Shown here piece after piece: positions 1-64,000 of a DNA stretch of 64,000 nucleotides; within the stretch, counting starts at the first letter, position 1; the number at the start of each line of letters is the position of its first letter. The position numbers and the translations under genes were made by a program. This DNA is from Rhodocyclales bacterium GT-UBC (GTDB lineage: Bacteria; Pseudomonadota; Gammaproteobacteria; Burkholderiales; Rhodocyclaceae): contig QXPY01000001.1 in NCBI GenBank assembly GCA_003583745.1, positions 372,001-436,000 on the forward strand. Direction: 5' to 3'. The notes under the pieces were generated by a model. That model did no database searches. It was not told the origin of the DNA and saw only the letters and a list, made by a program, of their open reading frames with translations.

Positions 1-759
1 GCGTTCGTTCGGATAATGCACGAAGGGCGCCTGGGCAATTTCCTCGCCCCAGAACTGGTCATTGTAAAAATGGTTGCAGTTCGCCCGCTCGATGAACTCA
101 CCGAGCGCCGAAGCCAGGGCACTTTCCTTGGTCGCGCCTTTGCCATTGGTGAAACACATGGGCGAATGCGCATCGCGGATGTGCAAGGACCAGACGTTGG
201 GAACCAGATTACGCCACGAGGCGATTTCGATCTTCATGCCCAAGTCGGCCAGGACGCCGGACATATTGGCAATGGTTTGTTCCAGAGGCAGATCCTTACC
301 GGCGATATAGGTACTGGAATCCGAAGCAGGAACCAGGGAGAGCAAGGCTTGGGCATCGGCGTCGAGATTGTCCACTTCCTCGATAACGAACTCCGGCCCG
401 GTTTGAACAACTTTCTTGACCGTGCACCGTTCGATCGAACGCAGTATGCCCAGCCTGTCCTTGGCCGAAATATCGGCGGGCAATTCAACCTGGATCTTGA
501 AAACCTGTTTGTAACGGTCTTCCGGATCGACAATATTGTTTTGCGACAAGCGGATGTTTTCAGTCGGGATATTGCGCGTATTGCAGTAGAGCTTGACGAA
601 ATAGGCCGCGCACAAGGCCGATGAGGCCAGAAAGTAATCGAATGGCCCCGGTGCCGAGCCATCGCCCTTGTAGCGGATGGGCTGGTCGGCTATAACCGTG
701 AAATCGTCGAACTTGGCCTCCAGGCGAAGCTTGTCGAGAAAATTGACCTTGATTTCCAT
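1..759 (-). CDS. OsmC domain / YcaO domain fusion protein (C-terminus beyond window)
   Basis: The reading frame is open from an ATG at 759 to the left edge, giving 253 residues. Residues 1-150 look like an OsmC/Ohr-type redox domain, with cysteines at 50 (SSALC) and 112 (ERCTVKK) in the positions of the family's thiol pair. From about residue 185 a YcaO ATP-binding domain begins, with GATKESALASALGEFIER around 208-225. YcaO domains activate amide backbones with ATP; OsmC domains reduce peroxides. The fusion is known in proteobacteria but its substrate is not. The next gene is divergent. The fusion call is firm; the role is unknown. Confidence 0.85.
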   Translation of the reverse strand, partial: MEIKVNFLDKLRLEAKFDDFTVIADQPIRYKGDGSAPGPFDYFLASSALCAAYFVKLYCNTRNIPTENIRLSQNNIVDPEDRYKQVFKIQVELPADISAKDRLGILRSIERCTVKKVVQTGPEFVIEEVDNLDADAQALLSLVPASDSSTYIAGKDLPLEQTIANMSGVLADLGMKIEIASWRNLVPNVWSLHIRDAHSPMCFTNGKGATKESALASALGEFIERANCNHFYNDQFWGEEIAQAPFVHYPNER

Positions 760-888
760 GCGCGGGTCCCAAAACAGTGCCAAAAACAAAGAGGGCGCTA
801 TTATCGTGGTTTATTGTCCGAAAAACTCCCTGGTTCCGTCGTGATTTCTGGCAACACGAACGAGCTAGCCTGAATACAGGATTTTCGA

Positions 889-1413
889 ATGAACTCAAAA
901 CTGATTGCCGCCATTGCTTTTGCTGCGAACAAACATCGGGATCAACGTCGAAAAGATGCGGTGGCTTCCCCCTACATCAACCATCCGATCTCGTTGGCCA
1001 ATGTTCTCGCCAACGAAGGCAATGTCGACGACGAGCAAGTACTGATTGCCGCCATCTTGCATGACACCATCGAAGACACCGTAACGACCGAACAAGAGTT
1101 GTTACTCGAATTCGGTGAGGAGATCGCCCGTGTCGTCATGGAAGTAAGCGACGATAAAGCGTTGCCAAAAGCCGAGCGCAAGCAATTGCAAATTGACCAT
1201 GCAGCAACCATCAGTCGACGTGCCAAGCTTGTCAAACTGGCAGACAAAATTTGCAACCTGCGTGACGTGGCTGCGAGTCCGCCTGCAGATTGGTCACTTC
1301 ATCGTCGGCAAGAATATTTTGATTGGGCAAAGGCAGTCATTGAAGGCCTACGAGGCGTTCATCCAGCACTCGAGCAAATCTTCGATGAAGCATACGCAGC
1401 ACGGCCAAAATGA
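889..1413 (+). CDS. HD-domain protein, small alarmone hydrolase (MESH1/SpoT-hydrolase-like)
   Basis: A 174-residue single-domain HD phosphohydrolase. Putative metal ligands are H32 (YINHP), H58-D59 (ILHDTIEDT) and D119 (KLADKICNL), matching the spacing in MESH1-type (p)ppGpp hydrolases; E62-D63 follow the HD pair as in hydrolase-active SpoT domains. There is no synthetase or TGS/ACT domain, so it would be a stand-alone hydrolase. It would remove the 3'-pyrophosphate of (p)ppGpp, although some members act on NADPH or other nucleotides. It is monocistronic, divergent from the OsmC-YcaO gene and convergent with thiM. The family call is solid; the substrate is inferred. Confidence 0.85.
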   Translation: MNSKLIAAIAFAANKHRDQRRKDAVASPYINHPISLANVLANEGNVDDEQVLIAAILHDTIEDTVTTEQELLLEFGEEIARVVMEVSDDKALPKAERKQLQIDHAATISRRAKLVKLADKICNLRDVAASPPADWSLHRRQEYFDWAKAVIEGLRGVHPALEQIFDEAYAARPK

Positions 1414-1643
1414 GATTTCCGGCCGTGTTGCGGCGACGGATATCTCGGCCATATTCCGATAGGAATAAAACGCATAATTTGTATTATGTTAAATTTTATA
1501 TTGTGATGCAACAGGGCCGAATGCAACCGAAACCGGCTTATTAACCATCTAGCGAAGTAAATTTGTGTTTTCCATGCACCCGCGTCCTGATCCGGAAGAT
1601 GTAGCGCGCCAAGTCATGCAAAATTGCCTCACCCGTTATCGAC

Positions 1644-2477
1644 TCACATCTGCGGTTTGTATCCCGTCTCGAGATCAAGTTTTTCGGCAAGCGCCTCCTC
1701 GTCCATCAACTGCAGGGCGTCGAGCAGTGCCGCCTGCATGCTGCCGACCCCGAGCTGGCGCTGGATCATTGTTGCCGCAGCTAATTGCCCGGCCAGCGCC
1801 ATCAAGACCATGGCCGACGTAGTCGCCCGCCAAGTATCCGGCTGAACTGCGCAGAATGCGGCGATCAAGGCCGATTCGGAACAACCGACGCCGGTGATCC
1901 GGGTCATCCAGGGGTGGCCGTTGCCGATCCGCGCCCAGCGCCCGTCGCTGGCGAACACACGATCGACCGGTCCGCTGACGCCGACGACACAGCCCAGTTG
2001 GCGGGCCAGATCTTCGGCCAGCCGGAAACCATCTTCGTCGACCGCCGTGCTATCGACGCCACGCGTTTGCCCCTGGCCGCCTGCAATACTGACGATTTCC
2101 GAGGCATTCCCGCGTATTACCGACGGCACACGGATGGCAAGCAGGTCGCGAATACAGGTGTTGCGATATTCGGTGGCCCCGGCGCCGACCGGGTCGAGCA
2201 CGATGGGCTTCGAACCGCCCTGCTGCGCCTTGAGCACTCGCTGCATGCTTTCGATCCAGTAAGGCGACAGCGTCCCGATATTGAGTACGATCGCCTGGGC
2301 GATCGCCGCCATGTCGACCACCTCTTCGTGGGCATGTGCCATCACCGGACTGGCTCCGGCCGCCAGCAAAACGTTGGCGTTGAGGTTCATCACCACCAGG
2401 TTGGTGATGCAATGGACGAGCGGCCCTTGCCGCCTGACCGCCGTAATGTCCTGCCAGATATCCAGTGCGCTCAGCAT
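1644..2477 (-). CDS. thiM: hydroxyethylthiazole kinase
   Basis: A 277-residue thiazole kinase that phosphorylates 4-methyl-5-(2-hydroxyethyl)thiazole, a salvage step of thiamine synthesis. The N-terminus has the family segment [10 protein letters not shown] and the [10 protein letters not shown] loop. [12 protein letters not shown] (about 91-102) and [11 protein letters not shown] (about 194-204, catalytic cysteine 199) form the active site. It starts 15 bp downstream of the chemoreceptor stop codon on the same strand, which leaves no room for a TPP riboswitch directly upstream. No thiD or thiE lies nearby. Confidence 0.93.
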
Positions 2478-2492
2478 GTTCGTGATGTTTGT

Positions 2493-4112
2493 TTATTGAA
2501 TGCGATAGCGGGAAAAGACCTGCTGCATCTGATTGGCCAGACCATTGAGATGTTCGGCCGCCAAGCGGGTCTGATTCGAAGCGTCGACATTGGTTTCGTT
2601 GGTTTGGGCCATCTGCTCGATCTGCTGCGAAATGGCGACGGCCGCCGCACTCTGCTCGGCGAGCGCATCGGAGATTTCCTCGACCATGCCAACCGCCCTT
2701 TGGGCATGTTCGTTGATCCCGGCTACTGTCTGATTTGCCTCCTCGGTGCGGGTAACGCCCTGGGCGATAGAATTGACCGTCGCTTCGACGCTGTGGCCGG
2801 CTTCGCCGGCGCTGCTGAGGATGTTGCCGATGATGTTCCCGATATCCACCGTCGACTTGGTGGTGTGTTCAGCCAGTTTGCGGACTTCGTCGGCGACAAC
2901 GGCAAAGCCGCGGCCATGCTCGCCGGCCCGTGCCGCTTCGATCGCGGCATTCAAGGCCAGCAGGTTGGTTTGGTCGGCCAGCCCGCGAATGACGCCAACC
3001 ACCTGCTCGACGCTTTGGGCACGGGTTTCCAGTTCCTGCATGTAGCGCGCCGTTTGTTGGGCGGTACTGGCAATATTGGTGATTTCGCTGACGGCATCCG
3101 AAATCACGGCCACGCCAGACATGGCCAGTCGACTCGAGGCATCGGAAGCTTGGCGGGTATCCTTCGCACGGTCGGCAACATGGTGGATGCTGACGGTCAG
3201 TTGCTGGGTGGCTGCGGCAATCGAGGATGAGCGCTCGCTCTGGCTGCTGGCTGCCACCGCCACCCGCTCGGCTGTCGCCGACATCGAGTTCGATGCGGCA
3301 TGCAATTGCGTGCTGGACTGATGCAAAAGCACGAAATCGTCGCGCAAGCCGGCCAGGAACTGATTGAATGCCTGAATGGTCTGCGCCACTTCATCCTTGC
3401 CGCTACTTTCGACACGCAGGGTCAGGTTGCGCTCATTTTTGGCGCGTACCATCAACTGACTCAGGCTATGCAAGGGCAGCACGGTTTTCCGGTAGAGCAG
3501 CCAGCCGAACAGGCCGACGACGACCACGCCGGTGGTCACCATGGCGAGCGAGACGACGATTGCCTGGTGAGTTGCCGCTTCGACCTGTGCTTGCACGGAT
3601 TGTTGCTGGGCGGCGGAGAACTCGACTTGCGCCCGCATTGCCTTGAAAAACTCGGCCCCCGTCTTGCGGATGATGACGCGCTTGGCTTCGAGCGGCTCGA
3701 ACTGGTGATTCTGGGCAAAGGGGATGCTCGACTTCGCCGCTTCCAGATAGCCTTTCCACAGCGCATGCGTCTTTTCCAGCAACCGCGTCTCTTCACCAGC
3801 TGGAACGACCTTCAGGTAGGCAGCGAAGGCCTCGTCAAGCTTGTTTTCGGTAGCGCTCATGTCTTCCAGGACATGCAGTGATTTTTCTTCGGGCGTTCCG
3901 GCAACCCGGTTGAAACTGGTCAGCAGCCGCCGATACTCGCCAACCAACTCGGTGATATCGCGGAAAGCCCGCATCGACGGGAAGATGGTCGAGCCGATGT
4001 AGTCCTGCTGCTTCTTGATCTGGAAATTCTGATAAAGGCTGACGCCCATGCAGCTCAGCATGGTCAGAACGGCGATACTGACAAACAGGATCAGGCGATG
4101 TGCAATGGTCAT
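2493..4112 (-). CDS. methyl-accepting chemotaxis protein
   Basis: The frame opens further upstream, but the ATG at 4112 follows a strong AGGAGGAG site and clears the neighbouring LysR gene, giving 539 residues. Membrane segments are at about 7-27 and 184-206. They enclose a roughly 155-residue periplasmic helical sensor region that resembles a four-helix bundle. A HAMP segment follows, then the signalling domain with the hairpin tip near 380-405 ([20 protein letters not shown]). It signals through CheW/CheA to the flagellar motor. No CheR-docking pentapeptide ends the protein (it ends YRIQ). The ligand is unknown. Confidence 0.92.
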
Positions 4113-4207
4113 GGGTCTCCTCCTGGATTTTCGGGTTTGGATATGAACGATCTTTTTGGCTGGCCGCCCCGTCGCGTTGCTCTCGACTATATCATCATTG
4201 TCATAGG

Positions 4208-4216
4208 TCGTACGAT
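4208..4216. promoter_or_regulatory. TCGTACGAT palindromic site upstream of the chemoreceptor
   Basis: The sequence TCGTACGAT lies 96 bp upstream of the chemoreceptor start. The same nine bases recur at 5684 upstream of the HbpS-like gene. TGTCAT and ATGACA flank it symmetrically. It could bind the nearby GntR-type or LysR-type regulator. This is inference; no regulator is assigned. Confidence 0.3.
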
Positions 4217-4258
4217 GACATTGAGTGGATGTGCTACGCCATTGTGACGCATCGCCAT

Positions 4259-5221
4259 CTAGTCCTCCGTCGGCATGGATCGCACCTGAGCCAGCAGCCA
4301 GGCACGAAAGGCCCTCGCTGCCGGGCGCTCGACAGCAGCTTGCGGTGTCGCCAGGTAATAGCAGAATCGGGACGGAACTTTGATGTCGAATGGCATCACC
4401 AGACGCCCCGCCGCGACCTCGGCCGCAACCAGGGGCTCCGGCGCCAGAACGACGCCCTGCCCGTTCAAGGCCGCTTCCAGCGCCAAGGTCGAGTTGCCGA
4501 AACGCAAGCCTTGCGTCGCATCGACCGTCGAGGCGCCGGCCGCCTGCAACCATTCCTCCCAACTCGGACGCAGCGATTCCCCCGGAATCGCCTGGTCGTC
4601 GATCAGTACATGCCAACGCAGGTCATCCGGCGTGCGTAGCGGATGGGCGCCATTCAGGAGCGCCGGACTGCAGACCAGCGTGTAATCCGGCGCCAGGACC
4701 GGATCGACCTGATAGCCTGGACATTGTGCCGCCCCGAAGCGGATCGCCACTTCAGTATAGCCAATACGGTGATCGAGCAGCGGCATGAGGTGGGGATTGC
4801 CCGCATCGTAACGATCGATGGCATCGACACTGCTCGAAAGTTGAAACTCGATGTCCGGATGGCGGCGTGCGAAATCGGACAGGTTAGGGACCAGCCAGCG
4901 TGCCGCAAAATTGGGTGGCGCCATAATCAGCAAGCGACTGCCCGGATCGCGTGCGGCCTCGATGGCCTCGACAATGCAGCCGAAGGCTTCGCGCAGTTTC
5001 GGCAACATCGCCTCGCCTTCGACCGTAATTTCAAGTCGGCGACTGAGACGGCGGAACAAGGCGACGCCGAGGTAATCCTCAAGTACCTTGACTTGCTGGC
5101 TGATCGCGGCGGGGGTCACATTCAGTTCAAGCGCGGCAAGCTTGAAGCTCGAATGGCGGGCGGCCGATTCGAATGAACGCAGGCTCTGGATGGGAGGCAG
5201 TCGTTGAAACACGATAGGCAA
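4259..5221 (-). CDS. LysR-family transcriptional regulator, GcvA-like
   Basis: A 320-residue LysR protein. The winged HTH is at about residues 10-68 ([20 protein letters not shown]), followed by a C-terminal effector-binding domain. The opening [19 protein letters not shown] is typical of the GcvA branch, which often controls neighbouring amino-acid or amine genes. It is divergent from the short peptide gene at 5361 with a 139-bp intergenic region, the usual LysR arrangement. The effector cannot be told from sequence. Confidence 0.9.
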
Positions 5222-5360
5222 TAAAAAAGAATTTCTAATCCGAGAAACAAAAAAGAATCGTTTGTTGCGGCGCAGCAGAGTACATATAGTTCAGCTCGTA
5301 GGACGTCACACTGGAATTACCGAAGAACGCGCCACACCCCAACCCCAACGGAGAACAACT

Positions 5361-5522
5361 ATGAACACCCTTTCCCATCCCCTGCCCCCCACCCTCAACC
5401 TGAATGCCCTTGAAAACCAGGCCATCGGGGCTTCGCTCGACGCCTGGCGCAACACCCTTTGGGGCAAAATCCTGCTTACCCTGTCGCGAGCCTTCCCTGT
5501 GCCGGGCGACGGCATGCACTGA
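5361..5522 (+). CDS. short hypothetical protein (53 residues), LysR-divergent
   Basis: ATG at 5361 follows a GGAG site and encodes 53 residues. The composition is amphipathic, with a tryptophan-containing stretch (LDAWRNTLWGKILLTL) near residues 26-41. I do not recognise the family. It does not carry the arginine-rich pattern of DUF1127. Two things support a real unit: it sits opposite a LysR gene with a shared promoter region, and a clean intrinsic terminator follows 44 bp after the stop. It could be a LysR-controlled small protein, or the transcript could act as RNA. Confidence 0.55.
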   Translation: MNTLSHPLPPTLNLNALENQAIGASLDAWRNTLWGKILLTLSRAFPVPGDGMH

Positions 5523-5565
5523 AGTTCCCTGCCGGTACCGGCAGAACGGAAGATGAGCGCAGCAC

Positions 5566-5594
5566 ATGGCAGCCGCAAGGCTGCCATTGTTTTT
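5566..5594 (+). terminator. intrinsic terminator after the short peptide gene
   Basis: Nine-base-pair stem ATGGCAGCC / GGCTGCCAT with a GCAA tetraloop, followed by TGTTTTT. It separates the short unit from the downstream HbpS-like gene. A 16-bp GC palindrome (5529-5544, CTGCCGGTACCGGCAG) lies just before it. Confidence 0.8.
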
Positions 5595-5683
5595 CAGCCC
5601 GACGAATTCATCTCACCCAACCCCGCTGCAGCTTGTTCACAGATCGAAAGCATTCTAGCGATTATATGTTTACACATCGGTCG

Positions 5684-5692
5684 TCGTACGAT
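5684..5692. promoter_or_regulatory. TCGTACGAT palindromic site upstream of the HbpS-like gene
   Basis: Second copy of the nine-base sequence seen at 4208, here about 98 bp before the start codon of the HbpS/GlcG-like gene. The nearly equal distance to the start codon at both genes suggests a shared operator. The cognate protein is not known. Confidence 0.3.
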
Positions 5693-5789
5693 ATGTTGTC
5701 ATGGTGCTCCGCATTTCATTGACGAGCAAGTCATTTTTTGCGCGAGCCGATCCTTCTTTGACACCATCCGAACACGAGGGGCCATCGCC

Positions 5790-6263
5790 ATGAATTCATT
5801 CATCAAAGTACTTGCCCTGTTGCTGGGCGCCGCCAGCTTTTCAGCGCATGCCCAACTGGTCGACCGCAAGGCGCTGACGCTGGCCGAGGCGAGAAAGGCA
5901 ATTGCCGCGGCTACGGATGAAGCGAAAAAGAACAACTGGTCGGTGGTGATTGCCGTCGTCGACGATGCAGGCGTCGTGCTCACGATGGATCGCCTAGACC
6001 ACACCGCCCGTCCGAGTGCCGACATTGCCGTCGGCAAGGCGCGCACCGCTGCACTGTTCCGGCGTCCTTCGGGGGTTATGGAAGAGAGCATCGGCAAGGG
6101 CCGCGCGGCCTTGCTATCGGCTGGCGATTATGTCTTCCTGCAAGGTGGCGTTCCCATCGTGGTCAACGGCGAAACCATCGGCGGAGTCGGGGTTTCCGGT
6201 GCCAAGCCGCCGGAGGATGAACAACTCGCCAAGGTCGGCGCAGCTGCCGTCGGCCAGCGATAA
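5790..6263 (+). CDS. secreted HbpS/GlcG-family (heme-degrading domain) protein
   Basis: Start chosen at ATG 5790, which follows GAGGGG and opens with a signal peptide (cleavage after SAHA, about residue 21); 157 residues. The mature part is a single GlcG/HbpS domain: ALTLAEARKAIAAA, VVDDAGVVLTMDRLD, a SADIAVGKARTA segment and the GGVPIVVNGETIGGVGVSGA core. Members bind heme or cobalamin or accompany glycolate and aromatic catabolism; the exact role here is unknown. The protein would be periplasmic. A short gene at 6285 follows at 21 bp. Confidence 0.85.
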   Translation: MNSFIKVLALLLGAASFSAHAQLVDRKALTLAEARKAIAAATDEAKKNNWSVVIAVVDDAGVVLTMDRLDHTARPSADIAVGKARTAALFRRPSGVMEESIGKGRAALLSAGDYVFLQGGVPIVVNGETIGGVGVSGAKPPEDEQLAKVGAAAVGQR

Positions 6264-6284
6264 GGCTGGCGCGGGGAACGTTTG

Positions 6285-6596
6285 ATGAAACCGCCAAAAA
6301 TACTCAGCTGGATTGCAGCACGCAATCAAATCAGTCATGAACTGGCCCTCAAGCTCTGGCGGCGCGCCGCCGGCGAGGCCGAGGGGGCATTGGGCGAGTG
6401 CACCAGTCCGCGCTACTATCAGGAGGCCATCGATCGCTTCTGCATACTCGCCGACCAGGAATCCGGCGCATCGGGTCCTCTGCCTGCCCTGTGGCTCAAC
6501 CAGCTGAATTTGCTCAAAGCCAATCTGGGCGCTTTCGAAAGGCTGCATGAACTGTTCTGGTCAGGCTGGCTTGCTCCGGACAAACAGGTCATTTAA
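6285..6596 (+). CDS. conserved hypothetical protein, 103 residues
   Basis: ATG at 6285 follows GGGGAACG; a TTG lies one codon earlier. The protein is soluble and largely helical, with no signal peptide or metal motif. Features visible are SWIAARNQISHELALKLWRRAA near the start and WLNQLNLLKANLGAFERLHELFWSGW at the end. The terminal part resembles phasin-like helices, but I cannot assign it. It follows the HbpS-like gene by 21 bp and is probably co-transcribed with it. Confidence 0.6.
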   Translation: MKPPKILSWIAARNQISHELALKLWRRAAGEAEGALGECTSPRYYQEAIDRFCILADQESGASGPLPALWLNQLNLLKANLGAFERLHELFWSGWLAPDKQVI

Positions 6597-6745
6597 GTCA
6601 CCGCGTCCGGTAGCCTGGTTTCCGGTATACCTGCCGTCGCGATTGTTCTCCGATGACCGACATCTGTCGTCTCGCCGCCAGGGCGGCAGGGCTATAATTT
6701 GACGCTCAAGTGCCGCGAACTGCCCATTGCTTCCACGACTCGCCC

Positions 6746-7507
6746 ATGACTTACACCCCGTCCGCCTCCCTGCCCCGCAAACGTTCCCGCAGTCTCGGCG
6801 AAGAGGTCATGAACGATTTGCGCGGAAAAATCGAACAAGGCATTTTCCAACCCGGCGATCAATTGCCGACCGAACCGGTCTTGATGGCGGAACAAGGGGT
6901 TAGCCGCACCGTCATCCGCGAGGCGATTTCCCGACTTCAGGCGGCCGGGCTGGTCGAAACCCGACACGGCATCGGCACGTTCGTCCTGACGCCGCCGCCC
7001 AAAGCGTCGGCCTCGGATTTTCTGATGGTCGAAACCATTCGCGACGTGCTGGCCATGCTCGAGCTGCGCATCAGCCTGGAAACCGAAGCCGCTGGCCTGG
7101 CCGCATTGCGACGCAGCGATGATCAGTTGGCGGCGATGCGCCAGGCCCTGGGACTCTTCGAGGAATACATCGAACGCGGCGAATCGGCGGTCGATGCGGA
7201 TTTCAACTTTCATCTGCAGATCGCACTGGCCACCGGCAACAAGTACTTCGAAGACTTCTACCGTCATCTCGGTACCACTACGATCCCCCGCGCCCGGCTA
7301 GACACGGCGCAATTCGCCGAGGACAAGGGCCAGAAATACCTGCAGCAGACCAATCTCGAACATCGCGCCATCCTTGATGCCATCGCACGACAGGATCCGG
7401 AAAGCGCCCGTGCCGGCATGCGCATGCATTTAAGCAACAGCCGCGAACGCCTGCGCCGCGCCAGCGAGCGCGAATCGGCGCCAGAGCGGCAAGACAACGG
7501 AATTTAG
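6746..7507 (+). CDS. GntR-family regulator, FadR subfamily (FCD domain)
   Basis: Start placed at ATG 6746 (253 residues), where the conserved region begins. The winged HTH covers about residues 10-75 (GEEVMNDLRGKIEQGIF, PTEPVLMAEQGVSRTVIREA, GLVETRHGIGTFV). The rest is an all-helical FCD ligand-binding domain with DFNFHLQIALATGN and a late histidine (LEHRAILDAI), the usual metal and effector site. Members respond to organic acids such as lactate, glycolate or hexuronates. It may control the adjacent HbpS-like gene. The effector is unknown. Confidence 0.9.
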   Translation: MTYTPSASLPRKRSRSLGEEVMNDLRGKIEQGIFQPGDQLPTEPVLMAEQGVSRTVIREAISRLQAAGLVETRHGIGTFVLTPPPKASASDFLMVETIRDVLAMLELRISLETEAAGLAALRRSDDQLAAMRQALGLFEEYIERGESAVDADFNFHLQIALATGNKYFEDFYRHLGTTTIPRARLDTAQFAEDKGQKYLQQTNLEHRAILDAIARQDPESARAGMRMHLSNSRERLRRASERESAPERQDNGI

Positions 7508-7510
7508 CGA

Positions 7511-8026
7511 TTGCGCCATGCCTCCGCCGACCACCGGAACCGGCCTCCGCCGGATTCGATTGTCTCGCGCCCGATACGCATCGATCGGTTCGCGCTTGGC
7601 ACTTGGCTGATCGGCCTTTGCGCAGTCATCCTTTTTTTGGCCGAGCCGGTCTTCGCGGATGATCGCCCGCCCTACCCGGCGCCCTCGTCGCGCAGCTACA
7701 CGCAACAACAACTCCTCAAGAACTGGGCCCTGAGCGTGTGCCTGGCCAGCATCGCGCAGGATGTACGCGACAAAGCGGATGCCGGTGCGACTGCCTCAGC
7801 CTATCTGGAATTCGGCCATCAGCCCATCGCCGCCTATGAAGCGCTCAACAAACTGATCGAACAGTTTGTGGCCAGGCGTTACAGCGGCTCGGTCCAATCC
7901 GAGTTCAACACCATGAAGTGCATCGACCTGTTGCACAGCAAGGAGCTGGATCGACTGAGCCGGTATTGGGCAAAGGCCAGGTGGATCCAGGAACAAGACC
8001 TCAGACCACGCAGTTCCGGCAATTAA
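7511..8026 (+). CDS. Tai4-family type VI amidase immunity-like protein (orphan)
   Basis: 171 residues from a TTG at 7511, four bases after the GntR stop; there is no in-frame ATG before the conserved part. A signal-type hydrophobic segment (LGTWLIGLCAVILFLAEPVFA) ends near residue 49. The mature part carries features I associate with Tai4 immunity proteins: SYTQQQLLKNWALSVCLA, SAYLEFG, LIEQFVARRYSGSV and FNTMKCIDLLHSKELDRL, with two conserved cysteines. Tai4 binds the Tae4 peptidoglycan amidase in the periplasm. No Tae4 or type VI genes are in the window, so this would be an orphan. Confidence 0.7.
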   Translation: MRHASADHRNRPPPDSIVSRPIRIDRFALGTWLIGLCAVILFLAEPVFADDRPPYPAPSSRSYTQQQLLKNWALSVCLASIAQDVRDKADAGATASAYLEFGHQPIAAYEALNKLIEQFVARRYSGSVQSEFNTMKCIDLLHSKELDRLSRYWAKARWIQEQDLRPRSSGN

Positions 8027-8116
8027 CAGCCTGGCCGGGAAGCCTCATCCCCCCTGGCAAAGAGGCGGTATGCGCCGTACTCCCACCCTTTCGCCACACG
8101 CGAAGGCGAGAACAGA

Positions 8117-8863
8117 TCAAGGTTTTCCAGCCAGGAGCAATACCTTGGCCGCTTCGATGCGGTACTCGATGGCAACGCCCGCATCGTTCATGACGTCGAG
8201 CAGGAAGGCCTGCGGGTCGGTATGTCGCCCGACCGGCGCGATGGTCACGCCAGGTGCCGCAGACCCTTGGCCAATGTTCGGCTCTTCGCCGAACAACTCG
8301 CCGGCAAGCGTCTCGCCACGGTCCAGGATGGCCGCAGCCCGGGCGAAATCGGCCGCCTGGATACTGCTGCAGGCGGCTAACAGCGAGGCCTGTTTGTCCG
8401 TGCCGGGCGGCATGTCGAGACCAGCCTCGTCGGCAAACATGCTGCCCAGGCCGGGGTCGATGAAGGCCGACCATTTTTCCACTGTCTCGTCGAAACAGGG
8501 CGGCAACTCGATGAACTGGCCGCCTGCACCGATCGTCCCTGGATACAGCGCGATAACGTGCTCCGGCAAGTCATCGAGGTATTTGCGGCACAAGCCGCGC
8601 AGAAAGGCTTCACCCTGCCTCGCCGGCACCTCGTTCTTCAAGGAAAACCACAGTCGAAAGCCGTTGCGACTTGATACCGACACGGCCGGCGCCGGCAGAT
8701 CGAGTTCGCCCTGGACGGCCTCGTACAGCCTGGCCAGCTTCGGCCAATCGGCAGAACGTTGAATATCGATCAGAAGACAGCGAACTGTCTGCCCGAGCGG
8801 GTCGAGCTGCCCCGTGCCGGGCTGAAAATAAAGGCGCTGCAGTTCTCTTGCTAGTTTGTCCAT
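8117..8863 (-). CDS. conserved hypothetical protein, 248 residues
   Basis: Soluble protein with no signal or membrane segment. The middle contains APAVSVSSRNGFRLWFSL (about 59-76), which resembles the serine-glycine-histidine strand region of archaeo-eukaryotic primase-like proteins, but the catalytic aspartate pair is not evident. The C-terminus has a helical segment ending in ...LLLAGKP. It is monocistronic and convergent with the Tai4-like gene. I do not assign a function; the primase-fold resemblance is weak. Confidence 0.65.
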   Translation of the reverse strand: MDKLARELQRLYFQPGTGQLDPLGQTVRCLLIDIQRSADWPKLARLYEAVQGELDLPAPAVSVSSRNGFRLWFSLKNEVPARQGEAFLRGLCRKYLDDLPEHVIALYPGTIGAGGQFIELPPCFDETVEKWSAFIDPGLGSMFADEAGLDMPPGTDKQASLLAACSSIQAADFARAAAILDRGETLAGELFGEEPNIGQGSAAPGVTIAPVGRHTDPQAFLLDVMNDAGVAIEYRIEAAKVLLLAGKP

Positions 8864-8949
8864 GTTTCACCGGGATTCGAGCAGGCGGTGCTGCCTGCAG
8901 CCCGTAAGCCTACCGCAGCCCGCCTTGTCCGCCCAGTGTCCGTGGTCGT

Positions 8950-9888
8950 TCAGGCCTCCACGCCGTTCTGCGGCTTGAGCGCCGCCTTGAGCGCTTCCTC
9001 GCCCAGGTCCGGGCAGACCTTTTCGATGAACGCATGCGCGTAGCTGCGCAAGTAGGTGCCACGGCGCACGCCCAGGCGGGTGGTGTTGGCCGGGAACAGG
9101 TGCGGCACCGGGATCAGCTCCAGGTTGCGATCCTGTTCCGCATCGTAGGCAACGGAGGCGACGACGCCGACGCCCAGGCCCAGGCTGACGTAGGTCTTGA
9201 TCACGTCGGCGTCGATGGCGGAAAGCACGATGTCGGGCACGATGCCGGCATCGGCAAAGGCCTGGTCGACGTGGGCGCGACCGGTAAAACCTTCGTGGTA
9301 AGTGATGATCGGATACTCGCTGAGGGCTTCCAGCGTGATTTCACCGGCCTGCAGCAAGGGATGCCCCTGCGGCACGATGATCGCATGGTGCCAGGAATAG
9401 AACGGGAAGGAAGCAACCTCGGGTATCTTGGCCAGCCCTTCGGTGGCAATGCCGACGTCGGCCTGCCCGGAAACCAGCAATTCGCCGATTTCCTTCGGGC
9501 TGCCCTGCAGCAGCGTCAGGTGAACTTTCGGGTAGTCGGCCTTGAACCACTTGATGATCGCCGGCAAGGCGTAGCGCGCCTGGGTGTGCGTGGTGGCAAC
9601 GACGAAATGGCCGGTTTCGCGGCTGGCGAACTGGTCGGCGATACGGCGCAGGTTCTGGGTGTCGAGCAGGATGCGCTCGACCACTTCGGCCAGTTCCTTG
9701 CCCGGCTCGGTCAGGCCGAGCAGGCGCTTGCCGCGGCGAATGAAGATTTCGATCCCCAGTTCGTCCTCAAGATCCTTGATGTGTTTGCTGACCCCGGGCT
9801 GCGAGGTGTAGAGCGCGTTGGCCACCTCGGTCAGGTTGAAGTCCTGGCGAATGGTCTCGCGGACGATGCGCAGTTGCTGAAAATTCAT
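8950..9888 (-). CDS. cysB: LysR-family regulator CysB
   Basis: 312 residues, the length of CysB. The N-terminal HTH reads MNFQQLRIVRETIRQDFNLT then NALYTSQPGVSKHIKDLEDELG, a CysB/Cbl hallmark. The effector domain includes TTHTQARYALP, which in CysB forms part of the sulfate/N-acetylserine pocket, and SLGLGVGVVASVAYD. It activates sulfate and thiosulfate uptake and reduction genes under sulfur limitation. It lies 10 bp downstream of cysA and is probably co-transcribed. Cbl is the main alternative; linkage to cysA favours CysB. Confidence 0.9.
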   Translation of the reverse strand: MNFQQLRIVRETIRQDFNLTEVANALYTSQPGVSKHIKDLEDELGIEIFIRRGKRLLGLTEPGKELAEVVERILLDTQNLRRIADQFASRETGHFVVATTHTQARYALPAIIKWFKADYPKVHLTLLQGSPKEIGELLVSGQADVGIATEGLAKIPEVASFPFYSWHHAIIVPQGHPLLQAGEITLEALSEYPIITYHEGFTGRAHVDQAFADAGIVPDIVLSAIDADVIKTYVSLGLGVGVVASVAYDAEQDRNLELIPVPHLFPANTTRLGVRRGTYLRSYAHAFIEKVCPDLGEEALKAALKPQNGVEA

Positions 9889-9898
9889 TGTTTTTCTC

Positions 9899-10969
9899 CT
9901 AAGCGGCCAGCGGATTATTGTTTTGGAAGACTCGGATGGCGCGCGGGCGCAGCGATACGTGATCGCCTTCCTGCAGGCCGGAAGCGCTCAATGCTTCGCG
10001 CAGGACCGACACCTCGATCAATTCGCCATCCAGGCGGGTCAGTTCGACCTGTGCCAGCGGCCCGATGGCGATGACGCGGATGATCTTGGCCGGCAGGCCA
10101 TCACCCGGGGTATTGGCCGGCAGCAGATCGAATTCGTGCGGGCGAACGAAGCCGATCGCCTGCTCGCCTGGCTGATGTCCGTCGCCGACATGCAGGGCAT
10201 GCTCGCCAACGTGCAGATGCTGGCCTTTGACCCGGCCGTGAAAAAGGTTCACAGAGCCCAGGAAGCTGGCGACGAAAGGCGTCGCCGGGTGGTCATAGAC
10301 CTGGTCCGGCGTACCGATCTGCTCGACCTTGCCCTTGTTCATCAGGACGACGCGGTCGGAGACTTCCAGCGCCTCTTCCTGGTCGTGCGTCACGAACACG
10401 CTGGTGACGTGGATTTCGTCGTGCAATTGCCGCAGCCAGCGACGCAGTTCCTTGCGCACCTTGGCATCGAGCGCGCCGAAAGGCTCGTCGAGCAGCAACA
10501 CCTTGGGTTCGACCGCCAAGGCGCGGGCCAGTGCAATACGCTGGCGCTGGCCGCCGGAGAGCTGCGAAGGGAAGCGGTCAGCCAGCCATTCGAGTTGCAC
10601 CAGTTCGAGCAGGCGGGTCACTTTCTTCTTGATCTCGGCTTCGCTGGGACGGAACTTCCGTGCCTTGACGCGCAGACCGAAGGCGACGTTGTCGAAAACG
10701 GTCATGTGGCGGAACAGCGCGTAATGCTGGAAAACAAAGCCAACTTGGCGATCACGCACGTGACGGTCGGAAGCATCGTCGCCTTCGAGCAGGATCTGCC
10801 CGCGGTCGGCATAGTCGAGACCGGCAATGATGCGCAGCAAGGTTGTCTTGCCACAGCCGGAAGGCCCCAGCAGGGCCACGAGTTCGCCCGACGGAATGTC
10901 GATGGAAACGTCGTCCAGGGCCTGGAAGGCGCCGAACTGCTTGCTGATGTTACGGATGGCGATACTCAT
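9899..10969 (-). CDS. cysA: sulfate/thiosulfate ABC transporter ATP-binding protein
   Basis: 356 residues. Walker A is GPSGCGKTT (35-43), the signature LSGGQRQR and Walker [13 protein letters not shown] follow, with the H-loop in [11 protein letters not shown]-terminal TOBE-type regulatory region is present (about 240-350). It energises uptake of sulfate or thiosulfate through CysT/CysW. Those permeases and the binding protein are not adjacent: cysA is the first gene of its unit here and the binding protein gene lies at 37408, so the usual sbp-cysTWA order is broken up. Confidence 0.93.
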
Positions 10970-11152
10970 GTTCTGTTCTCCGAAAATGCGTTTTGCTGTT
11001 GCAATGCAGCATCTGACCGGCAGTTTAGGGTGCCGTGCATATGCAAAGAAATACTTAATATTTAAAAGCTAATTCAAATAGTGAATAAGCAAGTCCTGGC
11101 GCAACCCCGTTCGGGGCCAGGCCGAACGCTGCCTGTTACAGCGGGAAATCGG

Positions 11153-11560
11153 CTAGGCCTTGCCGGTGGAGGATGGATCGTTACCCGGCTGCACGAGATA
11201 ACCATGCGTGCGCAGCAGGCGAACGGCCAGCTCGATATTCTTCTTCGCCTTCTTGTGAACCGCCTGGCGGGGGCCCCCTTCAGGTTCCGGCGGGGCGAGT
11301 GCATAGCCGAATGCATTGAGCCAGGCAGTGATCTCGTTCAAGCCCTTCAGGCCGATGCCCTCGGCCTGCTGCAGACGGCGATACCCCAGTGCAGCAACCT
11401 CCTCGGGCTGAAACTCCGGGCGGTCGAAGATTTTGCACAGCGCATTGCGTTGCAGGGTGGGTAGTTTGTCCATCGGGCGCGACCCGCGTTCGCCCTGGCG
11501 AGGGGCGCTCGGTTCAGGCGTGCCGGCGGTATCCGGACAGTCACTCATGTCGTCAGCCAT
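11153..11560 (-). CDS. hypothetical protein with RNA polymerase alpha-CTD-like helix-hairpin-helix region
   Basis: 135 residues if the ATG at 11560 is used; ATGs at 11548 and 11473 are possible and no start has a strong ribosome site. The centre (about residues 50-85) reads EEVAALGYRRLQQAEGIGLKGLNEITAWL, close in pattern to the alpha C-terminal domain of RNA polymerase, where a helix-hairpin-helix (LLKTPNLGKKSLNEI type) binds UP elements. The ends are charged and probably disordered. It lies upstream of cysA on the same strand and is divergent from the ABC operon at 11812. Possible transcription modulator; function unproven. Confidence 0.6.
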   Translation of the reverse strand: MADDMSDCPDTAGTPEPSAPRQGERGSRPMDKLPTLQRNALCKIFDRPEFQPEEVAALGYRRLQQAEGIGLKGLNEITAWLNAFGYALAPPEPEGGPRQAVHKKAKKNIELAVRLLRTHGYLVQPGNDPSSTGKA

Positions 11561-11734
11561 AGGCAGCAGTTTCTGATGATGTATGTATATTCAAAATTGG
11601 TTTGTTGGCGAAGATTAGTCAGCCGTATCGGCAAATCGAACAACAAATTTCTGATATGGATATTCAGCGGCTCCAATCTGTAAAAACGGGCACCTCATGC
11701 CCGCTCATATATCGATCCGCGTATATCGACCAAA

Positions 11735-11750
11735 GAAGTAGTTAGTTCCG
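11735..11750 (+). promoter_or_regulatory. candidate sulfur-responsive promoter element before the taurine-type ABC operon
   Basis: GAAGTAGTTAGTTCCG lies 61 bp before the start codon. It matches 11 of 16 positions with the element at 19690 (GAATGCATTCGTTCCG), which sits at almost the same distance from its gene. See also 37322. A CysB/Cbl-type activator is a reasonable guess. Confidence 0.35.
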
Positions 11751-11811
11751 ACCCGCCGTGGGCTCCCGGCAAACTTCGTCCGTACAACAACTGACCCAGT
11801 CTGGAGAACCC

Positions 11812-12834
11812 ATGAAACTCAGCACCCACATCAAGGCGAGCATCGCCGTGCTGGCCCTGGCCGGCGGCATCGGTGGCGCTTTTGCCGATACCCTGAAGGT
11901 TGGCTACCTGCCGGTGACCGGCCACGGCAAATTCTTCGTCGCCAAGGAACAGGGCTTCTTTGCCAAGGAAGGCCTGGATGTCGAATTGATCGAATTCCAG
12001 AACTCGGCCGACGGCCTGAATGCCGTGGTGGCCGGCAAGCTCGATATCGGTGCCTTCGGTACCACGGCACCGGTGGCGCATATTTCCAAAGGCGCCAAGC
12101 TCAAGATCATCGGCGGCATCATGGGCGGCGACGCCGCCTTGATCGCCACGCCGGCCAACGCCAGCAAGATTGCCGGCGTCGCCGACCTCAAGGGCAAGAA
12201 GATCGCCACTGTGCGCATGGCTTCCGGCGATGCCGTGCTGCGCGGCGCCCTGAAGGACAAGGGCATCAACTGGAAGACCGACGTCCAGATTTTCGAACTG
12301 AAGAACCCGCCGGCCGTCATCGAAGCCGTCAAGTCCGGCCAAGTCGATGCTGGCTTGGTCTGGGGTCCGCATGACCTGCGCGCCGAAGATCAGGGCCTGA
12401 AGATCGTCATCCACTCGACCGACCTGCAACCGGGCCATCCGTGCTGCCGCCTGGTGGTTACCGAAGCCAGCCTGCAAAACCAGGCGACCTGGGAGAAGTT
12501 CGTTCGCGCCATCCTGAAGGCCGAGAAGTTCGCCGCCGAGAACAAGAAGGAAACGATCGAGTCGATCGCCAAGTACATCAAGCTCGATCAGCAACTGCTG
12601 TGGCGCGGCTACTACTCCCAATATCTCGACCAGTCGACCGATCCCAACGTCAAGGGCGTCAAGCACTTTGCCGACGTGATGGTGAATAGCGAATTCATCA
12701 CCACCAAGCCGGATCTCAATGCCGCGATCGATGCCCGCGTCTACGAGAAGGTGCTCAACCAGCTGGCCAAGGAAAGCCCGAACGACCCGTTCTGGAAGAA
12801 GCTCCAGAAAGAGTTCAAGCAGAAGGACGCGTAA
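11812..12834 (+). CDS. ABC transporter substrate-binding protein, SsuA/TauA/NMT1 family
   Basis: Start at ATG 11812, after GGAGAACCC, opens with a signal peptide (cleavage after GGAFA, about residue 24); 340 residues. The fold is the NMT1/SsuA type: LKVGYLPVTGHGKFFVAKEQGFF, then LIEFQNSADGLNAVVAGKLDIGAFGT. An unusual GHPCCRL segment sits near residue 215 and may be substrate-specific. It would capture an aliphatic sulfonate, taurine or related small acid in the periplasm. It overlaps the next gene (TAATG). No desulfonating enzyme (SsuD, TauD) follows, so the substrate is open. Confidence 0.88.
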   Translation: MKLSTHIKASIAVLALAGGIGGAFADTLKVGYLPVTGHGKFFVAKEQGFFAKEGLDVELIEFQNSADGLNAVVAGKLDIGAFGTTAPVAHISKGAKLKIIGGIMGGDAALIATPANASKIAGVADLKGKKIATVRMASGDAVLRGALKDKGINWKTDVQIFELKNPPAVIEAVKSGQVDAGLVWGPHDLRAEDQGLKIVIHSTDLQPGHPCCRLVVTEASLQNQATWEKFVRAILKAEKFAAENKKETIESIAKYIKLDQQLLWRGYYSQYLDQSTDPNVKGVKHFADVMVNSEFITTKPDLNAAIDARVYEKVLNQLAKESPNDPFWKKLQKEFKQKDA

Positions 12835-13619
12835 TGAACCACGGCCTCGTTCTGGACGGCATCGATTTTTCCTACGACGCCACCACCATCCTGCAGGGAA
12901 TCAATCTGACGATTCCGGCCGGGCAGTTCGTTACCTTGCTCGGGGCCAGCGGCTCCGGCAAATCGACCCTGCTCCGCCTGGTCGCCGGGCTGCAGTTTCC
13001 GGAACGCGGCCGGCTGAGCTGGAGCGATGCCCCGATCACCGGCCCCGGCCTGAATCGCGGTGTCGTCTTCCAGGATTACGCGCTGTTTCCCTGGATGTCG
13101 GTGGTCGACAACATCGCCATCGCCATCGGCAAGGCCCGGCCTGAAACCGCCAAGTCGGCGCGGCTTGCCGAAGCCCGCGAGTATCTGGTCAAGGTCGGCC
13201 TGGAAAGCGCCATCGGCAAGTACCCCTTCGAACTCTCCGGCGGCATGCGCCAGCGGGCGGCAATTGCCCGTGCCCTGGCGCTCGGCTCGCCACTGTTGTT
13301 GATGGACGAACCCTTCGGCGCGCTCGACCCGGTCAACCGGGCCCGGTTGCAGGATCTGGTGCTGGAAATCTGGGAAGCGGCAACGCCGCGCAAGACCATC
13401 GTCTTCGTCACCCACGATGTCGATGAGGCGCTCTATCTGGGCGACCGGGTGGTGATTCTCGGTTCGACGCCGGGCCGCATCATCGCCGACCTGCCGGTCG
13501 AATTTACCCGCCATCGCGAGCGGCGCAGCCTGTTCAACAGCGACGAATTCCATCAGTTGCGCGAATCGATCGCCGAGACGCTGGCCGCCGATACGCTGCG
13601 CCAGCTGGTTGCGGCGTGA
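12834..13619 (+). CDS. ABC transporter ATP-binding protein, SsuB/TauB type
   Basis: 261 residues. Walker A is [11 protein letters not shown] (about 40-50), the Q-loop is VVFQDYALFPW, the signature reads LSGGMRQRAAIARAL and Walker [13 protein letters not shown]. The combination with an NMT1-type binding protein and a BPD-type permease is that of sulfonate/taurine/nitrate importers. It overlaps the binding-protein gene by one base and the permease frame follows closely, so the three are translated from one message. Confidence 0.9.
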   Translation: MNHGLVLDGIDFSYDATTILQGINLTIPAGQFVTLLGASGSGKSTLLRLVAGLQFPERGRLSWSDAPITGPGLNRGVVFQDYALFPWMSVVDNIAIAIGKARPETAKSARLAEAREYLVKVGLESAIGKYPFELSGGMRQRAAIARALALGSPLLLMDEPFGALDPVNRARLQDLVLEIWEAATPRKTIVFVTHDVDEALYLGDRVVILGSTPGRIIADLPVEFTRHRERRSLFNSDEFHQLRESIAETLAADTLRQLVAA

Positions 13620-13630
13620 AGGAGAACCCC

Positions 13631-14467
13631 ATGCCTGAAACCCTTGCCCTCGAAACCCGCGAGGTATCGGTGACCCCCGTGCCGCATACGCATGACGAGC
13701 CGGCTCGCAGCGCCGTCTCCAGCCGCCTGTTGCCCGTTCTTGAGGCCTCGCTGATCTGGATATTCCTGCTGGGCGGCTGGTTCGTTGCTGCCGAATACCT
13801 GCCGCTGGGCGACAATCCGCTGGTACCCAGCCCGCTGATCACCGCCCGGGCTTTGTGGGATTCGCTGCCCGAACTCTGGCTGGGGACGATTTCCTCCTTC
13901 GGCATCCTGGTGCCCGGCTTCCTGCTCGCCAGCCTGGCCGGCATCGGCCTGGGACTGAGCATCGGCACCTCGCCGCGCCTGCAGCGTGCCTTTTTTCCCT
14001 TTGCCCGGGTTGCAGCGCCGGTTCCGCCGACCGTCTACATCCCCTACGCCATCGCCATCCTGCCGACTTTCAAGCTGTCTGCGATCTTCGTCGTCTTCAT
14101 CGGCGCCTTCTGGCCGATATTCCAGAATGCCGCAGCCGGCGCCCATGCGCTGGAAGAGCGCTATCGCGACAACGCGCGCATCCTCGGCCTGAGCGGTTTC
14201 GAATATCACCGCCGGGTCGTCTTCCCAGCCGCCTTGCCGCACATCTTTTCTGGCATGGCAGTTGGCCTCGGCTTCTCCTTCATCCTGCTCACCGTGGCCG
14301 AACTGTTTGGCGCCAATGCCGGCCTCGGGCGCTTCGTCCAGTATTACGCCGACTTCGCCGACTATCCGAAAATGGTTGCCGGCATTCTCTACACCGGCCT
14401 GGTGACCTTCCTGGCCATGACCGGTCTGGAAAAGCTCAAGCGCCGTGCGCTGTTCTGGCAACGCTAA
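13631..14467 (+). CDS. ABC transporter permease, SsuC/TauC type
   Basis: ATG at 13631 is preceded by AAGGAG; a GTG at 13616 is less likely. 278 residues with about six membrane segments: WIFLLGGWFVAAEYLP near 45, ISSFGILVPGFLLASLAGIGLGL near 85, then VPPTVYIPYAIAILPTF. The EAA-type coupling loop is ALEERYRDNARILGLSGFEYHRRVVFPAALP. It forms the membrane channel for the preceding two gene products. Confidence 0.9.
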   Translation: MPETLALETREVSVTPVPHTHDEPARSAVSSRLLPVLEASLIWIFLLGGWFVAAEYLPLGDNPLVPSPLITARALWDSLPELWLGTISSFGILVPGFLLASLAGIGLGLSIGTSPRLQRAFFPFARVAAPVPPTVYIPYAIAILPTFKLSAIFVVFIGAFWPIFQNAAAGAHALEERYRDNARILGLSGFEYHRRVVFPAALPHIFSGMAVGLGFSFILLTVAELFGANAGLGRFVQYYADFADYPKMVAGILYTGLVTFLAMTGLEKLKRRALFWQR

Positions 14468-14471
14468 GACC

Positions 14472-15551
14472 ATGCCGTCAGCTTTCATCACCCGCCTGCT
14501 GCGCGGTAGCGCCCTGGCCTTGCTCTGCGCCGGCCTGCTCGGCTCGGCCCAGGCCGCCCTGTTTGCCCGCAGCAGCCTCGACCTGCAGGCGGAAAGCCGT
14601 GTCGCAGCAGCCGAGGGCAAGCAACTGGCGGTTTTCATGACCCTGCCGGATTGCCCGGGCTGCCTGGATATGGCGCGCAATGTTCATCCCTTGCCGGGCG
14701 TGGAAAAGGCTTTCGGGCGGAAATTTCGTACCGTTCAACTCGATATTTCCGCCAACGAGCGGCTGATCGACCCCGCCGGGCGTGAGACCACACCTGGCGC
14801 GTTTGCCGACCGCCTGCGTGCATTTGCGACCCCCTCCTACGCCTTCTTCGACAAGGATGGCCAAATACGCTACCGCTTTACGGGCACGCTCGATGCACGC
14901 GGCCTGGTGCAACTGGGCGACTATGTCCTGGCCGCCCGTTACGAGCAACGCCCGTTCGTTGCGCCGCCCCGGCAGACCGCCGGCCAGCCGGCCTTGCGCC
15001 TGCATGCCGAATTGCCCGCCGCCACCCTGCCCCTGCACCCCGAGTTCACCCTGGCGGCAACCGACGGCAAAACCCGCCATCTGAGCGATTTTCGCGGGCT
15101 CGCCGTGGCGCTCACCGTCGGTTATACGCAATGTCCTGATGTTTGCCCGACCACGCTGGCCGAGTTGAAGGCAGCGGTCGAAGCCCTGCCGCTGCGCCTG
15201 CGGGGGCAGATCCAGGTCTTGTTCGCGACGCTCGACCCGGAGCGTGATGGCTTGCCGCTACTCAAGGAGTATGCCGACGCCTTCCGCCCCGAAGGCGGCC
15301 GGCCGATTCTCGGCCTGCGCGGCAATGCCGCCGAAACGGCGAGCCTGATCCGCCAATTGCAACTGGTCGCCGACAAGCAGCCTTCGGCTTCGATGGGTTA
15401 CACCCTCGACCATACGGCCGGCGTCTTCCTGTTTGCCGCCGACGGCCGTCTGCTCGGCCTCTCGCCCTACGGCCAGCGCATCGACAGACTGAGCAGCGAT
15501 CTGGCTACCCTGGCCGGCACCGCCCGGCCTCATTCTCTCGCCCACCACTGA
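14472..15551 (+). CDS. exported thioredoxin-like / SCO (SenC) fusion protein
   Basis: 359 residues with a signal peptide (cleavage after GSAQA, about residue 28). Residues 35-160 form a thioredoxin-like domain with C61-P-G-C64, similar to SoxW/DsbD-gamma types. Residues 180-350 form a SCO1/SenC domain with YTQC221PDVC225PTT and H314 (LDHTAGVF), the copper ligands of SCO proteins. SCO proteins deliver copper to cytochrome oxidase CuA or act as thiol reductases. Here a thiol reductant and a copper chaperone are joined in one chain. It starts 4 bp after the permease and is 13 bp before the CoA-transferase genes. No oxidase gene is near. Confidence 0.85.
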   Translation: MPSAFITRLLRGSALALLCAGLLGSAQAALFARSSLDLQAESRVAAAEGKQLAVFMTLPDCPGCLDMARNVHPLPGVEKAFGRKFRTVQLDISANERLIDPAGRETTPGAFADRLRAFATPSYAFFDKDGQIRYRFTGTLDARGLVQLGDYVLAARYEQRPFVAPPRQTAGQPALRLHAELPAATLPLHPEFTLAATDGKTRHLSDFRGLAVALTVGYTQCPDVCPTTLAELKAAVEALPLRLRGQIQVLFATLDPERDGLPLLKEYADAFRPEGGRPILGLRGNAAETASLIRQLQLVADKQPSASMGYTLDHTAGVFLFAADGRLLGLSPYGQRIDRLSSDLATLAGTARPHSLAHH

Positions 15552-15564
15552 ACGGAACATCGAA

Positions 15565-16569
15565 ATGCCCAGCAACAAACTGCTGCCTCTGGCCGAGGCG
15601 GTCCGTCGCTATACTTGGGACGGCATGCAATACGCCAGCGGCGCCGCCCTGCCGGTCGGCTCCGACGCCATCGTTTTCGGACGCGAGCTGCTGCGCCAGC
15701 AGCGCCGTGACCTGCACGGCATCTTCCACTGCAACACCCAGCAACTCAACCTGCTGGCCGGCGCCGGCGCCGCGACCAAGGCGGAATGCGGCTTTTCCGG
15801 ACTGGAAGTATTCGGCTTCGCCAACGGCCTGCGCCGTGCCGTCGAATCCGGCCAACTGGCGCTGGAGGATTACTCCAATCTGGCCATGGCGGCCCGCCTG
15901 CTCGGCGGCGCGATGAACTGGCCCTTCGTGCCGGCCACCGTCAATATCGGTTCCGACATCCAGGACCGCAGCGCCTTTGCGCCGGACGAATATCCGTCGA
16001 AACGCAAGATTCCGAGCGTCACCGACCCGTTCTCCGGCCGCGAGATCGGCGCCTTCAGCCCGCTCAAGCCGGACCTCGCCGCCATCCATGTCTCGCTGGC
16101 CGATCCGCTCGGCAACGCCATCATGCTCGGTACCGAATGGAGCCGCTTCGAGCTGTCGCGCGCCGCCAAGAAAGTCGTGCTGATAGCCGATGCCATCGTC
16201 GATACCGACTGCATGCGGCAGTTCCCGAACCTGGTACGCATCCCCGACATCATCGTCGAAGCCGTCGTCTATTGGCCCTTCGCCGCCTGGCCGCAATCCT
16301 CGCCGGGGCTCTACGACGTCGATGAAAGCCATATGAAATTCATGAACAAGGCGCTGGCCACCGAACAAGGTACCGCCGACTATGTGCGCGACTTTGTCGA
16401 TAGTTACAGCGACATCGACAGTTATCTCGACCTGATCGGCCGCGACACCATCGCCAAACTGAGCGACAGCGCCACCAGCTTCCTGCTCGATCCCTTCCGC
16501 CAGTGGATCAAGACCCCGGCCGAGATTGCTGCCCTGAGTGCCGAGAACAGCGCGGAGGTGGCCGCATGA
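15565..16569 (+). CDS. CoA-transferase subunit A, glutaconate CoA-transferase/IpdA family
   Basis: 334 residues of the class I CoA-transferase alpha fold (GctA/IpdA). Visible family segments include the N-terminal YASGAALPVGSDAIVFGREL, TVNIGSDIQDRSAF and KVVLIADAIVDTDCMRQFPN. With the following gene it would form an alpha-beta enzyme that moves CoA between acids, or, as in IpdAB of steroid degraders, hydrolyses a cyclic beta-keto-acyl-CoA. The ATGA overlap with the next gene supports an obligate pair. The substrate is unknown. Confidence 0.85.
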   Translation: MPSNKLLPLAEAVRRYTWDGMQYASGAALPVGSDAIVFGRELLRQQRRDLHGIFHCNTQQLNLLAGAGAATKAECGFSGLEVFGFANGLRRAVESGQLALEDYSNLAMAARLLGGAMNWPFVPATVNIGSDIQDRSAFAPDEYPSKRKIPSVTDPFSGREIGAFSPLKPDLAAIHVSLADPLGNAIMLGTEWSRFELSRAAKKVVLIADAIVDTDCMRQFPNLVRIPDIIVEAVVYWPFAAWPQSSPGLYDVDESHMKFMNKALATEQGTADYVRDFVDSYSDIDSYLDLIGRDTIAKLSDSATSFLLDPFRQWIKTPAEIAALSAENSAEVAA

Positions 16570-17372
16570 GCACCGTTGCCAACGAAAACCTGCCCTACAC
16601 CCGCCAGGAAATGATGGCGATTGCCACCGGTCGCGAACTGCGTGACGGCGAACTGGCGATCTTCGGCGTCGGCCTGTCGATGCTGGCCGGCTACTTCGCC
16701 CAGGCCCATCACGCGCCCAACATCCGCGCCATGACCGAAGGTGGCGTCTATGGTGCCACGCCGGTTGGCGGCCTGCCCTGGGGCATCGAGTGCAACCGCA
16801 TTTCGGCCAATGCCACCAGCTTTACCAATGCCATCGACGCCCTCGGTTTCCTGGTGGCATCAGGCCGTTGCGACGTCGGCATCATCGGCGCGGCGCAGGT
16901 CGACAAGTTCGGTAACGTCAATACGACCGGTATCTGGGAAGGTGAAATCGGCGACAGCTACCGGCTGCCCAAGACCCGCCTGACCGGTGCCGGCGGCGCC
17001 AACGACATCGCCTGCGGGGCCGGGCGCGTCGTCATCATGGTGACGCACGAGCCGAAGCGCTTTGCCGACAAGGTCAGCTACATCAGCTCGCCGGGCTATC
17101 TTGAAGGCGGCAATGCCCGCGAACGCTACGGCTTCGTCGGCAAGGGGCCATCGGCGATCATCACGACGCTGGGCATCCTGCGTCCGGACCCGGTCAGCAA
17201 GGAGTTCATTCTCGAAGCCTATTACGCCTTCTCCAGCATCGAGGAGATCCTGGCCAGTACCGGTTGGGATCTGAAAGTCTCGCCGACCGTCCATGTCGTC
17301 CCCGAGCCGACGCCGGAAGAGCTGGCCGCCTTGCGTCGGGTCGATGCCACCGGTGCGTTGCGCAAGGCCTGA
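16566..17372 (+). CDS. CoA-transferase subunit B, glutaconate CoA-transferase/IpdB family
   Basis: The start at ATG 16566 overlaps the stop of subunit A (ATGA); 268 residues. Features are LPYTRQEMMAIATGRELRDGE at the start, GVYGATPVGGLPWGIECNRIS, the GAAQVDKFGNVNTTGIWEGE region and the GAGGANDIACGAGRVVIMV loop. The family includes GctB, which carries a catalytic glutamate, and IpdB, which lacks it; I cannot decide between them from sequence. It forms the partner of the preceding gene. Confidence 0.85.
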   Translation: MSTVANENLPYTRQEMMAIATGRELRDGELAIFGVGLSMLAGYFAQAHHAPNIRAMTEGGVYGATPVGGLPWGIECNRISANATSFTNAIDALGFLVASGRCDVGIIGAAQVDKFGNVNTTGIWEGEIGDSYRLPKTRLTGAGGANDIACGAGRVVIMVTHEPKRFADKVSYISSPGYLEGGNARERYGFVGKGPSAIITTLGILRPDPVSKEFILEAYYAFSSIEEILASTGWDLKVSPTVHVVPEPTPEELAALRRVDATGALRKA

Positions 17373-17375
17373 GGC

Positions 17376-17936
17376 ATGAGCGAAAAAGGCGTCGACGCCA
17401 ACTACCGCTTCATCGCCGCCTACCAGGAGGTCAATGCCCGTATCGTCCAGCGTCACCAGGCACTGACGCTCTACGTGACCTTGACCGCCAGCTTGCTGGC
17501 CGGCCTGTTTGCGCTGCACCCGGGTGAATCCAGCCGACAGTTGCCGGTCGAGTGGCTGGTCTTCGCCTTTCCGGTGACCACCGTTTGCCTCGCCTTTCTC
17601 AACTACAAGACCGAACGCGCCATCACCAACCTGCGCTCCTTCCTGGCCAGCCTGGAGCGCATTGCCAACGCCCATCACCAGTTGCCCAGCTACAACACCG
17701 ATCCGCGCTGGTCGAGCGGCGTCAACAAGGTGCGGCGCTTCCACGACTACGCGGCGGCGGTGCTGGCCAGCGGCGCCAACGCCATCGGTATCGGCACGGT
17801 GCTGCGCCTCTACCCGGAACGTCTGGCCGACCGCCCGCTGCTCACCGGCGTACTGGTCGTCGCCGCCCTGCTTTCGATCCTGGCTTTGCTCGTCATCCCG
17901 CGCTGGAGTTACCAGCCACCGGCCGAAGCCAGCTAA
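17376..17936 (+). CDS. hypothetical inner-membrane protein, 4 predicted membrane segments
   Basis: 186 residues, three bases after the CoA-transferase stop. Hydrophobic segments are at about 31-47 (TLYVTLTASLLAGLFAL), 60-77, 128-147 and 153-174. A basic cytoplasmic-type loop (NYKTERAITNLRSFLASLERI) lies between segments 2 and 3. I do not recognise the family; the layout recalls small SLATT-type or scaffold membrane proteins without clear homology. Its position inside the operon suggests a role in transport or in anchoring the pathway. Confidence 0.7.
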   Translation: MSEKGVDANYRFIAAYQEVNARIVQRHQALTLYVTLTASLLAGLFALHPGESSRQLPVEWLVFAFPVTTVCLAFLNYKTERAITNLRSFLASLERIANAHHQLPSYNTDPRWSSGVNKVRRFHDYAAAVLASGANAIGIGTVLRLYPERLADRPLLTGVLVVAALLSILALLVIPRWSYQPPAEAS

Positions 17937-17956
17937 TTCACCTCTACGGAGTCAGC

Positions 17957-18751
17957 ATGTCCGAAGTCCTTTCCGAAGCGCTTTTCCTGCGCCATGACGA
18001 CAATGGCGTCACCACCCTTACCCTGAACCGGCCGCAGGCCCGCAACGCGCTGTCGCAAGGCATGCTGCGCGCCCTGCTCGACGCCTTTGCGGCGATTGCC
18101 GCCGACGACAGCGTGCGTGTCGTCATTCTCGCCGGCGCCGGTCCCGCCTTCTGTGCCGGTCACGACCTCAAGGAACTGCGCGCCGCCGACTATGCGCGCG
18201 AATACACCGAGCAGCTGTTTGGCGACTGCGCCGAACTGATGCAGGCCATCGTCAAACTGCCCAAGCCGGTGATCGCCCGTGTTCATGGCATCGCTACCGC
18301 TGCCGGCGCCCAGCTGGTGGCCAGTTGCGACCTCGCCGTGGCGGCCGACGATGCCCGCTTTGCGACGCCCGGCGTCAATATCGGCTTGTTCTGTTCGACC
18401 CCGATGGTGGCGCTGTCGCGCAACGTTGCCCCGAAGCACGCGATGCAGATGCTGTTGGGCGGCGATCTGATCGATGCCCATACCGCCTGGCGTTTCGGGC
18501 TGGTCAACGAACTGGTGCCGGCCGCCGACCTGGAAAGCCACACCCTGGCCCTGGCCCGCAAACTGGCCAGCAAGTCGCCACTGACGCTGGCCATCGGCAA
18601 GGAAGCCTTCTACCGCCAGGCCGAACTGCCACTCGCCGAGGCCTACGCCTATACCAAGGACGTCATGGTCGCCAACCTGCAGGCGCAGGATGCCCAGGAA
18701 GGCATCGGTGCCTTCATCGACAAACGCGTACCGACCTGGTGCGGCCGCTAG
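17957..18751 (+). CDS. enoyl-CoA hydratase/isomerase family protein (ECHDC3-like)
   Basis: 264 residues of the crotonase fold. The CoA-binding segment is FCAGHDLKELRAADY, and the oxyanion-hole loops are AGAGPAFCAGHDL and HGIATAAGAQLVASCDLAVA. The segment DARFATPGVNIGLFCSTPMVALSR is typical of ECHDC3-type members, which usually lack one of the two catalytic glutamates; in that position glycine/leucine replace the usual acid (NIGLFC). The reaction may therefore not be plain hydration. It follows a CoA-transferase pair and probably acts on its CoA product. Confidence 0.85.
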   Translation: MSEVLSEALFLRHDDNGVTTLTLNRPQARNALSQGMLRALLDAFAAIAADDSVRVVILAGAGPAFCAGHDLKELRAADYAREYTEQLFGDCAELMQAIVKLPKPVIARVHGIATAAGAQLVASCDLAVAADDARFATPGVNIGLFCSTPMVALSRNVAPKHAMQMLLGGDLIDAHTAWRFGLVNELVPAADLESHTLALARKLASKSPLTLAIGKEAFYRQAELPLAEAYAYTKDVMVANLQAQDAQEGIGAFIDKRVPTWCGR

Positions 18752-18758
18752 TTCCGCG

Positions 18759-19604
18759 ATGCCGCACTGGATCGCCGCATTCCCGATCGAGGCCAGCCGT
18801 CCCCGCCAGGGAAGCCTGCGTAACTGGCTCGATCACCTGGTCATCAATACCGGTTTTGCCACCGATACGACCGCCGAGCTGTTTGCTGCACTGGGCTTTA
18901 CGCTGACCCCGCGCGGTTACCACTCGCTGGGGTCGATCAACCATCTGATCATGTTCGCCGGTCATTACCTCGAACTGATCGGCTTACCCAGAGATGGGGC
19001 AGTCTTGCGCCAGGAGATCCTCGACAGTCCGCCTGGTATCGATGGTCTGGTATTCGGCTCGGCGGACGCGGCAGCAACCCATGCCGCCCTGGTCACGGCA
19101 GGGTTTCAGGTGCAACCGGTGCAACGTTTTTCGCGTCCGGTAGAGATCGACGGCGAGTCATCGGCCGCCGTATTCCAGACCGTACGTCTGCTGCCCGGGC
19201 AGTTTCCGGCCGGGCGCATTTATTTTTGCCAACATGAAACGCCGGAACTGGTTTGGCGGCCCGAGTGGTTGCACCATCAGAACGACGTCAGCGGCATTGA
19301 GCAGCTGACGATTGTCAGCCGGGCGCCGGCTGAGGCAGCTCGACGCTATGCCGAGCTGGGCAAGATCGACGGTGGCTTCAAGCTGGCGTTTGTTGACGAA
19401 GCCGGCCTGCGGGAAAGCTTTGGCGACCTGGCGCCCCGTGAGCCGGGCCAGGCTGAACGATTCGCCGCCATCACGTTTCGGGTCGGCTCGCTCGACAAGA
19501 TGGCTGATAGGGTGCGGCAACTCGACTTGCCTCACGCACTGGAAGCCGGGCGGCTTCTTGTCGGAATAAGCGCCCCTCCCTGCTTGCTCGAATTCGTTTC
19601 CTGA
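18759..19604 (+). CDS. glyoxalase-like (VOC superfamily) protein, paralogue 1
   Basis: 281 residues; ATG at 18759, seven bases after the hydratase stop. The N-terminal half carries LDHLVINTG, FTLTPRGYHSLGSINH and YLELIGL, a VOC-type beta-alpha-beta-beta-beta module with histidine and glutamate at metal positions. The second half is a diverged repeat. The same protein type recurs at 24865 with the same motifs. VOC enzymes are metal-dependent isomerases, lyases or dioxygenases. It closes the operon that starts at 11812. The reaction is unknown. Confidence 0.8.
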   Translation: MPHWIAAFPIEASRPRQGSLRNWLDHLVINTGFATDTTAELFAALGFTLTPRGYHSLGSINHLIMFAGHYLELIGLPRDGAVLRQEILDSPPGIDGLVFGSADAAATHAALVTAGFQVQPVQRFSRPVEIDGESSAAVFQTVRLLPGQFPAGRIYFCQHETPELVWRPEWLHHQNDVSGIEQLTIVSRAPAEAARRYAELGKIDGGFKLAFVDEAGLRESFGDLAPREPGQAERFAAITFRVGSLDKMADRVRQLDLPHALEAGRLLVGISAPPCLLEFVS

Positions 19605-19689
19605 GGCCTTATTTTCAATCGATTGAAAAATGTGGAATCGCTTCTGCTGCAAGACTTTTCATCCAAGTATCCGGCGCATAAACATATAA

Positions 19690-19705
19690 GAATGCATTCG
19701 TTCCG
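19690..19705 (+). promoter_or_regulatory. candidate sulfur-responsive promoter element before the peptide-type ABC operon
   Basis: GAATGCATTCGTTCCG, preceded by ATATAA, lies 57 bp before the start codon. It shares 11 of 16 positions with the element before the sulfate-binding-protein gene (37334, GAATTCCTTCGTTTTT) and 11 of 16 with that at 11735. Confidence 0.4.
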
Positions 19706-19762
19706 GGAATAAAACGCGGGTCATAGACTGCGCCATCTCTTAAAGCCTGATGGAGCAACAGA

Positions 19763-21379
19763 ATGAAACTGACCCGCCGCGAATTGCTGCTATCCACCGG
19801 TGCGCTCGCCGCATCGGCCCTTTTCCCGCCGCTGCTCTATGCGCAACAAGGCGCCAAGACGCCGGCGCCGCGCAAAGGCGGCATCCTGAACGTGCACCTG
19901 GGTTCCGAGCAGCGCATCCTGAATCCGTCCCTGCGCGCTTCGACCGGCGTCTATATCGTGACCAGCAAGATCATCGAATCGCTGGTCGATCTCGACGCCA
20001 ACGGCAAGGTCGTGCCGGTGCTGGCAACTTCGTGGAATGCTTCGAAGGACGGCAAAACGGTGACCTTCAAGTTGCGCGAAGGGGTGACCTGGCATGACGG
20101 CAAGCCCTTCACCTCAGCCGACGTGCAATACAACGCCCTGGAGTTGTGGAAGAAGCACCTAAACTTCGGCACCGCTCTGCAGCGCAACCTCGAAGCCGTC
20201 GATACCCCGGACAAATACACTGCCGTCTTCCGCTACTCGCGCCCGATTCCAACCGAACTGCTGCTGCGCGGCCTGGCCGATCTGGGATACGTCGTGCCCC
20301 GGCATGTCTTCGAAGGCACCAATGTGCTGGAAAACCCGGCCAACACGGCACCGATCGGGACCGGTCCGTACAAGTTCGTGCAATACGAACGCGGCCAATT
20401 CATCATTGCCGAGCGCAATCCGAAATACTGGCGCAAGGATCAGCCTTACCTCGACCGCATCGTCTGGCGCATCATCACCGACAAATCGGCCGCCACCGCC
20501 GCCATCGAAACCGGCCAACTGCAGCTCAGCGCCTATTCCCAGCTCACCCTGGCCGACCTCGATCGCCTGAAGAAGAACCCGGAATTCGTCGTCACCAGCA
20601 AGGGCCTGGAAGCCAATCAGTTCAACAACACGCTCGAATTCAATTTCCGCCGCAAGGAAATCGCCGACGTCCGCGTCCGCCGCGCCATTGCGCATTCGAT
20701 CAACGCGCAATTCTTCATCGACAATTTCCTCTACGGCCAGGGCAAGCCGGCGACCGGTCCGATCCCCTCGACCTCGACGGCGTTTTACCCGACCGACAGC
20801 AAGCAACCTTACCCCTACGACAAGAAGCGCGCCGAAGCCCTGCTCGATGAAGCCGGCTACAAACGCGGCGCCGGCGGCATCCGCTTCAATCTCAAGCTGG
20901 TGGTCATCCCCAACGGCGAAGACGTGCCCTTGCTCGGCACCTTTATCCAGCAGTCGCTGGCCGAAGTCGGCATCAAGGTCGATATCGCCACCTACGACTA
21001 TGCCGGCGCCCTGTCGGCGGTGTACAAGGAACACAATTTCGACATCGCCACCGGCTGGCACCAGTACCGCGGCGACCCCGCCGTATCGACCACGGTATGG
21101 TTCCGCTCGGGCAGCCCGGCCGGTTCGCCCTGGACCAACCAGTATGGCTGGCAGTCCGACAAGGTCGACAAGCTGATCGACGATGCGGCCTCCGAAGTCA
21201 ATCCGGTCAAGCGCAAAGCGCTCTATGCCGAGTTCGTCCGTGAGGTGAACGATCAACTGCCGATCCATTTCGTCACCCAGCGCGAGTTCTACTCGGTGTT
21301 CAGCAAAAAGCTGCAGAACAGCCATAACACCAGCCGCTGGCCTTCCAGCGACTGGTCTGATGCCTGGCTGCAAGCCTGA
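19763..21379 (+). CDS. ABC transporter substrate-binding protein, peptide/opine family 5
   Basis: 538 residues. The N-terminus has a twin-arginine-like motif (LTRRELLLSTGALAASA), so export may go through Tat. Family 5 features are WHDGKPFTSADVQYN, GTGPYKFVQYERGQF and RVRRAIAHSINAQFF. Members bind di/oligopeptides, glutathione, opines or nickel. It starts the operon of two permeases and a fused ATPase. The sulfur-type element upstream makes glutathione or another organosulfur compound a candidate substrate; that is inference. Confidence 0.88.
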   Translation: MKLTRRELLLSTGALAASALFPPLLYAQQGAKTPAPRKGGILNVHLGSEQRILNPSLRASTGVYIVTSKIIESLVDLDANGKVVPVLATSWNASKDGKTVTFKLREGVTWHDGKPFTSADVQYNALELWKKHLNFGTALQRNLEAVDTPDKYTAVFRYSRPIPTELLLRGLADLGYVVPRHVFEGTNVLENPANTAPIGTGPYKFVQYERGQFIIAERNPKYWRKDQPYLDRIVWRIITDKSAATAAIETGQLQLSAYSQLTLADLDRLKKNPEFVVTSKGLEANQFNNTLEFNFRRKEIADVRVRRAIAHSINAQFFIDNFLYGQGKPATGPIPSTSTAFYPTDSKQPYPYDKKRAEALLDEAGYKRGAGGIRFNLKLVVIPNGEDVPLLGTFIQQSLAEVGIKVDIATYDYAGALSAVYKEHNFDIATGWHQYRGDPAVSTTVWFRSGSPAGSPWTNQYGWQSDKVDKLIDDAASEVNPVKRKALYAEFVREVNDQLPIHFVTQREFYSVFSKKLQNSHNTSRWPSSDWSDAWLQA

Positions 21380-21391
21380 TCCGGGCGAGCC

Positions 21392-22369
21392 ATGCGCTTC
21401 CTGTCTCTTGCCGGGCGGCGGCTGGCCGCCGCCCTGCCCGCCCTGGTCATCATCCTGGCCGGCCTCTTCCTGCTGCTGCAACTGGCGCCCGGCGACACCG
21501 TCGATGCGCTGGTTGCCCAGATGGGCGGTGGCGATGCCTCGATGATCGAAGCCCTGCGCCGCCATTACGCACTCGACCAGTCGACTTCGGTCCGTCTGGG
21601 CGACTACCTGTGGCGCTTGATCCATCTCGATCTGGGCCACTCCGCCATCTACGGCAAGCCGGTGGCCGAGGTCATCGTAGACCGCCTGCCCGCCACCCTG
21701 CTCTTGATGGGGTCGGCCCTGGCGCTGGCTTTTGCCGCCGGCATGGGGCTGGGCATCATTGCGGCACGCCGGGTCAATCGCTGGCCGGATACGTTGATTT
21801 CGACACTTGGCCTGATCTTCTACGCCACACCATCGTTCTGGTTCGGCCTGATGGGCATCTTCGTCTTCGCCATCTACTTAGGCTGGCTACCGGCCGGCGG
21901 CTTCGGCAGTATCGGCAGCGGCCTGACCGGCTTCGCCCGGGTGCTCGACATCGCCTATTACCTGATCCTGCCGACCTTGACGCTGGCCTTGATCTTCCTC
22001 GCCACCTACCTGCGCATCATGCGTGCCTCGATGCTTGAAGTAGCCACCCTCGACTTCGTCCGCACTGCCCGCGCCAAAGGGCTTTCGGACAATACCGTGG
22101 TGGTCCGCCATATCCTGCGCAATGCCTTGCTGCCCATGGTGACGCTGATCGGATTGCAGGCCGGCACCATGCTCGGCGGTTCGGTGGTGGTCGAGAGCGT
22201 CTTCTCGCTCCCCGGCCTGGGGCGCCTGGCCTACGAATCGGTGATGCAACGCGACCTCAATACGCTGCTCGGCGTCGTATTCGTCTCGGCCCTGCTGGTC
22301 ATCACCATCAACTTCATCGTGGACCTGCTTTACGCACGGCTGGACCCACGCATCAGTTCGGGACACTGA
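21392..22369 (+). CDS. ABC transporter permease, DppB type
   Basis: 325 residues, six membrane segments. DppB-type features are RRLAAALPALVIILAGLFLLL at the start, LAPGDTVDAL, then the coupling loop LDFVRTARAKGLSDNTVVVRHILRNALLP and VFSLPGLGRLAYESVMQRD. Works with the DppC-type permease at 22373. Confidence 0.92.
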   Translation: MRFLSLAGRRLAAALPALVIILAGLFLLLQLAPGDTVDALVAQMGGGDASMIEALRRHYALDQSTSVRLGDYLWRLIHLDLGHSAIYGKPVAEVIVDRLPATLLLMGSALALAFAAGMGLGIIAARRVNRWPDTLISTLGLIFYATPSFWFGLMGIFVFAIYLGWLPAGGFGSIGSGLTGFARVLDIAYYLILPTLTLALIFLATYLRIMRASMLEVATLDFVRTARAKGLSDNTVVVRHILRNALLPMVTLIGLQAGTMLGGSVVVESVFSLPGLGRLAYESVMQRDLNTLLGVVFVSALLVITINFIVDLLYARLDPRISSGH

Positions 22370-22372
22370 ACG

Positions 22373-23203
22373 ATGGAATTCCTGCATCGTTACAAACGCA
22401 ATCCGGCGGCCGTTTTCGGTCTGGTTCTATTGCTCGCCATTCTGGTCCTGGCGGCGACCGCTGGTTTGCTCTACCCGCAAAACCCCCTTGGACTGGCCGG
22501 AAGGCCCTTGCAATGGCCCCTGTCGAATCCCGACTTCCTGTTTGGCACCGACCATGTCGGCCGTGACATCGGCGCGCAGATTTTCCATGGCGCGCGGGTC
22601 TCGCTGTTCATCGGCCTGATCGCCACGGTGATCGCCATCATCATCGGCATCGTCGTCGGCGCCCTGTCCGGCTATTACGGCGGCTTGCTCGACGACATGC
22701 TGATGCGGGTCACCGAAGCCTTTCAGATCCTGCCCAGCTTCTTGTTGCTGCTGGTGCTGGTTGCTGTCTTCGGCTCGGAACTGCAAACGGTGATCGTCGC
22801 CATCGGCGTCGTTTCGTGGCCGGCGGCGGCTCGCCTGACCCGGGCCGAATTCCTGTCGCTGCGCAACCGGGAATTCGTCCAGGCCGGACGCACCCTGGGG
22901 CTGGGTGACTTCAGCCTGATTTTCCGCGAAATCCTGCCCAATGCCCTGCCGCCGGTCATTGTCTACGCCAGTGTCATCATGGCCGTGGCCATCCTGCTTG
23001 AAAGCGCCCTGGCCTTCCTCAACCTGTCCGACCCGAATGTCCCCTCGTGGGGCAACCTGATCGGCGGCGGCCGCGGTGTGCTGCGCGTCCAGTGGTATGT
23101 CTCGGCCATCCCCGGCATTGCCATCCTGCTCACCGTTCTGGCCGTTTCTCTGGTTGGCCAGGGGCTCAACGACGCCCTCAATCCACGACTGAAAAATCGA
23201 TGA
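22373..23203 (+). CDS. ABC transporter permease, DppC type
   Basis: 276 residues. Features are RYKRNPAAVFGLVLLLAILVL, FLFGTDHVGRDIGAQIFHGAR and the coupling loop FVQAGRTLGLGDFSLIFREILPNALPP; the end reads ALNPRLKNR, usual for the family. The last codons overlap the ATPase gene (ATGA), so translation is coupled. Confidence 0.92.
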   Translation: MEFLHRYKRNPAAVFGLVLLLAILVLAATAGLLYPQNPLGLAGRPLQWPLSNPDFLFGTDHVGRDIGAQIFHGARVSLFIGLIATVIAIIIGIVVGALSGYYGGLLDDMLMRVTEAFQILPSFLLLLVLVAVFGSELQTVIVAIGVVSWPAAARLTRAEFLSLRNREFVQAGRTLGLGDFSLIFREILPNALPPVIVYASVIMAVAILLESALAFLNLSDPNVPSWGNLIGGGRGVLRVQWYVSAIPGIAILLTVLAVSLVGQGLNDALNPRLKNR

Positions 23204-24837
23204 CCATCGCCCTCTCCATAGATCAGCTCAGCGTTGCGCTGCCTGCCGACGCCGACCGCCCCTACGCCCTCAAGCAGGTATCCCTGCACCTCAATCGCAA
23301 TGAAATTCTTTGCGTGGTGGGCGAAAGTGGCTCCGGAAAATCGATGACCGCAGGCGCCATCATGGGCCTGCTGCCGGACCGTGTGCGTGCCGAGAGCGGC
23401 CGGATCGAATTTGAAGGACGCAATCTGCTTGAACTGAACGATGCCGAACTGCGCCGGATTCGCGGCGCCAAGATCGGCATGATCTTCCAGGAACCGATGA
23501 CAGCGCTGAATCCGCTGATCACGATCGGCGACCAGATCGGCGAGATGTTCCGTACCCACAGCAAGTTGTCGCGACGCGAAACGGCTGAGCGGGTACAGGC
23601 TCTGCTCCGGGATGTTCACATCCCCGATCCGCTGGCGGCGGCTCGTGCTTACCCGCACGAGTTGTCGGGCGGCCAGCGCCAGCGAGCCATGATCGCCATG
23701 GCCCTGGCCCTGGAGCCGGCCATCCTGATTGCCGACGAGCCGACGACGGCACTCGATGTCACGACCCAGGCCCAGATTCTCAAGCTGATTCGCGAACTGC
23801 AGGAACGCAAGGGCACGGCGGTCCTGTTCATCACCCATGATTTCGGCGTCGTCGCCGAAATCGCCGACCGGGTGGCGGTCATGCAGCATGGCGTGGTGGT
23901 CGAGCAAGGCGAAGCCGATACCATCCTGAACCGGCCGCAGCACGCCTATACGCGCGCCCTGATCTCGGCGGTGCCACCGCTCACCCCGCCACCGATCCGG
24001 CAGGTTGCCGAGGAATCGATCCTCGCCATCCGCCAGGTCAACAAGATCTATCGCAAGGGGGGCCTGCTCGGCCGCAACAAACGGGTGACCCATGCCGTGC
24101 GCGATGTCACGCTCGACTTGCCGAAAGGCGGCACGCTGGGCATCGTCGGAGAAAGCGGTTCCGGCAAGTCCACGCTGGCGCGCTGCGTCGTCCGCCTGCT
24201 CGATCCGAACAGCGGTCATATCGAATTCGACAACGTCGATCTGGCCAGCCTCGGCCGTCGCGAGCTGCGCGAGCATGCCCGGCATGTCCAGATGGTCTTC
24301 CAGGATCCCTACGGCTCGCTGAATCCCCGGCGCCGGGTCGGCGAACTGGTGGCCCAGGGGCCGATCGTGCACGGCACGCCGTGCCAGCAGGCACTGGCTG
24401 AAGCGCGCGAACTGTTTGAACTGGTCGGTCTCGACCCCGATGCCACCCGCCGCTATCCGCACGAGTTTTCCGGCGGCCAGCGCCAGCGCATCTGTCTGGC
24501 CCGGGCGCTGGCCCTCAAGCCGCGCGTGCTGGTGGCGGACGAGCCGGTTTCGGCACTCGATGTTTCGGTCCAAGCCCAGGTACTCGAACTGCTCGCCCGG
24601 CTGCGCCAACAGCTCGGCCTTTCCTTGCTTTTCATCACCCACGATCTGCGCGTCGCAGCTCAAATCTGCGACCACATCGCCGTGATGAAGAACGGCAGCG
24701 TCGTCGAGCATGGCACGGCCGCCCAGGTTTTCGGTTCGCCCGGCCACGAATACACCCGCTCCCTGCTCGATGCGGTTCCGGGGCGTCACTGGACGCCGCC
24801 CAGCTTCGCCGGCGATATCGAACGCATTGCCGCCTGA
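23200..24837 (+). CDS. ABC transporter, fused DppD-DppF-type ATP-binding protein
   Basis: ATG at 23200 overlaps the DppC-type stop; 545 residues contain two complete ATPase domains. Domain 1 has Walker [10 protein letters not shown] (about 44-52) and [15 protein letters not shown]; domain 2 has [15 protein letters not shown] (about 315) and [15 protein letters not shown]. Each ends with the family 5 C-terminal region. The fused form is common for glutathione (GsiA) and microcin C (YejF) importers. It energises the two preceding permeases. Confidence 0.93.
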
Positions 24838-24864
24838 AGACGGCACTCAACTTACGGAAATCCC

Positions 24865-25716
24865 ATGTCAAATCAACTTCCCCGCCTTGATCACGTCGTC
24901 ATCAACGTTACCCACCAACTCGACGAATCGCTGGCGCAATATCGCCGCCTCGGCTTCGTGCTGACCCCGCGCGGCCACCATTCGCTCGGTTCAAGCAACC
25001 ATCTCGCCATTTTTGGCGACGACTACCTTGAACTGCTCGGCTACGAGCCCCAAAACGCCGAACGCGCCGCCAGCTTCTGGGGCAAGCTGCAAGGCTTGTC
25101 CGGCCTCGTTTTCAAAACCAGCGATTCGGACGCACTCTTTGCCGACTTGCGCCAACGGGGTGTCCGTCTCGACGGCGAGGCGCCGCAGGCCTTTTTCCGC
25201 CCGGTCGAGTTGCCTGACGGCAGTTCGCGCGATGCGCGTTTCCGCACGGTCCGTCTCGACCCGGCAGCGATTCCCAATGGCCGTCTCTTCTTCTGCCACC
25301 ATCTCGATGCCGATCTCGTCTGGCGCAAGGAATGGCAGAGCCATGCCAACGGCGTCGAGGCGATTACCGGCGCCATCGTCGAAGCACGCGATCCGGCGAC
25401 GTCGATCAAGTTGTTGGCGCAAACCTTCGGCGCCGAGCACGTCACGGCCATTGACGGCGGTTGGCGCCTGAATGCCGGCAAAACCACGGTCGACTACCTG
25501 ACGCCGCAAGCCGTCGCTCAGCGTTTTGGCGACGCGGCCGTGCACAGTCCCAACGAGCATGACCGCAAGGTGGCATTGGTCTTCAGAACCGCCTCGCTGG
25601 CCCAGGCGCGTGCTGCCCTGGTTGCAGGACAGGTGGCCTTCCGCGAGGAAAAAGCCGGCGAAATTCTGGTTCCAGCTAGCGAAGCCTTCGGCGTCGCCCT
25701 GGTCTTTAGCGAATAA
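24865..25716 (+). CDS. glyoxalase-like (VOC superfamily) protein, paralogue 2
   Basis: 283 residues. It shares with the protein at 18759 the segments LDHVVIN, GFVLTPRGHHSLGSSNH, DYLELLGY and the RTVRLDPAAIPNGRLFFC region, so the two are paralogues. Two VOC-type halves are visible. It starts 28 bp after the ATPase and is followed at 15 bp by an oxidoreductase. Its reaction is unknown. Confidence 0.8.
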   Translation: MSNQLPRLDHVVINVTHQLDESLAQYRRLGFVLTPRGHHSLGSSNHLAIFGDDYLELLGYEPQNAERAASFWGKLQGLSGLVFKTSDSDALFADLRQRGVRLDGEAPQAFFRPVELPDGSSRDARFRTVRLDPAAIPNGRLFFCHHLDADLVWRKEWQSHANGVEAITGAIVEARDPATSIKLLAQTFGAEHVTAIDGGWRLNAGKTTVDYLTPQAVAQRFGDAAVHSPNEHDRKVALVFRTASLAQARAALVAGQVAFREEKAGEILVPASEAFGVALVFSE

Positions 25717-25730
25717 GCGGAGAGAACGCC

Positions 25731-27032
25731 ATGTCCAAGCTGACGACGCCATCCTTGCCGTCCTTATGGTCGGCAACCGCCTTGCCGCCACCCGCCACCA
25801 CCCATCTCGAAGCGTCGGTCGATGCCGACGTGGTCATCATCGGTGCCGGTTATGCCGGCCTTTCCGCCGCTCTGCATCTGGCCGAAAAAGGCCGCCAGGC
25901 GGTGGTGCTCGAAGCCGGCGAAATCGGCCATGGCGGCGCCGGGCGCAATAACGGCATGGTCATCCCGACCCTGTCGCGCGCCTTCCCGGACGATCTGCGT
26001 GCCCGCTTCGGCAACGAACGCGGCGAGCGGATGGCCCGGCTGATCGGCCGCTCCGCCAGTTTCACCTTCGACCTGATCCGCCGCCACGACATCGATTGCG
26101 ATGCCGTCCAGACCGGCTGGACCCAGCCGGCGCACTCGCCCGGTCGGGCCCGCCTGGCCCGCAAGCGTTTCGAACAATGGCAAGCCCTGGGTGCCGATGT
26201 CGCCTACCTCGATCGTGAAGAGATATCGGCGCTGAGCGGTTCTCAGCTCTACCACGGTGGCTGGCTGGCCAAGACCGGCGGCCACCTCAATCCGCTCAAA
26301 TACGTGCGCGGCCTGGCCACGGCCGCCCTGCGCAGCGGTGCCCGCATCTTCACCCAGTCGCCTGCCACTGCGGTCAAGGCCGATGCCCAGGGCTGGCGGG
26401 TTGAAACGCCGCGCGGCGCAGTTCGGGCTGGCCAGGTGATCGTCGCCACCGATGCCTATGCCGATCAGTTGTTTCCGCAACTGCGCAAATCGGTGGTGCC
26501 GGTCCGCTTTTTCCAGCAAGCCACCGAACCCTTGCCGCCGGAGGTACTGGCCAAGGTTTTGCCCGGCAAGCAGGCCTTGTCCGATACCCATGCCGACATG
26601 CGTTTCGCGCGACCGACGGTCGATGGCCGAATCGTCTCCGGTGGCACGCTCGTCTTCAAGCACGACTGGAAGAACCGCCTGGAAAGCCACACACGCCAGC
26701 GTTTGCACGAGGTCTTTCCGGCCATTCGCCCGGACATCAAATTCGATTACGTCTGGGATGGACACGTTGCAATGACCACCGACTTCCTGCCCCGTCTCCA
26801 TGAACTGGCGACAGGCATCGTCACCGTCACCGGCTATAACGGCCGGGGTGTCGCCCTGGCGACCCAAAGCGGGCAACTGCTGGCCGAGGCCGCGCTGGGC
26901 CGGGCTGCCGACGATCTCGACTTGCCCCTGACGCCATTGCGCACCATTCCGCTGCATGGTGTGGTGAAACGGGTAGCCAGCCTTGAACTGCTGCGCTACC
27001 GCTGGCGCGATACCCGGGAAGTGAGTGCCTGA
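25731..27032 (+). CDS. FAD-dependent amine/amino-acid oxidoreductase (DAO family)
   Basis: 433 residues. The FAD-binding motif is DVVIIGAGYAGLSAALHLAEKG (about 30-50, GxGxxG) and VVLEAGEIGHGGAGRNNGM marks PuuB/OrdL-type members. The C-terminal part ends with TVTGYNGRGVALATQSGQLLAE, which closes the flavin site. Relatives oxidise gamma-glutamyl-putrescine, sarcosine or D-amino acids, giving an imine or aldehyde, ammonia and reduced flavin. It sits between the VOC and M20 genes in a tight run. Confidence 0.85.
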   Translation: MSKLTTPSLPSLWSATALPPPATTHLEASVDADVVIIGAGYAGLSAALHLAEKGRQAVVLEAGEIGHGGAGRNNGMVIPTLSRAFPDDLRARFGNERGERMARLIGRSASFTFDLIRRHDIDCDAVQTGWTQPAHSPGRARLARKRFEQWQALGADVAYLDREEISALSGSQLYHGGWLAKTGGHLNPLKYVRGLATAALRSGARIFTQSPATAVKADAQGWRVETPRGAVRAGQVIVATDAYADQLFPQLRKSVVPVRFFQQATEPLPPEVLAKVLPGKQALSDTHADMRFARPTVDGRIVSGGTLVFKHDWKNRLESHTRQRLHEVFPAIRPDIKFDYVWDGHVAMTTDFLPRLHELATGIVTVTGYNGRGVALATQSGQLLAEAALGRAADDLDLPLTPLRTIPLHGVVKRVASLELLRYRWRDTREVSA

Positions 27033-27035
27033 AAC

Positions 27036-28211
27036 ATGTCGATCCTGACTGAACTGCAAGACCTGACGGGCGATATGCGTGGCTGGCGTCATCATCTGCA
27101 CGCCCATCCCGAGACCGCGTTCGAAGAGCACCAGACCAGCAAGCTGGTTGCCGAGTTGCTGACCTCCTTCGGGATCGAGGTCCATACCGGCATTGCCCGC
27201 ACCGGCGTGGTCGGCGTCATTCACGGCAAGGCGACCGGCCCCTGGGTCGGCCTGCGCGCCGACATGGATGCCCTGGATGTGCCGGAAGCCAACGACTTCG
27301 CACATCGCTCGCAGCACCCCGGGAAAATGCATGCCTGCGGCCATGACGGCCATACCGCGATGCTGCTCGGCGCCGCCAAATACCTGGCGGCGAAGCGCGA
27401 CTTTGCCGGCACCGTCGCCGTCATCTTTCAACCGGCCGAAGAAAACGAGGGCGGCGGCCGGGTGATGGTTGAAGAAGGCCTGTTCGAGCGCTTTCCGATC
27501 GAATCGGTCTATGGGCTGCACAACTGGCCAGGGCTGGCGGCCGGCCACTTGGCCATCCGTCCGGGGCCACAAATGGCGTCCTACGACATTTTCGAGATCA
27601 CGCTGGAAGGACAAGGCGCCCACGCGGCGATGCCCCACCTCGGGCGCGACTCGATGGTCGCGGCGGCCCAGTTGGTCACCGCCCTGCAAACAATCGCCAG
27701 TCGCGACGCCAATCCGCTCGATGCGATCGTCGTCAGCGTCACCCAGATTCATGGTGGCGACACCTGGAACGTGCTGCCGCAACAGGCTGTCTTGCGCGGC
27801 ACGGTGCGCGCCTTCGACGCCAGCGTGCAGGATCTGGCCGAACGGCGGATCGACGAGATCGCGCAGGGCATTGCCGCGACTTTTGGCATCAAGGCCCGGC
27901 TGCGCTACGAAAGACGCTATCCGCCCACCATCAATGCGCGCGAACCGGCACGTATCGCGGCGGCAGCGGCAACGGCGCTGGTCGGCGCCGACAAGGTCGA
28001 TCTCGATCCACGCCCGTCAATGGGCGCCGAGGACTTCGCCTTTCTGCAGCAGGCCCGGCCCGGGGCTTATATCTGGCTGGGTGCCGGACCCGGCCAGGCC
28101 GGCTGCATGCTGCACAACCCCGGTTACGATTTCAACGACGAAATCCTCAACATCGGCGCGGCTTATTGGGTCGAGCTTGTGCGCCAGGTGCTGGGTGGAG
28201 CCGACGCATGA
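27036..28211 (+). CDS. M20-family metallo-amidohydrolase (hippurate/IAA-amino-acid hydrolase type)
   Basis: 391 residues. Motifs are RHHLHAHPETAFEE, GLRADMDALDVPEAN, the metal site HACGHDGHTAMLLGAA (about 104-119) and PAEENEGGGRVMVEEG; the lid domain contains GAHAAMPHLGRDS. Members use two metal ions to cleave N-acyl amino acids, such as hippurate, N-acetyl-cysteine conjugates or auxin conjugates. The stop overlaps the next gene by four bases (ATGA). It would free an amino acid for the neighbouring oxidases. Confidence 0.88.
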   Translation: MSILTELQDLTGDMRGWRHHLHAHPETAFEEHQTSKLVAELLTSFGIEVHTGIARTGVVGVIHGKATGPWVGLRADMDALDVPEANDFAHRSQHPGKMHACGHDGHTAMLLGAAKYLAAKRDFAGTVAVIFQPAEENEGGGRVMVEEGLFERFPIESVYGLHNWPGLAAGHLAIRPGPQMASYDIFEITLEGQGAHAAMPHLGRDSMVAAAQLVTALQTIASRDANPLDAIVVSVTQIHGGDTWNVLPQQAVLRGTVRAFDASVQDLAERRIDEIAQGIAATFGIKARLRYERRYPPTINAREPARIAAAAATALVGADKVDLDPRPSMGAEDFAFLQQARPGAYIWLGAGPGQAGCMLHNPGYDFNDEILNIGAAYWVELVRQVLGGADA

Positions 28212-29485
28212 GGGTCATTGTCCTCGGTGCCGGCGTCGTCGGCGTCACCACGGCTTATTACCTGCAGCAAGCCGGACATCAGGTGACCGTGCTCGAACAG
28301 GGCAACGGCCCGGCCGAGGGGGCCAGTTATGGCAATGCTGGTGGCTTGTGTCCGGGCTTTTCCGGCCCCTGGGCTTCGCCGGGGGTGTTGCGCAAGGGCC
28401 TGGGCTGGCTGCTGAAAAAAAATGCGCCGCTCGCTTTTGGTCGGGGCGTCGAATTCGCCGATTTGAGCTGGTTGCAGCATTTTGTCGCCAATTGCCGGCG
28501 TGCCAACTTCGCCCGCAACAAGGCGCGCATGCAGAGGATTGCCCACTACAGTCAGGCCCGCTTGATCGAACTCAACCGCGATCTGGGCTGGGGGGAGAAC
28601 TACGATTTTCGGCCGACCGGCGTTCTGCAGTTGTTCCGTGACCCGAAGGATCTGGCGGCGGCTGAAAGCGGCGCCGTACGGGTGCTACAAGCCGCCGGCG
28701 TAGCGCATCGACTGGCTGGCAATGATCAACTGGTCGCGCTCGATCCAGCCCTGGCGGGCAGTGCCCAACACTTCGTTGGCGGTCTGCTGCTGCCCGGCGA
28801 CGCATCCGGCGACTCGCACAAATTCAGCCAGGCGCTCGCCGACTGGCTGAGCAGCCGTGGCGTCGAATTCCGCTATGGACAGCGGATTGAAGCCTTGATC
28901 GGCAACGGCCGCTCGGTCAACGGCGTACGGACCGAACGCGACCAATTCGCTGCCGACGCCGTCGTCGTCGCCCTCGGGGCATCCGCCGCGAAGTTACTCA
29001 AACCTTGGCGCATTCGTTTGCCGATCCGTCCGGTAAAAGGCTATTCGCTGACCGCACGCATCAAATCGTCTGCTCTTGCGCCGTCGCTCGCGGTGATGGA
29101 CGAGCAGCACAAAACCTTCGTTGCCCGTCTCGGCGACCGCATACGCATCGCCGGCATGGCCGAGATCAGCGGATTCGATGCCCGCCTGCCCGACGGCAAA
29201 CGGGCCTTCCTGCAGGAACGACTGGAAGAGCTGTACCCCGGCGTGGCCGCCTTTTCCGATGCCGAGTTCTGGTCCGGATTGCGGCCGATGACCTGGGATG
29301 GCCCGCCCATTCTCGGCAAAACCCCGGTCGAACGCCTTTTTCTCAATGCTGGCCATGGCTCCAGCGGCTGGACCCAGGCCTGCGGCACCGGCCGGATCGT
29401 CGCCGATATCGTTTCCGGCAAGACGCCGGACCTCGACCTCGATGGCTTGACGCTCGATCGTTTCGGCAAGGCGGTGATTGGATGA
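28208..29485 (+). CDS. D-amino-acid dehydrogenase-like FAD oxidoreductase (DadA family)
   Basis: 425 residues. The N-terminus reads MRVIVLGAGVVGVTTAYYLQ, the DadA-type FAD motif; ASYGNAGGLCPGFSGPWASPG and PVKGYSLT are family segments, and GHGSSGWTQACGTG closes the flavin site. DadA passes electrons from D-amino acids to the quinone pool, giving a keto acid and ammonia. It differs from the oxidoreductase at 25731 and overlaps both neighbours by four bases. L-specific or glycine-type substrates cannot be excluded. Confidence 0.85.
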   Translation: MRVIVLGAGVVGVTTAYYLQQAGHQVTVLEQGNGPAEGASYGNAGGLCPGFSGPWASPGVLRKGLGWLLKKNAPLAFGRGVEFADLSWLQHFVANCRRANFARNKARMQRIAHYSQARLIELNRDLGWGENYDFRPTGVLQLFRDPKDLAAAESGAVRVLQAAGVAHRLAGNDQLVALDPALAGSAQHFVGGLLLPGDASGDSHKFSQALADWLSSRGVEFRYGQRIEALIGNGRSVNGVRTERDQFAADAVVVALGASAAKLLKPWRIRLPIRPVKGYSLTARIKSSALAPSLAVMDEQHKTFVARLGDRIRIAGMAEISGFDARLPDGKRAFLQERLEELYPGVAAFSDAEFWSGLRPMTWDGPPILGKTPVERLFLNAGHGSSGWTQACGTGRIVADIVSGKTPDLDLDGLTLDRFGKAVIG

Positions 29486-29811
29486 TTCTGGCCGGCTTTC
29501 CCTTTACTGCAACCGACTGGGCGACCATCGAACGCACCGAACATCCTGGCGCGACGGGCACATCCTATTGGCAGACCCGACTGTTTGGTGAGATGCGCGT
29601 CCGCATCATCGAATACTCGGCCAATTATCTGACCGGCTACTGGTGTACCAAGGGGCACGTTTTCTTTTGCCTTGAGGGCGAACTCGAAATCGAGCTGCAG
29701 GATGGACGCAAACATCTGCTGACGCCGGGCATGAGCTTTCAGGTCGCCGACCAGGCCGAACCGCACCGCAACTACACGCGCCATGGTGCGCGGTTTTTCG
29801 TTGTCGACTGA
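29482..29811 (+). CDS. small cupin protein (DHCW-motif type)
   Basis: 109 residues; its ATG at 29482 overlaps the DadA-like stop. A single cupin barrel with GYWCTKGHVFFCLEGELEIE and a late HRNYTRHGARFFVVD. The WCxKGH segment matches the cupin group sometimes called DHCW. Such small cupins are often lyases or sensors of the pathway metabolite. Position in the operon suggests it acts on a product of the oxidoreductases. Confidence 0.75.
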   Translation: MILAGFPFTATDWATIERTEHPGATGTSYWQTRLFGEMRVRIIEYSANYLTGYWCTKGHVFFCLEGELEIELQDGRKHLLTPGMSFQVADQAEPHRNYTRHGARFFVVD

Positions 29812-29906
29812 AGGTGTCGACGGCCCCCTCCCTGCTTCATCACCACGCTGCCCGCCTATTTCCCTGTGGCAGCACTTGACAACCCTAGCCACGGACAATA
29901 CCCATC

Positions 29907-31013
29907 ATGGACCTGACCGACTTTTTTGCCGCCAGCTACACCCAGGCCCGGCGTAAATTCATCGATGCCGTCGCCTCAGTCAACGGCACGCTCGCCTCCT
30001 ACCCGCACCCGACGCAACATGGCCCGAACGGCGAACCGCTGGCCGTCGATGTCGCCCATATCGGCGATCCGGCAGCCCCCAGGCAGTTGATCGTGATCAG
30101 CGGTACGCACGGCCTCGAAGGCTATGCCGGATCGGCCGCCCAGATCGCCTGGCTGCGCCTGGGCAACGCCGGAAAGTTGCCGCCCGGCCTGGGCGTGCTG
30201 CTGATACATGGCCTGAATCCCTACGGCTTTGCCCACTTCAGCCGGACCACCGAAAACAATGTCGACCTGAACCGGAATTTCGTCGATCACGAACGGGCCC
30301 ACCCAGCCAACCCGGATTACGACCGCCTGCATCCGCACCTCAAGGCCGAGGACTGGGGCTGGGAATTTCTCGAAAAAATGGCGGCGGCCGAGGCAAACTA
30401 CCGTGACGAGCACGGTGCCGACGCCCTGTTCAATGCCCGGGTCAAAGGCCAGTACAACCATGCGGATGGCTTGTTTTACGGCGGCCAGGCACGCGAATGG
30501 TCGAACCTGACCTTGCAGCGCATCATCGAGGAACATCTCGCTGCGGCCCGCCAAGTTGCGCTGATCGACTGGCACACCGGTCTGGGTAAATACGGCGAGC
30601 CCTTCTTCCTGTGCTTCAGTCCGGAAGATAGCGCCGAATACCAACAGGCGGTGCATTGGTGGGGCGAGCACCGGATCAGCAATGCCCGACCGCATGGCTT
30701 GTCCCGGCCGCAATATTCCGGCCTGGTCTTTCACGGCGTCAGCCGCTTCATCGGCAACCGGCCGCTGGTCGGCGCGGTGATCGAATTCGGCACGCGCGAG
30801 ATTGCCATGAACAAGGTTCAGCCGCTGGACCAATGGCTGCGTTTCCGCGCACCGCGTCAGACCGAACGATTCGAGTTGTTGCAACTCGACCTGCGCGACG
30901 CCTACGTCCCCTTCTCGCAAGAGTGGCGGACAGCAGCATTGCGTCAGTCGGTGGACATCACCGAGCAGGCCGTTGCCGGCCTGGCCTCGTGGAAGCTTGA
31001 TCAGGCTGCCTAG
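29907..31013 (+). CDS. M14-like zinc peptidase (DUF2817 family)
   Basis: 368 residues. Putative zinc ligands are H68 and E71 (SGTHGLEG) and H223 (LIDWHTGLG), with DLNRNF (about 120) for carboxylate binding and a glutamate in VIEFGTREI as the general base. This is the arrangement of M14 carboxypeptidase/aspartoacylase relatives. There is no signal peptide, so it would act in the cytoplasm on short peptides or acylated amino acids brought in by the transporter. It lies 95 bp after the cupin gene and ends 24 bp from the convergent permease. Confidence 0.85.
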   Translation: MDLTDFFAASYTQARRKFIDAVASVNGTLASYPHPTQHGPNGEPLAVDVAHIGDPAAPRQLIVISGTHGLEGYAGSAAQIAWLRLGNAGKLPPGLGVLLIHGLNPYGFAHFSRTTENNVDLNRNFVDHERAHPANPDYDRLHPHLKAEDWGWEFLEKMAAAEANYRDEHGADALFNARVKGQYNHADGLFYGGQAREWSNLTLQRIIEEHLAAARQVALIDWHTGLGKYGEPFFLCFSPEDSAEYQQAVHWWGEHRISNARPHGLSRPQYSGLVFHGVSRFIGNRPLVGAVIEFGTREIAMNKVQPLDQWLRFRAPRQTERFELLQLDLRDAYVPFSQEWRTAALRQSVDITEQAVAGLASWKLDQAA

Positions 31014-31037
31014 GCCACGGAGGAATTCGGCGCCAAT

Positions 31038-31712
31038 CTAGCGATAACGCAAAGCCAGTCGGTTGGCGCCGAACTCGAGCAGCGAGCAGAAGGCGAAGTA
31101 AAGCAAGGCGACAAAGAGGAAGATTTCGGTCGGAAAAACCATTTCGCGATTGCTGACCTGGGTGGCGACGAATGACAGTTCGCCGACGCCGATCACGTAG
31201 GCCAGCGACGTATCCTTGATCAGCGAAACCCACTGGTTGATGAACGACGGCACCATGATCGGCAGGGCCTGCGGCAGGATGATCGACCACAGGACCTGGC
31301 GCCGCGTCAGACCGAGGGCGGCACCGGCCTGCCATTGCCCGACCGACAGGCTGCGAATGCCGGCGTGCACCGAATGCGCCAGGTAGCTGCCGCCGATCAG
31401 CGACAGAGCAACCACCACCGTGCCCGTGCCCGGCACGTTGATATCGAGCAGGATGGGCAGCAGGAAATACATCCAGAAGATCAGCATGATCACCGGGATC
31501 GCCCGGAAAAAGCCGAGGAACAGCAGTAGCCCGGTATGCCAGGCGCCGCGGGTCATGGCCAGCGCGATACCGAGGATGAAGCCGATGACGGCAGCGGCGA
31601 TGGCCGAGATAACGCTGAGGATCACGGTCAGTGCAGCACCGCCCAGTGGCCCGTTGGGCCAGGCGCCGACCATGAAATAGGAAAAATTGTTGGCAATGAC
31701 CGTGAAATCCAT
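31038..31712 (-). CDS. polar amino-acid ABC transporter permease 2 (HisM/GltK type)
   Basis: Start at ATG 31712 overlaps the stop of the other permease (TGATG); 224 residues with five membrane segments. HisM-type features are GAALTVILSVISAIAAAVIGF at the start and the coupling loop IRSLSVGQWQAGAALGLTRRQVLWSIILPQALP. It forms a heterodimer with the product of 31712-32446. No ATPase gene is adjacent. Confidence 0.9.
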   Translation of the reverse strand: MDFTVIANNFSYFMVGAWPNGPLGGAALTVILSVISAIAAAVIGFILGIALAMTRGAWHTGLLLFLGFFRAIPVIMLIFWMYFLLPILLDINVPGTGTVVVALSLIGGSYLAHSVHAGIRSLSVGQWQAGAALGLTRRQVLWSIILPQALPIMVPSFINQWVSLIKDTSLAYVIGVGELSFVATQVSNREMVFPTEIFLFVALLYFAFCSLLEFGANRLALRYR

Positions 31713-32446
31713 CAGAGCGGTGCTCCGATCAGTTTTCGCCGATGCTGCAGCCATTGGCCGGTGGTTTCGATCAGCACGATGCTGCCGATATAGAGCAAGG
31801 TGGCAATGCCGAAAGCCTGGAAGGTCTTGAAGGTTTCGGTCTCGACCTGGCGCGAGGCGTAGGACAGTTCGGCCAGGCCGATGGCCATGGTCAGCGAGGA
31901 GTTTTTCAGGGTGTTCATGTATTGCCCGAGCAAGGGCGGCATGGCAATGCGGATGGCCTGCGGCATCACGATATGGCGCCAGATCTGGTAGCGCGTCATG
32001 CCCAGCGCGGCCGCCGCCGTAACCTGCCCGGCCGGGACGCCGCCGACCCCGGCGCGGAATTCTTCGGCAATGAAGGCCGAGGTATAGAGGGTCAGGCCGA
32101 CAAAGCCGGCCAGATATTCGAACGGTGGCCATTTGATGCCGAAGACGACCATGTCGAGCTGGTGTGGCGTATTCAGCCATTCGAGCAGGCCTTCGCTCAT
32201 CAAGGCGGTCGAGCCGAAATACCAGAAGAACAACTGGATCAGCAGCGGCGTATTGCGAAATAGCGAAAGGTAGCCAGCTACCGGCCAGGCCAGCCAGCGT
32301 GAGCGGGCGAGCCGCCCCAGACAGAGCACGAAGCCGAGCGCCGTCGCCGCCAGCGAGGCCAGGGCGGCCAGCACCACGGTAACGCCAAAGCCCTGGATCA
32401 GCCAGACCAGGTATTTCGGGGCCAGCAGCTCACCAAATACAGTCAT
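31712..32446 (-). CDS. polar amino-acid ABC transporter permease 1 (HisQ/GltJ type)
   Basis: 244 residues. Features are YLVWLIQGFGVTVVLAALASL at the start, the FFWYFGS segment and the coupling loop FRAGVGGVPAGQVTAAAALGMTRYQIWRHIVMPQAI, as in glutamate/aspartate importers. It is separated from the binding-protein gene by a GC hairpin. Probably specific for glutamate, aspartate or cystine-like amino acids; the sequence does not decide. Confidence 0.9.
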   Translation of the reverse strand: MTVFGELLAPKYLVWLIQGFGVTVVLAALASLAATALGFVLCLGRLARSRWLAWPVAGYLSLFRNTPLLIQLFFWYFGSTALMSEGLLEWLNTPHQLDMVVFGIKWPPFEYLAGFVGLTLYTSAFIAEEFRAGVGGVPAGQVTAAAALGMTRYQIWRHIVMPQAIRIAMPPLLGQYMNTLKNSSLTMAIGLAELSYASRQVETETFKTFQAFGIATLLYIGSIVLIETTGQWLQHRRKLIGAPL

Positions 32447-32478
32447 GATTGAAGTTCGATTGAATGATTAACGTAAAA

Positions 32479-32508
32479 GGGCGCCGGAGGCTCTGCCCAC
32501 CGGCGCCC
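32479..32508 (-). terminator. hairpin between binding-protein and permease genes
   Basis: Nine-base-pair stem GGGCGCCGG / CCGGCGCCC with a 12-nt loop, followed on the minus strand by TTTTACG. It probably acts as a partial terminator or 3' stabiliser, so that more binding protein than permease is made, a common arrangement in ABC operons. Confidence 0.65.
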
Positions 32509-32527
32509 GGATAAACGCGACTAACGC

Positions 32528-33331
32528 TTATTTGTCGCCGATCTTGAAAATGCGCTTGAGCGGCGTCTTCGTGGCCGGACCGAACCATGCGTCGTAAATC
32601 TTCTGGGCCTTGCCGCTCGACTCGAGTTCACGCAGGGTCTGATTGACGAACTCGGTGAGCCGGGTTTCACCCTTGGCAATACCGGCACCAATCAGGTCGT
32701 CGGACACCGAGAACGGCGGAATTTCGTATTTATCCTTGTCCGGCGCATTGGCGAGCAGTGCGATCAGCTTCGGACCATCCTGGGTGACCGCCTGGACATT
32801 ACCATTACGCAAGGCAGTAAAGGCGAACGGGGTGTCGTCGTAGGCAACCAGCGTTGCCGTCGGGAATTTTTCGCGCAAGACGATTTCGTTGGTCGTGCCC
32901 TTGTCGACGCCGATGCGCAGTTTTCCGATCTGGTCCGGCGAGGTCAGCGTGCCCTTCTTGGCGATGAACTGCTGGCCGGAAGCGAAATAGGGAATACTGA
33001 AATTGACCTGCTTGGCGCGCTCCTCGGTGATGGTGAAGTTGGCCAGAACGATATCGACCTTGTTGGCCGTCAGCAGCGGGATGCGATTGGCCGGGTTGGT
33101 CGGCACCAGTTCCAGCTTGACCTTGAGTTTCGCCGCCAGCTCCTTGGCGTAATCGACGTCGAGACCGGTGATCTGCTTGCTTTGCGCATCGACAAAGCCG
33201 AAAGGCGGGTTGCTGTCGAAGGCGGCAACCCGCAGCACGCCGGCTTTCTTGATGTCGTCAAGGCGATCGGCGTGAGCCAGCGTGGATAACAGGGCGAGCG
33301 TGAGCAAGGAAGCAATGCGCAGTTTTTTCAT
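32528..33331 (-). CDS. polar amino-acid ABC transporter substrate-binding protein
   Basis: The open frame reaches 33364, but ATG 33331 is followed by a proper signal peptide (MKKLRIASLLTLALLSTLAHA), giving 267 residues. Family 3 features are VLRVAAFDSNPPFGFVD, GLDVDYAKELAAKL, ILANFTITEERAKQVNFS and KLRIGVDKGTTNE. Aspartate/glutamate (PEB1-type) and cystine binders share this pattern. The upstream element at 33427 resembles that of the sulfate-binding protein gene, so a sulfur amino acid is possible. Confidence 0.88.
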   Translation of the reverse strand: MKKLRIASLLTLALLSTLAHADRLDDIKKAGVLRVAAFDSNPPFGFVDAQSKQITGLDVDYAKELAAKLKVKLELVPTNPANRIPLLTANKVDIVLANFTITEERAKQVNFSIPYFASGQQFIAKKGTLTSPDQIGKLRIGVDKGTTNEIVLREKFPTATLVAYDDTPFAFTALRNGNVQAVTQDGPKLIALLANAPDKDKYEIPPFSVSDDLIGAGIAKGETRLTEFVNQTLRELESSGKAQKIYDAWFGPATKTPLKRIFKIGDK

Positions 33332-33426
33332 TTTGAACTCCTGGTTGTCGTTCTGCAGTGTCAAATGGACAGGCCGTTGATGGCCGATCCGAGGACGCGA
33401 TGCTAGAGACAGCCAGTTCGCCGACC

Positions 33427-33451
33427 AACGAAGGAGTTATGCATTGCTTAT
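33427..33451 (-). promoter_or_regulatory. sulfur-type promoter element before the amino-acid binding-protein gene
   Basis: Read on the minus strand, 20 of 25 positions match the segment at 37322-37346 before the sulfate-binding protein gene: both begin ATAAGCAA and end CCTTCGTT, with a variable centre. The distance to the start codon is about 95 bp here and 61 bp there. Confidence 0.5.
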
Positions 33452-33525
33452 TCAGCGTCTGGAAAAAACTTCTACCTTATCCGCCGACCCGGCAAGGGAT
33501 ATCCATCCCGAACCGGGCGGGCGGC

Positions 33526-34101
33526 TCAGCGCTTGGCCAGTGCCTGCACTTCGGCATGCCGCGGGCAGCTCAGCAGATGATCGTTGACCATCCCGGTGGC
33601 CTGCATGAAGGCGTAACAGATCGTCGACCCGACGAACTTGAAGCCGGCTTTCAGCAGCGCCTTGCTCATCGCGTCCGATGCCGGCGTCTTGGTCGGCGCC
33701 TCGGCCAGCGTGCGCCACTGGTTCTGGATCGGCTGGCCATTAACGAACTGCCACAGGAAGTCGTCGAAAGTCCGGCCATTGGCGGTCAGCGCCAGGTAGG
33801 CACGGGCGTTCTGGATGGTGGCCGCCACTTTGGCCCGATTGCGGACGATGCCCGGGTTGCCCAGCAGTTCTGCCACCTTGGCGTCGTCGTAGCGGGCAAT
33901 CGTCGCCGGATCGAAACCGTCGAAGGCGAGCCGGTAGCTCTCCCGTTTTTTCAGAATGGTCGACCACGACAGGCCAGCCTGCGCCCCTTCAAGGATCAGT
34001 AATTCGAACAGGGCCCGGTCGTCGTGCAGCGGCACGCCCCACTCCTCGTCATGGTATTGCCGGTAAAGATCGAAGCCTTCGCACCACGGGCAGCGTTGCA
34101 T
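33526..34101 (-). CDS. tag: DNA-3-methyladenine glycosylase I
   Basis: Start taken at 34101 (MQRCPW), which matches the family N-terminus; an ATG five codons earlier is possible. 191 residues. Features are the zinc-site cysteines near the start (QRCPWC), YHDEEWGVPLHDDRALFELL, LEGAQAGLSWSTILKKRE, and near the end KFVGSTICYAFMQATGMVNDH, where the second pair of zinc ligands lies. It removes 3-methyladenine from alkylated DNA. Monocistronic and divergent from the diguanylate cyclase. Confidence 0.93.
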   Translation of the reverse strand: MQRCPWCEGFDLYRQYHDEEWGVPLHDDRALFELLILEGAQAGLSWSTILKKRESYRLAFDGFDPATIARYDDAKVAELLGNPGIVRNRAKVAATIQNARAYLALTANGRTFDDFLWQFVNGQPIQNQWRTLAEAPTKTPASDAMSKALLKAGFKFVGSTICYAFMQATGMVNDHLLSCPRHAEVQALAKR

Positions 34102-34221
34102 CGCGCACTCCTCCATCGCAAAGACGCAAGTGTATCGGCTACCCAGAGCAATCGCCCAGTTGTCAGTCTAGAGCGCGTAGCGCACCATCTCGGGATAAGA
34201 GAAATATCCGGGGGAGAAGGG

Positions 34222-35358
34222 ATGAGCCTGTTATCGACACTGCTCTTCGGCAAGGTCGCGTTTCATTCGAGCGAGGAATATCGCGAGTTTCAATTCAAGT
34301 TCCTGTGCATCGTCATTATTGCAGGTGCGGTCCTGACCGGTTTGCTGCTCATCGGGTCGCATTCGGCGGTCAATCCCATCGATCCACTGCACGTCCGCTC
34401 GATGTCGATCTTCACTGGTGGATCCTTGCTCTTGTGGTGGCTGTTGCGGGGTCGCAAGACCTGGTTTCCCGGTGTGGCCTGGACATACGAATGCCTCTGC
34501 ATGCTCGAATACGCCTCGGCGCTGTATTACGTGTCCGAAGACGAATTCCGCGTCGTCTGGTTCCTGACCAATATTCCTGGCGTCTATTTGCTGCTCGGTT
34601 GCCGTCCTGGCGCGTTCATCACCGCTCTGACCGCGTTCGGTCTGGCGCTGGGCAATGCCTATTTGCCGGCTCCCTATTCGCCCAATGCGATGGCAACCTT
34701 GTTGGCGAGCGTGATCTATCTCGGCGTCTTTTTTCACCTGTATGCCCGACGGGCGATTTCGTTTTATCTCAGAATGCGCGAATCGAATCAGGCGCTCTAC
34801 CGCCTGGCGATGCATGACCATTTGACGGGGGTACTCAACGCGAAGGCCTACTACCAGGTGTGCGATCAATTGATTTCGCTCGCCGCCCGTGCCAACACAC
34901 CTTATTCGGTGTTATTCATCGACCTCGATCATTTCAAGGTAGTTAACGACACCCATGGACATGCCGCCGGCGACACGGTCCTCCAAGCGGCGGCCCGCTG
35001 TATCGGCAACAGCATCCGGACCAGTGATTCGCTTGGCCGGGTTGGCGGCGAGGAGTTCAGCGTGTTTTTGCCCAATACCGGGTCGGAGGCGGCGCATGGC
35101 GTTGCCGAGAACATTCGTCGGGCGATCGCCTCGCTTGACATCGACGTGGCCGGTGTCGGCGTGCTGAAGATCACTGCCAGCATTGGCGTGGCGGGCAATA
35201 AACGCGAAATCCTGGCCATGCACGAAATTCAGAAGCAGGCCGATCAGGCGATGTACCTGGCGAAACGGGCCGGTCGGAACCGCGTCGCCTGCCTTGGCCG
35301 AGAAACTGCCGATTCCTCCGAATCGACGCCAATGGCGGCAAATACCATAAGCTCATAA
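34222..35358 (+). CDS. membrane diguanylate cyclase (GGDEF)
   Basis: Start at ATG 34222 after GGGGGAGAAGG; 378 residues. About five to six membrane segments (residues 25-172) form an unrecognised sensor region. The GGDEF domain has DLDHFK (metal aspartate 234), NDTHGHAAGD and GGEEF at 275-279. An RxxD inhibitory site (R266-T-S-D269) sits five residues before GGEEF, so product inhibition is expected. It makes cyclic di-GMP from two GTP. Confidence 0.92.
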   Translation: MSLLSTLLFGKVAFHSSEEYREFQFKFLCIVIIAGAVLTGLLLIGSHSAVNPIDPLHVRSMSIFTGGSLLLWWLLRGRKTWFPGVAWTYECLCMLEYASALYYVSEDEFRVVWFLTNIPGVYLLLGCRPGAFITALTAFGLALGNAYLPAPYSPNAMATLLASVIYLGVFFHLYARRAISFYLRMRESNQALYRLAMHDHLTGVLNAKAYYQVCDQLISLAARANTPYSVLFIDLDHFKVVNDTHGHAAGDTVLQAAARCIGNSIRTSDSLGRVGGEEFSVFLPNTGSEAAHGVAENIRRAIASLDIDVAGVGVLKITASIGVAGNKREILAMHEIQKQADQAMYLAKRAGRNRVACLGRETADSSESTPMAANTISS

Positions 35359-35426
35359 GAATTGCGTCGTTCCGGCCGGTGCCGGCCGTCGGGAAAATCC
35401 TGCAAAACACTTGAAGGACAGCACCG

Positions 35427-36773
35427 ATGGCCCACCTCTCCGATGCAGCGACAGACCGCCCGTACTGGGACGAAAAACTCGAAACCCAGTCGCGCGCCGA
35501 CTGGGATGCGCTGAAACTCGACCTGCTGCAAAAGCACCTGCAGCACGCTTACGCCAATTCGCCCTATTACCGCGCCAGCTTCGATGCGGCCGGGGTGCAT
35601 CCCGACCAGGTCAAATCGCTCGACGACATTCGCCGCTTCCCCTTCATCGACAAGAAGGTGTTGCGCGACCGCCAGACCGCCGTGCCGCCCTTTGGCGACC
35701 TGGTTGCGGTGCCCGAGCGCGACATTGTCTATATCTCGGCCTCCAGCGGCTCGACCGGCGTACCCACCGCTTCGCCGTTCACAGCGCGCGATTTTGACGA
35801 CTGGATGGACTACGAGGCCCGCCAGTTCTGGTCATCCGGCCTGCGTCCGGACGACCGTTACTGCCACTCGCTGAATTTCTCGCTGTTTGTCGGCGGCCCT
35901 TGCGTACTGGGTGCCCAGAAGCTCGGCGCGCTGTCGATCCATGCCGGCACGGTACCTTCCGAGCGGCTGCTGACCATCATTCGTCAGTTCCAGGCCACGG
36001 CCATCTGGACGACGCCGTCCTATGCCTGGTATCTCGGCGAAACGGCGATCAAGGAAGGCATCGACCCGAAGAAGGATCTCAACATCAAGCGCATTTTCGT
36101 CGCCGGCGAGCCGGGCGGCTCGATTCCCGAAACCCGGCAGCGCATCGAAGCCTTGTGGGGCGCCTCGGTCTATGACTACTACGGTTTGTCGGACATTTTC
36201 GGTTCCTGCGCCGGCATGTGCGAAGAAAAGCACGGCCTGCACTGGGCCGAGGATCACATCCTGGTCGAAGTGCTCGATCCGGAAACCGGCCAGCCGGTAC
36301 CGGAAGGTGGGCGCGGCGAACTGGTGCTGACCACGCTAAAGAAGAGTGCCCGGCCGATGATCCGCTTCCGTACCGGCGATATCGTTTCCTTTACCTCGGA
36401 CCCCTGTGCCTGCGGCCGGACCTCGATCCGCATGCTGGGCACCCACGGCCGTCTCGACGACATGCTGATCATCAAGGGCGTCAATATCTTCCCCAGCGAT
36501 ATCGAAGCCATCGCCCGCCGCGACCATGCCTTGAGCGGCGAATACAAGCTGATCGTCGAACGGGAAAACCATCTCGACCACCTGACCGTCGAAATCGAAC
36601 GCGCTGCCAGCGATGCTGGCCAGGATGCCGAACTGGCCGCACGCTTTGCCGGCCATCTCAAATCAGTGACCGGCGTCGCGGCACGCATTGTCATCCTGCC
36701 GCCCGACACCCTGCCCCGCGCCACCCACAAGGCGAAGCGGGTCGAGGATCGCCGGCAGCACGTCTGGAGCTGA
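35427..36773 (+). CDS. phenylacetate-CoA ligase family AMP-forming enzyme (PaaK-like)
   Basis: 448 residues, the size of PaaK. ATP motif ISASSGSTGVPTASPFT (about 109-125), the YDYYGLSDIFGS segment in place of the adenine-binding YGLSE, and RTGDIVSFTSDPCACGRT with two cysteines. ILLIIKGVNIFPSDIE-type hinge follows. It activates an aromatic or arylacetic acid to a CoA thioester. It sits three bases before a small hydrolase gene and away from other aromatic genes, so the true acid is unknown. Confidence 0.85.
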   Translation: MAHLSDAATDRPYWDEKLETQSRADWDALKLDLLQKHLQHAYANSPYYRASFDAAGVHPDQVKSLDDIRRFPFIDKKVLRDRQTAVPPFGDLVAVPERDIVYISASSGSTGVPTASPFTARDFDDWMDYEARQFWSSGLRPDDRYCHSLNFSLFVGGPCVLGAQKLGALSIHAGTVPSERLLTIIRQFQATAIWTTPSYAWYLGETAIKEGIDPKKDLNIKRIFVAGEPGGSIPETRQRIEALWGASVYDYYGLSDIFGSCAGMCEEKHGLHWAEDHILVEVLDPETGQPVPEGGRGELVLTTLKKSARPMIRFRTGDIVSFTSDPCACGRTSIRMLGTHGRLDDMLIIKGVNIFPSDIEAIARRDHALSGEYKLIVERENHLDHLTVEIERAASDAGQDAELAARFAGHLKSVTGVAARIVILPPDTLPRATHKAKRVEDRRQHVWS

Positions 36774-36775
36774 AC

Positions 36776-37309
36776 ATGGACACCATCCTGATCGTTCCCG
36801 GTCTGCGCAACAGCGGGCCGACCCACTGGCAGACCTGGTTCGAATCCGAACTCCCCAACACCCGCCGGGTGCATCAGGACGACTGGACACGAACCTGCCT
36901 CTCCGACTGGGCCAACAAGGTGCGGCAGGCCATTGATTCGGTCGACGGGCCGCTATGGATCGTCGCTCACAGCTTCGGCTGCCTGGCCAGCGTTACCGCC
37001 GGCTTTGCCCGCCCGGAGCGGATTCGCGGCGCCCTGCTGGTGGCGCCGGCCGACCCGGCCCGTTTCAACGAACCGGAAGTCCTGCTTGAAGAACGCCTGG
37101 CCTTTCCCAGCGTGGTGGTATCGAGTACCAACGATCCCTGGGTCAAGAGTTCGGCCGCCCGTTACTGGGCCGGCCACTGGGGCAGCGAATTCGTCGATGT
37201 CGGCGCCGCCGGGCACATCAATGTCGACTCGGGGCATGGCATCTGGCCGCAGGGCATGGCCTTGTTCGAGCAACTCAAGGCGCGCGTTGCCGAACAAAGC
37301 CCGGCATAG
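36776..37309 (+). CDS. RBBP9/YdeN-family alpha/beta hydrolase
   Basis: 177 residues. The nucleophile serine is in [12 protein letters not shown] (G/A-H-S-x-G) near residue 64, the acid in STNDPW, and the histidine in [11 protein letters not shown] near 149. The start [19 protein letters not shown] is typical of the family. Members are serine hydrolases of unclear substrate. It starts 3 bp after the CoA-ligase stop, so it may hydrolyse an ester or thioester linked to that step. Confidence 0.85.
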
Positions 37310-37321
37310 ATGCTTTTGGAT

Positions 37322-37346
37322 ATAAGCAACAAAGAATTCCTTCGTT
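37322..37346 (+). promoter_or_regulatory. CysB-type promoter element before the sulfate-binding protein gene
   Basis: ATAAGCAA and CCTTCGTT flank a nine-base centre containing AAAGAATT; the 3' edge lies 61 bp before the start codon of the sulfate-binding protein gene. A-rich AAGAATTCCTTCG stretches are seen in sulfur-starvation promoters of related bacteria. Related segments occur at 33427 (minus) and more weakly at 19690 and 11735. Confidence 0.5.
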
Positions 37347-37407
37347 TTTGAGTCTAAGGGCTCTCCCTACACTGGGCGCATCGAATTTCACTTTCTGGAG
37401 TCCCGCG

Positions 37408-38403
37408 ATGCGCAAGTTTGTCCTTTCCTCGGCCCTGGCCACTTTGCTGACCCTGGGCAGCGCTTTTGCCCAGACCACGCTGCTCAACGTCTCCTACGAC
37501 CCGACCCGCGAGTTGTACAAGGACTTCAACGCCGCCTTTGCCAAACACTGGCAAGCCAAGACCGGCCAACAGATCAATTTCCGCCAGTCGCATGGCGGTT
37601 CCGGTAAGCAGGCGCTGGCGGTGCGCGACGGGCTGGAGGCCGATGTCGTGACGCTGGCCCTGGCCTACGACATCGACGCGCTGGTCGAGCGCAAGCTGAT
37701 TCCGGCCGACTGGCAGAAGCGCTTCCCGAACAATTCCTCGCCCTACACCTCGACCATCGTCTTCCTGGTGCGTAAGGGCAATCCGAAAGCCATCAAGGAC
37801 TGGAACGACCTGGCCAAGCCCGGCGTCAGCGTCATCACGCCGAATCCCAAGACCTCCGGCGGCGCCCGCTGGAACTACCTGGCGGCCTGGGCCTGGGCGC
37901 TCAAGCAACCGGGCGGCAACGACGTGAAGGCCAAGGAACTGGTCAGCGCCATCTTCAAGAACGTGCCGGTGCTCGATTCCGGCGCCCGCGGCGCGACGAC
38001 GACCTTTGTCGAACGCGGTCTGGGCGATGTGCTGATCGCCTGGGAAAACGAGGCGCAACTGGCGGTCAACGAGATCGGCAAGGACAAGTTCGAGATCGTC
38101 GCGCCCACTCTCTCCATCCTGGCCGAGCCGCCGGTGGCGGTGGTCGACAAGGTGGTCGAGAAGCGCGGCACCCGCCTGACCGCCCAGGCCTATCTCGATT
38201 ACCTGTACTCCGAGGAAGGCCAGAACATCGCCGCCAAGCATTACTACAGGCCGCGTGACGCCAAGGTGGCCGCCAAGTACGCCGCCAGCTTCCCGAAACT
38301 CAAGCTGGTCACCATCGACGACACCTTCGGCGGCTGGCAGAAAGCCCAGAAGACGCACTTTGCCGACGGCGGCACGTTCGACCAGATCTACCTGAAGAAG
38401 TAA
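37408..38403 (+). CDS. sbp: sulfate ABC transporter substrate-binding protein
   Basis: Start at ATG 37408, four bases after a GGAG; 331 residues with a signal peptide (cleavage after GSAFA, about residue 20). Sbp/CysP features are [46 protein letters not shown] and [11 protein letters not shown]. It delivers sulfate or thiosulfate to the CysTWA transporter. No permease follows: a strong terminator lies 24 bp after the stop. Its ATPase gene is at 9899, and the permeases are outside the window. Confidence 0.92.
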
Positions 38404-38427
38404 GCCGGAATCAAAACCTGACTTGAC

Positions 38428-38461
38428 AAACGGCTGCAGAGCCTTGTGCTGCAGCCGTTTT
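38428..38461 (+). terminator. intrinsic terminator after the sulfate-binding protein gene
   Basis: Perfect 12-bp stem AAACGGCTGCAG / CTGCAGCCGTTT with a 9-nt loop and a short T-run (TTTTC). The A-run on the 5' side means it may also end transcripts from the minus strand. Confidence 0.88.
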
Positions 38462-38551
38462 CACGTTTTATGACGGGCCGCCCGATTTGTGGGCAGAGTG
38501 TTAAAAATTGTTTTCCGACAAGGCACTAGGCAGCGTACTCAGTGACTACTC

Positions 38552-38586
38552 CCAGGCTTATCCACAGGAAATGGGGATAAACCTGG
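38552..38586. repeat. inverted repeat containing a DnaA-box sequence
   Basis: Arms of 12 bp (CCAGGCTTATCC and GGATAAACCTGG, one mismatch) around an 11-nt centre. The left arm and centre contain TTATCCACA, identical to the consensus DnaA box, at 38558-38566. It lies between two convergent genes. It could be a chance box in an mRNA 3' hairpin or a DnaA-titrating site. Confidence 0.6.
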
Positions 38587-38625
38587 TTTATGGCCAAAGC
38601 GCAGCTGTCGCCGCTAACGGAACCC

Positions 38626-38645
38626 CATGCCGGTCGACCGGCATG
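38626..38645. repeat. perfect 20-bp palindrome downstream of ligB
   Basis: Half-site CATGCCGGTC followed directly by its reverse complement. It lies 24 bp beyond the ligB stop codon (minus strand). As RNA it forms a stable hairpin; there is no following T-run, so it may protect the 3' end rather than terminate. Confidence 0.7.
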
Positions 38646-38668
38646 CCCCGAATGGCGGGTGGCGGCGC

Positions 38669-39505
38669 TCAGACCGGTTCGAGCAGCATGGTCGCGGCGG
38701 CGGTATTGGAGATGGGGATGTGGAAGTTCGAATGCACCACCCGGACCGGCCCCGACACCGTCCCGCGCGCCACCAGCCAGTTGAGCAGTTCGACGCCCTC
38801 GTTGCCGGTCTGCTCGACCAGATCGAGGTCGGAGAACTGGGTGGCCCACTGCGGGTCGTTGACCATGCTGTCCATGAACTTGAGGTCGAACGCCTTGTTG
38901 ATGAAGCCGGCGCGCTCGCCTTCAAGCTGGTGCGACAGGCCGCCCGAGCCGATCACCAATACCTTGGCGTCTTCCGGAAACGCCTCGATGGCCCGGCCGA
39001 TGGCTTCGCCCAGCTTGAAGCAGCGGCGCCCCGAGGGCAGCGGGAAGAGCACGGTATTGACGCAGACCGGCACGCTCTTCACCGGCCATTTCTGGTCCGG
39101 CCACAACAGCGCCATGGGCAGGGTGAACGCGTGATCGACCAGCATTTCCTGGCAGGTCAGCATGTCGAAATCGTCGCGGATCAGGCTGTCGCGGATATGC
39201 CAGGCCAGGTCTTCGTGGCCGGGAAAGGACGGCATGGTGGGAATGCCCCAGCCTTCGTCGGCGCTGACCAGTTCCGGCGCCGTGCCGATGGCGAAGGTCG
39301 GCTGCTTGTCGAGGAAGAAATTCAGGCCGTGGTCGTTGTAGCAGGAAACGACGATGTCCGGCTTGACCCGCTCCAGCCATTCGCGGATCGGTGGAAAGCC
39401 GTCGAAGAACGGCTTCCAGTAGGGGTCTTGCTGGAGGTTGAGGTGAATCGCCTTGCCCAAAGCCGGGACATGCGAAGTGGTCATGATGCCTACGATTTTT
39501 GCCAT
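38669..39505 (-). CDS. ligB: protocatechuate 4,5-dioxygenase-type beta subunit, copy 1
   Basis: 278 residues of the class III extradiol dioxygenase catalytic subunit. Iron ligands are H12 (TTSHVPALG), H59 (CYNDHGLNFF) and the glutamate of GNEGVEL (about 236); H192 in GGLSHQLEGERAG is the acid/base histidine. It cleaves a catechol ring next to the hydroxyls with O2. Protocatechuate is likely, but gallate or 3-O-methylgallate are alternatives because this copy is separate from the main cluster. The alpha subunit ends 2 bp upstream. Confidence 0.88.
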   Translation of the reverse strand: MAKIVGIMTTSHVPALGKAIHLNLQQDPYWKPFFDGFPPIREWLERVKPDIVVSCYNDHGLNFFLDKQPTFAIGTAPELVSADEGWGIPTMPSFPGHEDLAWHIRDSLIRDDFDMLTCQEMLVDHAFTLPMALLWPDQKWPVKSVPVCVNTVLFPLPSGRRCFKLGEAIGRAIEAFPEDAKVLVIGSGGLSHQLEGERAGFINKAFDLKFMDSMVNDPQWATQFSDLDLVEQTGNEGVELLNWLVARGTVSGPVRVVHSNFHIPISNTAAATMLLEPV

Positions 39506-39507
39506 GA

Positions 39508-39864
39508 TCAGTGCCCTGCCGCGACGAGTTTTGCCTTGAATTCTTCCTTGCTGACACCGGTCTGCAACGCGCCGATGTCCTGCATGTCCAGACCGAGTAC
39601 GCCGCCGGCCAGCTTGCCGAGGAAATACACCCCGCCGCCGACACGGATCAGCGCCAGCACGTCGCGCGTGGTGATCGCCTGGATCTGTGCCTCGTCGAGA
39701 CCGAACTTCTTGCAGTAGGCCACTTCGTTGCTGACGAATTCGTCGCGGTTGGCCTTGCTGTTGAACGAGTAGCACATCTTGTTCAGCGCATAGCCGCGGC
39801 GGGCCGCGTCGCTGTCGAAAATGGGCGCCCCGGGGATGGTGCGCTTGGATTGCCGAGCATTCAT
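39508..39864 (-). CDS. ligA: protocatechuate 4,5-dioxygenase-type alpha subunit, copy 1
   Basis: 118 residues; ATG at 39864 chosen because upstream codons run into the promoter. Family features are IPGAPIFDSDAARRGYALNKMC and TTRDVLALIRVGGGVYFLGKL. The alpha subunit caps the active site and helps bind the substrate carboxylate. It is shorter than the second copy (144 residues). The pair is divergent from the LysR gene at 39981, which probably regulates it. Confidence 0.87.
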   Translation of the reverse strand: MNARQSKRTIPGAPIFDSDAARRGYALNKMCYSFNSKANRDEFVSNEVAYCKKFGLDEAQIQAITTRDVLALIRVGGGVYFLGKLAGGVLGLDMQDIGALQTGVSKEEFKAKLVAAGH

Positions 39865-39944
39865 GCCTTGTCTCCGGAAATGATTTTTTGTGCGTCCTTG
39901 CCGCCATCTCGGGTCGGCATCGCGCATGGATTATCAAATGAGCA

Positions 39945-39963
39945 ATCGATTTAATAAATCGAT
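39945..39963. promoter_or_regulatory. 19-bp palindromic operator between ligA copy 1 and LysR
   Basis: Perfect inverted repeat ATCGATTTA-A-TAAATCGAT, ending 17 bp before the LysR start codon and about 80 bp from the ligA start. The symmetric AT-rich form and T-N11-A content fit a LysR recognition site that also represses the regulator's own gene. Confidence 0.7.
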
Positions 39964-39980
39964 GTTTTATAATTTTATTC

Positions 39981-40892
39981 ATGAACAAATTCGATCATTT
40001 CGATCTCGACGGCCGCCTGCTTCGCCTGCTCATCGTGGTGCACGAAGAAGGTTCGGTAACCCGCGCCGCCGAACGCTTGGGCGTCACGCAATCGGCGGTC
40101 AGCCACATGCTCGACAAGCTGCGCGGCATCGTCGGCGACCCGCTGTTCGTCAAGTCCGGCCGCTCGGTCGTCGCCACCGCCCAGGCCAGCGAACTGGCCG
40201 GCCGGGCCCGCCTGCTGCTCGATCAACTGCAGGCGTTCGGCGCCCGCGGCCGCTTCGACCCGGTGACGCTGCGCCGTACCCTGACCATCGCCGCCAACGA
40301 CCTGCAGCGCGACCTGCTGCTGCCGGCCTTGTTCGCCCGTTTGCGGGAAAGTGCCCCGGGCCTGCGCCTGCGCGTCGTCCCCTCGAACATTCCCGACCCC
40401 GAGATGCTGCGTGCCGACCGATGCCAGCTGGCCATCTCGCCGCGTCCGCCCAATGCGACGGATATCCTGCAACGGCGGCTATTCGACGACAGCTATGTCG
40501 TCTTCTTCGATGCAACGGCGCGGCCGCCACCGCAGACATTGGCCGACTACCTGGCGGCCGAGCACGTCACCGTGGTGTACGAACCGCAGCGCAATCTGGA
40601 TATCGACGACCTGCTCAGTGCGCGCGGCATCCGGCGCAATTTCGCCGTCTCGGTCGCCGGCTTTGCCGGCATCAGGCCCTTCCTGAGCGGCTCGCAGTAT
40701 CTGGCCACCCTGCCCCGCCGCCTGGGCGCCAGTCAGCTCGCCGGTTTCGCGCAGGCGCCAACGCCATTCGATTGCCCCGGCATGCCGATGTACGCCATCT
40801 GGCACCAGCGCTACCAGCACGACCCGCTGCTGCGCTGGCTGCTCGACTGCCTCTACGAGATCACCGACCGCGTCGCCCGGGAGACGTCCTAG
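39981..40892 (+). CDS. LysR-family transcriptional regulator (NahR/LinR-like)
   Basis: 303 residues. HTH at about residues 9-68 (VTRAAERLGVTQSAVSHMLDKLR), effector domain with RRTLTIAANDLQRDLLLPAL. The opening FDLDGRLLRLLIVVHEEGSV is typical of the branch that includes NahR/LinR-type aromatic regulators. There is no clear ribosome site before the ATG, so translation may be leaderless. Divergent from ligAB copy 1, its likely target. Its stop codon shares the CTAG of the convergent exporter gene. Confidence 0.88.
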   Translation: MNKFDHFDLDGRLLRLLIVVHEEGSVTRAAERLGVTQSAVSHMLDKLRGIVGDPLFVKSGRSVVATAQASELAGRARLLLDQLQAFGARGRFDPVTLRRTLTIAANDLQRDLLLPALFARLRESAPGLRLRVVPSNIPDPEMLRADRCQLAISPRPPNATDILQRRLFDDSYVVFFDATARPPPQTLADYLAAEHVTVVYEPQRNLDIDDLLSARGIRRNFAVSVAGFAGIRPFLSGSQYLATLPRRLGASQLAGFAQAPTPFDCPGMPMYAIWHQRYQHDPLLRWLLDCLYEITDRVARETS

Positions 40893-42148
40893 GCCCGAAG
40901 CTGCATCCCGGCCCGGGCCAGCAGCCGGGTTCGCAGCAAGCCACTGCCGAGCAGCAGCAACAGGCCAAGTCCGAGGGTCACCGGCAGGACGCCGAGCGAG
41001 GCCGCCAGTGCCCCGGCCAACAGGCCGCCCAGGGCGTCGAAGCCGAAACGCAAGGAGCCGAAGATGGAGATGACGCGGCCGCGCAGGCTGTCCGGCGCCT
41101 CGTATTGCAAACGCGTATTGGCGGCGATGTTGGTGGCGCCGATGCCGGCGCCGATCAGCCCGACCATCGGCAAGCCTAGCCCGACGCTGCCCAGATAGCC
41201 GGCGACGGCAAAGCCGACCAGACCGATACTGGCGACGGCGCAACTGCCGGTCAGGAAATCGAGGGCGATGCCGGTGCGGGCGCGGGTAGATAGATATACC
41301 GAGGCGGTCAGCGCGCCGGCGCCGCCCATGCCGAGCAATACGCCAAGCGACTGGGCGCTGCCGGCGAAAACATCCTTGGCGAAAACCGGCATCAACACGA
41401 CATAGGCCGAGGCGGTGGCATTGACCATGGCAACGGCGGAGAGCGCCGCCTGGGCAGGGAAGCTGCCGCGGATGAAGGCCGCCACCTCGAGCAGGGCCGA
41501 GCCGGTCTTCAGCTTCTGCTGCCGGGGCATCTCCGCCCGGATGGCGAGCACCGCATAGATCGGCCCGAGATAGGACAAGGCATTGATCAGGAAGCAGATG
41601 CTTTCCGGCACGACGGCAAGCAGCAGGCCGGCCAGCGGCGGCCCGATCAAGCGGCCGGAATGGACCACCGCCGCGTTGAGCGCCACGGCGTTGGCCAGGG
41701 TCGAACGGTCGTCGACCAGATAGAGCAGCAGGCTTTGCCGGGACGGCAGGTCGAAACTGTTGAGCACGCCGAGCAGCAGCGACAGGGCCAGGATGTGCCA
41801 GACGGCGATCAGGTCGAAGGCGACCAGGCCGGCAAGCAGCAAGGCCTGCGCCGCAAAGACGCATTGCAGGATGACGAGGATGCGACGCCGGTCGAAACGG
41901 TCGATCAGCACGCCAGCCACCGGCGCCACGAGCAATTGCGGCGCCTGCGACAGAAAGGCGGTCAGGCCGAGCAGCGCCGGCGAACCGGTGATGCGATACA
42001 CCAGCCAGGACAGCGCGACGGCCTGGATGAAGGTGCCGAGCACCGAGCAGATCTGGCCGTAGAAATAGCGGCGGAAATTGCGCTGGCCGAGCGCCGGCGC
42101 CCGGTCGACCACCGCCCCGGAAAGACGCGCCAGGCCGGCGCCGATCAT
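40889..42148 (-). CDS. MFS exporter (enterobactin-exporter/MFS_3 type)
   Basis: ATG at 42148 overlaps the reductase stop (ATGA); 419 residues with about ten to twelve membrane segments. MFS_3 features are RRYFYGQICSVLGTFIQAVALSWLVYRITGS, the loop LIDRFDRRRILV and SLRGRVISIFGSLRFGFDALGG. EntS and many drug exporters share this layout. It is the last gene of the main protocatechuate operon and may export a toxic intermediate or an unrelated compound. Its substrate cannot be told. Confidence 0.85.
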   Translation of the reverse strand: MIGAGLARLSGAVVDRAPALGQRNFRRYFYGQICSVLGTFIQAVALSWLVYRITGSPALLGLTAFLSQAPQLLVAPVAGVLIDRFDRRRILVILQCVFAAQALLLAGLVAFDLIAVWHILALSLLLGVLNSFDLPSRQSLLLYLVDDRSTLANAVALNAAVVHSGRLIGPPLAGLLLAVVPESICFLINALSYLGPIYAVLAIRAEMPRQQKLKTGSALLEVAAFIRGSFPAQAALSAVAMVNATASAYVVLMPVFAKDVFAGSAQSLGVLLGMGGAGALTASVYLSTRARTGIALDFLTGSCAVASIGLVGFAVAGYLGSVGLGLPMVGLIGAGIGATNIAANTRLQYEAPDSLRGRVISIFGSLRFGFDALGGLLAGALAASLGVLPVTLGLGLLLLLGSGLLRTRLLARAGMQLRA

Positions 42149-43149
42149 GCCGGGAACTGCTCGGTATCGATTTCCTGGTAGGTCGCCGCATTGTAGCGCG
42201 GTGCGACCACCGTTTTCTCGTTGATCAAGGCATCGAGACGGGCCACGACATCGGCGCCGAGCCGCACGCCATCCGCGCCGAGATTGTCTTCCAGATGGGC
42301 GAGCGAACGGGTTCCGGGAATCACCAGCATGTCCGGCTGCTTGGCCAGTATCCAGGCGAGCGCCAGTTGCGCCATCGAACAGCCGACCTCGCCTGCAATC
42401 GCCTTGTACTCGTCGAGGAGCAGGCGGTTCCGGGCATAGTTGTCGGGCGCGAAGCGCGGCATCGCTAGGCGGATGTCGCCGGCCTGCAACTGGCTCGCCG
42501 GATCGGTCAGCTCGCCGCACAGGAAGCCGCGCGCCAGCGGGCTGAAGGCGACAAAGGCGGCGCCGATTTCGCTGCAGGTGTCGATCACCGCGATCTCGGC
42601 CTCGCGCGACCAAAGGGAATACTCGCTTTGCACGGCGCTGACCGGATGTACGGCATGCGCCTGCCTCAGGGTCGCCGCCGACACCTCGGACAGGCCGATC
42701 GCCCGGATCTTGCCGGCGGCAACCAGGTCGGCCAGCGCGCCGACGCTATCCTCGATCGGCACCTTGAAGTCGCGACGATGCAGGTAATAAAGATCGATCA
42801 CCTCGGTCTGCAGACGCTGCAAGGCGGCCTCGCAGGTTGCCCGGATGGTTTCCGGACGACCGTCGATGACCCGCTTGCCATCGACCCCGGCCATGCCGCA
42901 TTTGCTGGCCAGGACGAAACGCTCGCGGTGCGGTTTCAGGACCTGCCCGAGCAGGCGCTCGTTGTTTCCGAAGCCATACAGCGCGGCGGTATCGAACAAG
43001 TCGACGCCGGCGTCGAGCGCCCGCAGCAGCAGCCGGGCGGCGTCCTCGGCGGCGGGCGGCGTGCCGTAGGCATGGCTGAGGTTCATGCAGCCGAGGCCGA
43101 TGGCGGCCACCGTGAAGGGGCCGACTTTGCGCTTCTGGTTCAGGCTCAT
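42145..43149 (-). CDS. aldo/keto reductase
   Basis: 334 residues. AKR features are AAIGLGCMNLSHAYG, DTAALYGFGNNERLLGQ (catalytic Asp/Tyr), FVLASKCG (Lys) and DLYYLHRRDFKVPIEDSV (His); NADP-binding RSLAHLEDN near the C-terminus. It starts one base after the ligC stop. AKRs reduce aldehydes or ketones with NADPH. In this operon it might reduce the aldehyde from ring cleavage or an aryl aldehyde; it is not part of the known lig pathway. Confidence 0.85.
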   Translation of the reverse strand: MSLNQKRKVGPFTVAAIGLGCMNLSHAYGTPPAAEDAARLLLRALDAGVDLFDTAALYGFGNNERLLGQVLKPHRERFVLASKCGMAGVDGKRVIDGRPETIRATCEAALQRLQTEVIDLYYLHRRDFKVPIEDSVGALADLVAAGKIRAIGLSEVSAATLRQAHAVHPVSAVQSEYSLWSREAEIAVIDTCSEIGAAFVAFSPLARGFLCGELTDPASQLQAGDIRLAMPRFAPDNYARNRLLLDEYKAIAGEVGCSMAQLALAWILAKQPDMLVIPGTRSLAHLEDNLGADGVRLGADVVARLDALINEKTVVAPRYNAATYQEIDTEQFPA

Positions 43150-43150
43150 C

Positions 43151-44107
43151 TCAGTCGGCCAGTTGCTTTTCCAGTTCGCCAAGGACGCGATAGCAGTCGA
43201 AGACCTTGGCCACCGAAGCGTTCGGCTCACGCCCTTCGCGGATGGCGGCGAAGAACTCGCGATCCTGCAGCTCGATACCGTTCATCGAGACATCGACCTT
43301 GGAAACGTCGATCTGCTCATCCTTGCCGTTGTACAGGTCGTCGTAGCGGGCGATGTAGGTGCCGGTGTCGCCGATGTAGCGGAAATAGGTACCGAGCGGC
43401 CCCTCATTGTTGAACGACAGCGACAGCGTGCAGATGGCGCCGTTGGCGGCCTTCAGCTGGATCGACATGTCCATGGCGATGCCCAGCTCGGGGTGGATCG
43501 GACCCTGGATGGCATTCGCCTTGACGATGGGTGAACCGGCCTGGTAGGCGAACAGATCGACGGTATGCGCGGCATGGTGCCAGAGCAGGTGGTCGGTCCA
43601 GGAACGCGGCTGGCCCAGCGCATTGATGTTCTTGCGGCGGAAGAAATAAGTCTGTACGTCCATCTGCTGGACGTTGAACTCGCCGGCCCGGATCTTCTTG
43701 TTCACCCACTGGTGGCTCGGGTTGAAACGCCGGGTGTGGCCGACCATGGCCACCTTGCCGCTGGCCTGCTGGGCGTCGACCAGGGCCTGCGCGTCGGCCC
43801 AGGAATCGGCCATCGGGATTTCGACCTGGACATGCTTGCCGGCCTTGAGGCAGGCCATCGCCTGCTCGGCGTGGACTTGCGTCGGGGTGCACAGGATCAC
43901 CGCATCGACCTCGGGCAGCGCCAGCGCTTCGTCCAACTCGGTGGCGACATGCGGGATGCCGTACTGGGCGGCTACTTCGCGGGTGCGCTCGGGATCGCGC
44001 CCGATCACCGAGACGACTTCGACGCCGTCGATCAGCTTGATGGCATCGAGATGCTTGATGCCGAAGGCACCTGGGCCGGCCAGTGCGACCTTGATGGTTT
44101 TGCTCAT
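43151..44107 (-). CDS. ligC: 4-carboxy-2-hydroxymuconate-6-semialdehyde dehydrogenase
   Basis: 318 residues of the Gfo/Idh/MocA oxidoreductase fold; 313-320 is usual for LigC/PmdC. The nucleotide motif is ALAGPGAFGIKHLDAI; VQVEIPMADSWADAQALV replaces the usual EKP; GHTRRFNPSHQWVNKKI and FFRRKNINALGQPRSWTDHLLWHHAAH are LigC-type. It oxidises the ring-cleavage product with NAD(P)+ to 2-pyrone-4,6-dicarboxylate. It follows ligB by one base. Confidence 0.93.
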   Translation of the reverse strand: MSKTIKVALAGPGAFGIKHLDAIKLIDGVEVVSVIGRDPERTREVAAQYGIPHVATELDEALALPEVDAVILCTPTQVHAEQAMACLKAGKHVQVEIPMADSWADAQALVDAQQASGKVAMVGHTRRFNPSHQWVNKKIRAGEFNVQQMDVQTYFFRRKNINALGQPRSWTDHLLWHHAAHTVDLFAYQAGSPIVKANAIQGPIHPELGIAMDMSIQLKAANGAICTLSLSFNNEGPLGTYFRYIGDTGTYIARYDDLYNGKDEQIDVSKVDVSMNGIELQDREFFAAIREGREPNASVAKVFDCYRVLGELEKQLAD

Positions 44108-44108
44108 G

Positions 44109-45397
<1,289 letters not shown>

Positions 45398-45400
45398 GGC

Positions 45401-46315
45401 TTATTGCTCCTCCGGCCAGTACAGGCGCATCGGGTTGTCCACCAGCAGTTTTTGCTGCAATTCGGCGGTCGCTGCGATGTGCGGGATGAAATCAACTAAA
45501 AGGCCGTCATCCGGCATGTGGTCCTTGAGATTCGGGTGCGGCCAGTCGGTTCCCCACAGCACGCGGTCGGGAAACGCCTCGACCACGCGCCTGGCGAAGG
45601 GCACCACGTCGGCATAGGCATTGCGCTCGCCGTCGAGAGCACGCGGCCCGGTCACTGAAAGGCGCTCCGGACAGCTCACCTTGCTCCAGACGTTCGGATT
45701 CTCCCGCATGAATTTCAGGAACAGTTCGAACTCCGGACCGTCGACCGGCTTCGACACATCCGGCCGGCCCATGTGATCGACCACCACCGTGGTCGGCAAG
45801 GCAGTGAAGAAATCCCACAGTTCGGGCAGATCGACCGCCTCGAAGTAGATCACGACATGCCAGCCCCATTTGGCGATGCGGCCGGCGATTTCCAGCAGTT
45901 CGTCCTTGGGCGTGAAATCGACCAGGCGCTTGACGAAATTGAAGCGTACGCCGCGCACGCCGGCATCGTGCATGGCCTGCAGTTCGGCATCGCTGACGCT
46001 GCGCCGTACGGTGGCCACACCCCGCGCCTTGCCGCCGCTATTGAGCAGCGCATCGACCATGGCCCGGTTGTCGGCGCCGTGGCAGGTGGCCTGGACGACG
46101 ACGTTGCGGGCGAAGCCGAGATGGTCGCGCAAGGCATAGAGCTGCGCCTTGCCGGCGTCGCAGGGGGTGTATTTGCGTTCCGGCGCATAAGGGAATTCGG
46201 CACCAGGGCCGAAAACGTGGCAGTGCGCGTCGACGGCGCCGGCCGGCAGCTTGAAGGCCGGTTTCGTCGGGCCGGCGTACCAGTCGAGCCAGCCTGGGGT
46301 CTTGGTGAATTCCAT
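45401..46315 (-). CDS. ligI: 2-pyrone-4,6-dicarboxylate hydrolase
   Basis: ATG 46315 with GAGAGAAACC is preferred over an ATG nine codons upstream. 304 residues of the amidohydrolase superfamily; the metal-site-like VDAHCHVFGPG (HxH) is at about 28, with VDHMGRPD and GTDWPHPN at later strands. LigI is metal-independent or uses the site only structurally in some reports. It opens the lactone of 2-pyrone-4,6-dicarboxylate to 4-oxalomesaconate. PmdD in Comamonas naming. Confidence 0.92.
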   Translation of the reverse strand: MEFTKTPGWLDWYAGPTKPAFKLPAGAVDAHCHVFGPGAEFPYAPERKYTPCDAGKAQLYALRDHLGFARNVVVQATCHGADNRAMVDALLNSGGKARGVATVRRSVSDAELQAMHDAGVRGVRFNFVKRLVDFTPKDELLEIAGRIAKWGWHVVIYFEAVDLPELWDFFTALPTTVVVDHMGRPDVSKPVDGPEFELFLKFMRENPNVWSKVSCPERLSVTGPRALDGERNAYADVVPFARRVVEAFPDRVLWGTDWPHPNLKDHMPDDGLLVDFIPHIAATAELQQKLLVDNPMRLYWPEEQ

Positions 46316-46344
46316 GGTTTCTCTCGGGGTCGGGGCGTTCATTT

Positions 46345-47034
46345 TTAGTCGATGTACTTGAGGCCAGCCTTGGCCAGCGGTTCGCGCAGGGCATACATGT
46401 CGAGGCCGAGTTCGCCGACGGCGAAGCGTGCCCGCTTGGCGATTTCGTTGTTCTCGCGGGCTTCGGCGGCATCCGCCACCTGCTGGGCCAGGGCCGCCGG
46501 TACGACGACGACACCGTCGTCGTCGGCGACGATGACATCGCCTGGATTGACCAGGGCGCCGGCACACACCACCGGAATGTTCACCGAGCCGAGCGTGGCG
46601 CGGGTGCAGCCCTTGGCGTGGATGGCCCGGCTGAAGACCGGAAAGCCCATGGCAGTCAGGTCTTTGACGTCGCGCACGCCGCCGTCAATGATCAGGCCCT
46701 TGGCGCCGCGCGACTTGTACGAGGTGGCAAGCAGGTCGCCGAAGAAGCCGTCGGTACTGTCGGCGGTGCAGGCCGCGACGCAGACGTCGCCGGGTTGCAG
46801 TTGCTCGGCGGCGACGTGCAGCATCCAGTTGTCGCCCGGCTGCATGAGCACGGTGACGGCGGTACCGCAAATATAGGCGCCGGCATAGATCGGACGGATG
46901 GTCGGCTTCAACAGGCCGACCCGGCCCATCGCCTCGTGGATGGTGGCGACGCCGAAGCGCGACAGCTTCTCGACGGCTTCCTTGTCGGCGCGGACGATAT
47001 TGCGCTTGACGATGCCGAGATTGTTCAGGCTCAT
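46345..47034 (-). CDS. ligK: 4-carboxy-4-hydroxy-2-oxoadipate (CHA/HMG) aldolase
   Basis: 229 residues of the RraA-like aldolase fold. The active site contains [20 protein letters not shown] then GGVRDVKDL, whose Arg-Asp pair activates the metal-bound substrate. It splits 4-carboxy-4-hydroxy-2-oxoadipate to pyruvate and oxaloacetate and also acts on oxaloacetate. Last step of the pathway. PmdF in Comamonas naming. Confidence 0.93.
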
Positions 47035-47045
47035 GAAATTCCTCC

Positions 47046-48071
47046 TTAGCGGCCCTTGGCCTTCAGTGCGGCATCCAGGCGCGGATAGACGCGCCGGGCA
47101 TTGCCTTCGTAGATCATGTGACGCTCCTCGGCGGTCAGGTCGGCCGCCTCGATGTAGCGCTTGGTGTCGTCGTAGTAGTGACCGGTCTGCGGATCGATAC
47201 CGCGCACGGCGCCGATCATCTCGGAGGCGAACAACACGTTCTTGACCGGGATGACGTCGGTCAGCAGGTCGATGCCCGGCTGGTGATAGACGCAGGTGTC
47301 GAAGAAGATGTTGTTGAGCAGGTGCTCTTCCAGCAAGGGCTTCTTCATCTCCTGGGCGAGGCCGCGGTAACGGCCCCAGTGATAAGGCGCGGCACCGCCG
47401 CCGTGCGGGATGACGAATTTCAGGCTGGGGAAATCCTTGAACAGGTCGCCGCTGAGCAATTGCATGAAGGCCGTCGTGTCGGCATTGATGTAATGCGCGC
47501 CGGTGGTGTGGAAGCAGGCATTGCAACTGGTGCTGACATGGATCATCGCCGGGATGTCGTACTCGACCATCTTCTCGTAGATCGGGTACCAGTGGCGGTC
47601 GGTCAGCGGCGGGCTGGTCCAGTGGCCGCCCGAGGGGTCGGGATTAAGGTTGATGCCGACGAAGCCGTACTCCTTGACGCACTTTTCCAGTTCGGCGATG
47701 CAGGTCTTCGGATCGACGCCCGGCGACTGCGGCAGCATGGCGGCGCCGATGAAATTGTCCGGGAACAATTCGGCGACGCGAAAACACAGTTCGTTGCAGA
47801 TCGCCGCCCAGGTCGCCGAGGTCTGCAAGTCGCCGATATGGTGGGCCATGAAGCTGGCGCGCGGACTGAAGATGGTGAGGTCGGCGCCGCGCTCCTGCAT
47901 CAGGCGCAGCTGGTTCTGCTCGATGGTCTGGCGCAGGTCGTCGTCGCTGATCTGCAGTTCGGCGACCTTGGGCGTCAGGCTGGCATCCTTGAGGCCGGCG
48001 ATCTGGCGGTTGCGCCACTCGTCCAGGGCCTTCGGGGCCGTCGTGTAGTGACCGTGGATGTCGATGATCAT
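47046..48071 (-). CDS. ligJ: 4-oxalomesaconate hydratase
   Basis: 341 residues, amidohydrolase-2 fold. The N-terminus reads [20 protein letters not shown] with the HxH zinc pair at 6 and 8; later [16 protein letters not shown] and [12 protein letters not shown] belong to the LigJ/PmdE group, the last in place of the usual GSD. It adds water to 4-oxalomesaconate (after the LigU tautomerisation) to give 4-carboxy-4-hydroxy-2-oxoadipate. First gene of the operon ligJ-K-I-A-B-C, under the element at 48195. Confidence 0.92.
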
Positions 48072-48194
48072 GCTGGATTCCTTGTCCGTTTCGTTGTGTG
48101 CTTGACGCCAGGTGTGGCCTGGTCGCCCGTCGTTTTTCAAGCGCCTTGGGCGGATTCTGAATTTCCCGATGCGGGCTGAACAGCGAAGGCCCCG

Positions 48195-48220
48195 ACTATC
48201 AGCTATAGCATTCTGTTATG
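48195..48220 (-). promoter_or_regulatory. shared 26-bp pathway motif, copy A (ligJ operon)
   Basis: ACTATCAGCTATA directly followed by GCATTCTGTTATG (plus strand). Contains ATAGC-N5-GTTAT, a near-palindrome of LysR type (T-N11-A). On the minus strand TATAGC may serve as -10. The same 26-bp layout recurs at 51466 and 52738 with no gaps. It is 123 bp before the ligJ start codon. Confidence 0.75.
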
Positions 48221-48263
48221 GGGGTGGCGTTTTCTCTCGAACTCTACCCGCTCAGCCGAAGAA

Positions 48264-48302
48264 AGCCCGCCGGCCCCACCCAATGGGTGCGACCGGCAGG
48301 CT
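48264..48302 (-). terminator. intrinsic terminator after the porin gene
   Basis: Read on the minus strand: 18-nt arms with three mismatches around a 3-nt loop (right arm begins GGGTGCGACCGG on the plus strand), then TTTCTTC. It isolates the ligJ operon from the porin gene. Confidence 0.75.
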
Positions 48303-48330
48303 TGGCGGTACAACTGCAGCGCCGGGGATC

Positions 48331-49680
48331 TCAGAAGCGGTAGCGCAGGCCCAGCATGGTCGACGTCTGCGACCCGCCGGCCGGCGGCGAAACACCGGCG
48401 CCGACCGAGACGGCGTACTGCGCCTTGTCGCTGTTGTTGATGTGGGCCATCTGCACGTAAGGCGAGAAGTCCTTGTTCAGGAAATAGAAGCCGCGCAGCA
48501 CAAAGAGGTCGGCATCGCGATCCTGGTCCTTGTTGGTGATCCGGTGATAGCCGCCATCCACCGACAGCTTCTCGTTGAACTGCCAGGCGCCTTCGACGTA
48601 GTAGGCATCCGACTTGAAATCGCCGGCGGCGACATCGACCTTGCGGCCCAGCCAGCCGATGCCGAGCTTGCCGCCCATTCCGAACTTGACGTAGGCCCCG
48701 AGATGGCTGCGCCGGTCGCTATCCTCGGCCCGGGTAAAGGCCATCGGCGCCGCGCCATTGAAGAAGTTGACCAGGGCGCCGCTGCCGCCCTTCTGGACAT
48801 CGAGGGCACCGGCAACGCCGAAGCGGTCGGTATCGTACTTGGCCATCACCGACCAGCCGCGGCAGGCGTTGGCACCGCCGCCAGGCAATTCGCCGGCACA
48901 GGTCCCCGAACCGGGCGCCCCGCCGGCGCTGTCGCGCGCCAGGCTGTAGACGGCACCGAGACTGACATTGCCGAACTTGCCCTTCCAGGCCAGCGAATTG
49001 TCGTAGCGGGCATTCGGCAGATAGGCGTCGAGCGAACCGAGGGCATAGATATTCGGCCCGAGCAGGTCCGAATCCATGGCGTAGATCAGCATCGAATACT
49101 GCCGGCCGATGGTGAAGGCACCATATTGCGTATCGATCCCGGCAAACAGCTGACGACCGAAGATGCGGCCGTTCTGGCCGAGCGTCCCGTTGTCGAGGTT
49201 GAAGCCGGTTTCGAGGGTGGCGATCCCGGTCAGGCCCGGGGCCAATTCCTTGGCGACGCGAAAGCCGAGGCGGGAGGCCACGGTACCGGTGATGCCCGGC
49301 ACCCGCGTCACGCTGCCGTCGTTGCCGCCATTCTTGACGTTGGTGATGTGCTCGACACCGCCATCGAGCACGCCGTAGATCGTCATCCACGGCGGCACTA
49401 TGGAGCCGCCGGACGAGGCAGCCGGGGCCGCTGGCGCAGCCCGGGACGCCGGTGCTGCGGCAGCCTGCTGCTCGATCCGCGAGACGGCCTTCTTCTGGCT
49501 TTCCTGCTGGGCCAGCAGGTTCTGGATCAACTGTCGCTGCTCGGCCAGTTCGCGCTTGAGCGCTTCGATCTCGCTTTCGGCCTGGGCCGGCAATGCGGCG
49601 GCCAGCCCCCCGATGGCGATCAGCGCGCCGATCAACGGCTTCCTGACAAACGCAGCCCTGTGCTGAATGACATGATTCAT
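48331..49680 (-). CDS. outer-membrane porin (Gram-negative porin family)
   Basis: 449 residues with a signal peptide (cleavage after LPAQA, about 32). A coiled-coil segment (ESEIEALKRELAEQRQLIQNL) follows, then a beta barrel. The start of the barrel is MTIYGVLDGGVEHITN, and the C-terminus ends LGLRYRF, the aromatic end recognised by the BAM complex. It would let aromatic acids into the periplasm. It sits between the transporter and ligJ, an addition to the Comamonas gene order. Confidence 0.9.
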   Translation of the reverse strand: MNHVIQHRAAFVRKPLIGALIAIGGLAAALPAQAESEIEALKRELAEQRQLIQNLLAQQESQKKAVSRIEQQAAAAPASRAAPAAPAASSGGSIVPPWMTIYGVLDGGVEHITNVKNGGNDGSVTRVPGITGTVASRLGFRVAKELAPGLTGIATLETGFNLDNGTLGQNGRIFGRQLFAGIDTQYGAFTIGRQYSMLIYAMDSDLLGPNIYALGSLDAYLPNARYDNSLAWKGKFGNVSLGAVYSLARDSAGGAPGSGTCAGELPGGGANACRGWSVMAKYDTDRFGVAGALDVQKGGSGALVNFFNGAAPMAFTRAEDSDRRSHLGAYVKFGMGGKLGIGWLGRKVDVAAGDFKSDAYYVEGAWQFNEKLSVDGGYHRITNKDQDRDADLFVLRGFYFLNKDFSPYVQMAHINNSDKAQYAVSVGAGVSPPAGGSQTSTMLGLRYRF

Positions 49681-49918
49681 GGTGTCTCCTGACTTATTGT
49701 TGAACCGGCCCCCTGGCCGGTGTGCGAACCCCGGAAACCTCCGGAGAAATCTGGACGAGCTCCGCCGCCCATGGCGAAGCCCTGGTATTCAATGCATTTG
49801 CTGATGGCTTGCCGCGTGGCGACGACGCGGCGAAGAATCCGGACGGTGACTGTCCCGCCCTCACCCGGTTTGGCCAGCCGCGCCTTTCAACGGCCCGGCT
49901 GGCCTCCAGGCGAGCAGA

Positions 49919-51307
49919 TCAGGCTTCCGCCGTCTTGAGTTCGCCTTTGAGTTCCGCTTCGGAATCCGCAGCCTGGCTTTCCGGATGGGAGGTGTTCTTG
50001 ATGAAGAGGGCCATGGCGGCAATCAGGCCCGGAACGGCCAGTACCGCGAAGATCTGCGCGAAACTGAACTGGCGTCGTTGCAATTCGGCTACCAGGAAGG
50101 GCGCGATGACGGCGCCGACGCGGCCGATCGCCATCATCCAGGCCACCCCGGTCGCCCGCCCTGCCGTCGGATAGAAGGCGGCGGCCAGTGCCGGCATGCT
50201 GGTTTGAGTGGTGTTCATGACGGCACCACCGATGAAGACAGTCGCAACCAGCCAGCCGATATTGCCGGCCGCCTGGCCGATCATGTAAACAAATGCGGCG
50301 GTAGCGAGGTAGCCGAGCATGATGACGCGATTGGCGTTGAAACGATCCATCAGGAAGCCAAAGGCGATGGCGCCGACGCCGCCAAGCGGGAAAAGCGAGG
50401 TGACGAGCAGCGAGGTCTTGGGATCGAGGCCAGCATCCTTGAGCAGGATCGGCATCCAGTTGATCAGGGCGTAGAAGATCACGATGCCCATGCCGTAGGT
50501 CAACCACAGCATCACCGAACCGACGATGTAGGAACGGGAAAGAACCAGGCCGACGCCGCGCTTGCCGTGATCGTCGCTGGACACGGCGCGCACTTTTTCG
50601 CCGAGGACGAACTGCGTGACCTCGCCGAGCGTCGGCGAAATTTTCAGCAGCACGGCACGGATGCGGGCCGGTGCGGCGCCACGCGTCACCATGTGGCGGA
50701 CCGACTCGGGCAAGAGGAAAAGCATGATCACGGCCAGGCACATCGGCAGCACGCCGCCGAGTTCCAGCACGCTGCGCCAGCCCCACTGCGGGATCATCCA
50801 GGCGGAGAGGAAGCCACCCCAGGCGGCACCCAGCGGAAAGCCGGTGAACATCGCACTGGTCAGCAAGGCACGCCGCTTGGTCGGGGCGAACTCATTGGAC
50901 ATGGTGACGGCGAGCGGCATCGCGGCACCCAGGCCGAGGCCGGTCAAAAAGCGCCACATGACGAGTTCGGAAAGATTGGCGGCGGAGGCCGAGATCAGGC
51001 TGGCCAGGCCGAACAGGAAGACCATCGCGCAGAGCAGGTACTTGCGGCCGAGGCGGTCGGCGATCGGCCCGATCAGCACGGCGCCGACCGCCAGGCCGGC
51101 GAGCGCGGCGCTGAGCACCGGTGCCAGATCCGGCTTGGTGATGCCCCACTCCTTGACCAGGCTCGGTGCGATATAGCCGATGGCGGCCGTATCGAAGCCA
51201 TCGATCAGGATGACGAAGAAACTGATCAGGAAAACGATCCATTGAAATACCGAGAACTTGTTCTCGTCGATGAATCGCTGAATATCCAGCGCCTTGGCAT
51301 GTTGCAT
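49919..51307 (-). CDS. pmdK: aromatic-acid:H+ symporter, MFS AAHS family (PcaK/PmdK-like)
   Basis: 462 residues, twelve membrane segments. AAHS hallmarks are the acidic DGFDTAAIGYIAPSL in segment 1, GPIADRLGRKYLL between segments 2 and 3 and LLPESVRHMV after segment 6. It imports protocatechuate, 4-hydroxybenzoate or vanillate with protons. Upstream is motif copy B at 51466. It comes between ligU and the porin gene, the place of pmdK in the Comamonas cluster. Confidence 0.9.
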   Translation of the reverse strand: MQHAKALDIQRFIDENKFSVFQWIVFLISFFVILIDGFDTAAIGYIAPSLVKEWGITKPDLAPVLSAALAGLAVGAVLIGPIADRLGRKYLLCAMVFLFGLASLISASAANLSELVMWRFLTGLGLGAAMPLAVTMSNEFAPTKRRALLTSAMFTGFPLGAAWGGFLSAWMIPQWGWRSVLELGGVLPMCLAVIMLFLLPESVRHMVTRGAAPARIRAVLLKISPTLGEVTQFVLGEKVRAVSSDDHGKRGVGLVLSRSYIVGSVMLWLTYGMGIVIFYALINWMPILLKDAGLDPKTSLLVTSLFPLGGVGAIAFGFLMDRFNANRVIMLGYLATAAFVYMIGQAAGNIGWLVATVFIGGAVMNTTQTSMPALAAAFYPTAGRATGVAWMMAIGRVGAVIAPFLVAELQRRQFSFAQIFAVLAVPGLIAAMALFIKNTSHPESQAADSEAELKGELKTAEA

Positions 51308-51465
51308 GATGGTTTGTCTCCTCCGCCTCCGGGCGGAATGTCGTTGATTGGAATGCTTTGGTAATTCGTTCAAGCCGGCACCGGGGTGATCTGGCCGAAA
51401 CCGCTGCCACCTTTCATGCAACCAATTCTGAATTATGCAATCAACGGCGCAAATGGCACGTTGAG

Positions 51466-51491
51466 ACTAGCAGTTATACGTTTTTGCTATG
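51466..51491 (-). promoter_or_regulatory. shared 26-bp pathway motif, copy B (transporter)
   Basis: ACTAGCAGTTATA directly followed by CGTTTTTGCTATG (plus strand). It lies 159 bp before the transporter start codon. The dyad part is ATACG-N5-GCTAT, weaker than in copies A and C. Confidence 0.7.
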
Positions 51492-51525
51492 GCCTGCACC
51501 GCACCGGACAATACCGCTCAAGCGA

Positions 51526-51554
51526 CGTAAAAACGGGGCAAGCGCGGCTTGCCC
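51526..51554 (-). terminator. intrinsic terminator after ligU
   Basis: Minus-strand stem GGGCAAG / CTTGCCC with a 5-nt loop, followed by CGTTTTTACG. It lies between the ligU stop (51601) and the transporter promoter, so ligU is a separate transcript. Confidence 0.8.
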
Positions 51555-51600
51555 GCATCTTGCCCCGCCGTGCGGTGGATGATGTGCCGCCAACTGCTGC

Positions 51601-52689
51601 CTAGCCTTGCCCGGCCCAGACCTCGGTCGGCACCATGACCTCGCCGCGCATGATCAGGCGCGCCGTGCGCAGCAGTGCGGCACGTTGCACGTTTTGCGGA
51701 TTCGCCGGGTCGATTTCGAGTTCGACGCTGAATTCGCCGGTCGGATGCTCGACCGAGATTTTCTTGCTGGCGCCTGCCGGGACGATGGCCAGACCGGCCG
51801 TCACCGATCCTTCCAGGACGCAGGCCGTACCGACCGTTACCGCAGCCAGCACTCCGATTGCGTCATGACAGACATGCGGAATGAAACTGCGCGTGCAAAT
51901 ACTGCCGCCATGGCGCGGCGCAGCCACCAGCGTCATCTTGGGATAGTTCTTGGCGCTGACATCACCCAGGCCCATGGCGTGGCCGCAGGCCAGACGCAGG
52001 CGCTCGATGCGCGCCTTCAGTTCGCTATCGGCATTCAGTTCGGCGACGCTTTCGTACCCCGTCCTCCCGACCGCCTCGGCCCGGAAAATGACCAGCGGCA
52101 TGCCGTTGTCGATGCAGGTTACCGGCACGCCATCGATCACGTCGCGCACCTGGCCGGTCGGCAGCAGCCCGGAACAGACCGAGCCGGCGGTATCCAGGAA
52201 ATTGATCGTAATCGGGGCCGAACTGCCGGGGGCACCGTCGATCTTTGCTTCGCCGGCGTAATTGACCTGTCCGCCCGGCGTTTCGACGGTGATGTCGCAC
52301 TGCATGTCGGTATTCAGGGTCAGCACGCGCAGCGTCGTTCTTTCGCCCTGGGCGCGAACCATGCCGGTTTCGAGCGCAAAGGGTACGACGGCGGCCAGCA
52401 TGTTGCCGCAGTTCGGCGTCGTGTCGACGGTGTCCTTGTCCGGTTGCAACTGGGCGAACAGGAAATCGAGATCGACGCCCGGCGTTGTGCTCGGACGGAC
52501 GATCCCGACCTTGCTGGTCAGCGGATGGGCGCCGCCCAGGCCGTCGATCTGGCGTTTGTCGGGGGAGCCCATGACGGCGAGCAGGACGCGGTCGCGGGTG
52601 GCGATGTCGGTCGGCAGGTCGGCCTCGTTGAAAAACGGGCCACGCGACGTGCCGCCGCGCATGAACAGGGTTTTGATCGGTGTTTGCAT
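51601..52689 (-). CDS. ligU: 4-oxalomesaconate tautomerase (PrpF family)
   Basis: 362 residues, PrpF fold (two diaminopimelate-epimerase-like halves). Features are LFMRGGTSRGPFFNEADLP at the start, TPNCGNMLAAVVPFA, and KISVEHPTGEFSVELEID near the end. PrpF-type isomerases shift the double bond of unsaturated tricarboxylates; here the keto and enol forms of 4-oxalomesaconate are interconverted before LigJ. PmdU/GalD are orthologous names. Motif copy C lies 49 bp upstream. Confidence 0.9.
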   Translation of the reverse strand: MQTPIKTLFMRGGTSRGPFFNEADLPTDIATRDRVLLAVMGSPDKRQIDGLGGAHPLTSKVGIVRPSTTPGVDLDFLFAQLQPDKDTVDTTPNCGNMLAAVVPFALETGMVRAQGERTTLRVLTLNTDMQCDITVETPGGQVNYAGEAKIDGAPGSSAPITINFLDTAGSVCSGLLPTGQVRDVIDGVPVTCIDNGMPLVIFRAEAVGRTGYESVAELNADSELKARIERLRLACGHAMGLGDVSAKNYPKMTLVAAPRHGGSICTRSFIPHVCHDAIGVLAAVTVGTACVLEGSVTAGLAIVPAGASKKISVEHPTGEFSVELEIDPANPQNVQRAALLRTARLIMRGEVMVPTEVWAGQG

Positions 52690-52737
52690 GTGGTCGATTC
52701 TGGCGAACCGGCCAGCTGGCGAACATCGAACCAGGAC

Positions 52738-52763
52738 ACTAGCAGCTATAACGTTTTGTTATG
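52738..52763 (-). promoter_or_regulatory. shared 26-bp pathway motif, copy C (ligU)
   Basis: ACTAGCAGCTATA directly followed by ACGTTTTGTTATG (plus strand). It contains a perfect ATAAC-N5-GTTAT palindrome (52748-52762), the best dyad of the three copies. The ligU start codon is 49 bp downstream on the minus strand. Confidence 0.8.
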
Positions 52764-52808
52764 AACCTCGACAACCCGATTAGCCTGCTCCGCTCGCTAC
52801 GGATCGAA

Positions 52809-52846
52809 GAAAAAAAAGCCGGTCCGGCGGAATCCTGCCGGACCGG
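52809..52846 (-). terminator. intrinsic terminator of the hydroxycinnamate/ETF operon
   Basis: Perfect 10-bp stem CCGGTCCGGC / GCCGGACCGG with an 8-nt loop, followed on the minus strand by eight T. Strong rho-independent terminator 50 bp after the etfA stop. Confidence 0.92.
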
Positions 52847-52896
52847 ACGAAGACGGATGCGCCAAAAAGAGAAAACGCAGTCCGCAGAGGAGCAGT

Positions 52897-53826
52897 TCAG
52901 AGCGCGGCAGCCAGTTGCGGCACGACCTCGAAGAGATCGCCGACCAGGCCGTAATCGGCGACCTGGAAGATCGGCGCATCCGGGTCCTTGTTGATGGCGA
53001 CGATCACTTTCGAGTCCTTCATCCCGGCCAGATGCTGGATCGCCCCGGAGATGCCGACCGCGATGTAGAGCTGCGGCGCGACGATCTTGCCGGTTTGTCC
53101 GACCTGGTAGTCGTTGGGTACGAAGCCGGCATCGACGGCAGCGCGCGAGGCGCCGAGCGCTGCACCGAGCTTGTCGGCGAGCGGTTCGAGCAGTTGGTGA
53201 TAGTTCTCGCCGCTGCCCAGGCCGCGACCGCCGGAAACGATGGTCTTGGCGGCACCGAGTTCGGGGCGGGCCGACTTGGTCAGTTCGCGGTTCGTCAGCG
53301 TGGTCTGGGCGGTATCGGCGGCGGCGGCGACGCTTTCGATGGCGGCGGTGTTGCCACCGGCGACGGCGTCGAAGGCGGTGCTGCGCACGGTGATGACCTT
53401 GACCGGGTCGGCGCTCTTCACGGTGGCCAGCGCGTTGCCGGCGTAGATCGGGCGGACGAAGGTGTCGGGCGCTTCGACGCCGGTGATTTCGGAGATCTGG
53501 GCGACGTCGAGCAAGGCGGCGACACGCGGCAGCAGGTTCTTGCCGAAGGTGGTGGCCGGGGCGAGGATGTGGCTGTAGCCGGCCGCCTGGGCGATGACCA
53601 GGGCGGTGAGGTTTTCCGCGGTCTGGCTCTGGTAGTGGGCGGCGTCGGCGACCTTGACCTTGGCGACGCCTTGCAGCTGGGCGGCGGCCTGGGCGGCGGC
53701 GTTGCAGTTGCTGCCGGCGACCAGGACGTGGATGTCGCCACCGATCTGGGCGGCCGCGGCGATGGTGTTGAGGGTGGCGGCCTTGAGGCTGGCGTGGTCG
53801 TGTTCAGCGATGACGAGAATGCTCAT
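52897..53826 (-). CDS. etfA: electron transfer flavoprotein alpha subunit
   Basis: 309 residues. The C-terminal FAD domain contains [49 protein letters not shown] and [21 protein letters not shown], all typical. It carries FAD and passes electrons from acyl-CoA dehydrogenases to ETF-quinone oxidoreductase. Two bases after etfB. Its place in the hydroxycinnamate operon suggests a dedicated partner for the dehydrogenase at 58202. Confidence 0.93.
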
Positions 53827-53828
53827 GA

Positions 53829-54590
<762 letters not shown>

Positions 54591-54627
54591 GTCACAGCTT
54601 CCTGTTCTTTGAGTTTGCAATGTCGCT

Positions 54628-55494
54628 TCAGCCGGCCAGTCCGAGCAGGCGCATGGCGTTCTGTTTGAGGATCAGCGGCGCCACTTCCGGCTTGAAGCCG
54701 GCCTTTTCGAAATCGGCCAGCCAGCGGTCGGGGGTGATCAGCGGAAAATCCGAGCCGAAAAGGATGCGGTCGCGCAGCAGCGTGTTGGCGTACTGCACCA
54801 GCTGCGGCGGGAAATAGCGCGGCGACCAGCCGGAAAGGTCGATCCACATGTTGGGCTTGTGCAGGCAGAGCGACAGCGCCTCGTCCTGCCAGGGCCAGCT
54901 TGGATGCGCCATGACGATCTGCATGTCGGGGAAATCGATGGCGACGTCCTCCAGCAGCATCGGGTTGGAATTGCCGACGCGCAAGCCGCCGCCAGCCCGC
55001 ATGCCGCTGCCGATGCCGGAATGGCCGGTATGGAAAATCGCCGGCAGCTTGTACTCGGCAATCACCTCGTAGAGCGGCCAGGCGAAACGGTCGTAGGGCT
55101 GAAAACCCTGCACCGTCGGATGGAACTTGAAGCCGCGCACCCCGTAGTCCTCGACCAGGCGCCGGGCTTCGCGGGCGCCCATGACGCCCTTGTGCGGATC
55201 GATGCTGGCGAAGGCGATCATCATGTCGCTGTTGGCCTGTGCGGCCTCGGCGATTTCCTCGTTGGGAATGCGTCGCCGGCCGATCTGCGCTTCGGCATCG
55301 ACCGTGAACATGACCAGACCGATCTTGCGTTCGCGGTAATAGGCCACCGTCTCGGCAATGGTCGGCCGGCGGTCCGAGCCGAAGTACTTGTCGGCCGCCC
55401 GGTCGAATTCGTCGCCGAAATGGTCGTGCCCCTGGCAGCACGAGACTTCGGCATGGGTGTGGAAATCGATGGCGATCAGTTCATCCGTTTTCAT
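54628..55494 (-). CDS. amidohydrolase family protein (ACMSD-like)
   Basis: 288 residues. HxH at about 11-13 ([11 protein letters not shown]), then [25 protein letters not shown] and FGSDFPL (Asp) form the metal site of amidohydrolase-2 enzymes. Members are decarboxylases, hydratases or hydrolases of carboxylated substrates. The start overlaps the hydratase stop (ATGA). Similar genes often accompany feruloyl-CoA synthetase; the reaction is not known. Confidence 0.82.
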
Positions 55495-56261
55495 GTCATT
55501 TTTCCTTGTCGCTTCGGGCCGCCGTGAAGAAAGTCCGAAATCCGCGCCGCCACTTCCGGCCCGGTCTGGGTTAGCGCCGCCGTCAGCGACTCGACGTAAA
55601 AGCCGTCGCCCGCCGACATGTCGGCGATACGCGGCAAGGCGGTCACGATGGCCCAGTTTGCCAGTTCGGCATTACCGGCGATAGACAGCGCCAGTTGCCG
55701 TGCCCGGGCCGATGCCATGCCCGGCTCGACCAGGTAGTGCGACAAACCGAGTCGGGCGCCCTCCTCGGCGTCGACCCGACGCCCGGTCAGCATCATCTCG
55801 CCCATGCAGTCGGTGCCGATCAGGCGGGCGATGCGCACCGAGCCGCCGCCACCGACGAAGACGCCGTGGCGCCCTTCCGGCAGTTGGTAGAAGCAGGTCC
55901 GGTCGGCCACCCGGACATGGCCGGTGACGGCCAGTTCGAGACCGCCGCCGATCACCGCGCCTGCCATCGCGACGACGACCGGCCGGCCGCTTTCCTGGAG
56001 GCGACTGAATGCGCGCTGCCAGCGTTGCGAAATCGAAAACACGCCTCGCGCGTCCCGCGTCTGGTGTTCGGCGAGATCGAGGCCGGCACAGAAGTGCGGC
56101 CCCTGCGCCTCGACCATGATGACGCGAGCTTCGTCGGGCAAGGCCGCCACCGCCTGTTCGAGGGCATCGATCAGCGCCTCGTTGATGGCATTGCGCTTCT
56201 CCGGCCGAGCCAGGATCAGCCGGTAAACGCCATCGGCGAAGTCGGTTTCGAGCATCGGCAC
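55491..56261 (-). CDS. enoyl-CoA hydratase/isomerase family protein
   Basis: GTG at 56261 has a well-spaced AGGA site; ATG 56255 is an alternative. 256 residues, crotonase fold. Features are RPEKRNAINEALIDALEQ, the oxyanion loop GPHFCAGLDLAEH, and AMAGAVIGGGLELAVTGHVRVA. It lies next to feruloyl-CoA synthetase but is not the hydratase-lyase at 61584. It may act on a side-chain CoA intermediate such as a dihydro-cinnamoyl-CoA. Confidence 0.85.
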   Translation of the reverse strand: MPMLETDFADGVYRLILARPEKRNAINEALIDALEQAVAALPDEARVIMVEAQGPHFCAGLDLAEHQTRDARGVFSISQRWQRAFSRLQESGRPVVVAMAGAVIGGGLELAVTGHVRVADRTCFYQLPEGRHGVFVGGGGSVRIARLIGTDCMGEMMLTGRRVDAEEGARLGLSHYLVEPGMASARARQLALSIAGNAELANWAIVTALPRIADMSAGDGFYVESLTAALTQTGPEVAARISDFLHGGPKRQGKMT

Positions 56262-56270
56262 GTACCGTCC

Positions 56271-58130
56271 TCAGGCCTTGATGACGAAGGGGTCCTGCTG
56301 GTTGTACAAGGCCTCGACCAGGTCGGCCCGGCGCGCCAGGACGGCGCGCTGGTTGATCGAGCCTTTGTCGGTCACTTCGCTATGGTCGATCGACGGCAAG
56401 GTTTCCAGCAGACGGATCCAGGCGACCCGGTTGGCCGAGCCGGTGGCGGTCTGATTGACGCGCCGCAACAGTTCCTTGAAGTAATCGCGCACAGTGGCAT
56501 GCGTCATCACCTCGAACAAATCGGCCTCCTCACCCAGTCCGGAGAGTTGGCGGCACTCGGCAACCCGGCCGAAGACCAGCAGGCCGATCTCGTCGCGATT
56601 CATGCCGGCGACGACAACATCCTGGACATAGGGCGCGCCGGCGGTGATCACCTTGGCACGCAAGGGACCGACGCTGACGAAGGTGCCCGAGGAAAGCTTG
56701 AAGTCTTCGGCAATGCGGCCGTCGAAAACCAGGCCGATTTGCGGCTCGGCCTCATCGACGAACTTCAGCGCATCGCCGGTACAGAAGTAGCCTTCCTCAT
56801 CGAACACTTCGCGAGTCTGCTCCGGATTGCGCCAGTAACCCGGCATGACGTGCGGGCCGCGCATGCGGGCCTCCAGCTTGCCGTCGATGGGCACCAGCTT
56901 GACTTCGCAACCCGGTGCCGGCAGGCCGACATAGCCGGCACCGATCACGCTGCCGGTGGAGAACAGGCAGGACGGCGAGGTTTCGGTCATGCCAAGGCCG
57001 ACCATCATGCGGATACGGTGCCCGCAGTGGGCTTCGGTCACCCGGTCCAGACGGTCCCAGGCGGCCTGCGAGAGGCCGGCGCCGGCAAAGAAGAATAGCT
57101 TCAGGCGGGCAAAGAACTTGTCGCGCAGTTGAGCATCCTGCTCCAGCACAACAGTCAGGTCTTCCCAGGCTTTCGGCACGTTGAAATAGACGGTCGGCGA
57201 GATTTCCCGCAGGTTGCGCAAGGTTTCCCCGAAGCGCTTGGGCGTCGGCTGGCCGTCATCGATGTAATAGCTGCCGCCGTTGTACAGTGCGATCCCGACA
57301 TTGTGGCTGCCGCCGAAGGTATGGTTCCAGGGCAGCCAGTCCATCAACACCGGCGGCTCCTCGGCGAAGAAGGGGAAGGTCTGCAGCAGCATCTGCTGGT
57401 TGGCGCAGAGCATGCGGTTGGTGGTGATCACCGCCTTCGGCAGCTTGGTCGAGCCGGAGGTAAACAGGAACTTGGCGATGGTATCCGGCCCGACTGCGGC
57501 ATTGGCGGCGTCGGCGTCACGCGCCTCGGTGGCCAGCAGGTCGGTGAACATGACGGTCTTGCGGCCCGGCAACTCGCCCTTGCCGAGAATGATCTCGACG
57601 CCGGCTTCGACCGCGCCGTCAATCGCCTTGGCGAAGGCGCCGCCATCGGCGGCATAGACCGCACCCGGCGTCACCGTGCCGATGATGTGACGCAGCTTGC
57701 CGTAATCGGTGGCGACCAGCGAATAGGCAGGCGACACGGGCGAGTACGGGATGCCGACATACATCGCGGCCAACATCAGCTGGATATGTTCAAGATCGTT
57801 ACCCGACAGCACCAGCAGCGGCCGCTCGACCGACAGGCCGCGATCGAGCAGCCATTGGCCGATGCAACGCACGCGGGCGAGCATCTCGGCATAGCTGATG
57901 TGTATCCACTCGCCATTCGGGCCACGCGCCGCCATCAGGGTCCGTTCGGGGAAATCCCGCGCCCCGGAAACCAGGCGTTCAGTGACGCGCGACGGGTATT
58001 GGCCGAGCGTCTCCAGCGGACGGATGTGCCAGACGCCATTGTCGTCATGACGAATATCCGGCGGGGGAAAACCGATATTGACCGGCCGGTAGTCGGCCTC
58101 GACGATGTGCTGAAATGCGGGGTTGTTCAT
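56271..58130 (-). CDS. fcs: feruloyl-CoA synthetase (hydroxycinnamate-CoA ligase)
   Basis: Of two adjacent ATGs the one at 58130 has the better spacing to AGGAG; 619 residues. AMP-binding motifs are FTSGSTKLPKAVI, then PWNHTFGG and a GLGMTETSP adenine segment. A late CTGDAL follows. Full-length similarity to bacterial feruloyl-CoA synthases (VNIGFPPPDIRHDDNGVWHI at the start). It makes CoA thioesters of ferulate, p-coumarate or caffeate. The acyl-CoA dehydrogenase gene lies upstream. Confidence 0.9.
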   Translation of the reverse strand: MNNPAFQHIVEADYRPVNIGFPPPDIRHDDNGVWHIRPLETLGQYPSRVTERLVSGARDFPERTLMAARGPNGEWIHISYAEMLARVRCIGQWLLDRGLSVERPLLVLSGNDLEHIQLMLAAMYVGIPYSPVSPAYSLVATDYGKLRHIIGTVTPGAVYAADGGAFAKAIDGAVEAGVEIILGKGELPGRKTVMFTDLLATEARDADAANAAVGPDTIAKFLFTSGSTKLPKAVITTNRMLCANQQMLLQTFPFFAEEPPVLMDWLPWNHTFGGSHNVGIALYNGGSYYIDDGQPTPKRFGETLRNLREISPTVYFNVPKAWEDLTVVLEQDAQLRDKFFARLKLFFFAGAGLSQAAWDRLDRVTEAHCGHRIRMMVGLGMTETSPSCLFSTGSVIGAGYVGLPAPGCEVKLVPIDGKLEARMRGPHVMPGYWRNPEQTREVFDEEGYFCTGDALKFVDEAEPQIGLVFDGRIAEDFKLSSGTFVSVGPLRAKVITAGAPYVQDVVVAGMNRDEIGLLVFGRVAECRQLSGLGEEADLFEVMTHATVRDYFKELLRRVNQTATGSANRVAWIRLLETLPSIDHSEVTDKGSINQRAVLARRADLVEALYNQQDPFVIKA

Positions 58131-58201
58131 CATGTCTCCTAATATTTTTGTCGCTGTTACGTACCGCCTCGCCCTGATTGCGCCAGGGCGAGCCGGGTAT
58201 T

Positions 58202-59992
58202 TCAGGCAATCAACGCAGATTCCGGTGCGGCCGCAACGCAGGCCGAAGCACTGACGGTTTCGGCATACGCCCTGACCTGCGGGGCATAGCTGGCGAACCA
58301 GAAATCGGCGATGGCCAGTACGCCATGCAGGTAATCGCCATTGGCCGGCGTTCCGGCCAGCTCGGCCTGCGCCGCCCTCGCCGCCTGGGCGACACGCCAG
58401 CCGGCGCAGACCAGACCGCTCAGGTGCATGAAGGGAACTGCCGCGGCCTGGACGGTGCCGGGCTGGCTCTTGCCGTTGGCGAGCAGGAATTCGGCCGCCC
58501 GTTCAAGGTCTCCGACATTGCCCGACAGCGCCTGGGCGTGTTTGGCCAGTGCCGGAACCTCGGCCAGGGCAAGGACCTCGGTACGGATGTCGGCGATCAG
58601 CTCGCGCAGGGTGGCGCCGTTTTCGCGCAGGATCTTGCGGCCGACCAGGTCGTTCGCCTGGATGCCGGTCGTCCCTTCGTAAATGCGGGTAACGCGGGAA
58701 TCGCGGTAGTGCTGCGCGACGCCGGTTTCCTCGACGAAGCCCATGCCGCCGAAAACCTGGATCGCATCGTCGCAGACGATGTTGCCGGTTTCCGTATTCC
58801 ACGCCTTGAGCACGGGCATCAGCAGGTCGATGTAGCGCCGGCAACGATCGGCGAACGCAGCGTCCGGATTGTGTTTGGCGCGGTCGAACCAGCCCGCTGC
58901 GGTATAGACCAGCGCCCGCATTGCGAACAAGCGGGTTCGCATGCTCAGCAACTGGCGCTTGACGTCGGCGTGCCTGACGATGGGCTGGCCGACTTCGCCG
59001 CTCACCGCATTGCGCCCCTGGACCCGCTCGTTGGCGTAACGCAGCGCCATCTGGTAGGCCCGCTCGGCGAGGCCGACGCCATGGACGCTGACACCGAAGC
59101 GGGCGTCGTTCATCATGACGAACATGTACTCGATGCCGCGATTCAGTTCGCCGACCAGATAGCCGACGGCGCCGCCCTGGTCGCCATAGGCCAGGGTGCA
59201 GGTCGGGCTGCCGTGGATGCCCATCTTGTGTTCGAGCGAGACGGCACGGACATCGTTCCTGGTCCCCGGACTGCCGTCTTCGTTGATCAGGTATTTCGGC
59301 ACCAGGAACAGTGAAATGCCCTTGATGCCGGGCGGAGCGTCGGGCAGACGCGCCAGCACGAGGTGGACGATGTTGTCGGCCAGTTCATGATCGCCGTAGG
59401 AGATGAAAATCTTCTGGCCGAACAGGCGGTAACTGCCGTCGCCGGCATCCTCGGCCCGCATGCGGACGGCCGCCAGGTCGGAACCGGCCTGCGGTTCGGT
59501 CAGGCTCATGTTGCAGGCCCATTCGCCGGAGACGATCTTCGGCAGATAAAGCGCCTTCATCGCCGGGTCAGCCGCCATTTCGAGGGCCTCGGTCTGGCCA
59601 AGGGTCAATTGCGGCAGCATGGTGAAGGCCAGATTGGCCGAAAACCACATTTCCCAGACCGGCGCCCACAATGCCTTGGGCAGCCCCTGCCCGCCGTACT
59701 CGACGGGCAGCGACAAGCCGAGCCAGCCGCTGGCGACGAATTGATCCCAGGCATCCTGCCAGCCGTCGGGGACGACCACCTGCTCGCCTTCCAGGCGGCA
59801 GCCCTGGGCATCGCCGACCTTGTTGAGCGGCGCCAGCACGCCGGCGGCGAACTTGTCGGCCTCTTCCAGAATGCTGTAGATCAGCTCCGGATCGGCTTCT
59901 TCGCAACCCGGAAGCGCGGCGATGGCATCAATGCCGACCAGCTTGTCCAAGATGAAGCGCATGTCACGCAAAGGCGCGCCATAGGTATCCAT
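58202..59992 (-). CDS. acyl-CoA dehydrogenase with C-terminal extension domain
   Basis: 596 residues, about 200 longer than ordinary acyl-CoA dehydrogenases; the extra C-terminal helical region is typical of a known subgroup. FAD/substrate motifs are NMSLTEPQAGSDLAAVR and IYEGTTGIQANDLVG (catalytic glutamate). It introduces a 2,3 double bond in an acyl-CoA. Here it may convert a dihydrocinnamoyl-CoA to a cinnamoyl-CoA, using the ETF encoded in the same operon. Confidence 0.88.
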   Translation of the reverse strand: MDTYGAPLRDMRFILDKLVGIDAIAALPGCEEADPELIYSILEEADKFAAGVLAPLNKVGDAQGCRLEGEQVVVPDGWQDAWDQFVASGWLGLSLPVEYGGQGLPKALWAPVWEMWFSANLAFTMLPQLTLGQTEALEMAADPAMKALYLPKIVSGEWACNMSLTEPQAGSDLAAVRMRAEDAGDGSYRLFGQKIFISYGDHELADNIVHLVLARLPDAPPGIKGISLFLVPKYLINEDGSPGTRNDVRAVSLEHKMGIHGSPTCTLAYGDQGGAVGYLVGELNRGIEYMFVMMNDARFGVSVHGVGLAERAYQMALRYANERVQGRNAVSGEVGQPIVRHADVKRQLLSMRTRLFAMRALVYTAAGWFDRAKHNPDAAFADRCRRYIDLLMPVLKAWNTETGNIVCDDAIQVFGGMGFVEETGVAQHYRDSRVTRIYEGTTGIQANDLVGRKILRENGATLRELIADIRTEVLALAEVPALAKHAQALSGNVGDLERAAEFLLANGKSQPGTVQAAAVPFMHLSGLVCAGWRVAQAARAAQAELAGTPANGDYLHGVLAIADFWFASYAPQVRAYAETVSASACVAAAPESALIA

Positions 59993-60076
59993 TCGTTTCT
60001 CCTGCTGCGGATCGGGAGCGGCCCGATCCGGAAATAGTCGATTGACCGCCCCGCTGAGCCGGGGCGGTCAGGCTCG

Positions 60077-61531
60077 TCACACCGGGTAGTGGCGATGCGT
60101 CATCTGCACGGTGATCCAGCGCAGGTCGGTGAACTCGGCCACCCCGGCCTTGCCGCCGAAACGGCCGTAACCCGACGCCTTGACGCCACCGAAGGGCATT
60201 TGCGCCTCGTCATGCACGGTCGACGAATTGATGTGGCAGATGCCGGACTCGATGCGCTTGGCAACCGCCATGGCGCGCCCGATATCGCGGCTGAAAACGG
60301 AGGCGGACAAGCCATACTCGCTGTCGTTGGCGAGACGCACCGCTTCGTCGTCGCTGCCGGCGCGCAGCACGGTAACGACCGGGCCGAAGGCCTCTTCCTC
60401 GTAAAGCGCCATCTCGGTGGTCAGGCCATCGATCAACACCGGTTGCAGTACCGCGCCATCCAGCTGGATCGGGCCGGTGGCCAGTCGGGCACCCTTGCTC
60501 GTGGCATCCTCGGCCAGGCGCTTGACGCGCGCGGCGGCTTCGGGAGTCACCATGGCGCCGAGGATGCACCCTTCGCTGCCTGGCTTGCCGGCCTTCATCT
60601 GGCCGACCTTGGCGGTCAGCTTGGCGACGAAAGTGTCGGCGACGGCCGTGGAAACGATGATGCGATCGGTCGACATGCAGATCTGGCCCTGGTTGAAGAA
60701 GGAGCCAAAAGCAGCCGCCTCGACGGCTTCGTCGAGATCGGCATCGTCAAGAATGAGCATCGGGTTCTTGCCACCCAGTTCAAGTACGGCCGGCTTCAAA
60801 TACTTGGCGGCGAGCTGGCCGATAATGCGGCCAACGCCGGTCGAACCGGTGAAATTGACGCGCTTGACGGCCGGATTGGCGATCAGACGCTCGACGATGG
60901 CCGGCGCATCGGCCGGCGCATTGGTCACCACATTGACGACGCCGGCCGGGAAACCGGCTTCGACGAAGACCTGGCCGATCAGGCGGTGTACGCCCGGGGT
61001 CAGCTCCGATGCCTTGAGGACCACCGTGTTGCCGCAGGCCAGCGGCACGGCGACGGCACGCGTACCGAGGATGACCGGCGCATTCCAAGGCGCAATGCCG
61101 AGCACCACGCCGGCCGGCTGGCGCAGGGCCATGGCCAGGTTGCCCTCGATATCGCTCGGAATGACCTCGCCGCCGACCTGGGTCACCAGGCCGGCCGCAT
61201 CGCGCAGCATGTTGGCGGCGAGCATGGCATTGAAGCCGTACCACATCGGCGTCGAACCGGCTTCGGCGACACCCAGCTCGACGAAGTCCCCGGCATGGCT
61301 GTCCATGACATCGGCGGCCTTGAGCAGAAGCTTGCGTCGCTCGCTCGGCGGCATTGCCGACCAGGCCGGGAAGGCTGCTGCGGCGGCGGCCACGGCGGCA
61401 TCGGCATCGGCCAGCGTGGCGGCGGCCACGATCGAGACCGTTTCGCCGCTGACCGGGCTCTTGCGCTCGAAAGTTGCGCCATTCGAAGCGGCACAGGCTG
61501 CGCCGCCGATAAGCAATTGAATGCTGTTCAT
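60077..61531 (-). CDS. vdh: aldehyde dehydrogenase, vanillin/benzaldehyde type
   Basis: 484 residues. Motifs are GIAPWNAPVILGTRAVAVPLACGN, TGSTGVGRIIGQ, the catalytic glutamate in LELGGKNPMLI and cysteine in NQGQICMSTDR. Full-length pattern of vanillin dehydrogenases (about 482 residues). It oxidises vanillin or 4-hydroxybenzaldehyde, from the HCHL reaction, to the acid with NAD+. Between the HCHL and dehydrogenase genes. Confidence 0.88.
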   Translation of the reverse strand: MNSIQLLIGGAACAASNGATFERKSPVSGETVSIVAAATLADADAAVAAAAAAFPAWSAMPPSERRKLLLKAADVMDSHAGDFVELGVAEAGSTPMWYGFNAMLAANMLRDAAGLVTQVGGEVIPSDIEGNLAMALRQPAGVVLGIAPWNAPVILGTRAVAVPLACGNTVVLKASELTPGVHRLIGQVFVEAGFPAGVVNVVTNAPADAPAIVERLIANPAVKRVNFTGSTGVGRIIGQLAAKYLKPAVLELGGKNPMLILDDADLDEAVEAAAFGSFFNQGQICMSTDRIIVSTAVADTFVAKLTAKVGQMKAGKPGSEGCILGAMVTPEAAARVKRLAEDATSKGARLATGPIQLDGAVLQPVLIDGLTTEMALYEEEAFGPVVTVLRAGSDDEAVRLANDSEYGLSASVFSRDIGRAMAVAKRIESGICHINSSTVHDEAQMPFGGVKASGYGRFGGKAGVAEFTDLRWITVQMTHRHYPV

Positions 61532-61583
61532 ATCCTGTCTCCTCCAGTATTCGAAACTTGCCGGGCTTTCCCCGGCTTCGGGC

Positions 61584-62414
61584 TCAGCGCTTGTAGGTCT
61601 GCAGGCCCGGCTTCAGGGTCTTGTCGTCGAGGAACTGCTTCATGCCTTCCTTGCGGCCTTGCTCCGGATCGCGGCCGATGCACTGGTCGAGCTTGGCGTA
61701 GAGGTAATCCTCGTTCTGATCCCAGTCGAGTTCGCGGCAGCGCTTGAAGCCGTTCTTGGCATAGCGCAGGACCACCGGATTTTTCGCCAACAGCTTTTCG
61801 GCCAACGCCTGGACTTCGCCGCGCAGCTGGGCGAGCGGCACGCTTTTGTTAACCAAACCCATCTGGGCGGCCTTCTGACCGCTGAACGGCTCGCCAGTCA
61901 TGATGTAGTAGAGGGATTCGCGCTGCCCGACGGTATCGGCCATCGCCTTGCTGACCAGATTGCCCGGCGGGATGCCCCAGTTGATTTCGGACAGACCGAA
62001 GGTTGCCTCGTCGGCCGCGATGGCCAGGTCGCAAGCGACCAGGGGTGAGAATCCGCCACCGAAACACCAGCCGTTGACCATGGCGATGGTCGGCTTGTTG
62101 TACATGCGGAGCAGCTTCCATTGCCATTCGCAGGCTTCGCGGCGCGACACTTCCTGGAAAATTTCCGGCTTGCCGTCGGTTTCGCGGAAGTATTCCTTGA
62201 GATCCATGCCGGCGGTCCAGGCGTCGCCCGCACCGGTCAGGACCACGACGCCGGCGTCGGCATCGAGCTCGAGCGTGCGCAGCACGTCGGCCATCTCGCG
62301 ATTGAGCGTCGGGCTCATTGCATTGCGCTTCTCCGGACGATTGAACGTCACCCAGGCGATACCCGCCTCGACTTCAACTTTTACAACCGACCAACGACCT
62401 TCGTATTTCGACAT
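61584..62414 (-). CDS. ech: p-hydroxycinnamoyl-CoA hydratase/lyase
   Basis: 276 residues, crotonase fold, length of HCHL. Features are EGRWSVVKVEVEAGIAWVTF at the start, TGAGDAWTAGMDLKEYFRE, NGWCFGGGFSPLVACDLAIAADEATFGLSEINWGIPPG and DWDQNEDYLYAKLDQC, shared by feruloyl-CoA hydratase/aldolases. It adds water to feruloyl-CoA and splits it to vanillin and acetyl-CoA. First gene of the operon, divergent from the MarR gene. Confidence 0.93.
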   Translation of the reverse strand: MSKYEGRWSVVKVEVEAGIAWVTFNRPEKRNAMSPTLNREMADVLRTLELDADAGVVVLTGAGDAWTAGMDLKEYFRETDGKPEIFQEVSRREACEWQWKLLRMYNKPTIAMVNGWCFGGGFSPLVACDLAIAADEATFGLSEINWGIPPGNLVSKAMADTVGQRESLYYIMTGEPFSGQKAAQMGLVNKSVPLAQLRGEVQALAEKLLAKNPVVLRYAKNGFKRCRELDWDQNEDYLYAKLDQCIGRDPEQGRKEGMKQFLDDKTLKPGLQTYKR

Positions 62415-62440
62415 TGCCACTCTCCTCTGAGATAAAAAGT

Positions 62441-62457
62441 TATCAGGTAACCTGATA
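62441..62457. promoter_or_regulatory. MarR operator 1 (perfect 8-1-8 palindrome)
   Basis: TATCAGGT-A-ACCTGATA, 27 bp upstream of the hydratase-lyase start codon. Size and position are typical of MarR repressor sites that overlap a promoter. Confidence 0.85.
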
Positions 62458-62572
62458 TGTGAGCCATCATATTTCATCCAAAGACAAAGTCAACAGGTGT
62501 AATCGATTGCGCAATAAATAATTTTCCGAATGCGCGCCAATGGCTCGGGACAGTTAGAATGTGTCCGCCACA

Positions 62573-62589
62573 TATCAGGCACCCTGTCA
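62573..62589. promoter_or_regulatory. MarR operator 2 (imperfect copy)
   Basis: TATCAGG-CAC-CCTGTCA matches operator 1 at 13 of 17 positions. It lies 58 bp before the MarR start codon, fitting self-repression. Confidence 0.7.
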
Positions 62590-62646
62590 TCATTCAGCCC
62601 CAGATACAGGACCTTTTTCCATTTCATCCACGTACGGATTCGCACG

Positions 62647-63120
62647 ATGTCCGACTTCCCTTCCACTGCCAGTGACGACGCCCCGCTCCTGCCGAGCGGC
62701 TTCTGCTATCTGATCGGCCGCCTCGACCATGCCTTGACACGGCGCATGCTCGATGTCCTGGCCCCGCTCGGCCTTACGGTCAGCCAGTACACGGCCCTTT
62801 CCTTCATCGACTCGCAGGAGCAGATCAGCAACGCCCAGCTGGCCGAGCGCACGCTGATCTCGCCACAATCGGCCAATGAGATGGTCAAGCAGATGAACGA
62901 GAAAGGCTGGATCGAGCGGGCTCCCGATCCTTTTCATGGCCGGGTCGTCCGCCTCGGCGTCACAACCGCCGGCAAAGTTCTGCTGCTGCAGGCGCATGCC
63001 GCCGTTGCCAGGCTTGAAACGGAGATGCTGACCAGCTTTACCGCAACGCAACGGAAAACGATCCACGGCAATCTGCGCCAGGTGTTACACACGCTGAAGG
63101 ATCTCAAGAACGCGGAATAG
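62647..63120 (+). CDS. MarR-family regulator of hydroxycinnamate catabolism (FerC/CouR-like)
   Basis: 157 residues; ATG at 62647 chosen where the MarR domain begins, though the frame continues upstream through operator 2. The winged HTH reads SNAQLAERTLISPQSANEMVKQMNEKGWIER, with the wing HGRVVRLGVTTAG. FerC, CouR and HcaR-type MarR repressors bind hydroxycinnamoyl-CoA as inducer and control the divergent catabolic operon. The divergent layout and paired operators support that role. Confidence 0.88.
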   Translation: MSDFPSTASDDAPLLPSGFCYLIGRLDHALTRRMLDVLAPLGLTVSQYTALSFIDSQEQISNAQLAERTLISPQSANEMVKQMNEKGWIERAPDPFHGRVVRLGVTTAGKVLLLQAHAAVARLETEMLTSFTATQRKTIHGNLRQVLHTLKDLKNAE

Positions 63121-63196
63121 TCGTCCGGGAGCCCCTCCCGCAGACGGAAACCGCATCACCATCGAAAACGCTTTACTGTCAGAGGAAGATGCACCG

Positions 63197-64000
63197 GTGG
63201 ATCTGAAACAACTCGAATACTTCGTCCGCGTTGCCGAACTGGGCAGCTTTACCCGGGCCTCCATCGTGCTCGATATCGCCCAGCCGGCCCTGAGCCGGCA
63301 GGTCCGCCTGCTCGAACTGGAATTCGAACAGACGCTGTTGCTGCGCAACGGCCGCGGCGTGACGACAACCGATGCCGGCAAGCTGCTGCTTGAATACGGC
63401 CGCGGCATCCTCTACCAGGCCGAACGCTTGCGCGAGGAACTGGGCCGGGCGCGCGGCGCCCTGGTTGGCCATGTTGCGCTGGGCATGCCGCCCGGCCTGC
63501 TGAAAATGCTCTCCGTGCCCATCCTGCACGAATTCAAGGCGCGCCTGCCGGCCGCCAAACTGTCCATCCGCGAGGGTTTGACCACCGGCATGCAGGAAGC
63601 CCTGATCTCGGGCCGCCTCGATCTGGCGCTGCTCTACAACGCATCGCCCTCACCCGACGTAGATCTGACCCCGCTGCTTGACGAAGAAATGTTCCTGGTC
63701 AGCCGCAAGGGCGATGAGCAGGTGCCGGCGCGCTTGCCGATGAGCGAATTGCCGGGCTTCCCGCTGATCGTTCCCAGCCGCCCGAACGCCATCCGCATGC
63801 TGATCGAGGGCGAACTGGCCAACCTCGGCCTGCGCCCCAGCATCGCCCTCGAAGTCGATGGCGTGAGCACCATTCTCGACCTGGTCGGCGAAGGATTCGG
63901 TTATGCCGTCCTGTCGCGCAATGCAGTCGCCAACCTGGCCGGTACGCAGGTGTTTCAGTTGAGCCCGATCGTCGATCCGGTGCTCTTCAGCAAGCTATCG
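63197..64000 (+). CDS. LysR-family transcriptional regulator (C-terminus beyond window)
   Basis: GTG at 63197 after GAGGAAG gives 268 residues up to the right edge. HTH: VAELGSFTRASIVLDIAQPALSRQVRLLE; effector domain with GHVALGMPPGLLKMLSVPIL and GRLDLALLYNASPSPDVDL. The GHVALGMPP segment occurs in Nac/TsaR-like regulators of aromatic genes. It follows the MarR gene by 76 bp. It is one candidate for the activator that reads the shared 26-bp motif of the lig operons. Confidence 0.85.
   Translation, partial: MDLKQLEYFVRVAELGSFTRASIVLDIAQPALSRQVRLLELEFEQTLLLRNGRGVTTTDAGKLLLEYGRGILYQAERLREELGRARGALVGHVALGMPPGLLKMLSVPILHEFKARLPAAKLSIREGLTTGMQEALISGRLDLALLYNASPSPDVDLTPLLDEEMFLVSRKGDEQVPARLPMSELPGFPLIVPSRPNAIRMLIEGELANLGLRPSIALEVDGVSTILDLVGEGFGYAVLSRNAVANLAGTQVFQLSPIVDPVLFSKLS

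Follow-up and report, generated by a model that had tools for sequence, protein, structure and literature searches.

The window, a stretch of 64,000 nucleotides, contains a gene in which a thioredoxin-like domain and a SCO copper-chaperone domain are fused in one protein, and this gene lies inside a sulfonate-type transport and CoA-transferase operon. We consider that the fusion serves this operon, in organosulfur uptake or assimilation, as a soluble periplasmic tandem-dithiol relay, with a probability of roughly 0.5. A membrane DsbD would reduce the CPGC pair of the thioredoxin domain; once reduced, CPGC would then maintain the SCO-domain CxxxC pair in the reduced state, or would itself act on a sulfur compound in the periplasm or on the ligand of the substrate-binding protein (SBP), or would do both. 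The SCO domain would be a lineage-specific accessory that may use or buffer copper. A narrower version, which we regard as possible though not probable, is that Sco was recruited from cuproenzyme assembly into an intramolecular thioredoxin-to-Sco relay dedicated to periplasmic organosulfur handling for uptake, with sulfur chemistry, or a copper enzyme belonging to sulfur metabolism, as its target in place of a respiratory oxidase.

The preliminary description of this DNA had proposed the two domains in one exported protein, and the profile searches agree with it. Pfam assigns Thioredoxin_2 to residues 45-145 (E 2.6e-11, 44.2 bits against a cut-off of 27) and SCO1-SenC (PF02630) to residues 190-326 (E 1.2e-30, 106.7 bits against a cut-off of 22.8); since both domains score above their cut-offs, neither match is due to chance. 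The translation also places the motifs at the residues first reported, with CPGC from residue 61, CPDVC from residue 221 and a histidine at 314. The only cysteines are those at 19, 61, 64, 221 and 225; Cys19 is within the putative signal peptide, and the predicted mature protein contains exactly four cysteines, all of them in the CPGC and CPDVC pairs. Hydrophobic windows occur at residues 5, 13 and 14 only, that is, in a single N-terminal segment ending in A-Q-A, and the alignments show that A-x-A followed by ALF at the putative cleavage site is retained in most homologues. The protein looks like a secreted, apparently soluble one whose signal is cleaved, rather than a membrane-anchored one. 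An alternative GTG start at 14445 would give 368 aa and overlap the permease gene; it is the ATG start that yields the recognisable signal peptide. The reverse complement of 14472-15551 is broken by stops in the frame examined, and an origin of the fusion by chance or artefact is ruled out by the scores of both domains, the open frame and the recurrence in other genomes.

Table 1. Features of the window and, in the last line, of related loci (window coordinates unless a locus is named)
Feature	Position	Strand	Basis
Thioredoxin–SCO fusion gene, 359 aa plus stop	14472..15551	+	translation, Pfam, homologues
Putative signal peptide, residues 1-27 (…GSAQA/ALF), no lipobox at C19	14472..14552	+	read from sequence
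Thioredoxin-like domain, CPGC 61-64, cis-Pro type T120-P121	14556..14957	+	Pfam Thioredoxin_2, alignments, DsbD-gamma/DsbC-like structures
SCO domain, C221, C225, H314	15030..15524	+	Pfam SCO1-SenC, PDB sequence matches, fold matches
ABC substrate-binding protein, SsuA/NMT1-like	11758..12834	+	PF13379 4.4e-33; TIGR01728 just under cut-off
ABC ATPase, nitrate/taurine/sulfonate type	12834..13619	+	profile matches
ABC permease	13616..14467	+	PF00528 1.4e-20
CoA-transferase subunit A, glutaconate type	15565..16569	+	PF01144; 1poi_A 1.3e-26
CoA-transferase subunit B, glutaconate type	16566..17372	+	PF01144; 1poi_B 7.2e-43
Enoyl-CoA hydratase family protein	17963..18748	+	PF00378 2.2e-59; 82% to copy in sister operon L040
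CysB-family regulator	8950..9888	-	NF009327 484 bits, cut-off 402
Sulfate ABC ATPase, CysA type	9899..10969	-	TIGR00968 411.5 bits, cut-off 342.75
PaaK-like CoA ligase	35427..36773	+	tblastn 87% to Dechloromonas hortensis (L113) homologue
Encapsulin 2A/desulfurase, with CysE and rhodanese	L051:2398-5176; L123:15168-17940; L048:186-2955; L149:11260-14020 (G020); L152:8791-11605 (G081)		

An AlphaFold model of the fusion, built from an 11-row alignment (mean pLDDT 81.3, pTM 0.53), predicts two separate thioredoxin-fold domains whose mutual placement is undefined at this pTM; residues 301-314, including His314, have pLDDT values below 50. The SCO half of the model fits solved Sco proteins with Z scores of up to 19.9, and it shares with the SCO1/SenC chaperones the PF02630 match above cut-off, the CxxxC motif with its histidine, and the fold. 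The N-terminal half fits DsbC-like and DsbD-gamma structures with Z scores of 13-15 (4fyb_B, 15.1; 2kuc, 14.1; 1vrs_D, 13.9), with which it has the CxxC motif, the cis-Pro position and the fold in common, and the sequence profile of this domain likewise matches DsbD-gamma and DsbC-like chains in the PDB. The thioredoxin-domain profile has 13 PDB matches, of which none is TlpA, and the TlpA sequence matches of the full fusion in the PDB fall on the SCO half only. Unlike the DsbD-gamma and DsbC-like thioredoxins, the domain described here is the operon partner of an ABC importer, and some members of its family, though not all, carry a C-terminal SCO domain.

According to the accessible text of the report on Bradyrhizobium, the separate thioredoxin TlpA reduces ScoI (PMC6696091; PDB 4txo), so a reductant fused to Sco is chemically sensible. 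The likeness lies in the pairing of a periplasmic thioredoxin, as reductant (putatively so in the fusion), with the CxxxC cysteines of Sco, and the SCO half of the model fits 4txo_D with a Z score of 17.5. On the other hand, TlpA and ScoI are two membrane-linked proteins that serve a CuA oxidase, whereas the fusion is one polypeptide, and its thioredoxin domain resembles DsbD-gamma and DsbC-like proteins. The thioredoxin CxxC pair and the CPxxCP/CPDVC and DHTAG motifs of the SCO domain are retained in all eight intact fusions examined, each of which has precisely four cysteines, arranged as two pairs. By analogy with TlpA, and with only these two pairs present, the earlier suggestion that the fusion would supply its own reductant is plausible. 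In addition, a DsbD_TM gene occurs in all nine fusion genomes searched, and electrons would pass from DsbD through the thioredoxin domain to the SCO domain.

The genes of the operon are closely packed: 4 bases separate the permease stop from the fusion ATG, 13 bases separate the fusion stop from the CoA-transferase ATG, and the two CoA-transferase subunits overlap in ATGA. The SBP scores 162.5 bits against the SsuA family TIGR01728, a near miss that falls below the cut-off of 163.5, and judged by its sequence it is clearly related to the sulfonate-binding superfamily. The best PDB match of both CoA-transferase subunits is the glutaconate CoA-transferase 1poi. Weaker matches of subunit A are 6co6 and 6con, which we take to be IpdAB-type chains; whether the enzyme might be an IpdAB-type hydrolase is left open. 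The operon resembles the Ssu/Tau sulfonate ABC operons in its SBP, ATPase and permease, which are of that superfamily, and in the CysB-family regulator adjacent to it in the window; it differs from them in its CoA-transferase, enoyl-CoA hydratase and thioredoxin, which are present in place of a desulfonating oxygenase, none having been recognised in the operon. A loose analogy is the catabolism of 3,3'-thiodipropionate in Variovorax, where CoA activation and enoyl-CoA hydratase homologues act on a sulfur-containing acid; by contrast, the accessible part of that account has no thioredoxin or ABC transporter terms (PMC6370202). As initially described, the operon is without an oxidase gene: a scan of 12 window proteins around it (8117 to 21379) revealed no oxidase subunit. 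Nor was any copper enzyme recognised next to the operon.

CysB and CysA are the only close-by sulfur genes in the window; the sulfate Sbp lies about 20 kb off, and MetY was not found in the window. A PaaK-like homologue directly follows the operon in D. hortensis and is about 17 kb downstream of it in the window; the window counterparts of the genes found after or around the operon in D. hortensis (PaaK-like, hydrolase and sulfate-binding) are located at approximately 35.4-38.4 kb. An oligopeptide/nickel-type ABC cluster appears in the window as an insertion that splits this D. hortensis-like gene order; it is flanked by a Glyoxalase_3-domain protein (18690-19604) and an open reading frame (24865-25716) that looks similar by eye.

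A search for the fusion in 150 genomes of the family matched 34 at E <= 1e-30. Both domains were covered in seven (G000, the window genome, and G020, G127, G081, G031, G042 and G098), the thioredoxin domain alone in two (G094 and G052), and the SCO domain alone in the remainder. The fusion thus recurs at full length, and this recurrence, together with further records from named genomes, rules out a one-off gene fusion or assembly error. A thioredoxin-profile scan of named genomes gave 13 loci, among them one short and unrelated-looking (L057); the others are in Dechloromonas hortensis, Zoogloea, Thauera linaloolentis, Accumulibacter, Azospira, Oryzomicrobium and two unclassified MAGs. At the level of the class, 2 of 321 genomes matched the fusion at E <= 1e-45, namely the window's own and one SCO-only match; at the level of the phylum, 23 of 289 matched at E <= 1e-35, and among the matches listed all but the window's own start at or beyond profile position 180. 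No second genome matched both domains in the 321 class or 289 phylum genomes, in searches that scored, for each genome, just a few top candidates and that thioredoxin–SCO fusions of unrelated sequence could escape. Among plasmids, 353 records match the fusion and none covers 80% of the query. For the CoA-transferase, searches beyond the family, over 185 genomes of the class and 250 of the order, matched one genome each, both times the window's own; in the window's own genus it is present in 2 of 12 genomes, so the gene is patchy. This patchiness, the near miss of the SBP and the scarcity of sulfur genes close to the operon in the window speak against the proposed relay in organosulfur uptake.

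In the order, 76 of 399 genomes have thioredoxin matches at E <= 1e-15: three family genomes match at E <= 2e-59, and the rest are distant. Fifteen of the distant regions were examined; in eight of them the thioredoxin forms one family, which was set aside as a different locus because most members have genes that, on reading their sequences, look TolC-like and HlyD-like as neighbours. These thioredoxins (L129-L136; for example, L130:5656-6219) are periplasmic, about 170 aa long, and make up a separate clade in other families of the order. A distant sister locus in G026 (L143:4536-6065) has SBP, ATPase and permease genes, next to them a thioredoxin that carries CSEC and a hydrophobic segment at its N-terminus, and after this a PaaK-like gene; it gave no CoA-transferase match.

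A search with CoA-transferase subunit A matched 23 of 297 family genomes at E <= 1e-60, none of them with a value weaker than 1e-160, and all 23 neighbourhoods were inspected. Thioredoxin is directly upstream in 17, as a fused-type gene in seven (G000, G503, G020, G127, G081, G031 and G891, the last with an in-frame stop) and alone in ten; in one further locus (G056) the gene begins inside SCO at the contig edge, and in the other five thioredoxin was not found. The fusions of G042 and G098 lie in an ABC operon without CoA-transferase, with MetY downstream. The SBP, ATPase and permease genes precede the thioredoxin in every thioredoxin locus that has upstream sequence, and full-length fusions are always behind a sulfonate-type ABC permease where upstream sequence exists. 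The thioredoxin-only genomes G052, G955 and G920 have no SCO match. Because ten sister operons have thioredoxin alone and an Accumulibacter copy lacks the CxxxC half of SCO, the thioredoxin is judged to be the constant part; in these comparisons it is a conserved component of the operon and the SCO domain a lineage-specific accessory.

The fusion could also be an ordinary copper-delivering Sco for NosZ CuA, CuA oxidase or cbb3 CuB, with a built-in reductant, whose place in a sulfur operon is due to coincidence or shared regulation; this seems unlikely. Its copper ligands are all retained, and a purely thiol role is therefore not favoured over copper binding; the accessible text of PMC9145763 links Sco to the assembly of CuA and, in some bacteria, of cbb3; and among the nine fusion genomes, five have a full COX2 domain (PF00116 at E <= 1e-6) and six, all except G127, G031 and G891, the NosZ propeller (PF18764). 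However, all nine fusion genomes encode one or more SCO proteins besides the fusion, and the sulfur operon is the location of the fusion at every locus seen. COX2 was not detected at this threshold in G020, G127 and G081, and the only COX2 match in the window genome coincides with NosZ. G127, assembled in one contig and 100% complete, has the fusion but gave no match to COX2 or to NosZ at the thresholds applied, so by co-occurrence neither the oxidase CuA nor the NosZ CuA is likely to be the general client; this supports the earlier suspicion that the protein may have another task than delivery to the oxidase. A knockout whose only phenotype is loss of CuA oxidase activity had been named as what would refute that suspicion, a point that is moot since no CuA cytochrome oxidase was detected in the window genome. 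Compared with the SCO1/SenC chaperones, this Sco differs in its fusion to thioredoxin, in being apparently soluble rather than anchored, in its sulfur operon, and in its occurrence in a genome without a detected CuA target (G127).

It is also rather improbable that the SCO domain is a copper guard, which would bind periplasmic copper and spare the thiols or sulfide of the operon from poisoning or oxidation while the thioredoxin keeps its cysteines ready. The retained copper ligands fit such a function, as do the histidine-rich tails of some thioredoxin-only forms: at least three histidines occur in the last 25 residues of five of ten such forms and three of eight intact fusions. At these frequencies, however, the tail is not general, and a conserved C-terminal histidine tail as a metal site was rejected; moreover, SCO is missing from many sister operons, and the loci annotated contain no recognisable gene for copper resistance.

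When 35 SCO domains are placed in a tree, all nine from fusions group together in a single clade (98/95), to which the G056 copy is sister. On a tree of SBP, ATPase and permease (21 loci), fused versus thioredoxin-only requires four changes, at least three of which are forced by well-supported branches. A single gain of SCO followed by repeated loss would be the simplest account; transfer of the whole fusion gene between lineages is possible. In Ca. Accumulibacter contiguus (L051:9908-10702), an in-frame deletion has removed the SCO half bearing CPDVC and left the thioredoxin intact, and in G891 an in-frame stop lies between the two domains, possibly an assembly error since this genome is a MAG. 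In three pairs, dN/dS by simple count is 0.23-0.28 for the thioredoxin, 0.15-0.40 for SCO and 0.55-0.90 for the linker; the low values indicate that both domains are constrained by purifying selection. Amino-acid identity is higher in SCO than in the thioredoxin in all three (0.80 vs 0.62, 0.81 vs 0.75, and 0.87 vs 0.75). Although the changes on the tree, the Accumulibacter deletion and the G891 stop might suggest that SCO is a decaying, dispensable passenger of a thioredoxin that works alone, its low dN/dS, its higher identity, the invariant active residues of the eight intact copies and the uncertain status of the stop make this very doubtful.

A literature search, with most subscription journals beyond its reach, found no description of a thioredoxin–Sco fusion or of its operon, and in the accessible part of a survey of the thioredoxin fold class (4,082 sequences) only glutaredoxin domains are combined with another thioredoxin-fold domain (PMC2757866). 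The fusion is built from two known domain families, and their combination is apparently new. As far as the accessible texts go, it is still debated whether Sco is a copper chaperone, a thiol reductase or both (PMC6696091, PMC9145763). A natural thioredoxin–Sco fusion set against sister operons with thioredoxin alone offers a direct comparison for separating these two roles, and its value lies in the sulfur-operon setting and in its occurrence in genomes where no CuA cytochrome oxidase was detected. Because the fusion is found in a sulfur-uptake operon and not beside a respiratory oxidase, it suggests that Sco domains are usable outside oxidase assembly.

Within a single bacterial family this sulfur operon is conserved, apparently without having been characterised so far, and its neighbourhoods are rich in sulfur genes, with a gene content that varies by genome. 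MetY (at least 60% to the L040 copy) is downstream in 13 of 27 loci examined; FccAB is near three loci (L113, L121 and L123); CysB and CysA are present in L045 as in the window; and CysE and rhodanese occur in several related loci, around which a CoA_binding protein, a PaaK-like ligase and a serine hydrolase are likewise found. In five loci, genes for a family 2A encapsulin shell and for the cysteine desulfurase that it carries as cargo lie about 2 to 10 kb from the thioredoxin(-SCO) operon; the association of encapsulin with rhodanese and serine acetyltransferase is already known from the accessible text of PMC8346489. Finally, a CoA-transferase locus without thioredoxin (L120:61-6344) has genes for an AprA-like flavoprotein (NF006131), a HEAT-repeat protein and a ferredoxin-domain protein beside a second ABC set.
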